NCBI RefSeq assembly: GCF_018588585.1
Contig: NZ_JAEUFG010000006.1
Span: 117,577-181,576 of the forward strand
DNA length: 64,000 nucleotides
Origin: Bacillus sp. SM2101
GTDB lineage: Bacteria; Bacillota; Bacilli; Bacillales; SM2101
Direction of reading: 5' to 3'
Shown here: positions 1 through 64,000 of the stretch, piece by piece
How the letters are laid out: every line of letters begins with the position of its first letter
Numbering within the stretch: position 1 is the stretch's first letter
Notes under the pieces: model-generated
What the model was told of the DNA's origin: nothing
Seen by the model: the letters and a program-made list of their open reading frames with translations, nothing else
Databases searched by the model: none
Translations under genes and position numbers: made by a program

Positions 1-10
1 GCTTCGTCAT
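1..10 (-). CDS. 5' end of a truncated gene, possibly ysdC (M42 aminopeptidase)
   Basis: Only the first three codons (Met-Thr-Lys) lie in the window. They are preceded by a strong ribosome binding site, AGGAGG, seven bases from the ATG on the minus strand. In B. subtilis the gene next to ysdB is ysdC, an M42-family aminopeptidase, so synteny suggests that identity. Three residues cannot prove it. Confidence 0.4.
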
Positions 11-92
11 ATATATCCTCCTATACTACATTAACCACATAAAAATATTCTGTACTATTTAATAAAAAAATTATAACAAATTAAAATATATT

Positions 93-118
93 TGAAACCT
101 TTTTAAATTTCATTCGTA
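93..118 (+). promoter_or_regulatory. sigma-W-type promoter of ysdB
   Basis: TGAAAC at 93-98 and CGTA at 115-118 are separated by exactly 16 bases, which matches the known ECF sigma-W consensus. The start of ysdB follows 36 bases downstream. In B. subtilis ysdB belongs to the sigma-W regulon, so motif and gene identity support each other. Confidence 0.8.
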
Positions 119-153
119 TAGATAGCAAACTATATTTTGTGAGGGTGTTGAAC

Positions 154-534
154 ATGTTTGTATTATTCATTCGTCTTGCTATCATTGTACTTCTTATTTT
201 TATTATATATAGAATGGTCAAATACATTTTAAATCCTAAAAGAAAACTTGAACTGGCACACGAGCAAAAAAAATATTTCTTATTAGATAATCCAAATAAC
301 GTTCATAAAAACTTTCTGTTAACGTACCAAGGGGTTCTTTTTGAAGGTGAGAAGTATTTAGGGACAACCGATAAAGCGTTTGAGGTAGTATCAATGTTTG
401 TGTGGGCAAAAGATGTTTCAACATTACAAGGACTCAATCGTGACGATTTTTTAATTATTGAACAGCACTTAAAAACACACTATCCAAATGCAAAAATCGA
501 TTGGAAAAGTCCTATTAAAGAATTTTTAAATTAG
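154..534 (+). CDS. ysdB: sigma-W pathway protein YsdB
   Basis: This is a 126-residue protein with one N-terminal hydrophobic segment (about residues 1-24), followed by a charged soluble domain that should face the cytoplasm. Size, architecture and position beside ysdA and rplT match YsdB, a cell-envelope stress protein of unknown biochemical activity. A GTG at 139 would extend the frame. The ATG at 154 is preferred because GAGGGTG at 141-147 is a good ribosome binding site for it. A sigma-W promoter lies directly upstream and a bidirectional terminator lies about 180 bases downstream. Confidence 0.85.
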   Translation: MFVLFIRLAIIVLLIFIIYRMVKYILNPKRKLELAHEQKKYFLLDNPNNVHKNFLLTYQGVLFEGEKYLGTTDKAFEVVSMFVWAKDVSTLQGLNRDDFLIIEQHLKTHYPNAKIDWKSPIKEFLN

Positions 535-712
535 ACTTTGATGTTGCTATTGTTTCTAGATTAAACAGTTAGATCAGGAGAGCTAGTTGTGCAAACACAT
601 CCATAACAAAAACAATAACGGAACTCTTGATCCATGCAGTAGAAATCGTACCATTTGAAATTTTTTGAACACTGAATGAAACTTGCTGGAGAGCTAAGCG
701 GCATAGTCACTC

Positions 713-753
713 AAAAATAAAGGTAACTGAACGCAGAAGTTACCTTTATTTTT
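713..753. terminator. bidirectional terminator
   Basis: A perfect 16-bp inverted repeat (713-728 pairing with 738-753) has a 9-base loop and A/T-rich outer arms. It yields a U-tract in both directions. It can end ysdB on the plus strand and the TVP38-family gene on the minus strand, whose stop codon it overlaps. Confidence 0.85.
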
Positions 754-1321
754 ATTTTTCTGAAAAAAAATCTCCCCACTTAATGATCACTTGCTTTTCC
801 CTTAAAAGATAAAATAATAAAGTCAATGATAGCAAAATTGTAATAATTAGCGTTGGAGAAAACTGTTTCATAAACTGGCCAAATACTGTGTAAAATAAGG
901 CTACTGGAATATTTGCCATTACAGAGAACTTTAAATAGTCTTTGAAGTTTTTGGATATTTCTACTATACACAACGATAACAAATGATAGTGGATAAAAGG
1001 AATTAAGCGCAAAATTGATATTTGAGCAATTGTAAAATTCACGTGATCTCCTAACCATTTCTTTTTTAAAGATAGCATTTTTTGAAATACTTTAGGAATA
1101 TATTGAAATAAAATAAAAAACATAATACCCGCCATTGATAAACCAATGATTGAATATACCGTTCCTAAAACAGCTCCAAACAACACTCCACCTGCTATAC
1201 ATACAATCGGTACTGGAATAAAAATAAATTGTCGAACCAAATGAAAAAAAATAAAAATGATCGGTGCCATGTAACCACTAGAATCAGTAATAACAAATAA
1301 CATTGTCATAGCTTCATTCAC
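752..1321 (-). CDS. TVP38/TMEM64 (DedA-superfamily) membrane protein, YtxB-like
   Basis: This is an integral membrane protein of about 189 residues with four to five hydrophobic segments. The central part, with the IAGGVLFGAVLG stretch and the LRLIPFIHYH stretch, fits the TVP38/TMEM64 (SNARE-associated/VTT) family. That family is thought to act in lipid or small-molecule transport across membranes. The start is set at GTG 1321 because GGGGTGAG lies directly upstream. An ATG at 1351 would add ten residues but has no clear ribosome binding site. B. subtilis YtxB (about 213 residues) is the likely counterpart. Confidence 0.75.
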   Translation of the reverse strand: MNEAMTMLFVITDSSGYMAPIIFIFFHLVRQFIFIPVPIVCIAGGVLFGAVLGTVYSIIGLSMAGIMFFILFQYIPKVFQKMLSLKKKWLGDHVNFTIAQISILRLIPFIHYHLLSLCIVEISKNFKDYLKFSVMANIPVALFYTVFGQFMKQFSPTLIITILLSLTLLFYLLREKQVIIKWGDFFSEK

Positions 1322-1458
1322 AAGCTCACCCCATCGATCTATGCTGCACAACTATTAAGTGCAAGAGAGGATATTTATCTTTGGTTTTGATTCTAAAGGC
1401 ATTTATAATGTGAACGACAATAGCAGTGCTATTTCATGATATACTTCGCAAGTAGCAA

Positions 1459-1731
1459 TTATGACAAAACAACCAATATTGATGCAAAAATTAATAAGTG
1501 GGCGGTTGCTACTATAGGGAGTCCAATAGTAAACATTTTATGTTTTGTTTTATGTCTATGTCGGTACATTCCTATCCATAAACCGAACGCTCCTCCAACT
1601 AGCGCGGTATACCAAAGTGACTTCTCTGAAATTCTCCACTTTTGCTGTTTTGCTTTCCTTTTATCAATATACATGACAACATATCCAACTAAATTTAATA
1701 TTACATATAAAAGTAAAAATACCTCTTTCAT
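1459..1731 (-). CDS. ysdA: DUF1294 family membrane protein YsdA
   Basis: This 90-residue protein has two to three hydrophobic segments and the DUF1294 signature. The signature comprises a YIDKRKA motif after the first segment, RISEKSLW, then GGAFGLWIGMYRHRHKTKH. Function is unknown. It lies just downstream of rplT on the same strand, as in B. subtilis. The start at 1731 has a very strong purine-rich GGAGGGAGG ribosome binding site. An overlapping plus-strand frame (1436-1906) has no protein character. Confidence 0.85.
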   Translation of the reverse strand: MKEVFLLLYVILNLVGYVVMYIDKRKAKQQKWRISEKSLWYTALVGGAFGLWIGMYRHRHKTKHKMFTIGLPIVATAHLLIFASILVVLS

Positions 1732-1921
1732 TCATTCTCCCTCCCTCCTACAAACTACCATGTGCCTCCAAATCAACCTAAGAACACCCACATCCTGTAT
1801 GTCAATGTCATCCAGACTCCACCTACCAACACTTTTCACTTTAATATGGTTTTTCCTAACCACTAGATTTACCGACATACAGCATTTAAAACTTTTAAAA
1901 ATATAAACTTTCTTATCTCAT

Positions 1922-1958
1922 AAAAAGGCCATTCTCAACGTTGAGAATGACCTTTTTT
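1922..1958 (-). terminator. terminator of the infC-rpmI-rplT operon
   Basis: A near-perfect inverted repeat is centred on CATTCTCAACGTTGAGAATG with A/T flanks. On the minus strand it ends in a run of T shortly after the rplT stop codon. It is symmetric enough to stop transcription from either side. Confidence 0.85.
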
Positions 1959-1962
1959 ATCA

Positions 1963-2322
1963 TTATTTATTTAAGCTGTTTTTTGCAACTGTTGCTAACT
2001 CAGCAAATGCTTTTTCATCATGAATAGCAAGATCAGCTAGCATTTTACGGTTTACTTCAATACCAGCAATTTTCAAACCGTTCATCATGCGGCTATATGA
2101 AAGACCATTCATACGTGCTGCTGCGTTAATACGAGTGATCCATAGCTTACGGAAGTCACGTTTTTTCTGACGACGATCACGGTATGCATACATTAATGAT
2201 TTCATTACTTGTTGATTAGCAACTTTATATAATGTATGTTTAGAACCGTAATATCCCTTAGCTAATTTTATTACTTTTTTACGACGTTGACGCGTCACTG
2301 TACCGCCTTTTACTCTTGGCAT
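1963..2322 (-). CDS. rplT: 50S ribosomal protein L20
   Basis: The 119-residue basic protein begins [20 protein letters not shown] and has the standard L20 length and sequence throughout. L20 binds 23S rRNA domain II early in large-subunit assembly. In Firmicutes it also represses its own operon by binding the infC leader. It is the last gene of infC-rpmI-rplT. The spacer to rpmI is 156 bases. The ribosome binding site AGGAGGAA precedes the ATG. Confidence 0.98.
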
Positions 2323-2382
2323 AGTAGTTTCCTCCTAAAATCGATAAGATGATCAAAATATCAGGAGAATTAAGCTTTAGAT

Positions 2383-2427
2383 AAGTGTGTTAGCTTACTT
2401 TCACTCTTCGTGAATGCTATACACTAA
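2383..2427 (-). other. hairpin in the rpmI-rplT spacer
   Basis: On the minus strand the spacer folds into an imperfect hairpin. AGTGT and TAGC pair with GCTA and ACACT, and an inner TTCAC pairs with GTGAA around a GAAGA loop. No U-tract follows, so it is not an obvious terminator. It may be an RNA-processing or stability element. The call rests on visible pairing only. Confidence 0.4.
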
Positions 2428-2478
2428 TCATCGGCTTGTTCTTCTCCACTAATTTGAACTCCCTGTATATAAAACGAA

Positions 2479-2679
2479 TTATTTTAAGTTATCAAGCAAG
2501 TGACGAATACGTTTGTAATCGCCTGAGCTTACTAATGTACCTTTACGTAGTTTACGTTTTTGCTTTGTAGATTTGTTAGCAAATAAATGGCTAGTATAAG
2601 CGTGTGAACGCTTCAGTTTCCCTGATCCAGTTTTCTTAAAACGCTTTGCAGCGCCACGATGAGTTTTCATTTTAGGCAT
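2479..2679 (-). CDS. rpmI: 50S ribosomal protein L35
   Basis: The 66-residue, highly basic protein begins [20 protein letters not shown], the classic L35 N-terminus. It is a small late-assembly protein of the large ribosomal subunit. It is the middle gene of the infC operon, 21 bases after infC, with ribosome binding site GAGGAGGAA. Confidence 0.97.
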
Positions 2680-2700
2680 AAGGTGTTCCTCCTCATTTCA

Positions 2701-3216
2701 TTACTTTTCATTATTTGGTGCTAATATTAAAAACATGCTACGCCCTTCCATTTTGGGCTTTGATTCAACTACACTTATATCATTACAAGCTTCTGAAAAG
2801 CGATCTAATACACGTTGACCAATTTCTTTATGAGTAATTGCTCGCCCTTTAAAACGAATTGACGCCTTAACTTTGTCTCCTTTTTCAAGGAACTTACGAG
2901 CGTTACGAAGTTTTGTGTTAAAGTCATGCTCTTCAATAGTTGGACTTAAGCGAACTTCTTTCAGACTAATAACTTTTTGATTCTTGCGTGCTTCTTTATC
3001 TTTTTTCTGTTGTTCAAAACGGAATTTTCCATAGTCCATAATACGACAAACTGGCGGTTTCGCGTTTGGAGCAACTAAAACTAAATCAAGATTCGCTCTG
3101 GCTGCAATTTCTAATGCTTCATGCTTAGATTTAATTCCAAGCTGATCACCATCTTTACCAATTAAACGAACTTCGCGAGCACGTATGCTCTCATTGACGA
3201 ACATATCCTTGCTAAT
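2701..3216 (-). CDS. infC: translation initiation factor IF-3 (AUU start)
   Basis: The 171-residue product begins [20 protein letters not shown], the normal IF-3 N-terminal domain. The C-terminal domain ends in [11 protein letters not shown]-3 binds the 30S subunit, prevents premature 50S joining and discriminates against non-AUG starts. The start is the ATT at 3216-3214, because GGAGGTGG (3223-3230) sits at ideal spacing and homology begins exactly there. A frame reaching 3321 has no ribosome binding site and no family similarity. An AUU start is the known autoregulatory feature of infC. The gene is first in infC-rpmI-rplT. Confidence 0.95.
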
Positions 3217-3222
3217 AAGTAG

Positions 3223-3475
3223 CCACCTCCAAGGTTTTTTAAACACATTATTTGAACTATTGTGTACTCTACAACAATTGATAAGTATTGTTCCACTGTA
3301 ATCATGGATAATTATGACCAATCATGCAAAAAAGTGTGAGTACACAAGGCACCCACACTTTACGATTTATTAGTAAAGACACATATCGTATACCTGGCAA
3401 CTGCAAACATGCGTCAAACAGGTGAGAAGCGGGTGCTTCTTCTTTTTAACAAACAAGTATTCTTTTATCACCTTA
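3223..3475 (-). ncRNA. L20-type leader RNA of the infC operon
   Basis: The roughly 250-base 5' leader carries a hairpin-forming GCACCC segment near 3433-3440 and a distant GGGTGC segment near 3347-3352. Pairing between them would compete with the attenuator at 3327-3361. This fits the known Firmicutes L20 leader, in which L20 binds a mimic of its rRNA site and causes premature termination. The assignment rests on location, the complementary segments and the attenuator. A covariance-model search would settle it. Confidence 0.7.
3327..3361 (-). terminator. attenuator in the infC leader
   Basis: AAAGTGTG pairs with CACACTTT across a 15-base loop, followed on the minus strand by a run of T. It lies 110 bases upstream of the infC start and therefore inside the transcribed leader, as expected for attenuation control. 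Confidence 0.8.
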
Positions 3476-3478
3476 GCT

Positions 3479-3507
3479 ATTTTATCATTAACAATTTATT
3501 GTGTCAA
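3479..3507 (-). promoter_or_regulatory. sigma-A promoter of infC-rpmI-rplT
   Basis: A consensus TTGACA (3507-3502) and TAAAAT (3484-3479) are separated by 17 bases on the minus strand. Transcription should start near 3472, which gives the long leader described above. Confidence 0.8.
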
Positions 3508-3583
3508 GAAAAAGAATATTAACAAGCAACGTTTATTATTCTATCAAATTCCATTTTAATATGCAACATGAAAATATTAGTAC

Positions 3584-5515
3584 TTAACGATTAACTTCTT
3601 TTGTTAATCCTTCTAAGAATTCAACAAATGGAACTGTCTCAGATTTCTGCTCTCCATATTTTCGCACATTCACTGCTTTTTCACTAATTTCATTATCACC
3701 AACAACAAGCATATAAGGAACTTTTTGCATTTGATGCTCACGAATTTTATATCCAATTTTTTCATCACGTTCATCTAATTCAACTCGAAACCCTTGAGCT
3801 TGAAGCTGTTCCTGTACCTCTTTAGCATACGCTAGGTGAACATCAGGAGAGACTGGAATGACCTCAACTTGTACAGGAGCTAACCATGTAGGGAAGGCTC
3901 CCTTGTACTCTTCAATTAAAAAGGCTACGAACCTTTCCATTGTAGATACAACCCCACGGTGAATAACAACTGGGCGATGCTGTTTCCCATCCTCACCAAC
4001 GTATGTGAGATCAAAACGTTCAGGTAATAAAAAGTCAAGTTGTACAGTTGATAAAGTTTCGTCTTTACCTAATGCAGTTCTAACTTGAACATCAAGCTTT
4101 GGTCCATAAAAAGCCGCTTCTCCATCTGCTTCATAATATTCTAATTGGAGATCATCCATCGCTTCTTTTAGCATACTTTGTGCTTTTTCCCACATCACAT
4201 CATCGTCAAAATATTTTTCTTTATCTTCAGGATCCCTATAAGACAAACGGAAGGAATAGTCATTAATACCGAAGTCTTTATATACTTCTTGAATAAGTCG
4301 GACAACACGAATAAATTCATCTTTGATTTGATCAGGCCTAGTAAAAATATGAGCGTCATTTAATGTCATACCCCGTACACGTTGTAAGCCGGATAAAGCA
4401 CCTGACATTTCGTAACGATGCATCGTACCAAGCTCAGCAATTCGAATTGGTAGTTTTCGATAGCTATGGATTTCATTTTTATAAATCATCATATGATGTG
4501 GGCAATTCATCGGTCTTAATACTAATTCTTCATTATCCATTTCCATCTTTGGAAACATGTCTTCTTGATAATGATCCCAGTGTCCAGAAGTCTTGTATAA
4601 ATCTACACTTCCTAATACTGGAGTATATACGTGTTGATATCCTAGCTTTTCTTCTTTATCAACGATATAACGCTCAATGACTCTTCGAATAGTAGCACCT
4701 TTTGGTAGCCATAACGGTAAGCCTTGCCCAACTGTTATTGAATTAGAAAATAAGTTTAGTTCTTTTCCTATTTTTCGATGGTCGCGTTCTTTTGCCTCTT
4801 CTAGAAAGCGTAAATGTTCCTTCAACTCTTCTTTTTTAAAGAAAGCTGTTCCATAAATACGTTGAAGCATCTTATTTTTACTATCGCCACGCCAGTATGC
4901 TCCAGCGATGCTTAGTAGCTTAAATTCTTTAATTTTGCTCGTAAAGGGTACATGAACTCCTCTGCAAAGGTCAAAAAATTCGCCTTGCTCATAAATTGAT
5001 ACAGTCTCACCTGCTGGAATATCATTTATTAACTCAAGCTTTAGATTATCATCTATTTCTTCAAAACGCTTTATTGCCTCTTCACGACTCACTTCATGAC
5101 GTACAATTTCAATATTTTCATTAACAATTTTTTTCATTTCTTTTTCTATTTTTTGTAAATCGTCTGGACGAATAGATTCTTCCATATCAATATCGTAATA
5201 AAATCCATTTTCAATTACTGGACCTACACCAAGCTTCACATTTTTATAAACACGTTTGATTGCCTGTGCCAATAAGTGAGCTGTACTATGACGTAAAATT
5301 TCTAACGCCTCATCCTCACCTTGTGTAATGATTGAAATAGTACCATCTTGTAAAATTGGTGATCGAAGATCAATAAGCTCACCATCTAATTTTCCTGCAA
5401 TTGCCTTTTTCTTTAACCCCGGACTTATGGATGCCGCAATATCTTCTGTCGTGATTCCTTTCTCATACTCCTTAATAGCTCCATCTGGAAATGTCATGTT
5501 AATCATTTCTGACAT
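3584..5515 (-). CDS. thrS: threonyl-tRNA synthetase
   Basis: The class II synthetase has 643 residues. An N-terminal TGS domain (about 1-64) is followed by the editing domain with [10 protein letters not shown] and CRGVHV. The catalytic core contains [13 protein letters not shown] (zinc-binding Cys and His) and [15 protein letters not shown]-terminal anticodon-binding domain follows. It charges tRNA-Thr and clears mis-acylated Ser-tRNA. The start is placed at ATG 5515 rather than 5539, because AAGGAG lies eight bases upstream and B. subtilis ThrS starts equivalently. It is monocistronic behind a T-box leader. Confidence 0.97.
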
Positions 5516-5589
5516 CCTACTCACTCCTTTTTTCATCATTTAATGTAACTACCTCAAAAATAACAATCCGTTGTGGAAAACATCGAAAA

Positions 5590-5880
5590 ACAAAAAAACT
5601 CATCCCTAAAAAAGGGACGAGTTTGGTCTCGTGGTTCCACCCTTGTTTCTTACTTATCTGCATGCAAAGATAGATATAGTAAGCTCAAGACATAGATAAC
5701 GGATATCCCGCCAGTAATTAATAAATTGAAACAATCGTTCACTACTGAAGTTTAGAGGTGGTAAGTATATTTTTCGTGTTAGGAAGATTTCAGCCGAGTC
5801 TTCCCTCTCTATAAACCGTAAAAATGATACCCATGTCCTCATCATAACCTTTAAAGAAGTTGTTCAAAAATTATTTATGT
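5590..5880 (-). ncRNA. T-box riboswitch leader of thrS
   Basis: The minus strand carries the canonical T-box sequence AAGGGTGGAACCACGAG (5628-5644). It is followed at once by a strong terminator whose arms include GACTCGTCCC-like pairing and a T-run (5590-5625). Upstream lies a long stem I region with an AGAGAGGGAAG segment. Candidate threonine specifier codons ACC occur at 5762-5757, but the exact specifier loop was not resolved. Uncharged tRNA-Thr would stabilise the antiterminator and turn on thrS. A 63-codon frame inside the leader is a shadow. Confidence 0.92.
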
Positions 5881-5885
5881 AGGTA

Positions 5886-5914
5886 ATTATATTTTTATTA
5901 GTGTCGAAAATCAA
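5886..5914 (-). promoter_or_regulatory. sigma-A promoter of the thrS T-box transcript
   Basis: TTGATT (5914-5909) and TATAAT (5891-5886) have a 17-base spacer on the minus strand. They are placed to begin the T-box leader near 5879. A second TATAAT lies at 5924-5919 but has no good -35 partner. Confidence 0.65.
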
Positions 5915-5942
5915 GCCTATTATACAATTATTTTTCAGTCCA

Positions 5943-6791
5943 TTATCTATTGTAGTGACTTAATTGCTGGAAATCTTGCTTTGGATAGATCTTTACACGT
6001 TCTTGAAAGATGTTGTGGATGGTTTGTATTAAACTATGATCAATTTCATCACTATAAATCATTACAGATTGTGGTGCTAGCGATACAAGAGGTGCAATGA
6101 CAGATGAATCTATGTAAATAGATTGTGAAATCATCATTTTCCGATCTATTTGTTTCGTCAAATCTTCCCTTGGCAATTGTACATATCGATCATTAAAAAA
6201 ATGGAATAAATGTCCATTGTCATGTAACAGATGGATTTTAGAATAAACCGCTTGTCGTACATGTAGTAAGTCACGTAATGTTTGAATAAAATTTTGATAT
6301 TCCTGCTCAAGCTTATACTCATCTATAGCTAGTTCAGTGTATTCCAATAATTGTTCAAAATATTTCTTTAAGCGAAAACGGATAAATGAATCGAATGAAA
6401 ACGATATAGATTCGTGCAAAAAATCTTCTAATGATTGTCTAATAAGTGTTATTCTAGATCGGGCACATTTCATAGCCGGGATATCATTCCTCTCCCCATT
6501 AAATATTGTATGTGCTATCTCGATTATTTGTCTTTGCTCGTCCGTATTCTTAAAATAAAATGAATTTACAATAAATGATTGTAACCACTCATCCTCCTTT
6601 TTATCAATTATGTAGTTTAGAAGCACAGGGATAACAAGCATATCTATAATCTTTTTCATATCTTTGTCAGGGCCGATTTTAACTAAATGGGCAAAATCAT
6701 ATGTAATTAGAACTGAATGGTCAGCTCCATTTTTTAACCTAACACACACTTCACTTGCATCTAATTTATTTTGAAAATAAATTTCAATCAA
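5943..6791 (-). CDS. ytxC: sporulation-associated protein YtxC
   Basis: This 282-residue soluble protein has no recognisable catalytic motif. The position between dnaI and thrS and the length (YtxC of B. subtilis is 281 residues) identify it as YtxC. That protein is described as a putative sporulation protein without a known activity. The start is taken as TTG 6791, six bases after the strong AAGGGGGG ribosome binding site. The GTG at 6815 would include that site inside the gene. Confidence 0.8.
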   Translation of the reverse strand: MIEIYFQNKLDASEVCVRLKNGADHSVLITYDFAHLVKIGPDKDMKKIIDMLVIPVLLNYIIDKKEDEWLQSFIVNSFYFKNTDEQRQIIEIAHTIFNGERNDIPAMKCARSRITLIRQSLEDFLHESISFSFDSFIRFRLKKYFEQLLEYTELAIDEYKLEQEYQNFIQTLRDLLHVRQAVYSKIHLLHDNGHLFHFFNDRYVQLPREDLTKQIDRKMMISQSIYIDSSVIAPLVSLAPQSVMIYSDEIDHSLIQTIHNIFQERVKIYPKQDFQQLSHYNR

Positions 6792-6815
6792 GTTTGTCCC
6801 CCCTTTTGCCAACAC

Positions 6816-7130
6816 CTGTTTATATATATATGGGGGATATGATTATTTTAGAAGTTTCATTTTCGCTGTTTATAAGAAAGGCCGTTTACCCATTATTACT
6901 TGTCCTTCTACGAAATAGCACCGTATACAATTTGAATTTCATCTACAAACCCTTTAACGCCGTTTTCTGCTGTAAGCTTGTAAAGACCATTAGAGACGAA
7001 ATTCACTTTTAAAGATTCCCTATAACAGTGCAATAGTAAAACGTATATATACATCTCGACAACTGGTGGTTTTCATACTAAGAAGGTGGAGAGGAAGCTT
7101 TGTGGTAAAACGCAAAACTATACAACCAAC
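6816..7130. other. intergenic stretch between ytxC and dnaI
   Basis: No convincing gene is present. A plus-strand frame starting near 6833 has poor codon character. The segment from about 6881 to 7020 contains pieces resembling the left half of repeat family A (ATTATTACTTGTCC and ACCGTATACA), so it may be a heavily decayed copy. That resemblance is weak. Confidence 0.35.
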
Positions 7131-7165
7131 TAAAAACGGCGTATCCATAGTAAGGATAGCCGTAT
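7131..7165 (-). terminator. terminator of dnaB-dnaI
   Basis: ACGGC and TATCC pair with GGATA and GCCGT with one bulged base. On the minus strand the hairpin is followed by TTTTTAG. It lies immediately after the dnaI stop codon. Confidence 0.75.
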
Positions 7166-7169
7166 CAGA

Positions 7170-8114
7170 TCAATTCTTGTCGTATCTTCTATTTTTCCCA
7201 GTAATTTCAACAGGAATCGTTAAATATTTTATTCGTTCCATAATCCTCGCTGCTTTCAGCTTTTCTTCTTCGCCCCGTTGAGAATAAGATAGATGATGCT
7301 GAAGTTGATCATAACTAAAATTGGATGTAAAGAATGTTGGTAAGTTCTCAAGCATTCGATACTGTAAAATGGGCCCTAAAACCTCATCACGTGTCCAGCT
7401 TGTCATAGATTCAGCTCCAATATCATCAAGCATAAGTACCGACACCTTTTTTACCACTTCAATTTTATGATTTAACGATTGATCCTGAAATGAACCTTTC
7501 AGTTCACGTAAAAATTCTGGGAGATATATTAGCATTGTAGCGACGTTTTTGCTTGCTAATTCATTTGCAATGGCCCCTAAAAGATATGTCTTACCTACTC
7601 CAAACGGGCCATGAAAGAATAAACCTCTCCCTCCGTTCTTGTCTTTATCATACTTTTCTATAAAGTCTTGTATTAAATGAACAGCTTTTAGTCTACTTTT
7701 ATCATCTAAAGCAACTTGATCAATAGTAGCTAGAAGTATTTCACTTGGAATATTAATGGACTGTATAAGATCTTGTTGCTTTTTTTGCTCATCGTATTTT
7801 AGTTTTTTATTACATTTATCATATTGTATATCAATTGAATTTCCACTAATAATTAAAGTTGGCTCGTACCCTTTGATCATATTTGAACACCGATCGAAAG
7901 ATATACATTTCTGACAATTTTTCGACTGGCTAATATATTCATATAATTTATTTAAGCTACGGTCAATCATATCTCCTGTGACTCTATCATGATGTTGATT
8001 TAAAAATTGTTGGATATCAGGATTTTGGAGTATTTCAGTTTTCATCTGATTTAGACGTAGTTGAAACTTATCATTTTGGAACAATTTAGACATCGTTTCG
8101 TTAATTCGCTCCAC
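7170..8114 (-). CDS. dnaI: primosomal helicase loader DnaI
   Basis: DnaI (314 residues) is the ATPase that loads the replicative helicase DnaC during initiation and restart. The N-terminal helicase-binding domain carries zinc-ligand-like cysteines C67, C70, C76 and C101. The AAA+ domain has Walker A GPFGVGKT at 169-176 and Walker B VLMLDDIGAE near 226-235. The start is a GTG with GAGGGGAG upstream. It follows dnaB by 17 bases in one operon, as in B. subtilis. Confidence 0.96.
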   Translation of the reverse strand: MERINETMSKLFQNDKFQLRLNQMKTEILQNPDIQQFLNQHHDRVTGDMIDRSLNKLYEYISQSKNCQKCISFDRCSNMIKGYEPTLIISGNSIDIQYDKCNKKLKYDEQKKQQDLIQSINIPSEILLATIDQVALDDKSRLKAVHLIQDFIEKYDKDKNGGRGLFFHGPFGVGKTYLLGAIANELASKNVATMLIYLPEFLRELKGSFQDQSLNHKIEVVKKVSVLMLDDIGAESMTSWTRDEVLGPILQYRMLENLPTFFTSNFSYDQLQHHLSYSQRGEEEKLKAARIMERIKYLTIPVEITGKNRRYDKN

Positions 8115-8131
8115 TCTGCTCCCCTCTTTTC

Positions 8132-9544
8132 CTATTTTGAGTTTCCTTTATATTTATTAATTCGCTCCTGAAGCTTTTGCCTTTCCTTTTCAAAATCTAC
8201 TTCTTCCACTTTTTCTTCACTTACCTGATCCTGTTTCTCTTCAACAAACCAATCAGGTAACAATTCTTTACGAACTGGTTTTTTTGTTGAGGCAGAACGT
8301 TTTTTATTATTTGTATTCGCCCATGTTTGATATTGCCGATGCTCTTGTTTAGCAAGCTCCATCGCTTGTTTCACGGTTTTAATATTTTTTCTCGACCAAT
8401 GACTAGCTATCTTTTCAACGTAACCTCTTGTGAGCTTCATATCAGTACGAAGCAACACATAATATATTAAAACGTTCACAACTCCTGGTAATAATTTCTG
8501 ATTAACCATCACATCTTCAATAATTTGAAGGTCAGCAGCTGATGGTACAGAACCATCCGCAAGATCCATTAAAACCTTCTTTGGTGATATTAATTCAAGT
8601 TGTTTTATCAGTTGGTCTTCCTTCGTTTCTACTTGTTGATCATTCATTGTCCTTTGTGTGATCGGTTGTACTTGCTCGACAATAGAAGGTAACCGATCAC
8701 CATTCTCAAATTTATACCAGTCTCGTGCTTCTTTGCGAAGTTTTTCTATATCAATTTTATCATCCATAGTTAACGAACTCATCGTAATTTTTTGCATTTC
8801 TATTGGGTCTATTTCATATAAAAACGATAGCTTTGTTATCATGTCTTTTACTTTATCAGTAATCGCCTTTTTTGGTACCATACTTTCGGATAAGCCAGCG
8901 AAAAATAAATTAAAGTTAAATGCTTCTTGCAAATAAGTTGGTTCATTTTTTGCAGCATTATTGATATAGTTATTTCCTTCTTGAGGTATTAACTGTTCAA
9001 TGATCTCATCGTTAGCGTTAGATACCATTTCGGAAGGGTGAATAGATTTAAAAATCTCATTAAACGATTTTGTTATAGGTGTATATTGAATGCTGTCGAT
9101 TTGTTTGTCTGAGAAGAAACGTTTTAGCTTTGCATATTTATTTTTCCCAACTCTATTATACAAAAAAACATTTAATACTCCGTCATTAAAAAATTGATCA
9201 GGAGATAATGGAGGTTGCAGCTCATAAATAAAATGACGAACATCATTTTCTTTTTTTTCATATGTTTTTAATAGTCCAATTCCCTCAAGCTTAAGCCTTT
9301 GTCTAAAAATTTCATGTAAATTACACTGCATAAGCCCCATTAAACTATGGTGTGTAGATTCTTCACTCCACAATCTATTTTCTTCAAGTTCAGCCCATAG
9401 AGTCATAAATAAACTAAAAGCACCATTTTCAATTAATGGTTGATAGAGCAACGTTATTATTTTTCGATCAAACTCTTGTAAAATTGTTTTACAACTCACA
9501 TAATATCGATCTACAGGAATTAATTCTTTCCAATGATGTTCCAC
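8132..9544 (-). CDS. dnaB: replication initiation and membrane attachment protein DnaB
   Basis: The 470-residue protein has the Bacillus DnaB (not helicase) layout. An N-terminal winged-helix-like domain is followed by a DnaB/DnaD C-terminal domain with a YYVLLRTDMKLTRGYVEKIA-type helical region near 360-390. The tail (about 410-470) is charged and coiled. With DnaD and DnaI it loads helicase at oriC and at stalled forks. The inferred start is GTG 9544. dnaI follows on the same transcript. Confidence 0.95.
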   Translation of the reverse strand: MEHHWKELIPVDRYYVSCKTILQEFDRKIITLLYQPLIENGAFSLFMTLWAELEENRLWSEESTHHSLMGLMQCNLHEIFRQRLKLEGIGLLKTYEKKENDVRHFIYELQPPLSPDQFFNDGVLNVFLYNRVGKNKYAKLKRFFSDKQIDSIQYTPITKSFNEIFKSIHPSEMVSNANDEIIEQLIPQEGNNYINNAAKNEPTYLQEAFNFNLFFAGLSESMVPKKAITDKVKDMITKLSFLYEIDPIEMQKITMSSLTMDDKIDIEKLRKEARDWYKFENGDRLPSIVEQVQPITQRTMNDQQVETKEDQLIKQLELISPKKVLMDLADGSVPSAADLQIIEDVMVNQKLLPGVVNVLIYYVLLRTDMKLTRGYVEKIASHWSRKNIKTVKQAMELAKQEHRQYQTWANTNNKKRSASTKKPVRKELLPDWFVEEKQDQVSEEKVEEVDFEKERQKLQERINKYKGNSK

Positions 9545-9597
9545 TATATAACCTAACCTTTCATAGATATTCTAACTATTCCTATGTTCAATATATT

Positions 9598-9629
9598 AAA
9601 AAAAGAGCTTGAAGAATATTCTTAAGCTC
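9598..9629 (-). terminator. terminator of nrdR
   Basis: GGAGCTTAAGAATATTCTTC pairs with the following AAGCTC and then a T-run on the minus strand. It lies just past the nrdR stop codon and separates nrdR from dnaB. Confidence 0.8.
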
Positions 9630-9633
9630 CTAT

Positions 9634-10092
9634 CTAAATTTCTTTTTTAATTAGTTCTTTTAATTCTTCTATAAAAACGTTGATATCTTTAAATTGTCTG
9701 TAAACAGAAGCAAAACGAACGTATGATACTTCATCAATTTTGGCCAACTTTTCCATGACCATCTCACCTATCATCTCGCTACCTACTTCGGAATAACCTT
9801 GGCTTCTTAAGTCCTTCTCAATGAAGTTAATGATATCTTCTAATTGAGTTAAGGAAACAGGCCTTTTTTCACAAGCTTTAATAAGGCCACGTAGAATCTT
9901 TTCGCGACTGAACTCTTCTCTTGTTCCTTCTTTTTTAACAACGATAAGTGGTAGTTCTTCCACTTTTTCAAACGTTGTAACCCGATATTGACACACTTCA
10001 CATTCACGTCTTCTTCTTATAGCGCGTCCTTCATCTACAGGCCGAGAATCTAATACCCTAGTTCCATTATGTTGACAAGAAGGGCATTTCAT
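9634..10092 (-). CDS. nrdR: ribonucleotide reductase regulator NrdR
   Basis: NrdR is a 152-residue repressor that senses dATP/ATP and controls ribonucleotide reductase genes by binding NrdR boxes. It begins [18 protein letters not shown]. The zinc ribbon uses C3, C6, C31 and C34, and the ATP-cone spans about 49-139. The start at 10092 is fixed by the family N-terminus and CGGAGCTG upstream. A frame beginning at 10146 would add 18 residues that the family lacks. The gene lies directly upstream of dnaB, as in B. subtilis. Confidence 0.96.
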
Positions 10093-10146
10093 ACAATCAG
10101 CTCCGTTCTTTTCTTGCTGAGTTTTTAATATAGGCTTCTTTCGCAT

Positions 10147-10305
10147 TAATTGTTACTTGTCGTAATAAGCTGTTCTCGTACTAACGTATACAACTACTAG
10201 GTTTTGGTACATCTTTTCTAAAGACTATAAGAAGCATATAATACATATCAGTTTTTCTAATGTAAGTAAAAAAGCAACAAAATTTACGCAAAGAGCCTTA
10301 ATAGA
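10147..10305 (+). repeat. decayed copy of repeat family A
   Basis: Blocks matching family A appear in order: ATTGTTACTTGTCG, ACGTATACAA, GGTACATCTTTTCTA and AAAGAGCCTTA. Overall similarity is low, so this is an old copy. It fills most of the nrdR-speD spacer. The remainder holds no gene. Confidence 0.55.
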
Positions 10306-10385
10306 AGAGAACATAGCTTTCCTTTGTTTCTTATTCTCTATACTCTAATGATATAAAAAGACGAAACTAAGTACAAGCATAAAAA

Positions 10386-10415
10386 TAAAGAGGTATATTG
10401 ATATACCCCTTTTTT
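10386..10415 (-). terminator. terminator of speD
   Basis: On the minus strand AAAGGGGTATAT pairs with ATATACCTCTTT, followed by T-rich sequence. It lies about 20 bases beyond the speD stop codon. Confidence 0.75.
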
Positions 10416-10436
10416 GTTCGAACATTTATATGATTG

Positions 10437-10820
10437 TTATAGAACTTTTAATTTTGATTTTTGCACTTGCACTGGACCCATTCCACGAGGTAATTCAATA
10501 TTCTCACGTGATTCAGCACCTAAAGCTTCTGCAATATGTTGAGCAGCAACATTAGGGTCAATACGATCACCACATGTATAAACGTCTATGCTAGCATAAC
10601 CATGCTCGGGAAAGCTGTGTATTGTTAAATGAGATTCAGAAATAATTACGACACCACTTACTCCGTGAGGAGCAAATTTATGGAAAGCAACTTCTCTAAC
10701 TTCAGCACCTGACTTTAATGCTGCATCAACAAAAATCTTTTCAATTTCATTGATATCATTTAACTTCTCAAAATTACAACCCCACAGCTCAGAAATAACG
10801 TGTCTACCCATTGTTTCCAT
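10437..10820 (-). CDS. speD: S-adenosylmethionine decarboxylase proenzyme
   Basis: The 127-residue prokaryotic class 1B SAM decarboxylase supplies decarboxylated SAM for spermidine synthesis. The proenzyme cleaves itself between E62 and S63 in [14 protein letters not shown] to make the pyruvoyl group. H68 and C83 (YTCGD) match the known processing and catalytic residues. It sits between nrdR and gapB, as B. subtilis speH/ytcF does. A long 5' leader with a hairpin precedes it. Confidence 0.95.
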
Positions 10821-10894
10821 ATGCTAGTCCCCCTTAAGCGATAAATATTATTCAGACATGAATTTCTTCTAACAGATATTTTTCATAACTACCA

Positions 10895-10945
10895 CGGGGG
10901 AAAGTTAGTCCAAAGAGGTCCTAACCCTTTAAGTAGCTACAGTAT
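10895..10945 (-). other. hairpin in the speD leader
   Basis: Inside the predicted roughly 145-base leader, GTTAG...CC pairs with GG...CTAAC around a TCTTT loop. The stem is flanked by GGG and CCCCC, which extend it. The fold is followed by CCCCCGTGG and not by a U-tract. It could be a regulatory leader, but no known riboswitch class was recognised. Confidence 0.4.
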
Positions 10946-10972
10946 CTATTCATCAAGAAGTTCACGAAAAAT

Positions 10973-11002
10973 AGTATACTTTGTTTGTGTGATTTTTGCA
11001 AC
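10973..11002 (-). promoter_or_regulatory. candidate sigma-A promoter of speD
   Basis: TTGCAA (11002-10997) and TATACT (10978-10973) are 18 bases apart on the minus strand. This predicts a transcript start near 10966 and a leader of about 145 bases. Confidence 0.5.
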
Positions 11003-11571
11003 AACCTTTTCTATTTTTATTCGCGTAAGTTAAGGGCAGTATTGATTTGTGGTGATACTATTTACATTTTCCTTTTTTATAACAAATATCCGATAAAACT
11101 TGTGGAAATAACAAAAGTTGCACGTCAATTCCTCCAAAGTCTTATGATTAACTGCACTGCAGAATGTCTGTCTGATGTCTTCTTGCTGATGTCAACTTCA
11201 AGTAGAAGACGAGCTCTTGATCTTGGAATGGGTATTTTACTGAACTTCCATTAACATTGCCTCATCGAAAGAAACATTTTCTTTTCTGAGAAATAACATT
11301 GCTCACTCAAAAAGATCATTTACATCTCATGATAATAAATAATATGTCCATATCCATTAAAACTATATAGTGAAAAGTTTAGGGTTATTTCTTAATATAC
11401 GAACAACAATTCATGATTTAATAACACTATAATCGTAAATGTTGTTATTTGTATCCAATTGAACAGCTAGTAGTGGTTATATACGATTGTCATCGTTAAA
11501 TTGAGGTAACGATGACACGAACCCTAGTAGAATCCGTAGCTCAAAAATAACTATCTATACGATGACAACCA
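11003..11571. other. long spacer between speD and gapB
   Basis: I see no convincing gene. A plus-strand frame 10985-11254 lacks protein character and a good ribosome binding site. A 10-bp perfect inverted repeat, GTCATCGTTA (11489-11498) with TAACGATGAC (11507-11516), is present. A third copy of the ACGATGACA word occurs near 11560. No terminator U-tract follows. The origin of this 600-base region is unknown. Confidence 0.4.
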
Positions 11572-11607
11572 AAGAAAAAAGAGTATATTTAAATAAACAT
11601 ACTCTTT
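11572..11607 (-). terminator. terminator of gapB
   Basis: AAAGAGTATGTTTATT pairs with AAATATACTCTTT on the minus strand and is followed by a T-run. It lies 30 bases past the gapB stop codon. Confidence 0.8.
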
Positions 11608-11636
11608 AGCTATATAAACCATATCCTTATGCTTTT

Positions 11637-12668
11637 TTACCCAACCTTCATTTCTGTTTTTTTCATCATTTCACATGCTACATATTTAACTAAATCTACA
11701 ACTCGACATGAATAACCCCACTCATTATCATACCAAGCAAGAATTTTTATTTTACGATTATTTAAAACAATTGTTGATAAACCATCAATGATCGAAGAAT
11801 GGGGATTTGTATTAAAATCAACTGATACTAACGGCTCTGTTGTAAAATCAATAATCCCTTTTAAATAAGTATTAGATGCAATGATAAATGCATCATTTAT
11901 TTCATCAATTGTTACATCTCTCTTTACATCCACGACTAAATCCACAAGTGATACGTTTGAAGTTGGGACACGTAGCGCCATACCGTGTAATTTTCCTTTT
12001 AACTGCGGTAGAACAAGTGATAACGCTTTCGCAGCACCTGTACTTGTAGGAATAATTGATTGCGCACACGCACGTGCACGACGTAGATCTTTATGAGGAT
12101 TGTCAATATTTTTTTGGTCATTCGTATATGCATGTACTGTTGTCATTAGACCATTTTCTATTCCAAATTGTTCATCAATTATTTTGGCAACTGGTGCCAA
12201 GCAATTTGTTGTACATGAAGCATTTGAAATAATATCGTGCTCTTCTGTATTAAATTTACTCTCATTTACTCCCATTACGACTGTAATATCTTCATTTTTT
12301 CCAGGTGCTGTTAATATTACTTTTTTTGCCCCTGCATCTAAGTGTAAGCTAGCTTTAGCTCGGTCATTAAATTGACCAGTAGCTTCAATAACAATATCTA
12401 TATTAAGACTTCCCCAAGGTAATTCTTTTGGGTCACGTGTACTTAACAACTTTATTCTTTTTCCATTTACGATGAGGCAGTCATTTTCTGCAACCACTTC
12501 ACCATCAAATTTGCCATGATTCGTATCATACTTAATTAAATGTGCCAATGTTTCAGCTGGATAGCTAGCATTTATTGCAACTATTTCTAATTCGCTGTTT
12601 GTCATCGCTTGACGAAATACCATTCTTCCAATTCTTCCAAAACCATTAATCGCAATTCTTGTATTCAT
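11637..12668 (-). CDS. gapB: glyceraldehyde-3-phosphate dehydrogenase, gluconeogenic type (GapB)
   Basis: The 343-residue GAPDH has the Rossmann start RIAINGFGRIGR and catalytic C152 in SNASCTTNCLAPV. Canonical NAD-specific GapA enzymes have an aspartate after beta strand 2. Here that region reads AINASYPAE without the Asp, which is typical of the NADP-preferring GapB used in gluconeogenesis. Location next to speD matches gapB of B. subtilis, where CcpN represses it on glucose. No CcpN operator was firmly identified. Confidence 0.93.
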   Translation of the reverse strand: MNTRIAINGFGRIGRMVFRQAMTNSELEIVAINASYPAETLAHLIKYDTNHGKFDGEVVAENDCLIVNGKRIKLLSTRDPKELPWGSLNIDIVIEATGQFNDRAKASLHLDAGAKKVILTAPGKNEDITVVMGVNESKFNTEEHDIISNASCTTNCLAPVAKIIDEQFGIENGLMTTVHAYTNDQKNIDNPHKDLRRARACAQSIIPTSTGAAKALSLVLPQLKGKLHGMALRVPTSNVSLVDLVVDVKRDVTIDEINDAFIIASNTYLKGIIDFTTEPLVSVDFNTNPHSSIIDGLSTIVLNNRKIKILAWYDNEWGYSCRVVDLVKYVACEMMKKTEMKVG

Positions 12669-12782
12669 AATATTACTCCCCTCGAAAATAATGTTATACT
12701 TTTCATTACATTCGTGTAATTAGTATAACATAATTATCTAGAATTGTGATAATTAAAATACACATATTTTTTTCCAACATAC

Positions 12783-12825
12783 AAAAAGACCCCTACCTCT
12801 ATATCTATCGATAAGAAGTGGGGGA
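12783..12825 (-). terminator. terminator downstream of coaE
   Basis: CCCCCACTTCT pairs imperfectly with AGAGGTAGGGG and is followed by TCTTTTTG on the minus strand. It lies between the end of coaE and the start of gapB. Confidence 0.6.
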
Positions 12826-12837
12826 ATGTTCTCTAAG

Positions 12838-12865
12838 CTTATGTTCTTTTCGTAAACTATGTTGG
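12838..12865 (-). repeat. end fragment of repeat family A
   Basis: TTCTTTTCGTAAACTATGTTG matches the terminal part of family A (consensus GGCTCTTTTCGTAA) in reverse orientation. The stretch to 13005 holds no gene, only a weak GAAAACCAGC-like match to the opposite end near 12949. Confidence 0.45.
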
Positions 12866-13005
12866 TCATGAACTAGAAGTAGTTTTATGTATACTTTAGT
12901 TAAGTAAACGCTGAGTGAATATGGAGAAAAATTCTACTCACCGCATTGAAAACCAGCGCGTATCCCATGTAGGAAAAGCCTTTAATCAACCTAAGATTAA
13001 TGAGC

Positions 13006-13620
13006 TTACTGATTCGGCAATATTTGTATACTCCAGTTTTGGAGGAGTTTGTGGAGTTGTTCCTCAGTATTTAATATAGAACCATTATTATTTAACACCG
13101 CACTAGCTAAAGGAATTTTATCCTTTAGAGGCATTTGCGAATTAATTCGAGCTTGGGCTTCATGCTTAAGGTAGTTATTTCTTTGCATTAGTCTATGTAA
13201 TTGAACATCTGGGTCTACATATACAAGTAGCGTTTTGTCGACCATATCAGTTAATTTACTTTCAAACAATAGCGGTATGTCTAAAATAACCACTTGTAAA
13301 CCTTGCTTCATGTATTCATCCATTCTTTCAAACATCTTTTTACGTACTGCTGGATGCACGATACTGTTCAATTGTTGCCTTTTTTCTTCATCATGAAAGA
13401 TAATATTACCTAGTTTCTCTCTATCTAACTCTCCATTAGGTTGTGTAACCTTCTCACCAAATGTTGCAATTATTTTTTTATATGCAGATTCACCAGCTGT
13501 GACTACCTCTCTCGCAATTATATCTGCATCAACTATAGGAAATCCTAGCTTTTCAAGCATTTTTGCTACTGTGCTTTTACCGCTTGCTATTCCTCCTGTT
13601 AGCCCTATGATAAGCGTCAT
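13006..13620 (-). CDS. coaE: dephospho-CoA kinase
   Basis: The 204-residue P-loop kinase catalyses the last step of coenzyme A synthesis, phosphorylating the ribose 3'-hydroxyl. It starts MTLIIGLTGGIASGKST with the Walker A loop at 9-16. The family motif VDADIIAREV and the LID-region RLMQRNNYLKHEA also fit. The start at 13620 is set by homology and GGGGGATC upstream. A frame extending to 13761 overlaps ytaF and has no similarity. It is the last gene of polA-mutM-ytaF-coaE. Confidence 0.95.
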   Translation of the reverse strand: MTLIIGLTGGIASGKSTVAKMLEKLGFPIVDADIIAREVVTAGESAYKKIIATFGEKVTQPNGELDREKLGNIIFHDEEKRQQLNSIVHPAVRKKMFERMDEYMKQGLQVVILDIPLLFESKLTDMVDKTLLVYVDPDVQLHRLMQRNNYLKHEAQARINSQMPLKDKIPLASAVLNNNGSILNTEEQLHKLLQNWSIQILPNQ

Positions 13621-13694
13621 TACCGATCCCCCATTTTCTGCAAGTAATTTTATATTCGGAATGGGTAGTAACCCCATTCCTCTTTGTTTTAACG

Positions 13695-14330
13695 TTATAA
13701 CTTCCATATTCCTAAGACAATTAAAATAACTCCTGGTAAAAAAGAGAACTTTTTTACCCATGTTAGTCCTGAAAATAAAATACCACTTTTTAACCCTAAT
13801 GATAAAAAAAGCATGCTCATCAATGCAACTGAAGCAGCCATTAAAATCGGGGAATAACCTAAAAGGGCTGCTCCAAGCCCTGCACCAAACGCATCTAACG
13901 AAAGGGCTGCTCCAAGTAGGAATGCTTCAATACCAGTAATTGTTCCCGATTTGTCTAGATCGGCCGCCATCGGCTTTCTAAGAATATTAATAACTACGCC
14001 TAAAGATCTAATTTCCAAATTAAATAAAATTTTTTCTTCATCCTCATCTAACATATTTTTCGCAGGACGAAAAAACTGGAATAATACCCAAGCACCTATA
14101 CATACAAGTACTACCGCACCAATTTTTTCTGCAATGCTTGGAGATAGAATCATTGAAATCATATTTCCAAAAAACATTGCTACACTTAAAGTAATTGCTG
14201 AACAGAATGCAATGATGATAATTGACTTTATTGGCAAACTCATTTTTCGCAAGCCATAAGTGAAGCCAACAGTAAAACTATCTAAACTAACTGCAAAAGC
14301 TAAAATTATGAGCGACATATATTGAACCAT
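13695..14330 (-). CDS. ytaF: sporulation membrane protein YtaF (MntP-like fold)
   Basis: The 211-residue integral membrane protein has about six hydrophobic segments. It has two similar halves, each with an ALSLDA/AVSLDSF-type motif containing a membrane-embedded Asp, as in the MntP/YtaF cation-exporter-like family. It is linked to sporulation in B. subtilis but has no assigned substrate. The start is ATG 14330, because GGAAGGAG lies eight bases upstream. The extra residues from 14384 are not needed. It is separated from mutM by the family A tandem array, an insertion into an otherwise compact operon. Confidence 0.88.
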   Translation of the reverse strand: MVQYMSLIILAFAVSLDSFTVGFTYGLRKMSLPIKSIIIIAFCSAITLSVAMFFGNMISMILSPSIAEKIGAVVLVCIGAWVLFQFFRPAKNMLDEDEEKILFNLEIRSLGVVINILRKPMAADLDKSGTITGIEAFLLGAALSLDAFGAGLGAALLGYSPILMAASVALMSMLFLSLGLKSGILFSGLTWVKKFSFLPGVILIVLGIWKL

Positions 14331-14408
14331 TGCATGAGCTCCTTCCGATTTAGCTACAGTAGTATATGGAAGAAGCCCATCCAAAGTTCAAAAAGAAGCT
14401 CTATGTTT

Positions 14409-14945
14409 TTTTACAGGAGGTTTTATCGCAACGATTGTTGCTTGTCGCACAAAAAATAAACACGTATTTGGTAAAATTTCGTGGCATCTTTTCTACTGAT
14501 AAAATTACTGAGTTCTCATAAAACTCATCATGATGTCCATTTTTAGTAAAAATAACAAAATACTTACGAAAAGAGCCTTTTAAAGCTGTTTTTTCGCATC
14601 GCTTGTTGCTTGTCCCACAAAAAATAAACACGTATTTGGTAAGATTTCGTGGCATTTTTTCTATTGGTAAAATTACTGAGTTCTCAAACTCATCATGATG
14701 TCCATTTTTAGTAAAAATAACAAAATACTTACGAAAAGAGCCTTTTACAGCTGTTTTTTCGCATCAATTGTTGCTTGTCGCACAAAAAATAAACACGTAT
14801 TTGGTAAGATTTCGTGGCATCTTTTCTACTATATATTGACGACTGTTGCGTGTAACTGCATCTTAATCTTCTATTTTACGAACAATAACCTTTTTGAAAA
14901 AGAGCCTTTTGTACAGGGCTGTTTTCACTGTTGATTGCATGTAAA
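14409..14945 (+). repeat. tandem array of repeat family A (MITE-like)
   Basis: Three consecutive units at about 14409-14581, 14582-14746 and 14747-14910, plus a fourth left end from about 14914. The word GTTGCTTGTC recurs at 14437, 14605 and 14770, giving periods of 168 and 165 bases. Units 1 and 2 are nearly identical along their whole length; unit 3 diverges in its second half. The left end reads about AAAGGCTGTTTTCGCA and the right end TACGAAAAGAGCCTTTT. These are imperfect terminal inverted repeats of about 14 bases. Small frames on both strands inside it are artefacts. Confidence 0.85.
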
Positions 14946-14982
14946 AAGCGCAGTACTACAACAAATATGCTTGAAAACATAA

Positions 14983-15855
14983 TCAACTTTTTGCTTGGCA
15001 GTTAGGGCAATAAAATGATGAACGCTGATCTATTTTTAGGTTTTCAATAGAACTTCCACATTCAGGACAAAAGTCTTTATTATAAACCATATGCAGCTCT
15101 TGGAATGTTCCTTTTTTCCCTTCGGAATTTACATAATCTCTTATAGATGAGCCTCCAAGTTTTATTGCAAGTTCAAACGTTTCTTTAATATGCCCCAATA
15201 ATTCTAACAGCTTTTCATCTGAAACCTCCCCAACAGATGTTAATGGGTTTAGCTTAGCTTTATAAAGACATTCGGATGCGTATATATTTCCCACACCTTG
15301 AATGACATTTGGTTGCATAATTACACGTTTTATCGGTTTGTTAATGAAAGCTTTATTTCTTATTATTTCCAAAAAAATCCTTGGAGTATCTTCAGAAGCT
15401 GGATCGGGACCAACCTCTTGAAGAGGTCGATAAGCGGTATACTCTTGTTTATTCAAAGCGCCCATCCATCCAAATCTCCTTTGATCTGAATAAACCATTA
15501 ATGACTTGTCATTTAATTTAAATATGATATGAACATGTTTTCGATAATTTGGTGCAATTTCATCTAAATCGTTTACATGAAAAATAGCACCAGTCATGCC
15601 AAGATGGGTGACTAAGTATAAGGTGGAAGTATCAGCTTGATTTAAATTGAAAATTAAGTACTTACCTTTCCTTTCAAGCTTTTCTATACTTCCTCCTTCT
15701 AGACGTTGAGAGAATGTTTCAACTTCTTGCCTTCCTATTTTTTTAAAAGGCATAGTAATCTTCGGATGTAGAACAGATACCTCTGAAATTATTTTACCTA
15801 GTACTTTAGGCTCTATTGAGTTTAAAACTTGTTGTACTTCTGGTCCTTCCGGGAT
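14983..15855 (-). CDS. mutM: formamidopyrimidine-DNA glycosylase (Fpg/MutM), apparent AUC start
   Basis: The bifunctional glycosylase/AP lyase removes 8-oxoguanine. The frame upstream of the first ATG (15753) encodes the family N-terminus PEGPEVQQVL, including the catalytic Pro and Glu, so the gene starts earlier. An in-frame stop lies just upstream. The only codon directly before the Pro is ATC (15855-15853), eight bases after AAGGAGGAG (15862-15870). No ATG, GTG or TTG is available. Residue RKGKYLIF fits the catalytic Lys region. The C-terminal zinc finger has CPECG and CPNC. The product is 290 residues. It lies in the polA operon. Confidence 0.93.
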   Translation of the reverse strand: MPEGPEVQQVLNSIEPKVLGKIISEVSVLHPKITMPFKKIGRQEVETFSQRLEGGSIEKLERKGKYLIFNLNQADTSTLYLVTHLGMTGAIFHVNDLDEIAPNYRKHVHIIFKLNDKSLMVYSDQRRFGWMGALNKQEYTAYRPLQEVGPDPASEDTPRIFLEIIRNKAFINKPIKRVIMQPNVIQGVGNIYASECLYKAKLNPLTSVGEVSDEKLLELLGHIKETFELAIKLGGSSIRDYVNSEGKKGTFQELHMVYNKDFCPECGSSIENLKIDQRSSFYCPNCQAKS

Positions 15856-15896
15856 GAGGAACTCCTCCTTTCAACCATTCCCTATATGCTATACCA

Positions 15897-18530
15897 CTAC
15901 TTTGCATCATACCATGTAGGGCCATATGAGTAATCAACCTTCAGTGGAACAGTTAATTCTACTGCACTCTCCATCACATCAGGAACAAGTTGTTTCAGTA
16001 TTTCTATTTCTTCTTGTGGTGCTTCAAAGATTAATTCATCATGTACTTGAAGTAACAGCTTTGCTGCTAAGCCCTCTTGGTGTATGCGATTAGCCATTTT
16101 GATCATCGCCAATTTAATAATATCGGCTGCACTTCCTTGTATTGGTGTGTTCATTGCAGTTCGTTCAGCAAAACTTCTCACATTAAAATTCCTACTCGTT
16201 ATTTCAGGAATATAACGCCTTCTTTGCAAAAGGGTTGATACATAACCTCTTTGTTTTGCCTCTTGAATGATATCATCCATATAGTTTTTCACACCAGGGA
16301 AGCTATCAAAGTAACGCTGGATAAAGTTTGCTGCCTCTTTTCTAGTAATCCCAAGATTTTGTGACAAGCCATAATCACTGATTCCATAAACAATTCCAAA
16401 ATTCACAGCTTTTGCTTGCCTACGCATGTTTGATGTTATATCATTTTCATTTACATGAAACACATCCATCGCAGTTTTTGTATGTATATCTAAATCTTGA
16501 TTAAATGCAGTAATTAAATTAGCATCATTTGCAATATGTGCTAACACTCTTAATTCAATTTGTGAGTAATCTGCAGCAAAGATGACCCAGTCCTCTTTAG
16601 AAGGAACAAAAGCCTGCCTAATTTTGCGTCCTTCCTCCAATCTTATTGGTATATTTTGTAAGTTAGGGTCAATTGAACTCAATCTCCCTGTCTGTGTTAA
16701 AACTTGATTAAATCGAGTATGGATTTTGGATGTATCCTTATGTACAACCTTTAATAATCCTTCAATATATGTTGATTTTAGTTTACCTAATTGTCGATAA
16801 TGTAAAATTTTATCAATAATATTGTGTTTAGATTTTAGTTTCTCAAGAACGTCAGCAGAAGTAGAGTAGCCAGTTTTCGTCTTCTTAATAACAGGTAAGT
16901 TTAATTTCTCAAATAAAATAACACCTAATTGTTTAGGAGAATTAATATTAAAGCTCTCTCCAGCTAGTTCATATATTGCATTCTCTAAGTTAGATAATTG
17001 CTTTGATAGCTCATCTCCCATTAGTTTAAGCTTGTCTACGTTCACATTTACACCGATTTCTTCCATTTTTGCTAATATAGAAGATAGTGGCATTTCTAAA
17101 TTCAGTAACAAATCTAATTGTTCATTTTCTTGCAAATCATTTATAAGTTGATCCTTCATCTTATATAATGCATTTGCTTTACGTATGAGGTGTTCCATCA
17201 ATTGTTGTTGCTCGGGAATTTTTCTCTTGGCACCCTTTCCATAAACTTGTTCATCAGTTAATATATCTGACATACCATAACGTTTTGCTATACTTGTGAC
17301 CTCATCATTCGTGTCGGATGGATCTAATATATAGGAAGCAATAATGGTATCGAAATCAATTCCTGCTAATTGTATGCCATTCCAATGTAAGGAAACCATT
17401 GCTTTTTTTCCATCAAAAACAGTTTTCTTCATTTCCTCATTTTTTGCCCAGTCTTTAAATATATTAGAATTTACTGCTACTTCTGTAGGAATAAAATAGC
17501 GGCCATTCGTATTTTCAATTGCAATGCCTAAAATATCTCCCAAATGATAGTTTTCTTCTAATACCTCAACAACTAATGAACAATGATCAGCTAGCATATC
17601 TTGAGTTACCTCAGTAGCAACTGTAAATTCTATTTCGTTAAACTCCTCCTGATTTACCTCCTCAGAGTAGCCAAGTTTTGCTAACATTGATTCAAAACCT
17701 AAATCTTTATAAATGCCACTTACTTTTTCTTTGTCTATACCCTTAAAGTTAGCATCATTAACAGTAATACTAAGAGGAGCTTCACAGTTAATAGTTGCTA
17801 ACTCTTTACTCAATATTGCAAGCTCTGTATGATCAGTTAATTTTTCCTTTAACTTTTTTCCACTTACTTGATCAATTGATGCAAGCACTTGTTCCACTGT
17901 TCCAAATTCTTTTAAGAGCTTTAATGCAGTCTTTTCTCCAACTCCTGGTACTCCAGGAATATTATCTGAACTATCACCCATTAAACCTTTTAAATCAATG
18001 ATTTGAGCAGGTTTAATACCATATTTTTCTGCAATAAACTCAGGTGTATACGTGTCAACATCAGTAATACCCTTACGAGTAATATTAACAGTAATATTAC
18101 TTGTAGAAAGCTGAGTTAAATCTTTATCACCTGTGATGACTTTGACATCAAAACCATCCAGTTCAGCTTGTTTTGATAAAGTGCCAATTATATCGTCTGC
18201 TTCATAATTTTCGAGTTCATAGCGAGTAATTTTATAGGCATCTAATAGTTCTCTAATAAATGGAAATTGTTCTGATAACTCCGGAGGAGTTTTTTGCCTT
18301 CCTCCCTTATATTCACTATAAGTTTCATGCCTGAAAGTCGTTTTTCCAGCATCGAATGCTACTAACATATGTGTTGGTTTTTCTTCATCTATAATTTTAT
18401 TTAACATCATCGTAAAACCATAAATTGCATTTGTATGTATCCCTTTATTGTTGCTCAGTAAAGGTAGAGCAAAAAATGCACGGTATGCGATACTGTTTCC
18501 ATCTATCAACACTAACTTGTTTTTATCCAA
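15897..18530 (-). CDS. polA: DNA polymerase I
   Basis: The 877-residue family A polymerase has an N-terminal 5'-3' exonuclease/FEN domain (about 1-290, with VAFDAGKTTFRHE and GDKDLTQL). A 3'-5' exonuclease-like domain (about 300-465) lacks the acidic catalytic residues, as in Bacillus enzymes. The polymerase domain has motif A DYSQIELRVLAHIA, O-helix RRQAKAVNFGIVYG and motif C VHDELIFE. It acts in Okazaki fragment maturation and repair. The start is TTG with GAGGAGGGC upstream. It leads the polA-mutM-ytaF-coaE set. Confidence 0.97.
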   Translation of the reverse strand: MDKNKLVLIDGNSIAYRAFFALPLLSNNKGIHTNAIYGFTMMLNKIIDEEKPTHMLVAFDAGKTTFRHETYSEYKGGRQKTPPELSEQFPFIRELLDAYKITRYELENYEADDIIGTLSKQAELDGFDVKVITGDKDLTQLSTSNITVNITRKGITDVDTYTPEFIAEKYGIKPAQIIDLKGLMGDSSDNIPGVPGVGEKTALKLLKEFGTVEQVLASIDQVSGKKLKEKLTDHTELAILSKELATINCEAPLSITVNDANFKGIDKEKVSGIYKDLGFESMLAKLGYSEEVNQEEFNEIEFTVATEVTQDMLADHCSLVVEVLEENYHLGDILGIAIENTNGRYFIPTEVAVNSNIFKDWAKNEEMKKTVFDGKKAMVSLHWNGIQLAGIDFDTIIASYILDPSDTNDEVTSIAKRYGMSDILTDEQVYGKGAKRKIPEQQQLMEHLIRKANALYKMKDQLINDLQENEQLDLLLNLEMPLSSILAKMEEIGVNVNVDKLKLMGDELSKQLSNLENAIYELAGESFNINSPKQLGVILFEKLNLPVIKKTKTGYSTSADVLEKLKSKHNIIDKILHYRQLGKLKSTYIEGLLKVVHKDTSKIHTRFNQVLTQTGRLSSIDPNLQNIPIRLEEGRKIRQAFVPSKEDWVIFAADYSQIELRVLAHIANDANLITAFNQDLDIHTKTAMDVFHVNENDITSNMRRQAKAVNFGIVYGISDYGLSQNLGITRKEAANFIQRYFDSFPGVKNYMDDIIQEAKQRGYVSTLLQRRRYIPEITSRNFNVRSFAERTAMNTPIQGSAADIIKLAMIKMANRIHQEGLAAKLLLQVHDELIFEAPQEEIEILKQLVPDVMESAVELTVPLKVDYSYGPTWYDAK

Positions 18531-18550
18531 TTAAAGCCCTCCTCAACGCA

Positions 18551-18618
18551 AAAAAAAGCCGTTATTCCTTCTTTCTATTGTAGCATGATATAGAAAAGAA
18601 AGGAAAATAACGACTTTT
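18551..18618 (-). terminator. terminator of hflK-hflC
   Basis: A long stem, AAAGTCGTTATT and CTTTCTTTTCTAT pairing with ATAGAAAG and AATAACGGCTTT, is followed by eight T on the minus strand. It lies directly after hflC and just upstream of polA. A possible polA -10 (TACAAT) lies in its loop. Confidence 0.8.
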
Positions 18619-18627
18619 AAATGTTTG

Positions 18628-19560
18628 TTATTGTAAATTGCCCATCAGTAGATTTGCATAAGGTGAATCACTAGGAAGGATTATCATCGTCTCACCATTA
18701 ATCGTCGTTTTATACGACTCTAAAGTTCGGAATAATTGATAAAACTCAGCATCTTTAGAAAATGATTCATTGTATATTTTGGCAGCTTCAGCTTCCCCTT
18801 CCCCTCGAATTACTTCCGCATCAGCCTTTGCTTTAGATAAAATTTCTTTAACTACTTTATCAGTATTTGCAATTATACGATTTTTATCAGCATCTCCTCT
18901 TGATAAATACTCCTGAGCAATCTTTTCACGATCAGAAATCATTCGAGTGAAAACAGTTTGTTCATTTTCTACAGGTAAATCTGTTCTTTTCATCCGTACA
19001 TCAATTACTTGAATCCCATAGTTATCACGTACTAGCAACTCATTCACTTTTTCGGTAACCACATCGTTCAAACTACCTCTTGATGATTTTTCATCATTAA
19101 TAACTTCATCATAGTTTAGCTTCCCTAACTCAGCACGGACGACAGAATAAATGAACTCGCCCATCTTAGCTTCTGCACCTGCAACAGTTCTTGCATTTGC
19201 AATCATCAGCTTAGGGTTCTCAATTTTCCATACGGAATAATTATCAATAATTAATCGTTTTTTATCTCTCGTATTAATTTCAGCCTCTTCCACATCATAA
19301 ATCATTTGATATTTTGGTAAAGTAGTTACTGTTTGGATAAAAGGGATTTTATAGCTTAGCCCTGGTTCATCTTTATAATCTACTACTTCCCCAAATTGAC
19401 GGATGACTTTATATTCACCTTCTTTTACGATAAAAAGGTTACTTAATATAATTCCAACTAAGACGAGAAATATAATCAAGAAAATTCCAGAAGTTCTATA
19501 TTTCTTCCAATCCACATTCCCTTTCCGCTCATTAATATCAACTATGTTTTGATCACTCAT
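18628..19560 (-). CDS. hflC: HflC-type SPFH/band 7 membrane protein
   Basis: This protein of about 310 residues has one N-terminal transmembrane segment (about residues 24-45) followed by an SPFH/prohibitin domain. The features FIVKEGEYKVIRQFGEV and GEGEAEAAKIYNESFSKD are typical of HflC. In enterobacteria HflK and HflC form a complex that restrains the FtsH protease. The start at ATG 19560 overlaps the end of hflK by eight bases, so the two are probably translationally coupled. The extension to 19608 is internal to hflK. Confidence 0.88.
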   Translation of the reverse strand: MSDQNIVDINERKGNVDWKKYRTSGIFLIIFLVLVGIILSNLFIVKEGEYKVIRQFGEVVDYKDEPGLSYKIPFIQTVTTLPKYQMIYDVEEAEINTRDKKRLIIDNYSVWKIENPKLMIANARTVAGAEAKMGEFIYSVVRAELGKLNYDEVINDEKSSRGSLNDVVTEKVNELLVRDNYGIQVIDVRMKRTDLPVENEQTVFTRMISDREKIAQEYLSRGDADKNRIIANTDKVVKEILSKAKADAEVIRGEGEAEAAKIYNESFSKDAEFYQLFRTLESYKTTINGETMIILPSDSPYANLLMGNLQ

Positions 19561-20524
19561 TATTACCTTCACTTCCTTCCTGCTTAACTGGCGGTGTTTG
19601 ACTTTCAAGTGGTTTAAGAGGTAAGTATTTTAATGTATTTCCGTCATCATTCATAATATATAGCTGAGTGTTAGGTAACACCTGCTCTAATGTTTCAATG
19701 ATTAAACGTTGTTTCGTAATTTCTGGTGAATTTTTATATTCACTATATATTGAATTAAATAACGCTACATCACCAACGGCTTTTTGAATTCTTGCCACCT
19801 TATCTCCTTCTGCATTGTAGATAACAGCGTCTTTTTCCCCTTCAGCCTCTTGCTTACGTTTGTTTTCATATTTTTCTGCCTCATTGATCTTCGTATTCAT
19901 CGTTTCTCTAGCGTCAGTAACATTTGTAAATGCTTTTCTTACTTCATCATTTGGTAATTCAACATCTTGCAATTTAACTGCTAACACGGAGATTCCAATG
20001 TCATATTTATCAACGAGTGATGTTAATAATTCAAAGACTTCCGCCTCAATTTCTGCTTTCCCAGATGTAAGAGCATCATCAATTGCTGAGCTACCGATAA
20101 TACTTCTTAGTGAAGCGGATGTAGAATTGTATAAAATTTGCTCAGGATCTAAGGAATTATATAAGAATTTCCCTGGGTTTGTTATTTTCCACTGAACTAC
20201 AAGATCTGCTAAAACAATATTTTCGTCACCAGTAATCATCTTCGTATCATTACGGTTTTCACGAACTACCTCATTATTCCTTTCCTCATATCCAAACTGT
20301 AAACTAAATGTCTCCTTTGACAGTTTTTGAACACTTTGGATAGGCCAAGGCAATTTAAAGTGAAGCCCTGGTTCACTAATACCTTCTTCTACTTTACCAA
20401 AAGTTAAAATAACTGCTTGTTCTGATTCATCAACGGTGTACCAAGACGTTAAAGCGCTCACACCTAACAGAACGACTAAAATTGCTAACCCTATAAATGA
20501 ATATATCCTCTTCATACTAATCAT
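19553..20524 (-). CDS. hflK: HflK-type SPFH/band 7 membrane protein
   Basis: The 323-residue protein has a transmembrane segment at about 8-28. The SPFH domain includes VDESEQAVILTFGKVEEG and PGLHFKLPWPIQSVQ, and a charged coiled region rich in EAEKYENKRKQEAEGEKD follows. Together with HflC it should form a ring-like membrane complex modulating FtsH. AGGGAG lies just upstream of ATG 20524, and a second ATG three codons on is possible. The pair sits between phoR and polA, where B. subtilis has none. Confidence 0.88.
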   Translation of the reverse strand: MISMKRIYSFIGLAILVVLLGVSALTSWYTVDESEQAVILTFGKVEEGISEPGLHFKLPWPIQSVQKLSKETFSLQFGYEERNNEVVRENRNDTKMITGDENIVLADLVVQWKITNPGKFLYNSLDPEQILYNSTSASLRSIIGSSAIDDALTSGKAEIEAEVFELLTSLVDKYDIGISVLAVKLQDVELPNDEVRKAFTNVTDARETMNTKINEAEKYENKRKQEAEGEKDAVIYNAEGDKVARIQKAVGDVALFNSIYSEYKNSPEITKQRLIIETLEQVLPNTQLYIMNDDGNTLKYLPLKPLESQTPPVKQEGSEGNNE

Positions 20525-20654
20525 GTCTCTCCCTCTCTTTCTTAGGCCTTAATATGTAGTACGGTTCAAAACATAAAAAGGTTTCATATGGTTCCCAATT
20601 TTATTTTAACGGAATATTAACAAAGAAAATAGCAAAAACATTGTAAAAACACAC

Positions 20655-20689
20655 AAAAAAAAAAAAAGAGAACATGTTTCCATGTTCCC
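20655..20689 (-). terminator. terminator of phoP-phoR
   Basis: GGGAACATG pairs with CATGTTCTC around a stable GAAA tetraloop and is followed by a long T-run on the minus strand. It closes the phoPR operon and precedes hflK. Confidence 0.9.
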
Positions 20690-20807
20690 AAAGATGGTTC
20701 CTTCTGGATGAAGGGGTTTTCATTATATATACTAGCAGAGTATTGTAAAGGTTGCTTAAACGCCCTGTAAATTAATTGTTAACATATCCCATGATGTTAA
20801 CTGTACG

Positions 20808-22568
20808 CTAGACGTATTGTTTTTTCAATACTACTGTAAAAACCGTTCCTTCCCCAACCTTACTTTCGACAAAGATTTGCCCATGATGCGCTTCTATAAT
20901 ATGCTTTACAATCGCAAGGCCTAATCCAGTCCCACCTGAATTTCGACTTCGATCCCTATCAACTCGGTAAAAGCGTTCAAAAATCCGTGGAATTTCTTCC
21001 TCTTTTATACCTATACCAGTGTCTATTATTTTGACAGATACCTCTTCTGTATTTTCAGCAATCATGATATCTACCTTTCCCTCAGGTCCAGTATAGACAA
21101 TCGAATTTGATATTAGATTTATAAATATTTGCTTTAAACGGTCAGCATCCCCTGCCACAAATAAGTTTTCTGTCGCTTGGGTATTCATAGTAACTTTAAT
21201 ATTTTTTTCATCAGCTTTTCCAGCTAAAATGACCATTATTTCTTCAATAAGTACCTTTATGTCAACTTGATCAATATTTAAAGTAAATCCATGTTGCTCA
21301 ATTTTCGAAAGATCTAGTAAATCTTGAATTAAGCTTTGCATCCTTTCACTTTCTTTCAATATGATGGAAAGAAAGTACTGCAAAGTGTTTTCGTCCTTCA
21401 TTGCCCCATCTAATAATGTTTCACTAAAACCTTTAATAGAAGTAATTGGCGTTCTTAATTCATGAGAAACATTTGCTACGAAGTCCTTTCTCATTTGTTC
21501 AAGCATTTTTAATTCAGTAATATCGTGGAAAACTACAACTATACCTTTCCACTCATCGTTATTTCCAATAATTGGTCCACCATACACCTCAAAATGCTTT
21601 CGTTCAATTGAAATAGGTAGGCGTAATTGCTTTCTTACCTTTTCTTCAGTCATAAAAATTTCTTCAACGAGAGAAATCACTTCCTTATGACTAAAAGCTT
21701 CATAATAATATTTATACAAAAAATCATTAGGGTTTACTTGAAAGATTTCAGTAAAAGCTTTATTTACTAAATGAATGTAACCTTTACTATCAATTAAGAG
21801 TAAACCGCTACCCATATTTTCGATTAATGTTTCCAATCTATCTTGTTGCATTTCATGAGATTTTTTCATATCCTGGAGCGTTCGAGCTAGAACATTGATG
21901 GACTGGCTTAACATTCCAGTTTCATCTAATTCACCTTCATATGTCCTCGCTTTATAATTTCCTTTTGCTAGCTCCATAGCTACCTTAGTAGCTGATTCAA
22001 GCGGCTTTGTATATTGTGTTGTTATTTTAATAGCTAATAGCATGATAATAACTAGCCCGACTCCAAGGCTACTTATCACTAGTCCCCAAATCTGTGTGCT
22101 AATTTTATCTAATGAGGCCTTAGATGTTGTTAAAATGATATAACCAAATAAAGTATCTTCTTTTATAATAGACATGCCATATGAATATAAGTTCTCATCT
22201 TCGTTAGTTATATGAAATCCACTGTCATTTTCCTTATTTTGCTTTAGAAGATATTGTAGATCTCCATTTGTTAGTATATTGTTATTAGGATTTGATTGGT
22301 ATTTCTCTCTACCTCGTTGATCCAAAATGGTAACATCAGTGTTTAAAATCTCTCCTATTGAATTAGCCTTCTCGTTAATATTCGCGCTTTCAATCCCTTC
22401 TTCAGCTATAGTATACGCAGCCATTTTTGCATCCTTTTCAATCTGCTCGAAAAATGAATTATTATAATATGACTCAAATAATTGTCCTATAAATAGACCT
22501 AAGGCTAATAATACTGTGACGATTAATGAAATCAATGCAAAGAGAAGGCGAGATCGAAATTTAAGCAT
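20808..22568 (-). CDS. phoR: phosphate-sensing histidine kinase PhoR
   Basis: The 586-residue kinase has two transmembrane segments (about 8-30 and 160-180) around an extracytoplasmic PAS-like sensor domain. A HAMP linker (about 180-233) and a cytoplasmic PAS domain (about 245-350) follow. The dimerisation domain carries phospho-acceptor H369 in NVSHELRTPITSIKG. The ATPase domain has NLISNSIVY and GGTGLGLAIVKHI. It phosphorylates PhoP on phosphate starvation. The start overlaps the phoP stop by eight bases. Confidence 0.95.
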   Translation of the reverse strand: MLKFRSRLLFALISLIVTVLLALGLFIGQLFESYYNNSFFEQIEKDAKMAAYTIAEEGIESANINEKANSIGEILNTDVTILDQRGREKYQSNPNNNILTNGDLQYLLKQNKENDSGFHITNEDENLYSYGMSIIKEDTLFGYIILTTSKASLDKISTQIWGLVISSLGVGLVIIMLLAIKITTQYTKPLESATKVAMELAKGNYKARTYEGELDETGMLSQSINVLARTLQDMKKSHEMQQDRLETLIENMGSGLLLIDSKGYIHLVNKAFTEIFQVNPNDFLYKYYYEAFSHKEVISLVEEIFMTEEKVRKQLRLPISIERKHFEVYGGPIIGNNDEWKGIVVVFHDITELKMLEQMRKDFVANVSHELRTPITSIKGFSETLLDGAMKDENTLQYFLSIILKESERMQSLIQDLLDLSKIEQHGFTLNIDQVDIKVLIEEIMVILAGKADEKNIKVTMNTQATENLFVAGDADRLKQIFINLISNSIVYTGPEGKVDIMIAENTEEVSVKIIDTGIGIKEEEIPRIFERFYRVDRDRSRNSGGTGLGLAIVKHIIEAHHGQIFVESKVGEGTVFTVVLKKQYV

Positions 22569-23280
22569 CTAGTTTAGGCTCCTCCAGTTTATAACCTAAT
22601 CCCCGAATCGTTTTAATATATATTGGCTTTCTTGTGTTCATTTCAATTTTTTCTCTAAGGTGACTAACATGAACATCAACTATACGTGTATCTCCAGCAA
22701 AGTCATAATTCCACACTGCACTTAGTAGTTGATCTCTCGTTAAGACTCTTCCTTTGTTTTTGCACAAGTATAATAGTAACTCAAATTCCTTCGGCGTAAG
22801 TTCTAATTTCTCACCAAGAAAATACGCTTCATAGTGCTCTGGAATGATTTTTAAATTTCCAATGATGATTGCTTCTTGATCTTCAACAGATTCACTGTTG
22901 ACTTGATTTGATATTTGCATACGCCGTAAAATCGCTTTTACTCTAGCGACAACCTCTCTTGGACTAAAAGGCTTCGTCATATAATCATCTGCCCCTAGTT
23001 CTAAGCCAAGTACTTTATCAAATTCATCGTCCTTTGCAGTAAGCATTAAAATTGGCGTAAAAACCTTTTCTAATCTCAGTTGTTTACATACTTCAATACC
23101 ATCAATTTGAGGTAGCATTAAGTCAAGAATGATTAAATCAGGCTTTTCACTTTTCGCTTTTTGTTTACCTGATTGTCCATCAGTCGCTACAATAACTTCA
23201 AACCCAGCTTTCTGCAAGTTATATGTAAGTAATGTCACAATAGACTGTTCATCATCAACCACTAATATTTTTGTACTCAT
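22561..23280 (-). CDS. phoP: phosphate response regulator PhoP
   Basis: The 239-residue OmpR/PhoB-type regulator has a receiver domain with D9, D10 and phospho-acceptor D53 (LIILDLMLPQIDG). The winged-helix DNA-binding domain contains ELTPKEFELLLYL and DVHVSHLREKI. It activates the phosphate starvation regulon. The start is ATG 23280 with TTGGAGGT upstream. A TTG four codons earlier overlaps that site. The orientation phoP-phoR next to mdh and polA matches B. subtilis. Confidence 0.95.
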   Translation of the reverse strand: MSTKILVVDDEQSIVTLLTYNLQKAGFEVIVATDGQSGKQKAKSEKPDLIILDLMLPQIDGIEVCKQLRLEKVFTPILMLTAKDDEFDKVLGLELGADDYMTKPFSPREVVARVKAILRRMQISNQVNSESVEDQEAIIIGNLKIIPEHYEAYFLGEKLELTPKEFELLLYLCKNKGRVLTRDQLLSAVWNYDFAGDTRIVDVHVSHLREKIEMNTRKPIYIKTIRGLGYKLEEPKLDA

Positions 23281-23387
23281 ATGTACCTCCAAGTATACGT
23301 ATTAAACCCCATCCATCACTCAGAACTCTGTTACATATTCAGTGTTTTTGTTTTCATATCCAGAATTACACACATCTTTCAATAAAT

Positions 23388-23544
23388 CTCTTTTCGTAAA
23401 CATTGTTGCTATTGTTATCAAATCATTACGATAAAAAATGGTTTTATAAAGTTATTCATCGTTGTCCATAAGAAAAGATGCCACGAACGTTAGTTGTGTA
23501 CGTGATCTAATACGAAAAACACAATCGATGCGAATACAGCCTTT
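23388..23544 (-). repeat. reverse-oriented full-length copy of repeat family A
   Basis: In reverse orientation the stretch carries CTCTTTTCGTAA, AAAAGATGCCACGAA, TACGTG, ACACAATCGATGCGAA and TACAGCCTTTAA in the same order and spacing as the family A array near 14.5 kb. It spans 157 bases with both ends recognisable. Similarity is partial, so the copy is older. Confidence 0.7.
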
Positions 23545-23639
23545 AATAAGCATTCGGTCATCTTTTCGAGGTAAACAAACGAATTGAAACACATCAACTT
23601 CGACTATTTGTTCTTTTGTATATTATAGTACGAAAGTGT

Positions 23640-23722
23640 ACGAAAAGAGCCTACATACATAAATTATAATCGATTAGAAATAGACAAACCAACTTTTTTT
23701 ATTATAGGCTCTTTTCATAAAC
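23640..23722. repeat. pair of facing family A ends
   Basis: TACGAAAAGAGCCTA at 23640 and TATAGGCTCTTTTCATAA near 23703 are inverted copies of the family A right end around a 50-base A/T-rich core. This may be a collapsed element or two overlapping insertions. The rest of 23281-23966 holds no convincing gene. A minus-strand frame at 23776-24021 lacks family character. Confidence 0.55.
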
Positions 23723-23966
23723 TTTGTTGATTTTCTTTCACTTACATTGTAGTAACCGATGTTATCTGCCTTTATTTAGCCCTTTTTAATATAGACCCTT
23801 TCACTATTTTTATTAACATTGAACAGCATGATGCGTTTATAGAAACTCAGTAATTTTAACACAGAAAAAATGCCACCAACACTAAAGTAAACTTGCCTAT
23901 ATTTAAGAATCAATGCGAAAATTAAAAGAACGAAGAGGATCAATGCTCTTCGTTCTTCAGTATATA

Positions 23967-24443
23967 TTAAAAGTTTTCTAAAGCATTCCCGTCTAATGAT
24001 TCTAAGCGATGGGGTGGACATACAAGTGTAGTACCTTCTAATACTTTTTCATCTTCCTCATTTGTTGCTTCAATCTTAATTTCAATTGTATGGTTACTTT
24101 CGTCAACGTTTATGACTTCAAAAAGAAATTGTACGGTTCCATAATGATATACAGGATGAATAAAGGAAATATCTTGTTTGAGTATATGACTGCCTGGTCC
24201 AGGTAAATACTTTGAGATTGCAGAGGTAATAATTCCTGTTAACATAATATTAGGGGCTATTGGTTTTTTATAAGGTGTCTGAGATGCATAGTCATGCTGA
24301 ATATATAATGGATTTGAATCATTTGTTAGTCCTAAATAGAGTAATAAATCTTTATCCTCAATTTTTTCAGTTAAAGATAATTTTTCACCAACTGAAATTT
24401 CATTAATCAATCTTCCTAATTTTCTTTTTTTGCCTAACAACAT
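23967..24443 (-). CDS. MaoC-like hotdog-fold protein, catalytic His replaced
   Basis: The 158-residue single hotdog domain resembles R-specific enoyl-CoA hydratases of the MaoC/PhaJ type. The hydratase signature normally reads GD-x-NPIH. Here it reads NDSNPLYIQHDYA, so the Asp (D42) is kept while the His position is Y47. The following AHGML-type motif reads APNIML. Hydratase activity is therefore doubtful, and thioester binding or another role is possible. AGGAGG precedes the ATG. It is a solitary gene between mdh and phoP. Confidence 0.8.
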   Translation of the reverse strand: MLLGKKRKLGRLINEISVGEKLSLTEKIEDKDLLLYLGLTNDSNPLYIQHDYASQTPYKKPIAPNIMLTGIITSAISKYLPGPGSHILKQDISFIHPVYHYGTVQFLFEVINVDESNHTIEIKIEATNEEDEKVLEGTTLVCPPHRLESLDGNALENF

Positions 24444-24603
24444 ACAAAACCTCCTATATTCGAAATACAGTAAAATTGAATGTGCTAGTTCATACTCATT
24501 CCCGAAAAAGCACTGAAGACCTTTATATGATTATGCTTGAACCATCACAGTGCATATATAAAAATAGAACATATTAGAAATTATGTAAAAACACATTGAA
24601 AAT

Positions 24604-24688
24604 AAAAGGGTCATACTCCACATTTCTATAACAATTAGGGTAGTTTATTCCCTATATACTGTATAGTATGTGGAGTTAGACCCTTTTG
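24604..24688. terminator. very long hairpin after mdh, terminator or palindromic element
   Basis: AAAAGGGTC plus ACTCCACAT pairs with ATGTGGAGT plus GACCCTTTT across about 45 bases. Further pairing of TAGGG and CCCTA is possible inside the loop. It lies directly after the mdh stop codon and gives T-runs both ways. A length of 85 bases is unusual for a simple terminator. Confidence 0.65.
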
Positions 24689-24699
24689 AATGCTAATGA

Positions 24700-25638
24700 T
24701 TATACGAGAACTTTCATTACACTTTTCACAGCTTCAGCTGATTTGGACAGAGCACTCTTTTCTTCCTCTATTAACTCTAACTCAATAACTTTTTCAATAC
24801 CATTAGCTCCAAGGATTGTTGGCACACCAAGATATATGCCCTCAAAGCCATATTCACCTTCTAAATAAGCGATGGATGGTAAGACTCGACGTTGGTCTTT
24901 AAGAATTGCCTCTACCATTTCAACAAGGGAAGCAGCTGGAGCATAATATGCACTACCATTCCCTAGTAAGTTAACAATTTCTCCTCCACCTTTACGCGTA
25001 CGTTCTACAATTGCATCTAGACGTTCCTTTGGAATTAACGTTTCGAGTGGAATACCACCTGCATATGAATAACGTACTAATGGCACCATATCATCACCAT
25101 GACCACCTAATACGAAGCCAGTTATATCTTTAACTGATATATTCAGTTCTTGTGAAATAAATGTTCTAAAACGTGCAGTATCCAGTACCCCTGATTGACC
25201 TATGACACGATTTTTTGGAAATCCAGATTCTGTGAATACAGTGTAAGTCATTGCATCAACAGGATTCGTTAAAACAATGATATAACAGTTTGGCGAGTAT
25301 TTCACAATTTCTTGTGTCACACTTTTCATTACTTTTTGATTTGTTTGCACTAGATCATCGCGACTCATTCCTGGTTTACGTGCTATACCAGCGGTAATTA
25401 CTACGATATCTGAATCAGCAGTATCAGCATAATCAGATGTTCCGATTATATTTGAATCAAACCCTTGAACAGGACTTGCTTCTAACATATCTAATGCCTT
25501 ACCCTTAGTAGGATTTTCCATTTGAGGAATGTCCACTAATACAACATCTCCAAGTTCCTTTTGCCCTAATAAAAATGCTGTCGTTGCACCAGTAAATCCT
25601 CCACCGATGACAGAGATTTTTTTTCTTTTTAATGTCAT
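24700..25638 (-). CDS. mdh: malate dehydrogenase
   Basis: The 312-residue LDH-like malate dehydrogenase oxidises malate to oxaloacetate with NAD. The nucleotide loop is GGGFTGATT (12-20) and the substrate-specificity loop is [12 protein letters not shown] with the key Arg residues. The catalytic His is H180 in [12 protein letters not shown]. It is the last gene of the citZ-icd-mdh TCA operon, 41 bases after icd. The ribosome binding site is GGGGGAAA. Confidence 0.97.
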
Positions 25639-25679
25639 GAAAATTTCCCCCTAATCAACATCTATTTTGTCATTAATGC

Positions 25680-26951
25680 TTATAAGTTATTAATTAATTC
25701 ATCAGCAAACTCTGAACATTTCACTTCTGTAGCACCATCCATTAAACGTGCGAAATCATAAGTTACAACTTTAGAAGCAATAGACTTCTCCATAGACTTT
25801 GTGATTAAATCAGCAGCTTCATTCCACCCTAAATGCTCAAGCATTAGTACCCCAGATAAAAGTACAGAAGATGGGTTAACTTTATCTAAACCTGCATATT
25901 TAGGAGCTGTACCGTGTGTCGCTTCAAAGATAGCATGTCCTGATTCATAATTGATGTTAGCACCAGGGGCAATACCAATACCACCAACTTGTGCTGCTAA
26001 TGCATCAGAAATATAGTCACCATTCAAATTCATTGTAGCAACAACATCAAATTCTTTTGGACGAGTTAATATTTGTTGTAGGAAAATATCAGCAATTGCA
26101 TCTTTAACGATAATTTTCCCTGCTGCTTCAGCTTCAGATTGAGCTTTATTCGCTGCCTCTTTTCCTTCTGCTTCAACGATGCGATCATACTCAGCCCAAG
26201 TAAATACTTTATCCCCAAACTCTTTTTCCGCAAGTTCATATCCCCAATTTTTAAATGCACCTTCAGTAAATTTCATGATGTTACCTTTATGAACAAGCGT
26301 TACAGATTTACGTCCTTCTTTGATAGCGTAATTTATTGCTGAACGTACTAAGCGGTATGTGCCTTCTTCTGACACTGGCTTAATTCCGATACCTGATGTT
26401 TCTGGGAAGCGAATCTTGGCAACTCCCATTTCATTTTGTAGGAATTCAATCACTTTTTTCACTTCATCTGAGCCTTTTGCATACTCAATCCCTGCATAGA
26501 TATCTTCTGTGTTTTCACGGAAAATAACCATATCAGTATCCTCTGGGCGCTTAACAGGTGATGGGACACCTTGGAAATAACGAACAGGTCTTAAACATAC
26601 AAACAAATCTAGTTCTTGACGAAGAGCTACATTTAAAGAACGTATACCTCCGCCAATAGGTGTAGTAAGTGGTCCTTTGATAGCAATTATGTACTCTCTA
26701 ATGTCATCAAGTGTTGCCTCAGGAAGCCATTCACCTGTTTGGTTAAATGCTTTTTCACCAGCAAGAACTTCTTTCCAAATAATTGATTTCTCACCATTGT
26801 ACGCTTTTTCTACTGCAGCCTCCAACACTCGTGATGCTGCTGCCCAAATGTCTGGCCCTGTACCATCACCTTCGATAAAAGGAATGATAGGATTATTTGG
26901 TACATTTAATTTTCCATTTTCAACCGTAATTTTTTTCCCTTGTGTCAACAT
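25680..26951 (-). CDS. icd: isocitrate dehydrogenase (NADP-dependent)
   Basis: The 423-residue enzyme converts isocitrate to 2-oxoglutarate and CO2 with NADP. Its signatures are [14 protein letters not shown] near the N-terminus, the substrate loop [16 protein letters not shown] and [17 protein letters not shown]. It begins [13 protein letters not shown] at ATG 26951, five bases after GGAGG. A longer frame to 27029 adds unrelated residues. It is the middle gene of citZ-icd-mdh. Confidence 0.97.
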
Positions 26952-27080
26952 AAAAACCTCCATCCATGATGCTGTTGTTATTTTTATTAATACATTATCC
27001 ATTGGAAAGAGAAGGAGCTCCCTTTCCAACCAAATACTATTTTATCATTTAATACTTCCTTACATATAATACTTTCTATA

Positions 27081-28196
27081 TTATCTCTGTTCCATAGGGA
27101 TATAAACTTGTTTACTCGGTCCTGTATATTCTGCTCTTGGACGAATTAAACGGTTGTTATCATATTGTTCTAATATGTGTGCTAACCAGCCTGAGATGCG
27201 GCTTACAGCAAATATAGGTGTAAATATATCGTGATCAATTCCTAAGCTGTGGTAGACAGATGCAGAGTAAAAATCTACATTAGGAGGAAGTGGTTTTTCA
27301 GATGTTACTAGGTCTTCAATTTTCACAGACATTTCAAACCACTTTGTTTCACCTGTAATTCTTGTTAGTTTCTCAGACATTTCCTTTAAATGTTTCGCAC
27401 GAGGATCGCCTTTTCTATATACTCGATGACCAAAGCCCATAATTTTTTCTTTCTGTTCAAATTTATTTTTAATATAAGGATCTACATTTTCTACAGACCC
27501 GATTTCTGTTAGCATTTTCATTACAGCTTCATTTGCACCGCCATGAAGAGGCCCTTTAAGTGCACCAATTGCAGCAGTAATACCAGAATACACATCAGAT
27601 AGCGTTGCGACACACACACGGCCAGTAAAGGTTGAAGCATTGAGCTCATGGTCCGCATGTAATACCAACGCTTTATTGAAAGCTTCTATAGCGATGTCAC
27701 TTGGTTCTTCACCTGTAAGCATGTACAAGAAATTAGCAGCAAAACCTAAATCTGTACGTGGTGATATTGGCTCAAGACCTTTTCGTATACGTGAAAAAGA
27801 AGTAACAATTGTAGGTATTTTTGCTTGTAAACGAATAGCTTTACGATAATTTGCTTCTTCATCCATTTTATCAGCTTCAGCGTCATATAATCCTAACAAG
27901 GAAATAGCTGAGCGTAACGCCGCCATAGGGTGAACCTCGTTAATAGGATACATATTAAAATGATCAATGATTTCTTGTGGAATGCTTGCATTTTCAGCTA
28001 ATTCATTTGTTAGTTGTGCAAGCTCATTCTTGTTAGGTAATTTGCGGTTCCAAAGTAGGTAAATGACCTCTTCAAAACTAGCATTTTCTGCAAGATCATC
28101 AATGTCATATCCTGCGTATGTTAGTGTGTCATCTATGATTGAACTAATAGATGATGTTGTTGCTACTATCCCTTCCAGACCGCGTGTTACTGTCAT
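27081..28196 (-). CDS. citZ: citrate synthase
   Basis: The 371-residue short-form (type I) citrate synthase condenses oxaloacetate and acetyl-CoA. Active-site regions are GALKGPLHGGANEAV and MGFGHRVYRKGDPRAKHL, and the third catalytic acid lies in NVDFYSASVYHSLGI. It heads the citZ-icd-mdh operon. In B. subtilis CcpA and CcpC repress it. A possible cre site lies in the 496-base upstream region. Confidence 0.96.
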   Translation of the reverse strand: MTVTRGLEGIVATTSSISSIIDDTLTYAGYDIDDLAENASFEEVIYLLWNRKLPNKNELAQLTNELAENASIPQEIIDHFNMYPINEVHPMAALRSAISLLGLYDAEADKMDEEANYRKAIRLQAKIPTIVTSFSRIRKGLEPISPRTDLGFAANFLYMLTGEEPSDIAIEAFNKALVLHADHELNASTFTGRVCVATLSDVYSGITAAIGALKGPLHGGANEAVMKMLTEIGSVENVDPYIKNKFEQKEKIMGFGHRVYRKGDPRAKHLKEMSEKLTRITGETKWFEMSVKIEDLVTSEKPLPPNVDFYSASVYHSLGIDHDIFTPIFAVSRISGWLAHILEQYDNNRLIRPRAEYTGPSKQVYIPMEQR

Positions 28197-28490
28197 AAAA
28201 ATCTCTCCTTTTTAAATAAAATTCCCCATAGCCTTTATATTTACTGTACTAGAAATTGAGCGGTTGCTCAAATTAGGAAAAAACTTACTTATTTCATATA
28301 CACATCAACAGCAAGGTTATTCTATTTATATATAATAAGAAAATATGTGCACTAATACACTAATAAGCATGCGAAAGTTTCCCTCCTTAAATTAAGAAAA
28401 CATGCTCCCTAGTCTATAGTCCCTCTCATTTATATGAGCAAATTTGTTTTTTCACAAACGGGGAAGTGCGAATGATCTTATCTCACAAAA
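28197..28490. other. citZ upstream region
   Basis: I find no gene in this stretch. It is A/T-rich and presumably contains the citZ promoter, but no pair of -35 and -10 boxes stood out. No clear CcpC dyads were identified by eye. Confidence 0.4.
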
Positions 28491-28504
28491 AGAAAATGCT
28501 TACA
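28491..28504 (-). promoter_or_regulatory. candidate cre (CcpA) site upstream of citZ
   Basis: On the minus strand TGTAAGCATTTTCT fits the cre consensus except that the central CG is CA. B. subtilis citZ is catabolite-repressed, which makes the site plausible. It lies almost 300 bases from the start codon, so the call is tentative. Confidence 0.3.
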
Positions 28505-28546
28505 TTTTATGCTTTTTTCAAAAGATTAACATTCCTGCTAAGACAT

Positions 28547-28589
28547 GTAAAAATACCCCTCTACTATTTTATTGTGAGTAAGGGCATTA
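28547..28589 (-). terminator. probable terminator of the DUF441 gene
   Basis: AATGCCCTT pairs with AGGGGTATT (two G-T pairs) and is followed by a T-run on the minus strand, about 100 bases after the DUF441 gene. Confidence 0.45.
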
Positions 28590-28692
28590 ATATAAGAAAG
28601 ATAACATATTAGTATTATTATAAACAATTATCAGACTCTTGTGAATGAAAAGAACCTTATTTATTTAAAAAAATATTATTACAAGAAAATAA

Positions 28693-29154
28693 TCAACCAA
28701 AAATATTAAAAATTCTCATACATATATATGCAATCCCTGCTCCAATTAAAGGGCCAACTGCTACAGCTTTAAACAGTGCTACTGCTAAAATAGTGCCGAA
28801 TACAAGTGCTGCTGTAATATGAGGATCATTCTCCAATAACGTTAAACCACTTTTTGCAATGATCGCAACAGCCATTCCAGACAGTAATGCAATCCAAGCA
28901 TATGGAGATTTAAGAGCTTCAACAAGTTGTTTAAACCCAATTTCACCTGTCGCAATAGGAACTAATACAGCAACTGTAATGATCGTTACACCCCAATTAA
29001 TTCCCTTACCTTGAATATAAGGATATAGCTTCGAATCAAATCCAAGCAATTTTATTAGTAGCAGGACAAAAATAGCAATGATTAGTGATTGATTTTTCGC
29101 GATGATTCCAATTGCTAGTAAGATTAATAAGAATGCTGTTGATTGAGAGAACAA
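28693..29154 (-). CDS. DUF441 family membrane protein (YtwI-like)
   Basis: The protein of about 153 residues has four to five hydrophobic segments and the DUF441 pattern, including NWGVTIITVAVLVPIATGE and SPYAWIALLSGMAVAIIAK. Function is unknown. The frame opens at TTG 29163, but that is one base from the AAGGAGGA site. The TTG at 29154 is spaced better and gives the usual hydrophobic N-terminus. It is divergent from ytvI and upstream of citZ, as in B. subtilis. Confidence 0.8.
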   Translation of the reverse strand: MFSQSTAFLLILLAIGIIAKNQSLIIAIFVLLLIKLLGFDSKLYPYIQGKGINWGVTIITVAVLVPIATGEIGFKQLVEALKSPYAWIALLSGMAVAIIAKSGLTLLENDPHITAALVFGTILAVALFKAVAVGPLIGAGIAYICMRIFNIFG

Positions 29155-29314
29155 TATAATCAATCCTCCTTGCTGCGCTCTACCAGGTCAATCATAACAA
29201 ACAATTGGTCAATGTAAAAGAATCGCCTTATAATGTATAAAATTCACAAAACTATCCTTTCCATTCTTAACCATATTATTATAAAATACTTATATGGGAT
29301 AGGGGGGCTGTTTA

Positions 29315-30433
29315 TTGAATCTTGAATATGTTTACCGTGGGCTACGCCTACTATTTGTATTAGCAGTAATAACGATAGGAATCATAGGACTTTATTATGT
29401 ATCAACTGTTACATATCCGTTCATTATTGCGCTAATAATCGCTTATTTAATAAACCCGATCGTAAACCTCTTGGAACGTAAAGCAAAAATACCACGATCA
29501 CTATCAATCTTTATTACCTTAATTTTATTATTCGGAATCATAGCAGGCTTAATTACACTATTAGTTGTCGAAATAGTTGCAGGCACAGAATATTTAGCTA
29601 AAGTTGTACCTGAACACTTTAACACACTAATGCAATATATTGAAGTGTTTATTGCAAGTAAAATCATTCCGTTCTACAACCAGCTTGCAGTGTTCTTTAA
29701 AAATCTAGATGCTGGGCAACAAGATACAATTATGCAAAACATTTCATCAGTCGGTACGAATATTGCGTCAAGTGTCGGAGATTTCATCCAACAAGTACTA
29801 GAAAACATTCCAAACTTATTAGCTTGGGTTCCTAACACTGGAACAGTTGTCGTTTTTTCACTACTAGCTACTTTTTTCATTAGTAAGGACTGGGATCGTC
29901 TGTCTGGATTAATGAGTAAACTGTTACCTAGAAAAGCAAGAACTAGCGGTAAAAAAGTCTTTTTTGACTTAAAAAAAGCTCTTTTCGGATTTTTAAAAGC
30001 TCAAGCAACTTTAATATCGATTACCGCAATTATCGTATTAATAGGGTTGCTCATTTTAAGAGTAAATTATGCAATAACAATCGCTTTAATAATAGGTTTT
30101 GTTGATCTACTTCCGTACTTAGGAACAGGACTTATTTTAGTGCCATGGATCGTTTATGCAGCTGTAAGTGGAGATATATCTCTAGCAATTGGGTTAGGGA
30201 TACTATATATCATCATCCTTATTACAAGACAAATTATGGAACCTAAAGTATTATCATCTAGTATTGGTTTAGATCCTTTAGCAACGCTCGTATCATTATT
30301 CATTGGATTTAAACTGCTAGGGTTTTTGGGGCTAATCGCTGGACCTGTTATATTGGTAATTATTAAAACCTTGCATAGTGCAAATATATTTAATGAATTA
30401 TATGCTTATATCATAGATAAAAAAGAGTCCTAA
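29315..30433 (+). CDS. ytvI: AI-2E family transporter / sporulation membrane protein YtvI
   Basis: The 372-residue polytopic protein has about eight membrane segments, two at the N-terminus and a cluster from about 150 onward. The conserved DLLPYLGTGLILVPW and RQIMEPKVLSSSIGLDPLATL motifs are those of the AI-2 exporter-like/PerM family. YtvI is the sporulation-linked member in Bacillus; its substrate is unknown. The start is TTG with AGGGGGG seven bases upstream. It ends in a bidirectional terminator. Confidence 0.88.
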   Translation: MNLEYVYRGLRLLFVLAVITIGIIGLYYVSTVTYPFIIALIIAYLINPIVNLLERKAKIPRSLSIFITLILLFGIIAGLITLLVVEIVAGTEYLAKVVPEHFNTLMQYIEVFIASKIIPFYNQLAVFFKNLDAGQQDTIMQNISSVGTNIASSVGDFIQQVLENIPNLLAWVPNTGTVVVFSLLATFFISKDWDRLSGLMSKLLPRKARTSGKKVFFDLKKALFGFLKAQATLISITAIIVLIGLLILRVNYAITIALIIGFVDLLPYLGTGLILVPWIVYAAVSGDISLAIGLGILYIIILITRQIMEPKVLSSSIGLDPLATLVSLFIGFKLLGFLGLIAGPVILVIIKTLHSANIFNELYAYIIDKKES

Positions 30434-30452
30434 ACAAGGACTCTTTTTTATC
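30416..30452. terminator. bidirectional terminator between ytvI and fxsA
   Basis: A perfect 15-bp stem (30416-30430 with 30438-30452) has an AAAAAA/TTTTTT base and the ytvI stop codon in the loop. It serves the convergent genes ytvI and fxsA. Confidence 0.9.
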
Positions 30453-30491
30453 TATGGGCAAATTTTCTACTCGTATACCCATCCCATTGTG

Positions 30492-30881
30492 TTATCTTAT
30501 AATCGTTATATTTCCACGGTCGATCATCTTTTTGATGACTTTGAGTAGGAATGGCTTTAAAATATTTCTTGTCATCGGGATTAGTAGCATAAAACCTATT
30601 GCATCGGTAATAAAGCCAGGGGTTAATAATACTACACCACCAACTAGTATACAAAGTCCATCTATAATTGCATCTCCTGGGGGTCGTCCGTAGCTCACTT
30701 GTTGTTGAAAATTACGTAATGTTTCTATTCCTTGCTTTTTAGCTAGCCATGCTCCTAAAACACCAGTTAAAATAATTAAAACGATTGTCGGAAATATACC
30801 TAAAGTATTACCTGACAATATTAATAAGCCAATTTCTAGTGCTGGAACTATAATGATAAGTGCAATCATCATTTGCAACAT
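30492..30881 (-). CDS. fxsA: FxsA family membrane protein
   Basis: The protein of about 129 residues has hydrophobic segments at about 4-22, 25-45 and 70-95. The FxsA-type PALEIGLLILSG, GAWLAKKQGIETL and LLTPGFITDAIGF motifs are present. FxsA proteins are inner-membrane proteins of uncertain function, named for suppressing F-plasmid exclusion of phage T7 in E. coli. ATG 30881 is preferred over the TTG at 30899, which overlaps GGAGG. It is probably downstream of nothing else and convergent with ytvI. Confidence 0.85.
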   Translation of the reverse strand: MLQMMIALIIIVPALEIGLLILSGNTLGIFPTIVLIILTGVLGAWLAKKQGIETLRNFQQQVSYGRPPGDAIIDGLCILVGGVVLLTPGFITDAIGFMLLIPMTRNILKPFLLKVIKKMIDRGNITIIR

Positions 30882-30950
30882 TATATTGTGGTCCTCCAAT
30901 CACCATTGAACAATATTGATCTATTTGTCCTTATTATACCTTAAAATAAA

Positions 30951-30977
30951 AAAAAGAGAAGGCATAACACCCTCTCC
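30951..30977 (-). terminator. terminator of pfkA-pyk
   Basis: GAGAGGG pairs with CCTTCTC around TGTTATG, followed by eight T on the minus strand. It lies directly after pyk. Confidence 0.8.
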
Positions 30978-30987
30978 AGTGATGGAT

Positions 30988-32748
30988 TTATAATACACTA
31001 GTTCTTCCTTCATAAATCGTTCCTAAGCCGCCATCAACAGTTATTTCATTTCCATCTTTAATAATCTTAGTCGCATTTTCAACACCAACGATGACAGGTA
31101 TACCTAAGCTCAGTCCAACTACTGCTGCATGACTTGTAAGGCCACCTTCTTCAGTAATAATAGCTGAAGCCATTTCTAAAGATGACATCATATCAGCATC
31201 TGTACATTGAGTAACTAATATAGCTCCCTCTGTCATTTTTTGTTTAGCATCTTTTTGACTAGATACAACAACCGCTTTTCCAAATGCTGATTTACGACCT
31301 ACACCTTGTCCTTTAGCGATAACATTGCCTACCACATGAATTTTCATTAAGTTGGTAGCACCTTTTTCACCAGTTGGAACACCTGCTGTAATTACGACTA
31401 AATCACCGCATGAAATAAGTTTGGCGTCTAATGATGCCTGGACAGCTACTTCAAGCATTTCGTCAGTTGAGTTCGCTTGTTTAGCCGTTATTGGATAGAC
31501 ACCCCAAGTAAGAGCAAGCTTGCGAGAAGTAGATTTATCTCCTGTTACTGCAATAATTGGTGCTTTTGGACGATATTTAGAAATCATTCTAGCAGTATAT
31601 CCACTCGCTGTTGGAGCGATAATCGCATTAACTCCTAAATTAAGTGCAGTATGAGCAACCGATTGGCTAAGAGCATCAGGGATCGTTGGATTTGTTTGTT
31701 TACTACGCTTTGCTAAAATTTGAGAGTATTCCAATGCTGTTTCGGCACGGGATGCAATGCTGTGCATTGTACCTACAGCTTCTACTGGATACGATCCAGC
31801 AGCAGTTTCCCCAGATAACATGATAGCATCAGTACCATCAAAAATAGCATTTGCAACATCACTCGCCTCAGCACGTGTAGGTCTTGGATTTCGTTGCATA
31901 GAATCTAACATTTGAGTTGCTGTAATAACAGGCTTTCCAAGCTCATTACATTTTTTAATAAGTTCTTTTTGTACAAGAGGAACTTCTTCTGCTGGTATTT
32001 CAACACCTAAATCTCCACGAGCTACCATTAATCCATCTGAAACCTCAAGTATATCGTCGATATTATCAACGCCTTCTTGGTTTTCAATTTTTGGTATAAT
32101 TTGTATATTTGGTGCATCATGTTTTTCTAATATCTCACGAATATCTAGAACATCACTAGCACGGCGAACAAAAGAAGCAGCGATAAAATCTACACCTTGT
32201 TCGATACCAAAAATGATATCGTTAGCATCTTTATCGGTAATTCCTGGTAATTTCACCTTAACCCCTGGAACATTTACCCCTTTTTTATTTTTTAATACAC
32301 CGTTATTTAATACTTTTGTTGTTATTTCCCCAAGTTCTGCATTAATTGCAATTACTTCAAGGCCAATTAAACCATCATCTAGCAAAATTTTAGAACCAAC
32401 TTCAACATCTTCAATTAAACCTGGATAAGTGATAGAAAACTTTTGAGGTGTACCAATAACCTCTTCCATTGAAATAATTACTTCAGAACCATCAATTAAC
32501 TCAATTGCACCGCTTTCCATCGTATGTGTTCTAATTTCCGGACCCTTCGTATCGAGAAGAATAGCGATATTTTTTCCAGTCTTTTTGGCAGCTTCACGAA
32601 TATTTTTTATACGTGCTCCATGCTCCTCAAAATCACCATGTGAAAAATTCAATCTAGTTACGTTCATCCCTGTTTCCATTAACTCAACTAACTTATCTAC
32701 ACTTTCACTAGCCGGACCTATTGTACATACAATCTTTGTTTTTCTCAT
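30988..32748 (-). CDS. pyk: pyruvate kinase with C-terminal PEP-utiliser-like domain
   Basis: The 586-residue enzyme makes pyruvate and ATP from PEP. The N-terminal barrel starts [15 protein letters not shown]. The catalytic region includes [12 protein letters not shown] and the metal-binding [24 protein letters not shown]-terminal extension (about 485-586) carries [21 protein letters not shown], the swivelling domain of PEP-utilising enzymes. This is typical of Bacillus and Geobacillus pyruvate kinases. The ATG at 32748 is chosen over a TTG one codon upstream. It follows pfkA by about 30 bases. Confidence 0.97.
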
Positions 32749-32778
32749 CAATTTCTACCCCCAATAGTAATTTTCTTT

Positions 32779-33744
<966 letters not shown>

Positions 33745-33883
33745 TCACCTCATTAATTTGTATGAACGGCCTTGAGAAGAGAAGGCGAGATTTACAAAAA
33801 AATACATCCGACCTCCATCATCAGAACCTAAGTATTCTTAAAATAACATTTCATTACGACGAAAACAATATCACAAATGTGAA

Positions 33884-33928
33884 AAAAAAAGGAAAACGTG
33901 CATCCAAAATTGATTTTGGATGCACGTT
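33884..33928 (-). terminator. terminator of accD-accA
   Basis: CGTGCATCCAAAA pairs perfectly with TTTTGGATGCACG around a four-base loop, followed on the minus strand by TTTTCC and seven T. It closes the accDA operon. Confidence 0.9.
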
Positions 33929-33931
33929 GCA

Positions 33932-34909
33932 TTATTTTACCTCTACGTAACCGTTTTCATAAGAGATTTGTCCGATAGTTTTGTATTTTCTATACCTTTC
34001 CTGAACCAAAGTTGCGGAATCCAATTCCTTTAGCTCACTAATGGATTGCTTTAAAACTACATCAATTAGCTTAGCTTGCTCATCAACATCTCGGTGAGCT
34101 CCACCTTTAATTTCAGGAATGATTTCGTCAATAACACCTAACTCTTTTAAATCTGGTGCAGTAATTTTCATCGATTCAGCAGCTTTTTTGGCTAGGGCTG
34201 CATCCTTCCATAAAATAGATGCGGCACCTTCTGGAGTGATTACTGAATATGTTGAATTCTCTAACATATGAATATGGTTTCCAACTCCAATACCTAAAGC
34301 TCCTCCACTTCCACCTTCTCCAATGACAATACAAACAACTGGGACTGTTAATCCAGCCATTTCAAACAAGTTCTTTGCAATCGCTTCACTCTGGCCTCTT
34401 TCTTCAGCTGCTTTTCCTGGGTAAGCACCTTTCGTATCAATAAAACAAACGATCGTGCGCTGAAATTTTTCTGCCTGTTTCATTAAACGTAATGCTTTAC
34501 GGTATCCCTCTGGATGAGGCATTCCAAAATTTCTACGAATATTTTCTTTCGTATCTTTACCCCGTTGATGTCCTATAACAGTTACAGGAAGCCCATAATA
34601 TTTTGCTATTCCTCCAACGATTGCACCGTCATCTCCAAAATATCGGTCTCCGTGACACTCCATAAAATTAGTAAACAAACGTTCAATATAATCTAATGTT
34701 GTTGGGCGATTTGGGTGACGAGCTATTTGAACCCGATCCCACGTTTTCATATTTCCATATATTTCACTTTCTAATTTCTTTAACCGTTGCTCAAGTTTTT
34801 CAATTTCAGCAGATAAATCCACATCAGAATTTTGTGTAAATTCCTTCAGTTCAGCAATTTTTTTAGTTAGTTCAATTATAGGGCGTTCAAATTCTAACTC
34901 AGCTACCAT
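33932..34909 (-). CDS. accA: acetyl-CoA carboxylase carboxyltransferase subunit alpha
   Basis: The 325-residue subunit, with AccD, transfers CO2 from carboxybiotin to acetyl-CoA to make malonyl-CoA. An N-terminal helical part (about 1-60) is followed by the crotonase-fold domain with [19 protein letters not shown] and [17 protein letters not shown]. Its ATG overlaps the accD stop by seven bases, which implies translational coupling and equal stoichiometry. Confidence 0.97.
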
Positions 34910-35763
34910 TCCAAATCACCTCCTATATGTATGGATAGTACATTCTCTAAAGTTTCTTTCATATTATGCCGATGAACTACAGCATCAAGCTGCCCTTTTT
35001 CCAATAAAAATTCAGCAGTTTGAAAATCCTCCGGAAGCTCTTCTCGTATTGTTTGCTCTATAATACGTCTACCAGCAAACCCTATTAAAGCACCTGGTTC
35101 AGCAAAATTATAATCTCCTAAAGATGCAAAACTCGCTGAAACCCCGCCGGTTGTAGGATCTGTCATTACAGATATAATGAGTCCTCCTTGATCACTAAAA
35201 AGTTTAAGGGCTGCACTTGTTTTAGCCATTTGCATTAAACTTAATACACCCTCCTGCATTCTCGCACCACCTGAAGTAGTAAATATAATAAAAGGTACAT
35301 TCAGCTCCATGGCCTTTTCAATTGCAAGAGTAATTTTTTCTCCAATTACAGACCCCATACTACCCATTCGAAAGTGTGAATCCATAACAGCTATAACTGT
35401 TTTAAAGCCACTAATTTCTCCCTCACCAGTAACTATTCCTTCGTTAAGACCTGTTTTGATACGATCTTTTTCTATCTTTTCTTCATATCCAGGAAAGTTT
35501 AGTGGATTATCCGAGATCAAGCCTTGATCATACTCACGAAAAGTCCCTTCATCTATCAAACTGCCAATTCTTTCGAAAGCTGTCATTCTATGATGGTGAT
35601 CACAATTTAAGCATACACGTAAATTTTTGTTTAATTCTTTCGTATACATAATTTTTTTACAGCTTGGACATTTTGTCATGATACCTTCGGGCACATCTTG
35701 TTTTGCTTGCTCTGAGGGAATGGATGCATACTTTTTCTTTTTTACAAAAAAATCCTTAAGCAT
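34903..35763 (-). CDS. accD: acetyl-CoA carboxylase carboxyltransferase subunit beta
   Basis: The 286-residue subunit has the four-cysteine zinc finger C32, C35, C51 and C54 (CPSCKKIMY and [10 protein letters not shown]). The crotonase-fold domain follows, with [23 protein letters not shown]-type residues and [13 protein letters not shown]. It starts [12 protein letters not shown] at 35763; a longer frame to 35784 is not needed. It pairs with accA downstream. Confidence 0.97.
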
Positions 35764-35841
35764 TGTGTAAATCCCCTTTACCAAATTCTATATACTACCT
35801 CTACTTTAACTAAATGTTATAAATAATTTTGTCAAAGTTTG

Positions 35842-36462
35842 TCATGCATCTATCGACAATTGTTTTACAGCTATGTTTTCATAAGTGCTAAGGGCTAAGT
35901 CTACTTTTTCTTCCTCAAGCGCATTTATGAGTTCTGTATAATAGTCTAACGGAAGGTTATAAGAATGATATTCCAACTTATAATAATCAAATAACACTAG
36001 CCAAATTCTTAGCAACAGCCTATTATTTGTCGCTTCTACAACTGTTTTCATAAATTGATCATGATCAAAGTTATTACCAGAAGTTAACGACTTCAAACAT
36101 TGTAAATAGCTTTTATTACTTACTTTGCAACATAAAAAAATAGAATTGCGCTCGAGTAAATATTTGGTCTCTAGTATATCTTCTTTAGCCTTATCATCCT
36201 GTAAAATAAAGCTTCCAATTAGCTCAATAAGGCTATGGTCACCAAATTCTTTGATGAACGTTCCTTCACCCTGTCGTGTTTCAATTATGCCTAGTAATTC
36301 TAACGCTCTCAGTGCCTCACGTACAGAAGAGCGGCCTGCTTTTAATCTAACAGCAAGCTCACGTTCTGATGGGATTTTATCACCAGCTTTTAATCTATCT
36401 TCTGTAATTATGCATTGTAATTGATGAACAATCTCTATATATACTTTAGATCTTGATGACAT
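35842..36462 (-). CDS. GntR/FadR-family transcriptional regulator
   Basis: The 206-residue regulator has an N-terminal winged helix (about 8-72). Its motif KIPSERELAVRLKAGRSSVR is classical GntR. A short, mostly helical FCD-like effector domain follows, so it belongs to the FadR subfamily. The start is two bases after the malic enzyme stop codon without a strong ribosome binding site, which suggests coupling. Its place between malic enzyme and accDA suggests it senses a carboxylate or acyl-CoA and controls one of them. The effector is unknown. B. subtilis lacks it at this locus. Confidence 0.87.
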   Translation of the reverse strand: MSSRSKVYIEIVHQLQCIITEDRLKAGDKIPSERELAVRLKAGRSSVREALRALELLGIIETRQGEGTFIKEFGDHSLIELIGSFILQDDKAKEDILETKYLLERNSIFLCCKVSNKSYLQCLKSLTSGNNFDHDQFMKTVVEATNNRLLLRIWLVLFDYYKLEYHSYNLPLDYYTELINALEEEKVDLALSTYENIAVKQLSIDA

Positions 36463-36464
36463 TA

Positions 36465-37700
36465 TTATTCATTACCAATAATTGAAAGTTTGCGGGTTTT
36501 TTCTGCAATACTCTCTGGGTCTAATTGGATACGTGCTACACCTGTTTCCATTGCAGCTTTCGCAACAGCTGCAGCAACCATTGGAGCTACTCTAGGATCA
36601 AATGGAGCTGGAATGACATAGTCTGCCTGTAGATCTTCATCTGAAACAAGCCTTGCAATCGCTTTAACGGCAGCGATCTTCATTTGCTCATTTATGTGAG
36701 TAGCACGAATATCTAGCGCACCTCGAAATATTCCAGGAAAAGCCAGGACGTTATTTACTTGATTTGGAAAATCAGATCGACCTGTTCCAACAACCTTTGC
36801 TCCAGCTTCCTTCGCCTGATCAGGCATGATTTCAGGATTAGGATTTGCCATTGCAAAAATAATCGGATCATCATCCATATTTTGAATCATTTCCTTAGTT
36901 AGTGCACCTTCAACAGAAACACCTATAAAAACATCAGCACCTTTGATAACATCGGCTAATGTTCCCTCCATTTTTTCCCGATTAGTGTACTTCGCTACTT
37001 CATTTTTTACATTGTTCATCCCATACGATCTGCCTTCAAATATAGCACCTTTAGAATCGCACATCACTATATCTCTTACACCAAAGTTATATAATAATTT
37101 GATAATTGCTATTCCAGCTGCACCCGCTCCATTAGCTACTATTTTGATTTCAGACATCTTTTTCCCAACTAATTTAAGTGCGTTCACCAAACCGGCTACT
37201 GTAACAATAGCTGTTCCGTGTTGGTCATCATGGAAAATAGGGATATTCGTTTCTTTCTTTAAGCGTTCTTCAATGATGAAACAATTTGGAGCTGCAATAT
37301 CCTCAAGGTTAACCCCACCGAATGTCGGTTCCAATAATTTCACTGTTTCAACAATTTTATCAACATCTGTTGTGTTCAAACAAATTGGAAAGGCGTCAAC
37401 TCCTGCAAAGCTTTTGAAAAGTACAGCTTTCCCTTCCATGACAGGCATAGCTGCTTCTGGTCCAATGTTACCAAGCCCCAATACAGCTGTACCGTCAGAG
37501 ACTACAGCAACCATATTTCCCTTCATCGTATATTCATAGACTTTTTGTACATCATCATAAATATCCTTACAAGGTTCTGCTACACCAGGTGAATAGGCTA
37601 AGCTTAAATCCTTTGCATTTCGAACAGGAACTTTAGATTTGGACTCTAACTTTCCTCTATGAATACTATGCATATGTAATGCTTCTTCTCTTAATGACAT
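36465..37700 (-). CDS. ytsJ: malic enzyme (YtsJ-type)
   Basis: The 411-residue short-form bacterial malic enzyme decarboxylates malate to pyruvate with reduction of NAD(P). It has SLAYSPGVAEPCKDI near the substrate site, FHDDQHGTAIVT, and Rossmann loop NGAGAAGIAI. Location upstream of accDA matches ytsJ, which in B. subtilis is the major NADP-dependent form. Cofactor preference cannot be read with certainty here. A GntR regulator follows within two bases. Confidence 0.93.
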   Translation of the reverse strand: MSLREEALHMHSIHRGKLESKSKVPVRNAKDLSLAYSPGVAEPCKDIYDDVQKVYEYTMKGNMVAVVSDGTAVLGLGNIGPEAAMPVMEGKAVLFKSFAGVDAFPICLNTTDVDKIVETVKLLEPTFGGVNLEDIAAPNCFIIEERLKKETNIPIFHDDQHGTAIVTVAGLVNALKLVGKKMSEIKIVANGAGAAGIAIIKLLYNFGVRDIVMCDSKGAIFEGRSYGMNNVKNEVAKYTNREKMEGTLADVIKGADVFIGVSVEGALTKEMIQNMDDDPIIFAMANPNPEIMPDQAKEAGAKVVGTGRSDFPNQVNNVLAFPGIFRGALDIRATHINEQMKIAAVKAIARLVSDEDLQADYVIPAPFDPRVAPMVAAAVAKAAMETGVARIQLDPESIAEKTRKLSIIGNE

Positions 37701-37908
37701 GTCATTTCACTCCTTAATGTACTACAAAGTTAGCGAAATATATAGCAAAAATATACCTCTCTTACTGCCACTCAATGTTCCTATTGTTTTATTAACTCAC
37801 GTTTCCTTCAATATGTTAATATAACTCATGTCACAAACAGCAGTAGATTGGTCTGACCAATGATACCTATACAATATAACATAATAGTGATAGAAGTAAA
37901 GAAGTATA

Positions 37909-40900
37909 TCATTTTAAAACAACGTTTCTTTCACCCAATATCTCGGTCATCTGCTCTATACATTCTTGTGAAGGGTCTACCAAAAATTCTTCAGGTAGGC
38001 GAATTGTTCTTTGTTCTCTTTCATAATATATAAGTACCGCAGTTTCTCCAGGGAATGATGATAATATATTTTTTATTTCTTGAACTTTCCCTTCAGCCAT
38101 TTGTGTGTCTTCAAATCTCAAATAAAGAGATTTATTAGAAGATGACTTGATCATTTCATCCATTGTATAAACGGTTTTAATAATAATTTGTAGCTTTTCT
38201 AACCTTTTTTCACATTTCCCTTCTACGACCACGATATTGCCCTTGTGCAGAATATTACTATATTGTTTATAAACAGCTGGAAACGCAACCGCATCAACAT
38301 CTCCTGAATCATCACTAAACGTATAAAATGACATTACTTCCCCTTTTTTTGTACGTATTACTCGATCATTTGTAATATATACACCTAATTTCACTAATTC
38401 ATTTGATTTATTATCTGCAAGCTGATGAATTTTTCTCGTACGTATGGAGAAGAATAAATCTTCATACATCGTTGTTGGATAACTTGAGAGATAGAATCCA
38501 ACAGCTTCTTTCTCCAACTTTAACATTTGATCTTCGGATAATTCTGCAACTTGAGCATATTTTGGCTTGAGCATAAATTCCTCATGAAATAATTCAATTT
38601 GATCTTTGCTATCTGGTCTAACTAGTTCAGCATGCTCTAATGCAATATCTATACTAGCTAATATAGTAGCTCTGTTTTCTCCAAACTCATCAAAGCAACC
38701 TGCCATTACTAATGACTCTATCGTTTGTCTATTAATTTGTTTCGCGGAAGTTCTTATGCAAAAATCGAATAGATCACTAAACTTTTTTTGTTTTCGGCTA
38801 CGAAAGATTTCTTTTAAAGCAGCTCCTCCAACATGGTGAATAGCAGCTAGTCCAAACCTAAGTCCATGTTTTTCAACTGAAAAACCAAAGAAGCTGTGAT
38901 TTATGGATGGTGGTAATATTTTTATGCCTTGCTGCTTAGCTTCTCTAATATAGGAAGCGAGCTTATCATCCTTACTTATGACGCTTGTTAAGATTGTTGC
39001 ATAAAAATAGATTGGATAATTTGCTTTTAGATAAGCTAAATGATACGCAATCATGCTATATGCAACTGAATGACTTCTATTAAATCCATAATTAGCAAAG
39101 CGAACTATTAAATCATAAATAGAATTTGCAACCGACACAGAGTATCCTTTGCTAACGCTGCCATTGACAAAGTGTTCCCTTTCTTCGTCTAATACATCCT
39201 TTTTCTTCTTTGATACTGCCCTTCTTAATAGATCCGCTTCACCTAACGAAAATCCTGCCATTACCGCAGCAATTTGCATAATTTGTTCTTGATACACAAT
39301 CACACCGTAGGTCTTAGCTAATATAGACTCTAAATCAGGATGTGGATATGAAATTGGAGACTTATTATGCTTCCTATCAATATAAATCGGTATGTTATCC
39401 ATTGGTCCAGGTCTATATAGTGCATTTACAGCAACAATATCCTCAAAGCTACTCGGCTTCAATCTTTTGAGCACCTGCTTCATGCCTTCGGATTCAAGCT
39501 GAAAAACACCTGTTGTTTGCCCTTGACTAAGGAGAGAGTAAGTGACCTTATCATCCATTGGAGTTTGATCTAGGTTAATGCTATTCCCAGTCTTTTTTTC
39601 AACCATAGTTATAATATTTTCTATCAATGTAAGGTTACGTAAGCCTAAAAAATCCATCTTTAGTAGACCAATATCCTCTAAAATATCCATTGGATACTGT
39701 GTTAAATATACATCTGCATGACCTTCTTGAATGGGAATGATATTCGTTAATTGTCGATCACTTATAATTACACCCGCAGCATGAGTAGATGTATGTCGTG
39801 GTAAGCCTTCTATTGTTAACGCTATTTCATATATTCTTTTCGCCACATCGGTTTGTTGTATACGCTCCCTAAACTCAGAAGATTGACGATACGCCTCCTC
39901 AAGTGTGATTCCTTGCTTCATCGGTATTTTTTTAGCTAAAAAGTCCACTTCTTTTGGTGATGCCCCCACTACTCTTCCGACATCACGTAATGATGCTCTT
40001 GCACCAAGCGTACCAAATGTAATGATTTGAGCGACATGCAATTGCCCGTACTTATTCTTTACATAATGGATCATCTCGTCACGACGGGTATCTGGAAAGT
40101 CAATATCTATATCAGGCATCGTAACCCTTTGTGGATTTAAAAACCTCTCAAACAACAACTGGTGCTTTATTGGATCTATATTAGTTATGTATAAGACATA
40201 TGCAACTAGCGAACCTGCAGCAGATCCCCTTCCTGGACCAGTTAGGATACCGTTATGGTGCGCATACTTCATAAAGTCCCAAACGATTAAAAAATAATCG
40301 CTAAATTTCATTCGATTTATAATTTCTAATTCATACATTAGACGGTCATAATGTTCGTCCGTCGGCTCTTGATAACGTTCCTTTAACCCTTTCAAACATA
40401 AAGAAGCTAAGTAATCATTCGACTGCTTGCCATCTGGAACAGGAAACCTTGGCAATTGTGCCGTACCAAGTGCTATCTCAGCATTACATCTATTTGCTAT
40501 TTCAACAGAATTTGCTACTGCGCTTGGATAGCTATTAAAAAGTTCAAGCATCTCTTCTGGATTCTTTAAATAATACTCATTTGAGGCTAGTTTAGTTAAA
40601 TGATCGTCGGATAATTTTAACCCTTGTTTAATAGCTGTTAAGCAATCATAAGCAATAGCATCTTTCTTTTCGGTATAATGTACATCATTTGTTGCTACAA
40701 CACTGAGATCAACATCTTTACTTAACGTTACTAGCATCTCAGTTAATTCACGATCTTGTTGTCTATGTTGTTGAATTGAAAAGAAAAAGCAATGATTAGC
40801 AAAAAAATTTTTGTAGAAATTAGCACGTTCTCTTGCTTTTTCAACCTCATTATTAAGTAACAATTGTTCTATTTCACCATGACGACCAGGTGTGATTGCA

Positions 40901-41271
40901 ATAAGATCTTGTCTATAATGCTGGAGCCATTTTAATGGAATACCTTCCTTCGCTTTTGTTAATACCGAACTACTAATTTTCATTAAGTTTTGATAGCCAT
41001 TATTATTTTTTGCGAGTAATACTAACGGATAAGCACTAGGCGCATCTGAACTTTCATTTACAAGTACAGAGACTGTAAGACCAATGATAGGTTTTATTGA
41101 ATGCTTTAAACATGTTTTATAAAAGGTAACAGCTCCGTACATGACATTTTCATCTGTTAATGCCAAAGCACTATAACCGTGATGTTTTGCTTTTAAAACT
41201 AAACTTTCAATTGATGCTGCACTATTCAATAAGCTGTACGCACTTTTTATTTGAAGGTGAACAAAAGACAC
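37909..41271 (-). CDS. dnaE: DNA polymerase III subunit alpha DnaE
   Basis: The roughly 1120-residue family C polymerase extends RNA primers at the replication fork before handing over to PolC. An N-terminal PHP domain (about 3-200) precedes the palm with catalytic MPDIDIDFPDTRRDEM. Helix-hairpin-helix and C-terminal OB-fold regions follow. The start is GTG 41271 in VSFVHLQIKSAYSLLNS, matching the DnaE N-terminus, with GTAGGGG upstream. The longer frame to 41310 adds 13 unrelated residues. It is monocistronic and divergent from ytrH. Confidence 0.96.
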   Translation of the reverse strand: MSFVHLQIKSAYSLLNSAASIESLVLKAKHHGYSALALTDENVMYGAVTFYKTCLKHSIKPIIGLTVSVLVNESSDAPSAYPLVLLAKNNNGYQNLMKISSSVLTKAKEGIPLKWLQHYRQDLIAITPGRHGEIEQLLLNNEVEKARERANFYKNFFANHCFFFSIQQHRQQDRELTEMLVTLSKDVDLSVVATNDVHYTEKKDAIAYDCLTAIKQGLKLSDDHLTKLASNEYYLKNPEEMLELFNSYPSAVANSVEIANRCNAEIALGTAQLPRFPVPDGKQSNDYLASLCLKGLKERYQEPTDEHYDRLMYELEIINRMKFSDYFLIVWDFMKYAHHNGILTGPGRGSAAGSLVAYVLYITNIDPIKHQLLFERFLNPQRVTMPDIDIDFPDTRRDEMIHYVKNKYGQLHVAQIITFGTLGARASLRDVGRVVGASPKEVDFLAKKIPMKQGITLEEAYRQSSEFRERIQQTDVAKRIYEIALTIEGLPRHTSTHAAGVIISDRQLTNIIPIQEGHADVYLTQYPMDILEDIGLLKMDFLGLRNLTLIENIITMVEKKTGNSINLDQTPMDDKVTYSLLSQGQTTGVFQLESEGMKQVLKRLKPSSFEDIVAVNALYRPGPMDNIPIYIDRKHNKSPISYPHPDLESILAKTYGVIVYQEQIMQIAAVMAGFSLGEADLLRRAVSKKKKDVLDEEREHFVNGSVSKGYSVSVANSIYDLIVRFANYGFNRSHSVAYSMIAYHLAYLKANYPIYFYATILTSVISKDDKLASYIREAKQQGIKILPPSINHSFFGFSVEKHGLRFGLAAIHHVGGAALKEIFRSRKQKKFSDLFDFCIRTSAKQINRQTIESLVMAGCFDEFGENRATILASIDIALEHAELVRPDSKDQIELFHEEFMLKPKYAQVAELSEDQMLKLEKEAVGFYLSSYPTTMYEDLFFSIRTRKIHQLADNKSNELVKLGVYITNDRVIRTKKGEVMSFYTFSDDSGDVDAVAFPAVYKQYSNILHKGNIVVVEGKCEKRLEKLQIIIKTVYTMDEMIKSSSNKSLYLRFEDTQMAEGKVQEIKNILSSFPGETAVLIYYEREQRTIRLPEEFLVDPSQECIEQMTEILGERNVVLK

Positions 41272-41481
41272 AGAAACCCCTACCTTATCATCATTACTTT
41301 TAGAGTTCATTTATAAATAATCCGAATTGAATGCACTTGTAGACTTAGATTCATTTAAATATGTAGCTAGCTTAGCCGTCGAATGACAGAAGCTGTTGCA
41401 TTTTTTTGTTAACAGAATATAGCACTTTCATACAAGTACAGTTTTGTTCCTTACTTCATTCAAATCCCTCTATTAATAATT

Positions 41482-41508
41482 ATATTTGTTGTAACCAAGC
41501 TATACAAA
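41482..41508 (+). promoter_or_regulatory. candidate sigma-E promoter of ytrH-ytrI
   Basis: ATATT (41482-41486) and TATACAAA (41501-41508) are separated by 14 bases. This resembles the mother-cell sigma-E consensus (ATATT, 14 bases, CATACANT). ytrH of B. subtilis is transcribed by sigma-E, which supports the reading. Confidence 0.55.
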
Positions 41509-41564
41509 TCAAAAACATATTTCCTTATGTTTGTCCATATACATGTATCGAAAGGGTGATGAGT

Positions 41565-41906
41565 ATGGAATTGAAGGAAGCGTTTATCCCAATGTTTATA
41601 AAAAGCTATTTTATAGCCTTCGGTGTTCTACTCGGTGGGGCTTTAATTGGTGGTTTAGGAGCATTTATATCTGGGCAACCACCCTTAACTGAAATGTTTC
41701 GTCTGTCAAACAGATTAAAGATATGGGCATTGGTAGCGGCAATTGGTGGAACGTTTGATGCGATTTATAGCTTTGAGCGCGGCATATTTTCTGGAGAAAC
41801 TCGTGATGTATTTAAACAAATTTTACTTATTGTTTCAGCTATGGGAGGCGCTCAAACAGGGACGGAAATCATTCATTGGTTTACACAGGAACATATATCA
41901 CGATGA
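41565..41906 (+). CDS. ytrH: sporulation protein YtrH
   Basis: The 113-residue membrane protein has hydrophobic segments at about 12-33 and 48-66 plus a C-terminal one. The motif IAFGVLLGGALIGGLGAF and the downstream RLKIWALVAAIGGTFDA fit YtrH, a mother-cell protein needed for efficient sporulation. The start is ATG 41565 after AAAGGG; ATG 41559 is the alternative. The frame back to 41406 has no similarity. It overlaps ytrI by four bases (ATGA). Confidence 0.9.
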   Translation: MELKEAFIPMFIKSYFIAFGVLLGGALIGGLGAFISGQPPLTEMFRLSNRLKIWALVAAIGGTFDAIYSFERGIFSGETRDVFKQILLIVSAMGGAQTGTEIIHWFTQEHISR

Positions 41907-42406
41907 GGATACCGCCACATTTTCAATTACCGAATTGGCAGCGATTTTTTGCTGGAGTAGCTATTGGTGCCATTATTAGTTGGTTAGTGTTTCTATATAT
42001 GTTTGGCGTTTTACAGGAAAAACAAGTTAGTATGATTGAGCGTCAGCAAAAAGAAATTTTCAAACTTAATAATGACATAAAAATTTGGCAGGATGATTAT
42101 CGAGAGTTAAATGAGAAGAATAAAAAACAACTAACTTTACAAGAAATAATAATAGACATCACCGCACATGAAAAATTTAACTTAGATCAAAATAGCATCA
42201 TCTTTATTCAGGAAGAAATCAGAAAAGAACTAAGCTCTTTGCTTGCGAAAGATATTGAAACAGTTTATAAAAATAGTACTTTGTTAGAGAAATCAATTGA
42301 AAACAAACCATTTACAATTAATGAAAAATCATACCGAGTAAGAATAAAAAAGATTGGATATTTCACAACATTATATATTCATGGAACGATTGAAATCGTA
42401 AAGTAA
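41903..42406 (+). CDS. ytrI: sporulation membrane protein YtrI
   Basis: The 167-residue protein has one transmembrane segment (about 15-37), then a coiled region (about 45-85) and a small soluble domain, probably in the intermembrane space of the forespore. It begins MRIPPHFQLPNWQRF. The ATG overlaps the ytrH stop codon, so the pair is coupled. YtrI is known as a sigma-E-dependent sporulation protein of unknown activity. Confidence 0.85.
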   Translation: MRIPPHFQLPNWQRFFAGVAIGAIISWLVFLYMFGVLQEKQVSMIERQQKEIFKLNNDIKIWQDDYRELNEKNKKQLTLQEIIIDITAHEKFNLDQNSIIFIQEEIRKELSSLLAKDIETVYKNSTLLEKSIENKPFTINEKSYRVRIKKIGYFTTLYIHGTIEIVK

Positions 42407-42410
42407 GCAG

Positions 42411-42443
42411 ATAACAGGAATGAGTGAGATTCATTCCCGTTAT
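42411..42443. terminator. bidirectional terminator between ytrI and nrnA
   Basis: ATAAC and GGAATGA pair with TCATTCC and GTTAT with one mismatch. The hairpin is followed by T-rich sequence on the plus strand. Both ytrI and nrnA end here. Confidence 0.75.
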
Positions 42444-42444
42444 T

Positions 42445-43380
42445 TTATTCAGCACAAACCTTTTCTAAATCTGCCAATACATCATTCATTGTATCCCAAG
42501 AATAAATTGATGCCCCTGCGGCGAGTGGGTGCCCCCCACCATTGTATTTCTTCGCTACCCCATTTATTACAAGCGCTTTCGAGCGTAGACGTACCCTAAT
42601 TACATCTTCCTCTTCAACAAAAAATACCCAAGCTTTTATCCCTTGAATATGTCCGATTGTACTTACCAATTGAGAAGCTTCCATAGGAGTAACCTCAAAT
42701 TCATCTAGCATTTCCTTTGTTATAATAACAGAAGCAGCACCATTTTCTGACACAGTAAGGTTTTGAAATACATAACCATTTAACTTTGCAACATTCAGTT
42801 TCGTTTCGTATAGCTGATTATAAAGATTATTAATTGAAAAACCATATTCAATTAGTTCACTGGCATACTTAAAAGTTATTGGGTTCGTATTAGGAAACAT
42901 AAACCTCCCAGTATCTCCTACAATACCTGCATATATCAACTCTGCCGCCTTTTTATTTAATACTAATCCTTCATTTTCACCATATTTATAAAACTCATAA
43001 ATCATTTCACTCGTTGAACTTGCAGTTGTATCTACCCAAATAATATCACCATAAGGCGTTTCATTAGGGTGATGATCTATTTTAATTAGTTTCTTTCCTA
43101 AGGAATACCTCGTATCATCAATTCTTTCTTCATTGGCAGTATCACATACTATCACCAGAGCATCATTATATGTTATATCCGTGATGTCATCTAATCTACT
43201 TAAAAAGTTCAAAGACTTTTCCTCACTACCTACTGAAAATACTTTTTTTTCTGGAAAAGACGCTCTAATGATTTCTGACAACCCACATTGGGAACCGTAT
43301 GCATCAGGATCGGGGCGAACATGCCTATGAACTATAATTGTGTCGAACTGTTTTATTGCTTGCAAAATATTATCTTTCAT
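42445..43380 (-). CDS. nrnA: oligoribonuclease / pAp phosphatase NrnA
   Basis: The 311-residue DHH-DHHA1 phosphoesterase degrades nanoRNAs and dephosphorylates 3'-phosphoadenosine 5'-phosphate. Motifs are HRHVRPDPDAYGSQCGL, IVCDTANEERI, the DHH triad in IKIDHHPNETPYGD, and the substrate-binding NGGGHPLAAGASI. Its position between ytrI and ytpI equals B. subtilis ytqI (nrnA). AGGAGAT precedes the ATG. Confidence 0.95.
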   Translation of the reverse strand: MKDNILQAIKQFDTIIVHRHVRPDPDAYGSQCGLSEIIRASFPEKKVFSVGSEEKSLNFLSRLDDITDITYNDALVIVCDTANEERIDDTRYSLGKKLIKIDHHPNETPYGDIIWVDTTASSTSEMIYEFYKYGENEGLVLNKKAAELIYAGIVGDTGRFMFPNTNPITFKYASELIEYGFSINNLYNQLYETKLNVAKLNGYVFQNLTVSENGAASVIITKEMLDEFEVTPMEASQLVSTIGHIQGIKAWVFFVEEEDVIRVRLRSKALVINGVAKKYNGGGHPLAAGASIYSWDTMNDVLADLEKVCAE

Positions 43381-43507
43381 TAGTATCTCCTAACATTCAA
43401 TGGTTTTCTTTATCATAACATGAAAGAGCATAGCATAGTTAGTTGTAGCTTTTTAGGCTATTAATCGCTAAAATAATAATGGACAAACAAGATGGAGGTT
43501 TAACTGC

Positions 43508-43807
43508 ATGCCTGTATTCGTTATATTTATCGTTTTATCTATTTCATTTTATTTATTTTATAAAATAAAATACTTCAGAACAAAAAGGCCGATTGAACGT
43601 CAGTGGATATCTGCTAAATCTAGTATGGCACTTGGTACCTTCGTTTTATTATTTGCAATTAACCAGCTAATATTATTCCCAACAACGATTACATTCATTG
43701 TTGGAACGATATTGATATTGTTTGGTGGAGGTAGTATTTGGGCAGGGTATCGAGCGTATAAATATTTTTTACCACTAGCGATTAAAGAAGCTGAAGAACT
43801 TAAATAA
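43508..43807 (+). CDS. ytpI: YtpI family membrane protein
   Basis: The 99-residue protein has three hydrophobic segments (about 2-18, 38-58 and 62-82) and a YFRTKRPIERQWISAKSSMALG stretch characteristic in size and layout of YtpI. Function is unknown. GGAGG lies nine bases upstream of the ATG. It is flanked by nrnA and ytoI, as in B. subtilis. Confidence 0.8.
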   Translation: MPVFVIFIVLSISFYLFYKIKYFRTKRPIERQWISAKSSMALGTFVLLFAINQLILFPTTITFIVGTILILFGGGSIWAGYRAYKYFLPLAIKEAEELK

Positions 43808-43816
43808 AGGATGAAA

Positions 43817-43842
43817 GCGGAGATAGCATATCTCCGCTTCTG
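43817..43842. terminator. hairpin after ytpI
   Basis: AAGCGGAGATA pairs perfectly with TATCTCCGCTT around a few bases. The following sequence has only a short T-rich part, so termination strength is uncertain. Confidence 0.6.
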
Positions 43843-43934
43843 TTATTACTTGGACGATGACAATCTACCGTGTAAGGTGTTTGTATTTAGTAGAATTCGG
43901 TCGCACACATATTCTCTAAGATAAGGTAAAGCAC

Positions 43935-45254
43935 TTATGACCGGTCAATAAGTTGACACATCATTAAAGCTTTTCCAACAACCACCCCTTCATTGTAAAC
44001 CTCTACATCTACTTTGCCGAATTTACGACCCACTTCTAATACTTTTGGACGTATTTCAATCATACTCTCAATTTGTACAGGTTTAATGAAATAGATTGTA
44101 ATGTTTTCTACAACTATATCTCCTTTTTTAAAAGAACGAAGAACTCTATTAGCAGCTTCCGTTACGATTGTCGTAAATACACCGTAAGAGATTGTTCCAA
44201 GATGGTTTGTCATTTGTGGTGTTACTTCACACCGATACATTTCACTTTCTTTTGAACTAGTAGATATATTTACAAAATGACTCGTCACTAGATCATCAAT
44301 TGTCTCTCCGATTTGAGGTTGTCGTTGAATCATTTGCAATGCTTTTAACACGTCTTGCCGACTAATTATTCCTTGAAGCTTATTTGATTGGTTCACAACC
44401 GGGAGCATTTCAATCCCTTCCCAAACCATCATATGAGAACATGATGCTACTGACGTTTTCCCACTTACGTTCAATGGATTTTTCGTCATTATTTTCTCTA
44501 TCACCGTGTCATTGTTACTCCCCATAATGTCTTTTGCGGTAACCATGCCTTGAATTTTCAATTGATCATCAACTACTGGATATCGACTATGTTTTGTCTC
44601 AGTATTATATTCATACCATTTTGAAACCGGATCATTCACCTTTAAATAAATGGTATTTTCGATAGGAGTCAATATATCCTCAACTAACACAATTTCTTTT
44701 TTAATTAATTGATCATATATGGCTCGATTGATCATTGTTGCAACAGTAAACGTATCATAACTACTAGAAATGATCGGCAATTGTAGTTCATCTGCTAGCT
44801 TTTTCACATAATCATCAGTATCAAAGCCACCAGTAATTAATACAGCTGCTCCCGCCTCTAATGCAAGTTCATGTGCTTTCGTCCGGTTTCCAACTATTAA
44901 TAGATTTCCTGCCCCAGTGTATCGCATCATTGCTTCGAGCTTCATTGCACCGATGACCATTTTGTTCAGTGTTTTATGTAAGCCTTCTCTTCCACCTAAA
45001 ACTTGCCCATCTACAATATTTACAACCTCGGCATATGTAAGCTTTTCAAAGTTTTCTTTTTTCTTACGTTCAATTCTAATTGTTCCGACACGTTCAATCG
45101 TACTCACATAGCCTTTATTTTCTGCATCCTTTATTGCACGGTACGCTGTTCCCTCACTTACACTCATATCTTTTGCAATTTGGCGAACTGAAATTTTTTC
45201 CCCTACCGGTAAGCTATCAATGTGTTGTAATATTTGTTCATGTTTTGTAGCCAA
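43935..45254 (-). CDS. ytoI: DRTGG- and CBS-domain protein YtoI
   Basis: The 439-residue multidomain protein is the same length as B. subtilis YtoI. It contains a winged-helix-like segment (about 1-62, SVRQIAKDMSVSEGTAYRAI), a DRTGG domain (about 65-175) and two CBS domains (about 185-305, with VTAKDIM and IISRQDVLKAL). A C-terminal hotdog thioesterase-like domain (about 320-439) ends it. CBS pairs usually bind adenine nucleotides. The ligand and target are unknown. The start is TTG 45254, six bases after AAAGGGTG; the ATG at 45281 overlaps that site. Confidence 0.87.
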   Translation of the reverse strand: MATKHEQILQHIDSLPVGEKISVRQIAKDMSVSEGTAYRAIKDAENKGYVSTIERVGTIRIERKKKENFEKLTYAEVVNIVDGQVLGGREGLHKTLNKMVIGAMKLEAMMRYTGAGNLLIVGNRTKAHELALEAGAAVLITGGFDTDDYVKKLADELQLPIISSSYDTFTVATMINRAIYDQLIKKEIVLVEDILTPIENTIYLKVNDPVSKWYEYNTETKHSRYPVVDDQLKIQGMVTAKDIMGSNNDTVIEKIMTKNPLNVSGKTSVASCSHMMVWEGIEMLPVVNQSNKLQGIISRQDVLKALQMIQRQPQIGETIDDLVTSHFVNISTSSKESEMYRCEVTPQMTNHLGTISYGVFTTIVTEAANRVLRSFKKGDIVVENITIYFIKPVQIESMIEIRPKVLEVGRKFGKVDVEVYNEGVVVGKALMMCQLIDRS

Positions 45255-45404
45255 TTTATTCACCCTTTTTCTCGGTTTCATTATTGGTAGTAGCTAGAAG
45301 TTTGTTAAAATCCTACTATTACACTACCAAATATGGACACCGCTTGGATTATCTAACCCTATTTTTCTTTATTATAAAGGTGTGAGCAAATTGATTCAAT
45401 GAAG

Positions 45405-45644
45405 CTATTGGTACTGTTTTACTTTTTTTACTTGATTTTTAGATAATCTAACCTTTTGTGATGATTTGTTCTTAGGTAAATACAACAATCCCACTAAATT
45501 ACCTCCTATAACAATGATCCCAAAGCTAATCCAGACGAGCGAATAAACACCATGCAAGGTATCTGTTGTAAAAGACAAAGAGGGTACCGCAATATATATG
45601 ATCGCACTACTAATAAGAAGGCATAGCAACAGTCTATTTTTCAT
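45405..45644 (-). CDS. small two-segment membrane protein of unknown function
   Basis: The 79-residue protein has hydrophobic segments at about 3-21 and 36-57 and a basic tail. I do not recognise the family. ATG 45644 (MKNRLLLCLLISS) follows GAAAGGATTG, a good ribosome binding site. The frame from 45662 includes that site. It lies alone between ytoI and the phosphotransferase-like gene. Confidence 0.6.
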   Translation of the reverse strand: MKNRLLLCLLISSAIIYIAVPSLSFTTDTLHGVYSLVWISFGIIVIGGNLVGLLYLPKNKSSQKVRLSKNQVKKVKQYQ

Positions 45645-45756
45645 TTGTTTCAATCCTTTCAAATAGAGTTTGTACTAATTAATATGCACCTTATGCCTTA
45701 AAAAGAAGTAGCTGATCGAGTAGATACATAAAATAGATAAATTCCTCTCATTTACA

Positions 45757-45776
45757 AAAGGAAAAGGCTCTTTCGT
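45757..45776. repeat. solitary end fragment of repeat family A
   Basis: GAAAAGGCTCTTTCGTATT matches the family A terminal sequence (AAAAGGCTCTTTTCGTAA) with one missing T. No partner end was found nearby. Confidence 0.45.
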
Positions 45777-45838
45777 ATTTCCTACTTTCACATGTGGAAC
45801 AAGTTACCAGGGTAAAACATCTAATTATGTATGTGTTA

Positions 45839-46843
45839 TTAGTTTATTAAATCGGCTACTGCTTCAACATATTGTTGTGCCCAGTTAGAAAATGATAGAT
45901 CATGCTTCCATGTAACCATCCCCATAGCTTTCGCACAGCCCCAATCTAGTACATTTTGTTGGAGCATGTGTACTTTTATTCGTTGTTGATAAGATTCTTT
46001 TTCTTCTACATTATGTAAGTATACAGACAATAAATGTCGTGCAATTTCCTGTTCGCCATTATCAATATACAGTATGAGCATCTTTATTAAATCTGAAACT
46101 GGGTCTCCAAAATAGGAGTTCGTGAAATCAAATAAACCACTAATACTCCATCCTCTATCATTTGTATGTAACAAAAAGTTTTCTGGTTTAAAGTCTCCCA
46201 TAACGAATGCGGGTGAAGTGATGCTATCAAAATATCCTTTTGCACTGTTTAATAATTCCTCTACCCACAATATGTCTTCAGTAGTTATAGTTGAATACTT
46301 TTTTGCATCATTCAACCAATAATTAATTCTGTTATATAGCCATGTTCTGTATGTACCATCAAAAGGACGTATACTGAAATCTTTCGTATTTAACTCACCA
46401 AAGTCATTTACTTTCCAACTATGTAGTGCAGTAAGCGTTTCAGCTATCACTTCAGCAATTTTAAATTTGTCCTCTAAAAACAGCCTACTACTAACTTCTC
46501 TTAAATGTTTACCTGGAAGTAATGGCATGATTGCATATTTCCAACCAAATATATCTTCATTATCATCAACAAGATAAGGTGTAGGAACAGCTATGCTTGT
46601 TCGATCACGTATTTTTTCTACAAAAAACTTCTCTTCAGCAAACTGCCCAGAAAAAAGCGGATTTCCTTTGAGAACAAACCTTCCTTCAGTAGACGTAACA
46701 AGCAAAGTTTGTCCCATAACACCATTTGCTGTTTTTTCTGAAGAGACAAATTTACCTAAGTTAAATCTATGAAGCATAGACTGTAACTGTGTATCAGTAA
46801 TATGCCCCAATTTTTTCGAAGCAAAAATAATTTCAGTAGTCAA
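45839..46843 (-). CDS. phosphotransferase-fold protein (APH/choline kinase family)
   Basis: The 334-residue protein has the aminoglycoside phosphotransferase/choline kinase layout. An ATP lysine lies in RFVLKGNPL (about 55-63), and the C-lobe has VMGDFKPENFLL (Brenner-type HGD loop, His replaced by Met). A metal-binding GLFDFTNSYFGDPVSDL follows. The substrate cannot be predicted; many such proteins act on metabolites and not on drugs. The start is TTG after AGGGGG. Decayed repeats flank both sides, and B. subtilis has no equivalent here. Confidence 0.82.
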   Translation of the reverse strand: MTTEIIFASKKLGHITDTQLQSMLHRFNLGKFVSSEKTANGVMGQTLLVTSTEGRFVLKGNPLFSGQFAEEKFFVEKIRDRTSIAVPTPYLVDDNEDIFGWKYAIMPLLPGKHLREVSSRLFLEDKFKIAEVIAETLTALHSWKVNDFGELNTKDFSIRPFDGTYRTWLYNRINYWLNDAKKYSTITTEDILWVEELLNSAKGYFDSITSPAFVMGDFKPENFLLHTNDRGWSISGLFDFTNSYFGDPVSDLIKMLILYIDNGEQEIARHLLSVYLHNVEEKESYQQRIKVHMLQQNVLDWGCAKAMGMVTWKHDLSFSNWAQQYVEAVADLIN

Positions 46844-46882
46844 TCTTATCCCCCTAAATAAAGCTTTTTTTACGTTTCACCT

Positions 46883-47033
46883 GGCTGTTTTCGTATTATT
46901 TGTTGCTTTTCGTTCTATAAGCACGTATACAAATAGCATTCGTACCATCTTCTCTACTTTTACAATTATTAAGCTTTCATAAAACTCATCAAACTGTTAA
47001 AAGTATCAAGAAAACTTACGAAAAGAATCTTTG
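46883..47033 (+). repeat. diverged full-length copy of repeat family A
   Basis: Starts GGCTGTTTTCGTATTATTTG, continues TGCTTTTCG, GCACGTATACAAA, TTCGTACCATCTTCTCTAC and CATAAAACTCATCA, and ends CTTACGAAAAGAATCTTT. Order and spacing match the array near 14.5 kb over 151 bases. The remainder of 46844-47260 contains no gene. Confidence 0.75.
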
Positions 47034-47149
47034 GTTATTATTGGATGAAACTAGCTTAAAATCTTATTTTGCTATTCGCAACATGATTTACGAAAAAGAT
47101 TTTTCCTTGTTATATAATATTCTTTATGATTTACTCATTCCCTTTTCAA

Positions 47150-47193
47150 ATAAAAAAAGCTTGTTTTGATCGCTTTCAAAACAAACTCTTTAT
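47150..47193 (-). terminator. terminator of the UPF0173 gene
   Basis: On the minus strand GAGTTTGTTTTGA pairs with TCAAAACAAGCTTT and is followed by a T-run. It lies about 70 bases past the stop codon. Confidence 0.7.
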
Positions 47194-47260
47194 TTCAACA
47201 TTCAATGTATAAACCATTATTCAAATGTTAATTTATCTTGTTGATTAACAGTTATTTAAT

Positions 47261-47941
47261 CTAGACGCGAATGCCTTCGCCTACCTGTAATACTTTTCCA
47301 TTACCTTTTAATTGGCTAACAAATTGTTCGGCATTTTGTTCAATCACTGGGAATGTATTGAAATGAATTGGCACAACGAGCTTTGCCTGCAACCATTCCG
47401 CAGCAACAAGTGCATCAGTAGGACCCATCGTGAAATTATCTCCAATAGGAATAAATGCAACATCTAAATTATTCAGCTCACCAATCATTTTCATGTCAGA
47501 AAATAGCGCGGTATCTCCTGCATGGTATATGGTTTTACCCTCTGAGCTAAATAGTATACCACTAGGCATACCGGTATAAATAATTTCTTTCTTTTCTTCA
47601 TCTATGTAGCTAGAGCCGTGAAATGCTTGTGTTAGCTTGACAGTACCAAAATCAAAGTCAAAAGACCCACCGATATGCATACCGTGGACCTTTACACCTT
47701 GCCAGCTTAGGAAAGTAGCTAATTCATATGGAGCAATAACAAGTGCATCATTTTTTTTAGCTAATTGAACGGTATCACCAACATGATCCTTATGTCCGTG
47801 TGTTATTAAAATCACATCTACTAGTAAATCTGACACTTGTAAATCTGTTAAATTGTTTCCATTAATAAATGGATCGATGATCAATTTTTTGCCTTTCGTT
47901 TCTATCACAACAACTGAATGGCCATGAAACGATACTTGCAC
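47261..47941 (-). CDS. ytkL: UPF0173 metal-dependent hydrolase (YtkL)
   Basis: The 226-residue metallo-beta-lactamase-fold protein has metal-binding [13 protein letters not shown], then [18 protein letters not shown] and a C-terminal PIHFNTFP. These fit the UPF0173 group. The substrate is not established. The start is GTG with GGAGGG upstream. It is divergent from the M24 peptidase gene. Confidence 0.9.
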
Positions 47942-48118
47942 AAAAATCCCTCCTTTTTTTATATGTATGAAAATCTCCTTACACTCATGAGTATAATCCT
48001 ATAGCTGTTATTTTCAAACTAATTTTCGTTTGCTAATCGTAATTAACTGTTTACATTCTCACCTTTCCCTGCTAGGCTCAAGATTAATAAGATTTTTCAA
48101 AAGGGATGGTGTTGTTAA

Positions 48119-49213
48119 ATGAATCAACGTCTTAAACTACTCTCAGAGTGGCTAACGGAGCAAGATATCTCTATGTGCTTTGTTACGAATCCGTCAAATG
48201 TCTTCTATTATAGCGGTTTCTTGAGTGACCCTCATGAAAGATTATTAGCGTTACTTGTATTTCAGCAAGAAGAACCTATACTAGTGTGTCCACAAATGGA
48301 AACACAGCAAGTAAAAGACGCAGGTTGGACATATGAAATTATAGGATATAACGATACCGACAATCCGTGGGAATTTATTGCTACTGCCATAGCCAAAAGA
48401 AAAATAAACATCCATTCACTTGCAGTAGAAAAAGACCACCTGAATGTTAGCCGTCTAGAATTACTTCAGAGCTTATATCCAAATGCTTCGTTTATTCGTG
48501 CAGAAGAAAAACTAAACACGCTTAGAATGTTAAAGGATAGCAAAGAGATTGACATTTTGCGACAGGCTGCAGAACTAGCTGATTACGGCATTGAAGTTGG
48601 AGTTTCCGAGATTAAAGAGGGTAAAACAGAGATGGAGATTCTGGCTACGATTGAATATGAACTCAAGAAAAAAGGGATTCAACAAATGTCTTTCCAAACA
48701 ATGGTCTTAACAGGAAAGAAAACAGCTTCTCCTCATGGAAACCCAAGTACTGATAAAATCCAGCAAGGAGATTTTATTTTGTTTGACTTAGGGGTTGTTA
48801 TTGATGGCTATTGCTCAGATATAACAAGAACAGTAGCATTAGGTAACATAAGTGACCAACAACAGCAGATTTATGAGACTGTTTTAAAAGCAGAATTAGC
48901 TGCACTTGAGGCTAGCAAACCTGGGGTTGAAGTTGGAAAAGTAGACAAGACTGCCCGTGATATTATTACTAGTGCAGGATATGGTGAATACTTTACTCAT
49001 AGAATTGGACACGGACTCGGTATTGAAGTACATGAGTATCCTTCAATGAGTGCAACTAACAACATGCTATTACAACCGGGGATGGTATATACTATTGAAC
49101 CTGGAATTTACATACCTGAAATAGGTGGGGTTAGAATTGAAGACGATGTCGTAATTACTGAAAACGGCATTGAAACCTTAACAAAATTCCCTAAGGAGTT
49201 AACTATTATATAG
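48119..49213 (+). CDS. M24-family Xaa-Pro dipeptidase/aminopeptidase P-like protein
   Basis: The 364-residue protein has a creatinase-like N-terminal domain (about 1-130) and a pita-bread metalloprotease domain. The metal ligands are visible in FDLGVVIDGYCSDITRT (two Asp), HRIGHGLGIEVHE (His), IEPGIYIPEIGGVRIEDD (two Glu). It probably cleaves Xaa-Pro peptides in the cytoplasm. The first family B repeat begins at the last base of its stop codon. Confidence 0.93.
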   Translation: MNQRLKLLSEWLTEQDISMCFVTNPSNVFYYSGFLSDPHERLLALLVFQQEEPILVCPQMETQQVKDAGWTYEIIGYNDTDNPWEFIATAIAKRKINIHSLAVEKDHLNVSRLELLQSLYPNASFIRAEEKLNTLRMLKDSKEIDILRQAAELADYGIEVGVSEIKEGKTEMEILATIEYELKKKGIQQMSFQTMVLTGKKTASPHGNPSTDKIQQGDFILFDLGVVIDGYCSDITRTVALGNISDQQQQIYETVLKAELAALEASKPGVEVGKVDKTARDIITSAGYGEYFTHRIGHGLGIEVHEYPSMSATNNMLLQPGMVYTIEPGIYIPEIGGVRIEDDVVITENGIETLTKFPKELTII

Positions 49214-49655
49214 AAAAGCGCAAGCGCCTTGATCATCCCACATGAAGCAGGAAAAGCGGAAGGCGCCTGGTTATCGGCGACAAGCATAAGACCAGACGGC
49301 TGGAAGGTTGCTTTTTAACCTTCTTGACGGATTGACTTATGACCTCGAGCCGATGGCGCGTGGAGCTAGACAATTAAGAAAAGCGGAAGGCGCCTGGTTA
49401 TCGGCGACAAGCATAAGACAAGACGGCTGGAAGGTTGCTTTTTAACCTTCTTGACGGATTGACTTATGACCTCGAGCCGATGGCGCGTGGAGCTAGACAA
49501 TTAAGAAAAGCGGAAGGCGCCTGGTTATCGGCGACAAGCATAAGACAAGACGGCTGGAAGGTTGCTTTTTAACCTTCTTGACGGATTGACTTATGACCTC
49601 GAGCCGATGGCGCGTGGAGCTAGACAATTAAGAAAAGCAGGCTGACCAAGACAAT
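49213..49655 (+). repeat. family B tandem array A (three near-identical 127-bp units)
   Basis: A truncated unit (49213-49240) precedes three full 127-bp units at 49251-49377, 49378-49504 and 49505-49631, with a fourth fragment from 49632. Units differ by about one base (49292 C versus A). Each unit can fold as GCGCC/GGCGC, ATCGGC/GCCGAT, CATAAG/CTTATG and GAAGGTT/AACCTTC with a GCTTTTT apical loop. Conserved flank GGAGCTAGACAATTAAG joins units. The array fills the space between the M24 gene and the thyX ribosome binding site and is likely transcribed with thyX. Confidence 0.92.
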
Positions 49656-49668
49656 CAGGAGGTATATT

Positions 49669-50382
49669 ATGAAAGTTGAATTATTTTCTCACACCCAGCT
49701 ATCCAATAAAAAACGAGAACAACTAAAAGATGTACTAGACTTAGGGGTAACAGATGGCAAATTAGTTGCCTTTACCGCAATAAGAAACTGTTATTCCTAT
49801 CTTTTACCAACCGAAATTGTTGAACAAGAAGGGCATAGATACCTAAACAAACCTGCTACAGATGGTGGAAGTGGAAATGATATGGACAGATTAATACGAC
49901 ATATTGTTCATAGCGGACATACTTCTACGATGGAACATATCTCATTTACGTTTGCTCTTGAAGGTGTTTCAAGAGCGCTTATGGCTCAATTAACGCGCCA
50001 CAGAGTTGGCTTTTCATATTCCATCGAATCTCAAAGGTATGTAAATTACGGCAGTGATAGTAAAAGTGGTGGCTTTACTTATTCAAGCCCTGTTTCATTA
50101 AATGAAGAACAATTAGAGGTTTTTTCAACTTACATGGATGATATACAAAATATGTATAATAAACTAATAGAAATGAAGGTTAAGCCTGAAGACGCACGTG
50201 CTATTTTGCCACAATCTGTAAATACAAATATTGTAATGACATGCAATCTAACATCTTTCTTAAGTTTTTATAGCAAAAGAAAGCCTGGTACTCATGCTCA
50301 GGCTGAAATTCAAGAACTTGCAGTTAAAATGCGAGATGAAATCTTAGATGTTGAACCTTGGCTTCAAGGATTTTTCGAGTAA
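49669..50382 (+). CDS. thyX: flavin-dependent thymidylate synthase ThyX
   Basis: The 237-residue protein makes dTMP from dUMP using FAD, NADPH and methylene-tetrahydrofolate without producing dihydrofolate. The signature is RHRVGFSYSIESQRY (variant of RHRxxSxxxxSxRY) near residues 109-123. Also present are HTSTMEHISFTF and the C-terminal RPGTHAQAEIQ-type (KRKPGTHAQAEIQ). AGGAGG precedes the ATG. Whether the genome also has thyA is not visible. It lies directly after a family B array. Confidence 0.94.
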   Translation: MKVELFSHTQLSNKKREQLKDVLDLGVTDGKLVAFTAIRNCYSYLLPTEIVEQEGHRYLNKPATDGGSGNDMDRLIRHIVHSGHTSTMEHISFTFALEGVSRALMAQLTRHRVGFSYSIESQRYVNYGSDSKSGGFTYSSPVSLNEEQLEVFSTYMDDIQNMYNKLIEMKVKPEDARAILPQSVNTNIVMTCNLTSFLSFYSKRKPGTHAQAEIQELAVKMRDEILDVEPWLQGFFE

Positions 50383-50391
50383 AACCACACT

Positions 50392-50429
50392 TTACAATCA
50401 GGTGGAGAACCACCTTCACCTGATTGTAA
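50392..50429 (+). other. strong hairpin after thyX without a U-tract
   Basis: TTACAATCAGGTG (50392-50404) pairs perfectly with CACCTGATTGTAA (50417-50429) around a 12-base loop that can itself pair GGTG. No T-run follows on the plus strand and none precedes it for the minus-strand gene. It may be a weak terminator or mRNA-end stabiliser. Confidence 0.55.
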
Positions 50430-50469
50430 GAACAATGGAGTTAAATGCTACAAAAATAGGTGGTTTGAA

Positions 50470-51231
50470 TTACCTAAATCTGTTTATTACATTTTCCCCG
50501 CCTGTCACATCAATGATAGAACCTGTTATCATGTCTGAGTCATTTTCACATAAGAAAGTAATCGTTCTTGCAATATCTTCTCCTGTAGCAGACCTACCTA
50601 TTGGTGTGTGATTCATACCTGTCATGCTTCTAGCGTCCGAAATAGAAGCTTCCTTCATATCACCCAATATATTACCTGGACATACCATATTTGCAGTAAT
50701 TCCATATGAAGCCTCTTCTAATGCAATTGTTTTAGTTAATGATACTAGGCCAACTTTAGCTGCACTGAACCCAGACCTATGAATCCAACCTTGAGCAGCA
50801 TCAGCACCTTGGAACCCATATGTAATGATTCGACCAAAATGTTGTTTTCGCATTATCGGGAGCGTTTTTTTGAGCAAATGAAAGACACTATTAAGATTGC
50901 CTTCAATCATTTCATACCATTCAGCCTCTTCATAATCTATAAGATTTTTGCGTTCAAAAATATAAGGTCCTGCATTGTTAATTAAGAAGTCAATTCGTCC
51001 AAACCTCTCCATTGTTTTATCAACAAGTTGAATTAAATTTGTTTTATCCGTTACATCTCCTTGGATAAATTGCAATCGGTCGTCCAAGTGCTTATACTGA
51101 TCTTGAAAATCTTTAACAGCTCTATCATACGTACGATAATTCACTGTCACAGAGTATCCCTTCTCTAACAGTTTTTCTGTTACTTTCCGACCAAGCCCCT
51201 TTGCCCCTGCAGTAATCAGTGCATGTCTCAC
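50470..51231 (-). CDS. SDR-fold protein lacking catalytic Ser and Tyr (YtkK-like)
   Basis: The 253-residue Rossmann protein has the SDR cofactor loop TAGAKGLGR, GDVTD and NNAGPYIF. The active-site YxxxK reads SGFSAAKVG, so Tyr is Phe and only the Lys remains. The segment expected to hold the catalytic Ser reads RIITYGFQG without Ser. It may therefore be a non-enzymatic or unusual SDR. YtkK of B. subtilis is the likely counterpart. Start GTG with GGGGGAGGGTG upstream. It is convergent with thyX. Confidence 0.85.
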   Translation of the reverse strand: MRHALITAGAKGLGRKVTEKLLEKGYSVTVNYRTYDRAVKDFQDQYKHLDDRLQFIQGDVTDKTNLIQLVDKTMERFGRIDFLINNAGPYIFERKNLIDYEEAEWYEMIEGNLNSVFHLLKKTLPIMRKQHFGRIITYGFQGADAAQGWIHRSGFSAAKVGLVSLTKTIALEEASYGITANMVCPGNILGDMKEASISDARSMTGMNHTPIGRSATGEDIARTITFLCENDSDMITGSIIDVTGGENVINRFR

Positions 51232-51359
51232 AATTTCACCCTCCCCCTAAATATCATTACATGTATTTTTTCCAACATTAATTGACTATGTTCTATATAT
51301 GTAAAGTTGTACATTGTTATTATATTACAAGATGTTTCTCTTTGTATATTTTCCCAACC

Positions 51360-51393
51360 AAAAACACCATGACCTCTTAAGTCATGATGTCTT
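51360..51393 (-). terminator. terminator of the 54-codon gene
   Basis: On the minus strand ACATCATGAC pairs with GTCATGGTGT around TTAAGAG, followed by TTTTTGG. It lies about 25 bases after the small gene ending at 51416. Confidence 0.75.
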
Positions 51394-51415
51394 AGTTTAT
51401 ACTATTTACTATTTA

Positions 51416-51580
51416 TTATTTATTATTAATATCCTCAGCTTCTTGTTGTTTATCATATCGTTGCTCAATTACACCACTTGAGTATGCCTCTGTTATTTGT
51501 TGACTAATTTCCTCTGAAGCCTCTTCGAAATAGTTATACTGATTTTTAGTACCTGTATTATTTTTATGTTTGTTCATCAT
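51416..51580 (-). CDS. small hydrophilic protein, 54 residues
   Basis: This short gene begins MMNKHKNNTGTKNQYNYFEE and continues with an acidic, helix-prone part (EEASEEISQQITEAYSSG) to a charged tail ending INNK. AAAGGGGTG lies five bases before the first ATG and its own terminator follows. Lack of hydrophobic residues and the high Asn/Gln/Glu content resemble small spore or stress-related Bacillus proteins. I do not recognise the family. It is shorter than many gene-finder cut-offs. Confidence 0.7.
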   Translation of the reverse strand: MMNKHKNNTGTKNQYNYFEEASEEISQQITEAYSSGVIEQRYDKQQEAEDINNK

Positions 51581-51693
51581 CAACACCCCTTTTTAATTGT
51601 CATAATATTTTCAAGACATCATTAGTTTCTAATTTTTTTAACATGCTATACTGGTAATATAAAGAAATATAAATCCTAAGGGGTGATTTTTAT

Positions 51694-52143
51694 ATGAGCA
51701 TAACTTATAACAAAATTCTAGTCGCAGTGGATGGGTCAAAAGAGGCTGAATGGGCTTTTAAGAAAGCTGTTGAAATTGCCAAAAGAAATAATGCTGGTAT
51801 TGTTCTAACACATATTGTTGATACAAGATCATTTGCCACGGTTGAGACTTATGACAGAATGATAGCAGAAAGAGCTGAGAAATATGCTACAGAGCTCCTA
51901 GGAGAATATCAAGATCTAGCAAATAAGGCTGGTGTAGAAGAAATAACTATTGATATAGACTTTGGGTCACCTAAAGCACATATTGCAAAAGAGATAGCAC
52001 CTAAACACAATGTAGACCTTATCATTTGTGGCGCTACAGGGCTAAATGCAATTGAAAGGTTTTTTATCGGAAGCGTTTCGGAAGCGATTACACGTTATGC
52101 AAAATGTGACGTATTAATCGTTAGAACTGAAAAAGATTTGTAA
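51694..52143 (+). CDS. universal stress protein (UspA family)
   Basis: The 149-residue protein has the Usp fold with KILVAVDGSKEAEWAFKKA at the start. The ATP-binding loop is CGATGLNAIERFFIGSVSEAI (G-x2-G-x9-GS pattern). It is probably a nucleotide-binding stress protein. AAGGGGTG precedes the ATG. It is monocistronic with a terminator at 52168. Confidence 0.93.
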   Translation: MSITYNKILVAVDGSKEAEWAFKKAVEIAKRNNAGIVLTHIVDTRSFATVETYDRMIAERAEKYATELLGEYQDLANKAGVEEITIDIDFGSPKAHIAKEIAPKHNVDLIICGATGLNAIERFFIGSVSEAITRYAKCDVLIVRTEKDL

Positions 52144-52167
52144 CTTTTGAATAATTAACTATAATAA

Positions 52168-52205
52168 ATGATCCAGGGTTTTATAACCCCGGATTACTTT
52201 TTTTC
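52168..52205. terminator. terminator between the Usp gene and argH
   Basis: AATGATCC and GGGTT pair with AACCC and GGATTA around TTAT, followed by seven T on the plus strand. The convergent argH stop codon lies within the T-run. Confidence 0.8.
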
Positions 52206-53573
52206 TAAGCGTAATTTAGCTTGTAATATTGCATTTTCTACTTCCCGAAACCCAGTCCCTCCTACACTATTTCTACGATTTACAGCAGTATATGGGTCCA
52301 AATAATCAAATATATCTTCTTCGAATAAATGACATGCATTTTTGTATTCATTGAATGGTAAATCTAACAAATAAAATTCTCTATCAATACATGTTAGTAC
52401 AAGCTTCCCTACAATTTCATGAGCTTCACGAAATGGCAATCCTTTCGATGCTAAGTAGTCAGCTAATTCAGTTGCATTTGAAAAATCTTGCTTAGTCGCT
52501 GCTGACATTTGATTTTTGTTGATAACCATTGATGCAATCATGCCTGTAAAAATTTGTAGTGAACCAATAACAGTTTTTACAGTATCGAACATTCCTTCCT
52601 TATCTTCTTGCATATCTTTGTTATAAGCTAACGGCGTCCCCTTTAAGACAGTTAATAATCCAAATAAATTTCCATAAACCCTGCCAGTTTTCCCACGAAT
52701 TAGCTCGGCCATATCTGGATTTTTCTTTTGTGGCATAATACTACTTCCTGTTGCAAAACGATCATCGATTTCAATAAATTGAAATTCTTGACTAGACCAT
52801 AAAATCATTTCTTCACATAAGCGTGATAAGTGCATCATTAGCATAGAGCTGTTACTTAAAAATTCAACAATAAAATCTCTATCACTAACTGCGTCTATAC
52901 TATTTTCATAAATACTATTAAAACCTAACAATGAAGCGCTATATTCACGGTCAATGGGAAATGTTGTTCCAGCCAATGCTCCAGCACCAAGCGGGGATTG
53001 GTTTATACGCTTTAATGATTCCTTATATCGAGTTTTATCCCTCTCAAGCATCCAGAAATAAGCCATTAAGTGATGTGCAAAGGATATTGGCTGGGCTCGT
53101 TGTAGATGTGTATAACCTGGTATAATCGCTTCAATATGGTGCTCTGCTTGCGTAACAAGTGCAGCTTGGAATTCACAAATTAATAATATAATTTCATTCA
53201 CATTTTTTTGTAAATATAAATGCATATCCGTTGCTACTTGATCATTTCTACTTCGGCCTGTGTGTAACTTTCCACCCACAGGCCCTATCTCTTCAATTAA
53301 CATTTTTTCAATATTAAGATGAATATCTTCTTCACTCACAGAAAAAGACATTTCATTGTTTAATGCTTTTTGTTCTAATAACTGAAGCCCTTGCTTAATC
53401 TTTTGAACATCACCTTCAGGTAATATTCCACATTTACCTAACATCGCTACATGTGCAAGGCTACCCTTAATGTCTTCTTCTACTAGTTCTTGGTCAAAGG
53501 GAATAGAAGCACCGAACTCTTCAACCCACTCCTCAGCTGTTTGTGTAAAACGGCCTCCCCAAAGTTTCTTCAC
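52194..53573 (-). CDS. argH: argininosuccinate lyase
   Basis: The 459-residue fumarase/aspartase-superfamily lyase releases arginine and fumarate. Signature loop [16 protein letters not shown] carries the catalytic Ser. [18 protein letters not shown] and [16 protein letters not shown] supply other active-site residues. It overlaps argG by four bases (ATGA), so the two last steps of arginine synthesis are coupled. Confidence 0.97.
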
Positions 53574-54775
53574 ACTATCACCTTCTCATTGTTAACGATA
53601 CTGCTCACTTTCGTTGGTAACCCCCACAGTGTTATAAAACCTACTGCTGAAGAATGATCAAATTCGTCCTCCGTAGAATAGGTTGCTAATTTTTCATCAT
53701 ATAATGAGTTTGGCGATTTTCTTCCTTCAACGATCGCATGCCCTTTAAATAATTTCACACGTACGATACCGTTCACAAACTGTTGTGTTTCAGCTAAAAA
53801 TGCAAGTAACGCATCTTTTAATGGTGAAAACCACAGTCCATTATAAATTAATTCAGTGAGCTGTTTTTCAATGAGTGGTTTGAAATGTGCCACTTCCTTG
53901 ACTAATGTTATATCTTCTAGTTCTTTATGAGCTTTTATAAGTGTCATTGCTCCCGGGCATTCATACACCTCCCGAGATTTGATACCGACTAAACGATTCT
54001 CAACATGATCGATTCTACCTACCCCATGCTTTCCAGCTAATAAATTCAATTCTAATATAAGCTCTGCTAAGGAGTATTTTTTGCCATTTAAAGATACAGG
54101 AACCCCCTTCTCAAAGCTAATTTCTACAATATCAGGTATAGTTGGCGTGTTGTCTATGCTAGCTGTTAGTTCGTAAGCCTCTTCTGGAGGGGCTACCCAT
54201 GGATCTTCTAGTACACCACATTCGTTACTTCTTCCCCAAAGATTTTGATCAATGGAAAATGGACTATCCAAATTAACCGGTATAGGTATGTTTTTGTTTT
54301 TTGCATATGCAATTTCTTCTTCACGAGACCAACTCCAATCTCTAACTGGTGCTAACACTTCCAATTTAGGATTGAGTGCTTTAATAGCCACCTCAAAACG
54401 CACCTGATCGTTTCCTTTACCAGTACAACCATGAGCGACAGCAACTGCACCTTCAAGCTCTGCAACTTCTACTAACTTTTTTGCAATTAGTGGTCTTGAT
54501 AATGCAGATACTAATGGATATTTCCCTTCATATAACGTATGTGCTTGCAATGATATTAAAGCGTAATCATTTGCAAATTCCTCCTTAGCATCAATGACAT
54601 ATGATTTGATTGCTCCAACCTTTAACGCCTTTTCCTTAACAAATTGAAGATCCTTTCCCTCCCCAACGTCTAAACAACACGCTATAACCCCGTATCCATG
54701 CTCCTGAAGCCATTTAATTGCTACAGAAGTATCCAAGCCACCTGAATATGCTAAAACAATTTTTTGATTAGTCAT
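53570..54775 (-). CDS. argG: argininosuccinate synthase
   Basis: The 401-residue enzyme joins citrulline and aspartate using ATP. It begins with the PP-loop [16 protein letters not shown] and contains [14 protein letters not shown] and [20 protein letters not shown]. It is the first gene of argG-argH. Two ARG-box-like sequences lie just upstream, suggesting ArgR/AhrC control. Confidence 0.97.
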
Positions 54776-54797
54776 CTTAACTCTCCCTCATTTATTT

Positions 54798-54833
54798 TGT
54801 ATATTTATTCTCAATAACTTATATTTATTCATA
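54798..54833 (-). promoter_or_regulatory. tandem ARG-box-like sites upstream of argG
   Basis: GAATAAATAT occurs twice, at 54830-54821 and 54810-54801 on the minus strand. The copies are exactly 20 bases apart, about two helical turns. The first sits in TATGAATAAATATAAGT, close to the known ArgR/AhrC operator consensus. Arginine-dependent repression is expected; binding is not proven. Confidence 0.55.
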
Positions 54834-54958
54834 CATATTAACAGCACTTTTACAAGATTTCAATAGAATTTTTATAATAAGTACAAAAATTCTCTATTGG
54901 ATAAAAAGAACTTAGTAATGTACAATAACGATAAGTAACTAGTCTTGGAGGAACGTTA

Positions 54959-55273
54959 ATGATAGAAAATTTTATAATGGATAAACGTTTAGGAATATCC
55001 ATTCCTAAACTTCAGAAGAATTGGGAAGACTTTACTAAAAATGATCAGCAAGCAATATTGTTGCATTGGGAGAAGGTTCGAGGGAAAATCCCTGACCGTA
55101 TTGCAGATTTAGAAAAGATAATAAATAACAAACAAGCGGCACTTGGAAATGAAAATGATTTTCAGCGTTCATGCATACTCAATTCAGAAATAGCAGAATT
55201 AGCCTCCATTATTAATGATTTATGGCTATGGTATCGAATCAACCAAAATGTAACCGAAAAAATACATGTGTAA
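54959..55273 (+). CDS. hypothetical protein, 104 residues
   Basis: This soluble, mostly helical protein begins MIENFIMDKRLGISIPKLQK and contains a conserved-looking HWEKVRGKIPDRI segment and a C-terminal LWLWYRINQNV. I do not recognise the family. TTGGAGGAACG gives a good ribosome binding site. It is divergent from argG. A family B array starts two bases after its stop codon, so its mRNA may carry the repeats at its 3' end. Confidence 0.75.
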   Translation: MIENFIMDKRLGISIPKLQKNWEDFTKNDQQAILLHWEKVRGKIPDRIADLEKIINNKQAALGNENDFQRSCILNSEIAELASIINDLWLWYRINQNVTEKIHV

Positions 55274-55274
55274 A

Positions 55275-55882
55275 GAAAAGCGGAAGGCGTCCCGTCATCG
55301 GCGACAAGCATAAGACAAGTATAAGAAAAGCCGACGAGAAGGTTGCTTTTTAACTTTCTCATCGGCTTGACTTATGACCTCGAGCCGATGGCGCCTGGAG
55401 CTAGACAATTAAGAAAAGCGCAAGCGCCTTGATCATCCCCGACAAGCACTGGAAGCCTTTCACTAGAAGGTGCTTTTTACCTTCTGGTGAAAGGGTGAAG
55501 TGACTCGAGGGGATAGCGCTGGAGCTAGACAATTAAGAAAATCGGAGCCGACTGGTCAGACTCGACAAGCGTTGGAACTTTTACGACTGAAGACGCTTTT
55601 TGTCTTCTTATGTAAAGGTGAAACGACTCGAGAGGTAGGAGGCGGAGCTAGACAATTAAGAAAAGCGGAGCCGACTGGTCAGACTCGACAAGCGTTGGAA
55701 CTTTTACGACTGAAGACGCTTTTTGTCTTCTGATGTAAAGGTGAAACGACTCGAGAGGCTAGGAGGCGGAGCTAGACAATAAGAAAAAGCCGAAGGCACC
55801 TTGATTATTAGAAGCCATCGACCCGAAGGCGTTTTTTGCCTTCGGGTCGATGGTGAAGTGACTAGAGAGGATAGGTGCACAT
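55275..55882 (+). repeat. family B tandem array B (five divergent units)
   Basis: Units at 55275-55412, 55413-55536, 55537-55659, 55660-55782 and 55783-55882. The first four keep CGACAAGC, CTCGAG and GGAGCTAGACAATTAAG (last copy AATAAG). Helix P3 changes as CATAAG/CTTATG, CACT/AGTG, CGTT/AACG. The apical helix changes completely but always ends in GCTTTTT or GTTTTTT. The fifth unit lacks the P3 segment yet keeps a perfect 16-bp apical stem and GCACC/GGTGC at its base. Plus-strand frames across units 3-4 are artefacts. Confidence 0.92.
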
Positions 55883-55906
55883 GTTAGCACTGCAACTAAA
55901 TAAATA

Positions 55907-56419
55907 CTATAAGTCCTTTCGTATTTCACGGACTACATGGCCAAGCTCCGGAAGAATAAGTTTATTCATTGCAAGCTTAACGGCTCCAGAAGAACCCGGT
56001 GTAGAAAAAATTGCTGTATCACCTGCTACACCAGCTATCGCACGTGATAAAATAGCTGCAGAACCGATATCTTCAGTGTAGCTTAACATTCTAAACAATT
56101 CTCCAAAACCTACTATCTCCTTGTCTATCATATCTTTAACTGTTTCAATAGTCACATCTCGTCTTGCAATACCAGTGCCACCATTTGTGAGAACAACATC
56201 AATATCTTGTTGATCACACCCAGCTATTATTGAACGGTGAATAAGCTGCTGTTCATCCTTCACAATGTCATAATCAACAACTTGATGACCACTATCCTTT
56301 AATAAAGAGATCATTAATTGTCCACTTTTATCTGTCATTTTATCTCTCGTATCACTAATTGTTATCACTTTACATCTAACCAGCTTTGGGGCCTCTTTTT
56401 TATGTTCTATTGTGCTCAT
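55907..56419 (-). CDS. moaB: molybdenum cofactor biosynthesis protein MoaB
   Basis: The 170-residue MogA/MoaB-type protein binds molybdopterin and is thought to adenylate it. Motifs are ITISDTRDKMTDKSGQLM, VVLTNGGTGIARRDVTIE and STPGSSGAVKLAMNKL. Its start overlaps the EcsC-family gene by four bases. B. subtilis has moaB next to argG as well. Confidence 0.94.
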   Translation of the reverse strand: MSTIEHKKEAPKLVRCKVITISDTRDKMTDKSGQLMISLLKDSGHQVVDYDIVKDEQQLIHRSIIAGCDQQDIDVVLTNGGTGIARRDVTIETVKDMIDKEIVGFGELFRMLSYTEDIGSAAILSRAIAGVAGDTAIFSTPGSSGAVKLAMNKLILPELGHVVREIRKDL

Positions 56420-57258
56420 AAAGGATTCCCACCTTTCTTATGTAGATAAGAGTATTGGTAATATTTTTGTGCGAATGTTGTAACATTTCTAGTTAATTGA
56501 TAGTTTATACCCGCTCCAATCGCTATACCGACAATTGGTATTCCTTGAATCATTTTTCTACGGAAAAAGTAAATCATCATTGTTTTTAGTATCTGTTTAA
56601 GAGGTTGGTCCAGCCACTCTTCATTCATTAGTTTTTCATTTCCTTCATAAAAAAATGACTGAGTTGAATTTTCCATATCGTTCAACAAATTTCCCCATGC
56701 ATTGCCTTGTAATCTTTTTGGAAGTGTCGCACCGTGAAATACCTTCAATGCTGTCATCATTTCGGAAGGTGTATTTATTTCATTGCCATATGACATAGCA
56801 ATTAATTGAACTGCCCTTAAGTTGATAATTAACATAAGAGGTAAATCTATTCCTAAAAACGGAGCTCCTCCTGTACCAGTAATCCCACCTTGAACAAAAG
56901 AATATAATCTACTCTTGGCAACTTGCTGTTCACATAAATATGTAAGCTGATCTATGGATAATGTTTGTAAATCTGTTAATTGATTTATGTCTTCATCAAA
57001 TAATCTTGCAGAAGTAATGATTTGTTCTCTCGTATCTATTTGTGGCTGTGATCCTTGAATCATTGCATGTAAATGAAATAACCAGTTATCTAGCTTCACA
57101 AAAAACTCTGTTCTTATATCATCAGGAAGAAGTTGAAAAGATTTATGCAGCCATTTGTCATATAATAATTCAAAGTCTGTCGGGTTCAATTGAGAGAATC
57201 GACTTTCCCAAGCAATTATATCATTTAAAACTTGTTGTTCACGATCAGTCACTGTCAT
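56416..57258 (-). CDS. EcsC family protein
   Basis: The 280-residue protein has a soluble, helical N-terminal part and Gly/Pro-rich amphipathic segments. These include GGITGTGGAPFLGIDLPLML (about 140-159) and IPIVGIAIGAGINYQ near 248, typical of the EcsC family. The family name comes from the ecs ABC-transporter operon; the activity is unknown. The four-base overlap with moaB implies coupled translation. AGGAGG precedes the ATG. Confidence 0.85.
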   Translation of the reverse strand: MTVTDREQQVLNDIIAWESRFSQLNPTDFELLYDKWLHKSFQLLPDDIRTEFFVKLDNWLFHLHAMIQGSQPQIDTREQIITSARLFDEDINQLTDLQTLSIDQLTYLCEQQVAKSRLYSFVQGGITGTGGAPFLGIDLPLMLIINLRAVQLIAMSYGNEINTPSEMMTALKVFHGATLPKRLQGNAWGNLLNDMENSTQSFFYEGNEKLMNEEWLDQPLKQILKTMMIYFFRRKMIQGIPIVGIAIGAGINYQLTRNVTTFAQKYYQYSYLHKKGGNPL

Positions 57259-57316
57259 CTTATTCCTCCTATTTCCAAACTTAGCCTATTATTATTATAA
57301 CATGCTGACTAATTTA

Positions 57317-57560
57317 GAAAAGCGCAAGCACCTTGTTCATCCCCGACAAGCACTGGAAGCATTTTACACGAAGGCGCTTTTTGCCTTAGGGTGAAATGGT
57401 GAAGTGACCTCGAGGGGATAGGCGCTGGAGCTAGACAATTAAGAAAAGCGCAAGCGCCTTGATCATCCCCGACAAGCACTGGAGGCATTTTACACGAAGG
57501 CGCTTTTTACCTTAGGGTGAAATGGTGAAGTGACCCTGGAGGGGATAGGTGCTTGAGATT
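57317..57560 (+). repeat. family B tandem array C (two units)
   Basis: Units at 57317-57442 and 57443-57560. Both have ATCCCC/GGGGAT, CACT/AGTG and an apical stem ending in GCTTTTT. The first ends in GGAGCTAGACAATTAAG; the second is truncated. They lie between ackA and the EcsC gene, on the strand opposite to both. The same orientation as arrays A and B is kept. Confidence 0.9.
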
Positions 57561-57635
57561 ACACATAGATAAACATCATACAGTGAATGAAACTACGAAG
57601 TAATTTTATACTTTCTTACCATTTAACAAATACAA

Positions 57636-57675
57636 AAAGAGTCTTGTTCAGCAAAACGCAAAACAAGACTCTCAT
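57636..57675 (-). terminator. terminator of ackA
   Basis: On the minus strand GAGTCTTGTT pairs with AACAAGACTC around a loop containing TTTGCGTTTTGCTG, followed by TTTTTG. It lies 20 bases after the ackA stop codon. Confidence 0.85.
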
Positions 57676-57694
57676 TTATTGAATGATAACTTTA

Positions 57695-58885
57695 TTAGTG
57701 TAATGCAATTTTCACAACATCACGAGCAATCATAACTTCTTCATCCGTCGGTATGACAATAACCTTAACAGGTGAATGCGGATAATTAATAAACGCTTCT
57801 TTACCACGAACTTTATTAAGTGACGGATCCCAGTATACTCCCATAAACTCAAGTCCTTTTAACACACGAGTACGTATAACGTCACTATTTTCACCAATAC
57901 CTGCAGTGAATATAATCGCGTCTACACCATACATTTTAGATGCATATGAGCCTATATACTTATGAATTCTATCTGCAAATACTTGTAAAGCTAATTCGGC
58001 ACGTTCATTTCCTTGTTCAGCTTCTTGCTCAATATCACGTAAATCACTTGAGAAACCAGATACACCAAGCATTCCACTGCGTTTATTTAATACATCTAGT
58101 ACTTCATCGGCAGTTTTCCCCGTCTTCTCCATAATAAACGGAATCAACGCAGGATCAATATCACCTGAACGTGTACCCATAGCCACACCTGCGAGTGGAG
58201 TGAAGCCCATTGAGGTATCAATTGATTTACCACCTTCGATTGCAGCTATACTTGCACCATTACCTAAGTGACATGATATAAGACGTAGCTGTTCCAACGG
58301 ACGTCCTAAAAGTTCTGCTGCACGTTCTGAAACATATTTATGTGAGGTACCATGGAATCCATATTTACGAATTCCATATTCACTATAATAATGATATGGC
58401 AAACTATATAGAAATGATTGATCCGGCATCGTTTGATGAAATGCGGTATCAAACACAGCGATAGACGGTACATTAGGTAGTACTTCCTTAAATGCTTTTA
58501 CACCAGTAAGGTTTGCTGGATTATGCAATGGTGCTAATTCAGATAACTCTTCGATATCCTTAATTACATCGTCAGTAATTAATACAGAGTCATTGAATTT
58601 TTCACCACCGTGAACGACACGATGACCGATGCCCTCAATCTCATCTAATGATTGAATAATGTTTAATGATGTCAGCTTATCAAGAAGCATCTTAACCGCA
58701 ACTGAATGATCAGCGATAGGGCTAACTTCTGTTTGTTTCTCACCATTAACTGTTATATTAAAAATTGCATCGTCAAATCCAATTCGTTCTACAATCCCCT
58801 TTGTAACAACCTCTTCACTCGGCATTTCAAATAATTGAAATTTAAGAGAAGAACTACCTGCATTTATAGCAATAACTTTAGACAT
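57695..58885 (-). CDS. ackA: acetate kinase
   Basis: The 396-residue ASKHA-fold kinase interconverts acetyl phosphate and ADP with acetate and ATP. It begins [19 protein letters not shown]. It also has the acetate-kinase signatures GHRVVHGG and [10 protein letters not shown], and [11 protein letters not shown] and FTAGIGENS for nucleotide binding. In B. subtilis it is activated by CcpA for overflow metabolism. It is upstream of no close gene; ytxK lies behind on the same strand. Confidence 0.97.
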
Positions 58886-58980
58886 GTTATTTCACAGCTC
58901 CTTTAAAAATCGACACAATTTCATATCCGCCTCTATCATTTAACCACTCACTTTATTACAATGCAATATTAATGTAAAAA

Positions 58981-58994
58981 TGGTACCGTTTTCG
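58981..58994 (-). promoter_or_regulatory. candidate cre (CcpA) site upstream of ackA
   Basis: CGAAAACGGTACCA on the minus strand fits the cre consensus at all strongly conserved positions except the first (C instead of T). It lies about 95 bases upstream of ackA. B. subtilis ackA is activated by CcpA from a site in this range. Confidence 0.4.
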
Positions 58995-59026
58995 TCATAA
59001 TTTCTTTATTTTCTGATTTTATTTTA

Positions 59027-60010
59027 TTATTTTTCTACTTTAATCCAACTATCAATTCTTTGAATAATTCCTTGGATTGCCTCTTTCTTGGAAAAACTAG
59101 GGAGGTCAACTAACAGTGCCTGCTTTGGCACCTTAACTTCTGCCCCCTTTTTCTGTAAAATAAAAATACTTTTTGCATGCTTCTCATGTTGAAACAAAGA
59201 TAAAGGCAACTGTAATAACCCTTGAATTATACTCGTTTCTTTTAAATACTTATGTAATGAGGGTGCTAGCTCACTTTCAAAAAGGTTATTGGGTACAAGA
59301 AAGAACAAATACCCTCCCTCTTTCGTATAGTTCATGCATTGTTCAATAAATAAATGATGTGCATAAGAATGTCCTTCCGGTGACTTCAATTCATACCCAT
59401 CGGCCACAACATCGTTTGGATAGTATCCAATTGGCAAATCACATACAACAAGATCAACAGGATCAATTAATAATGGCTCTAAACTATCTTGATTAAAAAA
59501 TTGAATTGGGTGCTGCTGAAGGTTAGCATTCACATATGCAAGCTTAATTAATAAATCATCCACATCTACACCGAAACTCGTTATTTGTTTATCGGAAGTA
59601 TGGTTTAGAACAGTCGTAAGTAAATTTCCTGTCCCTACAGCAGGGTCAACAACTTTGAAGGATTCATAGTTTCTCATGAATTTAGAAACAAGATAACTTA
59701 CGAAAACCCCAACTGAATCTGGTGTCATTTGATGATTTGGCTGTGTCGATTCCCGCATCCCCTTTAAAGCTGCAAGCTGGTATGCTTTTCTGATTTCCTC
59801 ATTTGAATATTTTTGTACAATGAGCTTTTCGTACTCTTTATTTAATCTTTTCTTTGAAAGTTCACTAAGTTCTTCCTGTAAAATTGTTTCATGAAATATG
59901 TTTTCACCTGTTTCAGCCACTGCTTCTAAATATGAGCATGCTAGGTCCTCCTGCAATAGATTAGCTGTACTGTCTATTACTGAAAAGATTTGTTCGATAT
60001 TGGTTGACAA
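59027..60010 (-). CDS. ytxK: YtxK class I SAM-dependent methyltransferase-like protein
   Basis: The 327-residue protein resembles N6-adenine DNA methylases. It has SAM motif I DPAVGTGNLLTTVL near 120-133. Motif IV reads VVCDLPIGYYP, a variant of the catalytic N/D-PPY. An N-terminal helical part (about 1-95) precedes it. No specificity subunit or restriction gene is near. It is conserved between ackA and tpx in Bacillus, so it is a housekeeping protein of unknown target. Start TTG with AGGAGG upstream. Confidence 0.88.
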   Translation of the reverse strand: MSTNIEQIFSVIDSTANLLQEDLACSYLEAVAETGENIFHETILQEELSELSKKRLNKEYEKLIVQKYSNEEIRKAYQLAALKGMRESTQPNHQMTPDSVGVFVSYLVSKFMRNYESFKVVDPAVGTGNLLTTVLNHTSDKQITSFGVDVDDLLIKLAYVNANLQQHPIQFFNQDSLEPLLIDPVDLVVCDLPIGYYPNDVVADGYELKSPEGHSYAHHLFIEQCMNYTKEGGYLFFLVPNNLFESELAPSLHKYLKETSIIQGLLQLPLSLFQHEKHAKSIFILQKKGAEVKVPKQALLVDLPSFSKKEAIQGIIQRIDSWIKVEK

Positions 60011-60107
60011 ATTAAAAACCTCCTAAATGTAAATGTATACTAATTGAAATTTAATATTCTCCTATACAGAAAATAATTATATTAATTTAATCCGATCAAA
60101 AAAGAAG

Positions 60108-60134
60108 GAAAAAGACCTCAACATCGAGGTCTTT
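60108..60134. terminator. terminator of tpx
   Basis: AAAAGACCTC pairs perfectly with GAGGTCTTTT around AACATC. It lies 70 bases after tpx and before ytxK. The symmetrical A/T base could act both ways. Confidence 0.85.
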
Positions 60135-60203
60135 TAGCATATGCAGCGTATTATCGTTCGTTAGTACTTGTCAGGGCAATTCAAGTCGGCTTCGCTTTGC
60201 TTG

Positions 60204-60704
60204 TTACTTTGCGGCCTTTACTGCTTCGATTGCTGCTTCGTAGTTTGGATGGTTCGTACCTTCTGAAACATACTCTACGTACGTGATATTATCATTGCTA
60301 TCAATGACGAATACGGCACGTGCTAATAGACGAAGTTCTTTAATCACAACTCCGTATGCTTCACCAAATGATAGATCACGATGGTCAGATAAAGTAACGA
60401 CGTTATCTATACCGCTTGCTCCACACCAACGCTTTTGAGCAAAAGGTAAGTCTACACTTACTGTTAACACTTGGACATTATCTAGGCTAGCTACCTCTTC
60501 ATTAAAACGTCTAGTTTGCGCATCACATACCCCAGTATCAACTGAAGGGACAACACTGATTAGGCGAACTGAACCTTTAGAATTAGCTAACGTCACAGGC
60601 GACAAATCATTTGCTAACACCGTATAATCCGGAGCCTTGTCACCAACCTTAACCTCATTACCTAGTAATGTAACTGGATTACCTTTAAACGTGATATTTG
60701 CCAT
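60204..60704 (-). CDS. tpx: thiol peroxidase Tpx
   Basis: The 166-residue atypical 2-Cys peroxiredoxin reduces hydroperoxides with thioredoxin. The peroxidatic Cys lies in [15 protein letters not shown] and the resolving Cys in [11 protein letters not shown]. The protein begins [15 protein letters not shown]. It is conserved between ytxK and ytfJ. AAGGGGGAA precedes the ATG. Confidence 0.97.
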
Positions 60705-60934
60705 ATTAATTCCCCCTTATTAGTGTATGTTCAAGTTTCTTGAACAACTATTTTTCTCCTAAATCTTTAAACAATCTAATATTTTTAGTATGTATAGTGA
60801 TAATCATAACTTTTCTTATTATAGATTGCAAAGAAAAAACCTAGCTTACGTGTTAATACTAGTGAGTGGATTCACTCTCCATAATTAGAAACTTTATTAG
60901 CCACCTCTTCTTCTCTGTTTTAGAAAAGGAACTC

Positions 60935-60983
60935 TAGTTGCGCTCCTAGTACGAGAAACAACAATCAATTCGAAAACAGCCTA
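60935..60983 (-). repeat. partial copy of repeat family A
   Basis: In reverse orientation the stretch contains GAGAAACAACAATCAATTCG and AAAACAGCC, matching the left end of family A. The other end is missing. The element stops directly at the open frame described next. Confidence 0.5.
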
Positions 60984-61092
60984 TGGTTTTTATGCAACTT
61001 TGCTAATCGATAATAAAGTACGTGAATTGGAATATGTTTATACAGGTGGAGGGTCCACTAATACCGTAGTAAAAATTAACGTAGCCGAATAA
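60982..61092 (+). pseudogene. possible 3' remnant of a protein-coding gene
   Basis: A plus-strand frame reads YGFYATLLIDNK, then ELEYVYTGGGSTNTVVKINV and ends at TAA 61092. It has protein-like composition but no start codon, and a family A fragment abuts its upstream side. It may be the tail of a gene truncated by deletion or insertion. I do not recognise the family. Confidence 0.35.
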
Positions 61093-61441
61093 TTGATGAT
61101 ACTAAAGGGCAGATAAAGAGGGTAAGAAAATTGTGTTTATGAATGCTCACAGTTTAAATTTCCACTGCCTGCAATAGTACTAATTTTTTCCTATTAGTTC
61201 GTACATTAACGGATAGATAAGGGACAAGTTACGTTGTACTTTATCTACCCGTGTTCCCATAACAACTATGTCGATGTTTTTCGTAAATTTGTTTTCATAT
61301 TAAAATATAAACAAATATACAACCATTGTTTTGTGGTATCTTTACATTAATAACGCGATGACAATCGGATGAAACCTGATTTGCTGTTGCAAAAATAACA
61401 ACCAAGACCAAATGATTTAATTAAAGGAATTTTACTTTAGC
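61093..61441. other. tpx-ytfJ spacer with long inverted repeat
   Basis: There is no gene in this stretch. At 61209-61252 ACGG, TAGATAA and ACAA pair with TTGT, TTATCTA and CCGT with small mismatches, giving a long stem without a U-tract. It could be a remnant palindromic element. The rest is A/T-rich and featureless to my reading. Confidence 0.4.
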
Positions 61442-61924
61442 TCATATATCAAAATCTTGCTTTGGCATATCTTGGTGATCTTTTGCTTTATTTCCTTTTA
61501 TCTCCCGTTCACCATTTTGATCATTTTTCGAAAACATTTGTTGTATTTTTTCTACTGCCTGTGGAGCTAATTCTAATATTCTTTCATACAAATGTGTATT
61601 TTCATCAAGGTGCAACAGCTTTACTCCTGAAGGATTAACAATTAAAAAAGCAATAGGAGTAATCGAAACTCCTCCTCCACTTCCACCGCCAAAGGGATGT
61701 TTCTTAGAATTTTGCCCTTGTTGACCTTGTTGTTGACCACTCCGTTCTTCTATATAAAATTCACTTCCTCCTGCTGCAAACCCAAACCCTACTTTTGAAA
61801 CAGTTAAGATCACACTACCATCAGGTGTTTCAACAGGATCTCCAATTATCGTATTTACGTCAATCATCTCTTTTAAATTCTCCATAGCAGTGGTCATTAA
61901 ACCTTGTATAGGGTGATCAGACAT
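61442..61924 (-). CDS. ytfJ: GerW-family sporulation protein YtfJ
   Basis: The 160-residue protein has the YtfJ/GerW domain. It includes GDPVETPDGSVILTVSKVGFG-type strands, Gly-rich loops (FGFAAGGSEFY; FGGGSGGGVSITPIAFLIV) and a hydrophilic tail. In Bacillus YtfJ is made in the forespore and is linked to germination or spore resistance. GGAGGTGTT precedes the ATG. ytfI lies directly upstream on the same strand (19-base gap). Confidence 0.9.
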   Translation of the reverse strand: MSDHPIQGLMTTAMENLKEMIDVNTIIGDPVETPDGSVILTVSKVGFGFAAGGSEFYIEERSGQQQGQQGQNSKKHPFGGGSGGGVSITPIAFLIVNPSGVKLLHLDENTHLYERILELAPQAVEKIQQMFSKNDQNGEREIKGNKAKDHQDMPKQDFDI

Positions 61925-61942
61925 ATTAACACCTCCTATAGT

Positions 61943-62647
61943 TTATATCGATTCTTTCATTTTTTTATTTTTATGTAATGGAGGGTGACCATGCCTAAAA
62001 TGTGGCCGTCCCCCTTTCCATAATTTCAATAACCTTATTCCTCCTAAAATAGCATACCCGATTCGAAAGTATAACATACACTTTAATTTTGTATGCGAAC
62101 TAGGTTTTTGATAGGAAGGAGCTATCTCTATATAAGGGTTCGTATCAAGTTTCATATTATTGCTAACCAAACCAATAACTCCTCCTTTTACACCCCATGC
62201 AAGTCCAGAAAGTATAGCTGTCATAGCTGCATCACGAGCACCTAATTGAGTTTGCCATTCAAACTTCGTTACGTGAACTTTTTTAAAAAAATTTCTGATA
62301 ATTTGGTGAAACCCAACAATATGTTCTATAAGCTCCTTTGCGTTTTGTATCCCTTCAATAACATCATTTACTGAAATGTGTTCAACATCTTTATTGTCAG
62401 TTTGTTCTTCGCCTACATTTTTTGACGATTTGTTTTGTCCCACGACAAGATTAGCATCTTTCTTATCTACTTTTATAAATGGCACATTGTACGTATAGCG
62501 TATGATCCCAAACAAAGTTCTTAGTTGAATCTTAATTTGATCATTGTCCTTTTCATGTAGTAGAAGTACACGAACAGTAACCTTCATGAAGAGCAAACAT
62601 AGGATGACAACAACAGAGCTTGCTATGATAGTTATCATTACCAACAT
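61943..62647 (-). CDS. ytfI: DUF2953 family protein YtfI
   Basis: The 234-residue protein has an N-terminal transmembrane segment (about 4-24). A domain with ATQLGARDAAMTAILSGLAWG-like sequence (WQTQLGARDAAMT) and a basic C-terminus follows. It fits DUF2953, which is always paired with YtfJ in spore formers, so a shared sporulation role is inferred. Biochemical function is unknown. Confidence 0.87.
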   Translation of the reverse strand: MLVMITIIASSVVVILCLLFMKVTVRVLLLHEKDNDQIKIQLRTLFGIIRYTYNVPFIKVDKKDANLVVGQNKSSKNVGEEQTDNKDVEHISVNDVIEGIQNAKELIEHIVGFHQIIRNFFKKVHVTKFEWQTQLGARDAAMTAILSGLAWGVKGGVIGLVSNNMKLDTNPYIEIAPSYQKPSSHTKLKCMLYFRIGYAILGGIRLLKLWKGGRPHFRHGHPPLHKNKKMKESI

Positions 62648-62694
62648 ATACTCCTCCCTTCTACTAACCTATTATCACCTTCACCAAATAAAAT

Positions 62695-62726
62695 AAACCT
62701 ATGAAGACACTAGCCTTCATAGGTTT
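62695..62726 (-). terminator. terminator of sppA-yteJ
   Basis: AAACCTATGAAGG pairs with CTTCATAGGTTT around a short loop, followed by ATTTTATTT on the minus strand. It separates yteJ from ytfI. Confidence 0.8.
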
Positions 62727-62745
62727 TAAAATGAAAATTCGTATG

Positions 62746-63321
62746 TTATTTTCTTTCATGAACTACAGTCGTATCAGCAAATATGTCATGTAAACCTTGT
62801 TTTTTCGGTAAAAATGCTACTAAAATATAGCCAATCATAAAAAACTTTGAAATAAACCTACCAATAAACTCTCTAAACAGGATAGTAGACCAAGTTAACT
62901 GATCGCCTTTTATGTTAATGACACGTAGACCAAACACCATTTTTCCAAGTGTTTTATGAAAGTACTTTGTCATTAAAACGAAATATAAGTAGAAGGTACA
63001 CGCAGTTGCAATTGAAATTGCTGCAAACATCCCACTGTCCTTTAGTGGTAAATCAAGCAAACGGAACAACGGATATATAATGATGCGATTAATACTTCCT
63101 ATGACAGCTAGATCAAATAAATATGACCAAAATCTCATCCAAAATCCTGCGTTATAATGCAGTGCTTGTTGTTTATTAGAAATGTCAACATTATCATGTT
63201 CTTGATGATGAGAATGAACAGTTCCATTATGAACTATATTGTCATTATGACCTTCTAAAACAGCTTTTGTTTCTGCAGGACTAATTTCCTTGTTTTCGGT
63301 TCCATTATTCTTTGTTTCCAT
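62746..63321 (-). CDS. yteJ: RDD-family membrane protein YteJ
   Basis: The 191-residue protein has a hydrophilic, His-rich N-terminal part (about 1-55, with VHSHHQEHD). An RDD domain with three transmembrane segments follows, including GFWMRFWSYLFDLAVIGSI, KTLGKMVFGLRVI and EFIGRFISKFF. It lies 12 bases after sppA. In B. subtilis YteJ acts as an inhibitor of the SppA peptidase, which fits the operon. Confidence 0.9.
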   Translation of the reverse strand: METKNNGTENKEISPAETKAVLEGHNDNIVHNGTVHSHHQEHDNVDISNKQQALHYNAGFWMRFWSYLFDLAVIGSINRIIIYPLFRLLDLPLKDSGMFAAISIATACTFYLYFVLMTKYFHKTLGKMVFGLRVINIKGDQLTWSTILFREFIGRFISKFFMIGYILVAFLPKKQGLHDIFADTTVVHERK

Positions 63322-63332
63322 ATAAATCCCCC

Positions 63333-64000
63333 CTATTCCGCATATAAATACATAGGTCTTGGGGAATTTGGTTGAGATAACATTTTCATTAGTCCAGCCA
63401 TTTCAATTTCTTTATTCATAAATTTATTTGCTGTTATCTCAAATATTGACCAATTCAACCCTAAGTTTTCTTCATACTTAATTACTTGTGCATTTTTAAG
63501 GTCCATGTCTTCTTTTAATATATCTAGAGCATCATCATAATATCCGAATTCATCAATGAGATTTAGCTCTTTTGCTTGCCTTCCGTCATAAATGCGCCCA
63601 TCAGCAATTTCTCGTACTGTATCTTCTGGAATGTTTCTTCCCTCCGATATCACCTTAACGAAGCCATCGTACGAATTATTAAGCATAGATTGCAGTATGT
63701 TTCGCTCTTCTTCTGTCATCTCTCTTGAAGGGCTCATAATATCTTTAAATTGACCACTTTTGATTGTCACAAACTCTACTCCATATTTCTCAGCTAAGCC
63801 AGCGTAATTAACCCCCTGCATGATAACACCTAACGAGCCTGTTAAAGTTTCAGGACTCGCAATGATTTTATCTGCCAATGCTGAAATATAATATCCACCT
63901 GATGCTGCCATACTTCCCATCGATACATAGACTGGTTTACCCGTTTCTTCTCTGTATTCTGTTAATTTCTTATGTATTTCAGCGCTTTCAACAACTCCTC
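63333..64000 (-). CDS. sppA: signal peptide peptidase SppA (5' end beyond window)
   Basis: The C-terminal 220 or so residues of a membrane serine protease that degrades leftover signal peptides. The frame stays open to the window edge ([12 protein letters not shown]). [18 protein letters not shown] carries the nucleophilic Ser, and the general-base Lys region lies about 50 residues on ([18 protein letters not shown]). The N-terminal membrane anchor lies outside the window. It is coupled to yteJ. Confidence 0.93.

Follow-up and report, generated by a model that had tools for sequence, protein, structure and literature searches.

The mutM locus and its start region

The window, a 64,000-nucleotide stretch of a Bacillus sp. 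SM2101 contig (NZ_JAEUFG010000006.1, positions 117,577 to 181,576 of the forward strand), carries on its minus strand the gene pair polA–mutM. Farther along lies infC, the gene for IF3. We list below the features on which the analysis draws, in window coordinates.

14983–15855, minus strand: mutM (fpg) read from the ATC through the stop codon, 290 amino acids; frame open from 15855, assigned by family models
15853–15855, minus strand: ATC, putative mutM start codon, aligned with the MutM initiator Met; same codon in the sister species
15862–15870, minus strand: strong mutM SD AAGGAGGAG, or GAAAGGAGG including the two preceding bases, from the predicted anti-SD duplex
15856–15861, minus strand: TTCCTC, six-base spacer from the SD to the ATC, by sequence check
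15871–15873, minus strand: in-frame TGA upstream of the mutM ATC, also in the sister species
15835–15852, minus strand: PEGPEV (CCG GAA GGA CCA GAA GTA), the catalytic N-terminus with Pro and Glu, from the sequence and the alignment with PDB 1l1t
15751–15753, minus strand: first in-frame ATG of mutM, 34 codons after the ATC; product would be without the catalytic N-terminus
15897–18530, minus strand: polA, an 877-amino-acid ORF directly upstream of mutM, from the ORF list
3214–3216, minus strand: ATT, putative infC (IF3) start, from the IF3 family match; GGAGGTGGCTACTT precedes the ATT in both species

Two NCBIfam models match the ATC-initiated frame from profile position 1, PRK01103 with 245 bits (cut-off 212, E 9e-73) and TIGR00577 with 241 bits (cut-off 203, E 1e-71), and the Pfam Fapy N-terminal, H2TH (PF06831) and zinc-finger (PF06827) domains were found in the protein, the latter two above their cut-offs. 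When aligned with the MutM of PDB 1l1t, the ATC codon sits at the initiator Met, with IPEGPEV facing MPELPEV. Judged by these matches, the gene is mutM, encoding a predicted bifunctional DNA glycosylase of the Fpg type. It belongs to the same protein family as other Bacillota MutM/Fpg proteins (PDB 1l1t and relatives), whose genes likewise lie directly downstream of polA. The protein reads PEGPEV in place of the PELPEV of its relatives, is 16 residues longer than 1l1t and shares at most about 40% identity with the other MutMs of the order. No second Fpg-family gene was found in the genome, a 144-contig draft, so the single mutM has no evident substitute.

The polA stop codon, TAG, occupies 15899–15897 on the minus strand, and the mutM ATC follows 41 bases further on. 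From the in-frame TGA to the Pro the codons are AAG GAG GAG TTC CTC ATC, and because of this TGA the mutM start is confined to these six codons; between it and 15753 a sequence check found no ATG, GTG or TTG in the mutM frame. Our preliminary description of this DNA had reported an intact PEGPEV upstream of the first ATG, directly after an ATC and behind an in-frame stop without a canonical start, and all of this stands. The eight-base distance that it gave between the SD and the ATC holds from the AAGGAGG core, but from AAGGAGGAG the distance is six. The N-terminal Pro and Glu are catalytic in Fpg chemistry, and the warning that an automatic start at 15753 would remove them was well founded, as both are among the 34 residues that would be lost.

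Neither of the assemblies compared here yielded the 3' end of the 16S rRNA, and duplex energies therefore assume the standard anti-SD: on this basis the predicted mutM SD duplex reaches −15.6 kcal/mol, where the best sites of other genes have a median of −10.9 kcal/mol, and an SD as strong occurs in only 5 of 142 syntenic genes. No stable or unusual RNA fold was found around the mutM start (z about +1); SD and spacer could pair in a weak hairpin, but one no better than shuffled sequences give.

Conservation of the start region and alternative readings

We compared the locus with that of a second genome from the genus, assembled separately. The MutM of this sister species is 94% identical to the present one, with no difference in the stop, SD, spacer, ATC or the codons that follow; the codon in a close relative, which the preliminary description had proposed to look up, is thus ATC as well. 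In the 33 codons from the ATC to the first ATG, comparison of the two species shows 5 synonymous substitutions and 0 nonsynonymous ones. In tests that ignore transition bias and take sites as independent, the chance under neutrality that all five N-terminal changes would be synonymous is about 8e-4 (binomial), and the whole gene has a dN of 0.026 and a dS of 0.182 (Fisher p about 2e-12). This substitution pattern indicates that, in each of the two species, the codons preceding 15753 are translated and selected. Taken together, the sequence comparisons argue strongly that the ATC is a real inherited feature and not a sequencing error or a recent or dead allele.

Loss of the start codon, leaving mutM dead or dying and the lineage a mutator, would agree with the weakness of AUC starts and with the presence of only one Fpg-family gene. 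We nevertheless consider it very unlikely, since purifying selection on the whole of mutM, strong since the species split and extending to the N-terminal codons, argues against a loss of repair; moreover, the gene contains no internal stops or frameshifts, its catalytic residues and H2TH and zinc-finger domains are intact, and mutY is also present in the genome.

The preliminary description had also offered two alternatives, an error in sequencing and a real mutation of ATG to ATC, here taken as recent and peculiar to this strain. ATC is one base from ATG and the genome is a draft, as an error of sequencing or assembly over a real ATG start would have it, but both suggestions are contradicted by the presence of this ATC in a separately assembled species at a synonymous distance of about 0.18 substitutions per site (about 18% synonymous divergence), and we give an error almost no weight. 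A MutM beginning at 15753, on the first canonical codon and the one that automatic annotation would pick, is just as hard to credit: the ATG there is without an SD (−1.8 kcal/mol), the 34 codons preceding it match MutM and show the substitution pattern of coding sequence, and the product would lack the catalytic Pro. Entry into mutM by ribosomal frameshifting from an upstream ATG, such as the one at ATGGTTGAAAGG, which overlaps the SD and is out of frame with mutM, or by readthrough of polA, is exceedingly improbable, because an extra T in the sister species leaves that ATG with a two-codon ORF (ATG GTT TGA), two stops close the mutM frame upstream, and polA is in a different frame from mutM.

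Start codons in syntenic genes and in relatives

A survey of starts covered 142 genes in 166 kb over which the two genomes are syntenic. With 39 codons between its upstream stop and its first canonical start, mutM had by far the clearest coding signature before the first ATG, GTG or TTG. The survey misses infC because it is blind to non-standard starts that have a canonical codon upstream. In another syntenic ORF (L062; G000:C6:53100-54899, minus strand), the 14 codons ahead of the first canonical start carry 3 synonymous and 0 nonsynonymous changes, and by this pattern the start of the ORF might also be misplaced or non-standard.

Within the order, a pattern resembling the mutM start was matched in 392 of 397 genomes. 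The same 397 genomes gave 28 matches with ATH at the start position, two of which, both of this genus, are mutM; among the remaining matches examined by retrieved sequence there was no other ATH-start mutM. A few ATH matches were judged by sequence and position only; one of them has an in-frame stop, and in each of the genomes concerned the mutM start pattern is matched elsewhere as well. As only the two of this genus proved to be mutM among the examined matches, we rejected the idea of AUH starts as a wider class among mutM genes of the order. Relatives of MutM with start codons read, about 32–40% identical to it, use ATG, GTG or TTG, and a single scan of genome contigs returned only distant MutMs with ATG. 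Because the relatives use these codons, the most plausible history is that the ATC arose once, on the branch leading to the genus; as only two species carry it, it counts as one evolutionary event.

In a sample of 299 genomes from the phylum, one further true mutM is preceded by ATT (genome G608, locus L089). At position 1501 on the plus strand, this distant mutM (31% identity) has ATT at the Met position with GGGGTGAT upstream, and an in-frame ATG lies nine codons upstream of the ATT. A base error in G608 is possible, since the family mates of L089 use ATG, GTG or TTG. Barring this uncertain ATT, all Bacillota MutM/Fpg relatives whose start was read begin with ATG, GTG or TTG, whereas the present gene has ATC. 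A further match from the phylum sample, L088, was rejected as another protein.

Proposed initiation at AUC and its consequences

We propose, with a probability of about 0.88, that mutM is translated from an AUC fixed in the genus, which would be read by fMet-tRNA with the help of the very strong SD, the Met then being removed to expose the Pro. The AUC start put forward in the preliminary description is supported by family models that fill from residue 1 and by the same arrangement in the sister species. At initiation, the SD, 6–8 bases upstream, would hold the 30S subunit over the AUC, and ordinary fMet-tRNA (anticodon CAU) would pair with its first two bases and mismatch the third. A search for initiator anticodon loops recovered two in each genome, all CAU, and an altered initiator tRNA was rejected on that count; since both genomes have CAU anticodons, AUC would need third-base mismatch reading. 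Absence of IF3 was also rejected as a cause, its gene being intact in both species.

The product would begin fMet-Pro, from which deformylase and methionine aminopeptidase would expose the Pro as the catalytic N-terminus. Because of this processing the enzyme itself would be normal and only its amount lower. Were the AUC decoded as Ile, the Pro would not come first and an inactive enzyme would be expected. MutM could thus act as an internal check, active only if the initiator Met is removed and Pro comes first, and an active MutM would imply that the AUC is read as fMet.

To our knowledge, natural, conserved AUC starts are very rare, and the open literature searched, with incomplete coverage, yielded no mutM with an AUC start. 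Near-cognate starts with strong SDs are already known, as is a fixed AUC in another core Bacillota gene. In Listeria, the ATC start of rnhC is fixed and has been verified experimentally, and translation is lowered by ATA and ATT starts (PMC13068326). Like mutM, rnhC of Listeria monocytogenes encodes a conserved nucleic-acid enzyme with an AUC start fixed across a Bacillota lineage, but it is a different gene and its start was confirmed by experiment, whereas that of mutM is deduced from sequence. In the genome studied here, rnhC seems to have a TTG start. In S. aureus, weak starts were measured by Ribo-Ret and reporters for cvfC1 (AUU), ccpN (AUA) and citZ (AUA), and in poor medium the output of AUA/AUU starts with extended SDs was about 10% of that from AUG (PMC13009471), figures that concern AUA and AUU, whereas mutM has AUC. 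The combination of a weak start and an extended SD in cvfC1 and ccpN resembles that of mutM. By analogy with these S. aureus and Listeria near-cognate starts, the AUC probably lowers MutM output.

A comparable case lies within the window. As the putative ATT start of infC follows GGAGGTGGCTACTT in both species, the lineage appears already to initiate at a near-cognate codon behind a strong SD. Four codons downstream of this ATT, here and in the sister species, there is an ATG. An infC with AUU or AUA shares with mutM the near-cognate, third-base-mismatch start and the strong SD; its start codon serves IF3 autoregulation, a loop that is a feature of infC and would be hypothetical for mutM. IF3 may discriminate against the mutM AUC as it does at infC. 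It is conceivable, though unlikely, that the AUC is a selected throttle tying 8-oxoguanine repair to the level of IF3 or to growth state; if so, the mutation rate of the genus would vary with the fidelity of translation initiation, in the way that infC is controlled. The present mutM offers a case in which the dose of DNA repair may be set by the choice of start codon.

The locus also bears on annotation, since gene finders can strip a catalytic N-terminus, as at 15753 in mutM. Between mutM and the next gene, at 14420–14865 of the window, lie direct repeats of about 165 bases in roughly three copies, 75–97% alike, which yield spurious ORFs such as that at 14401–14655.
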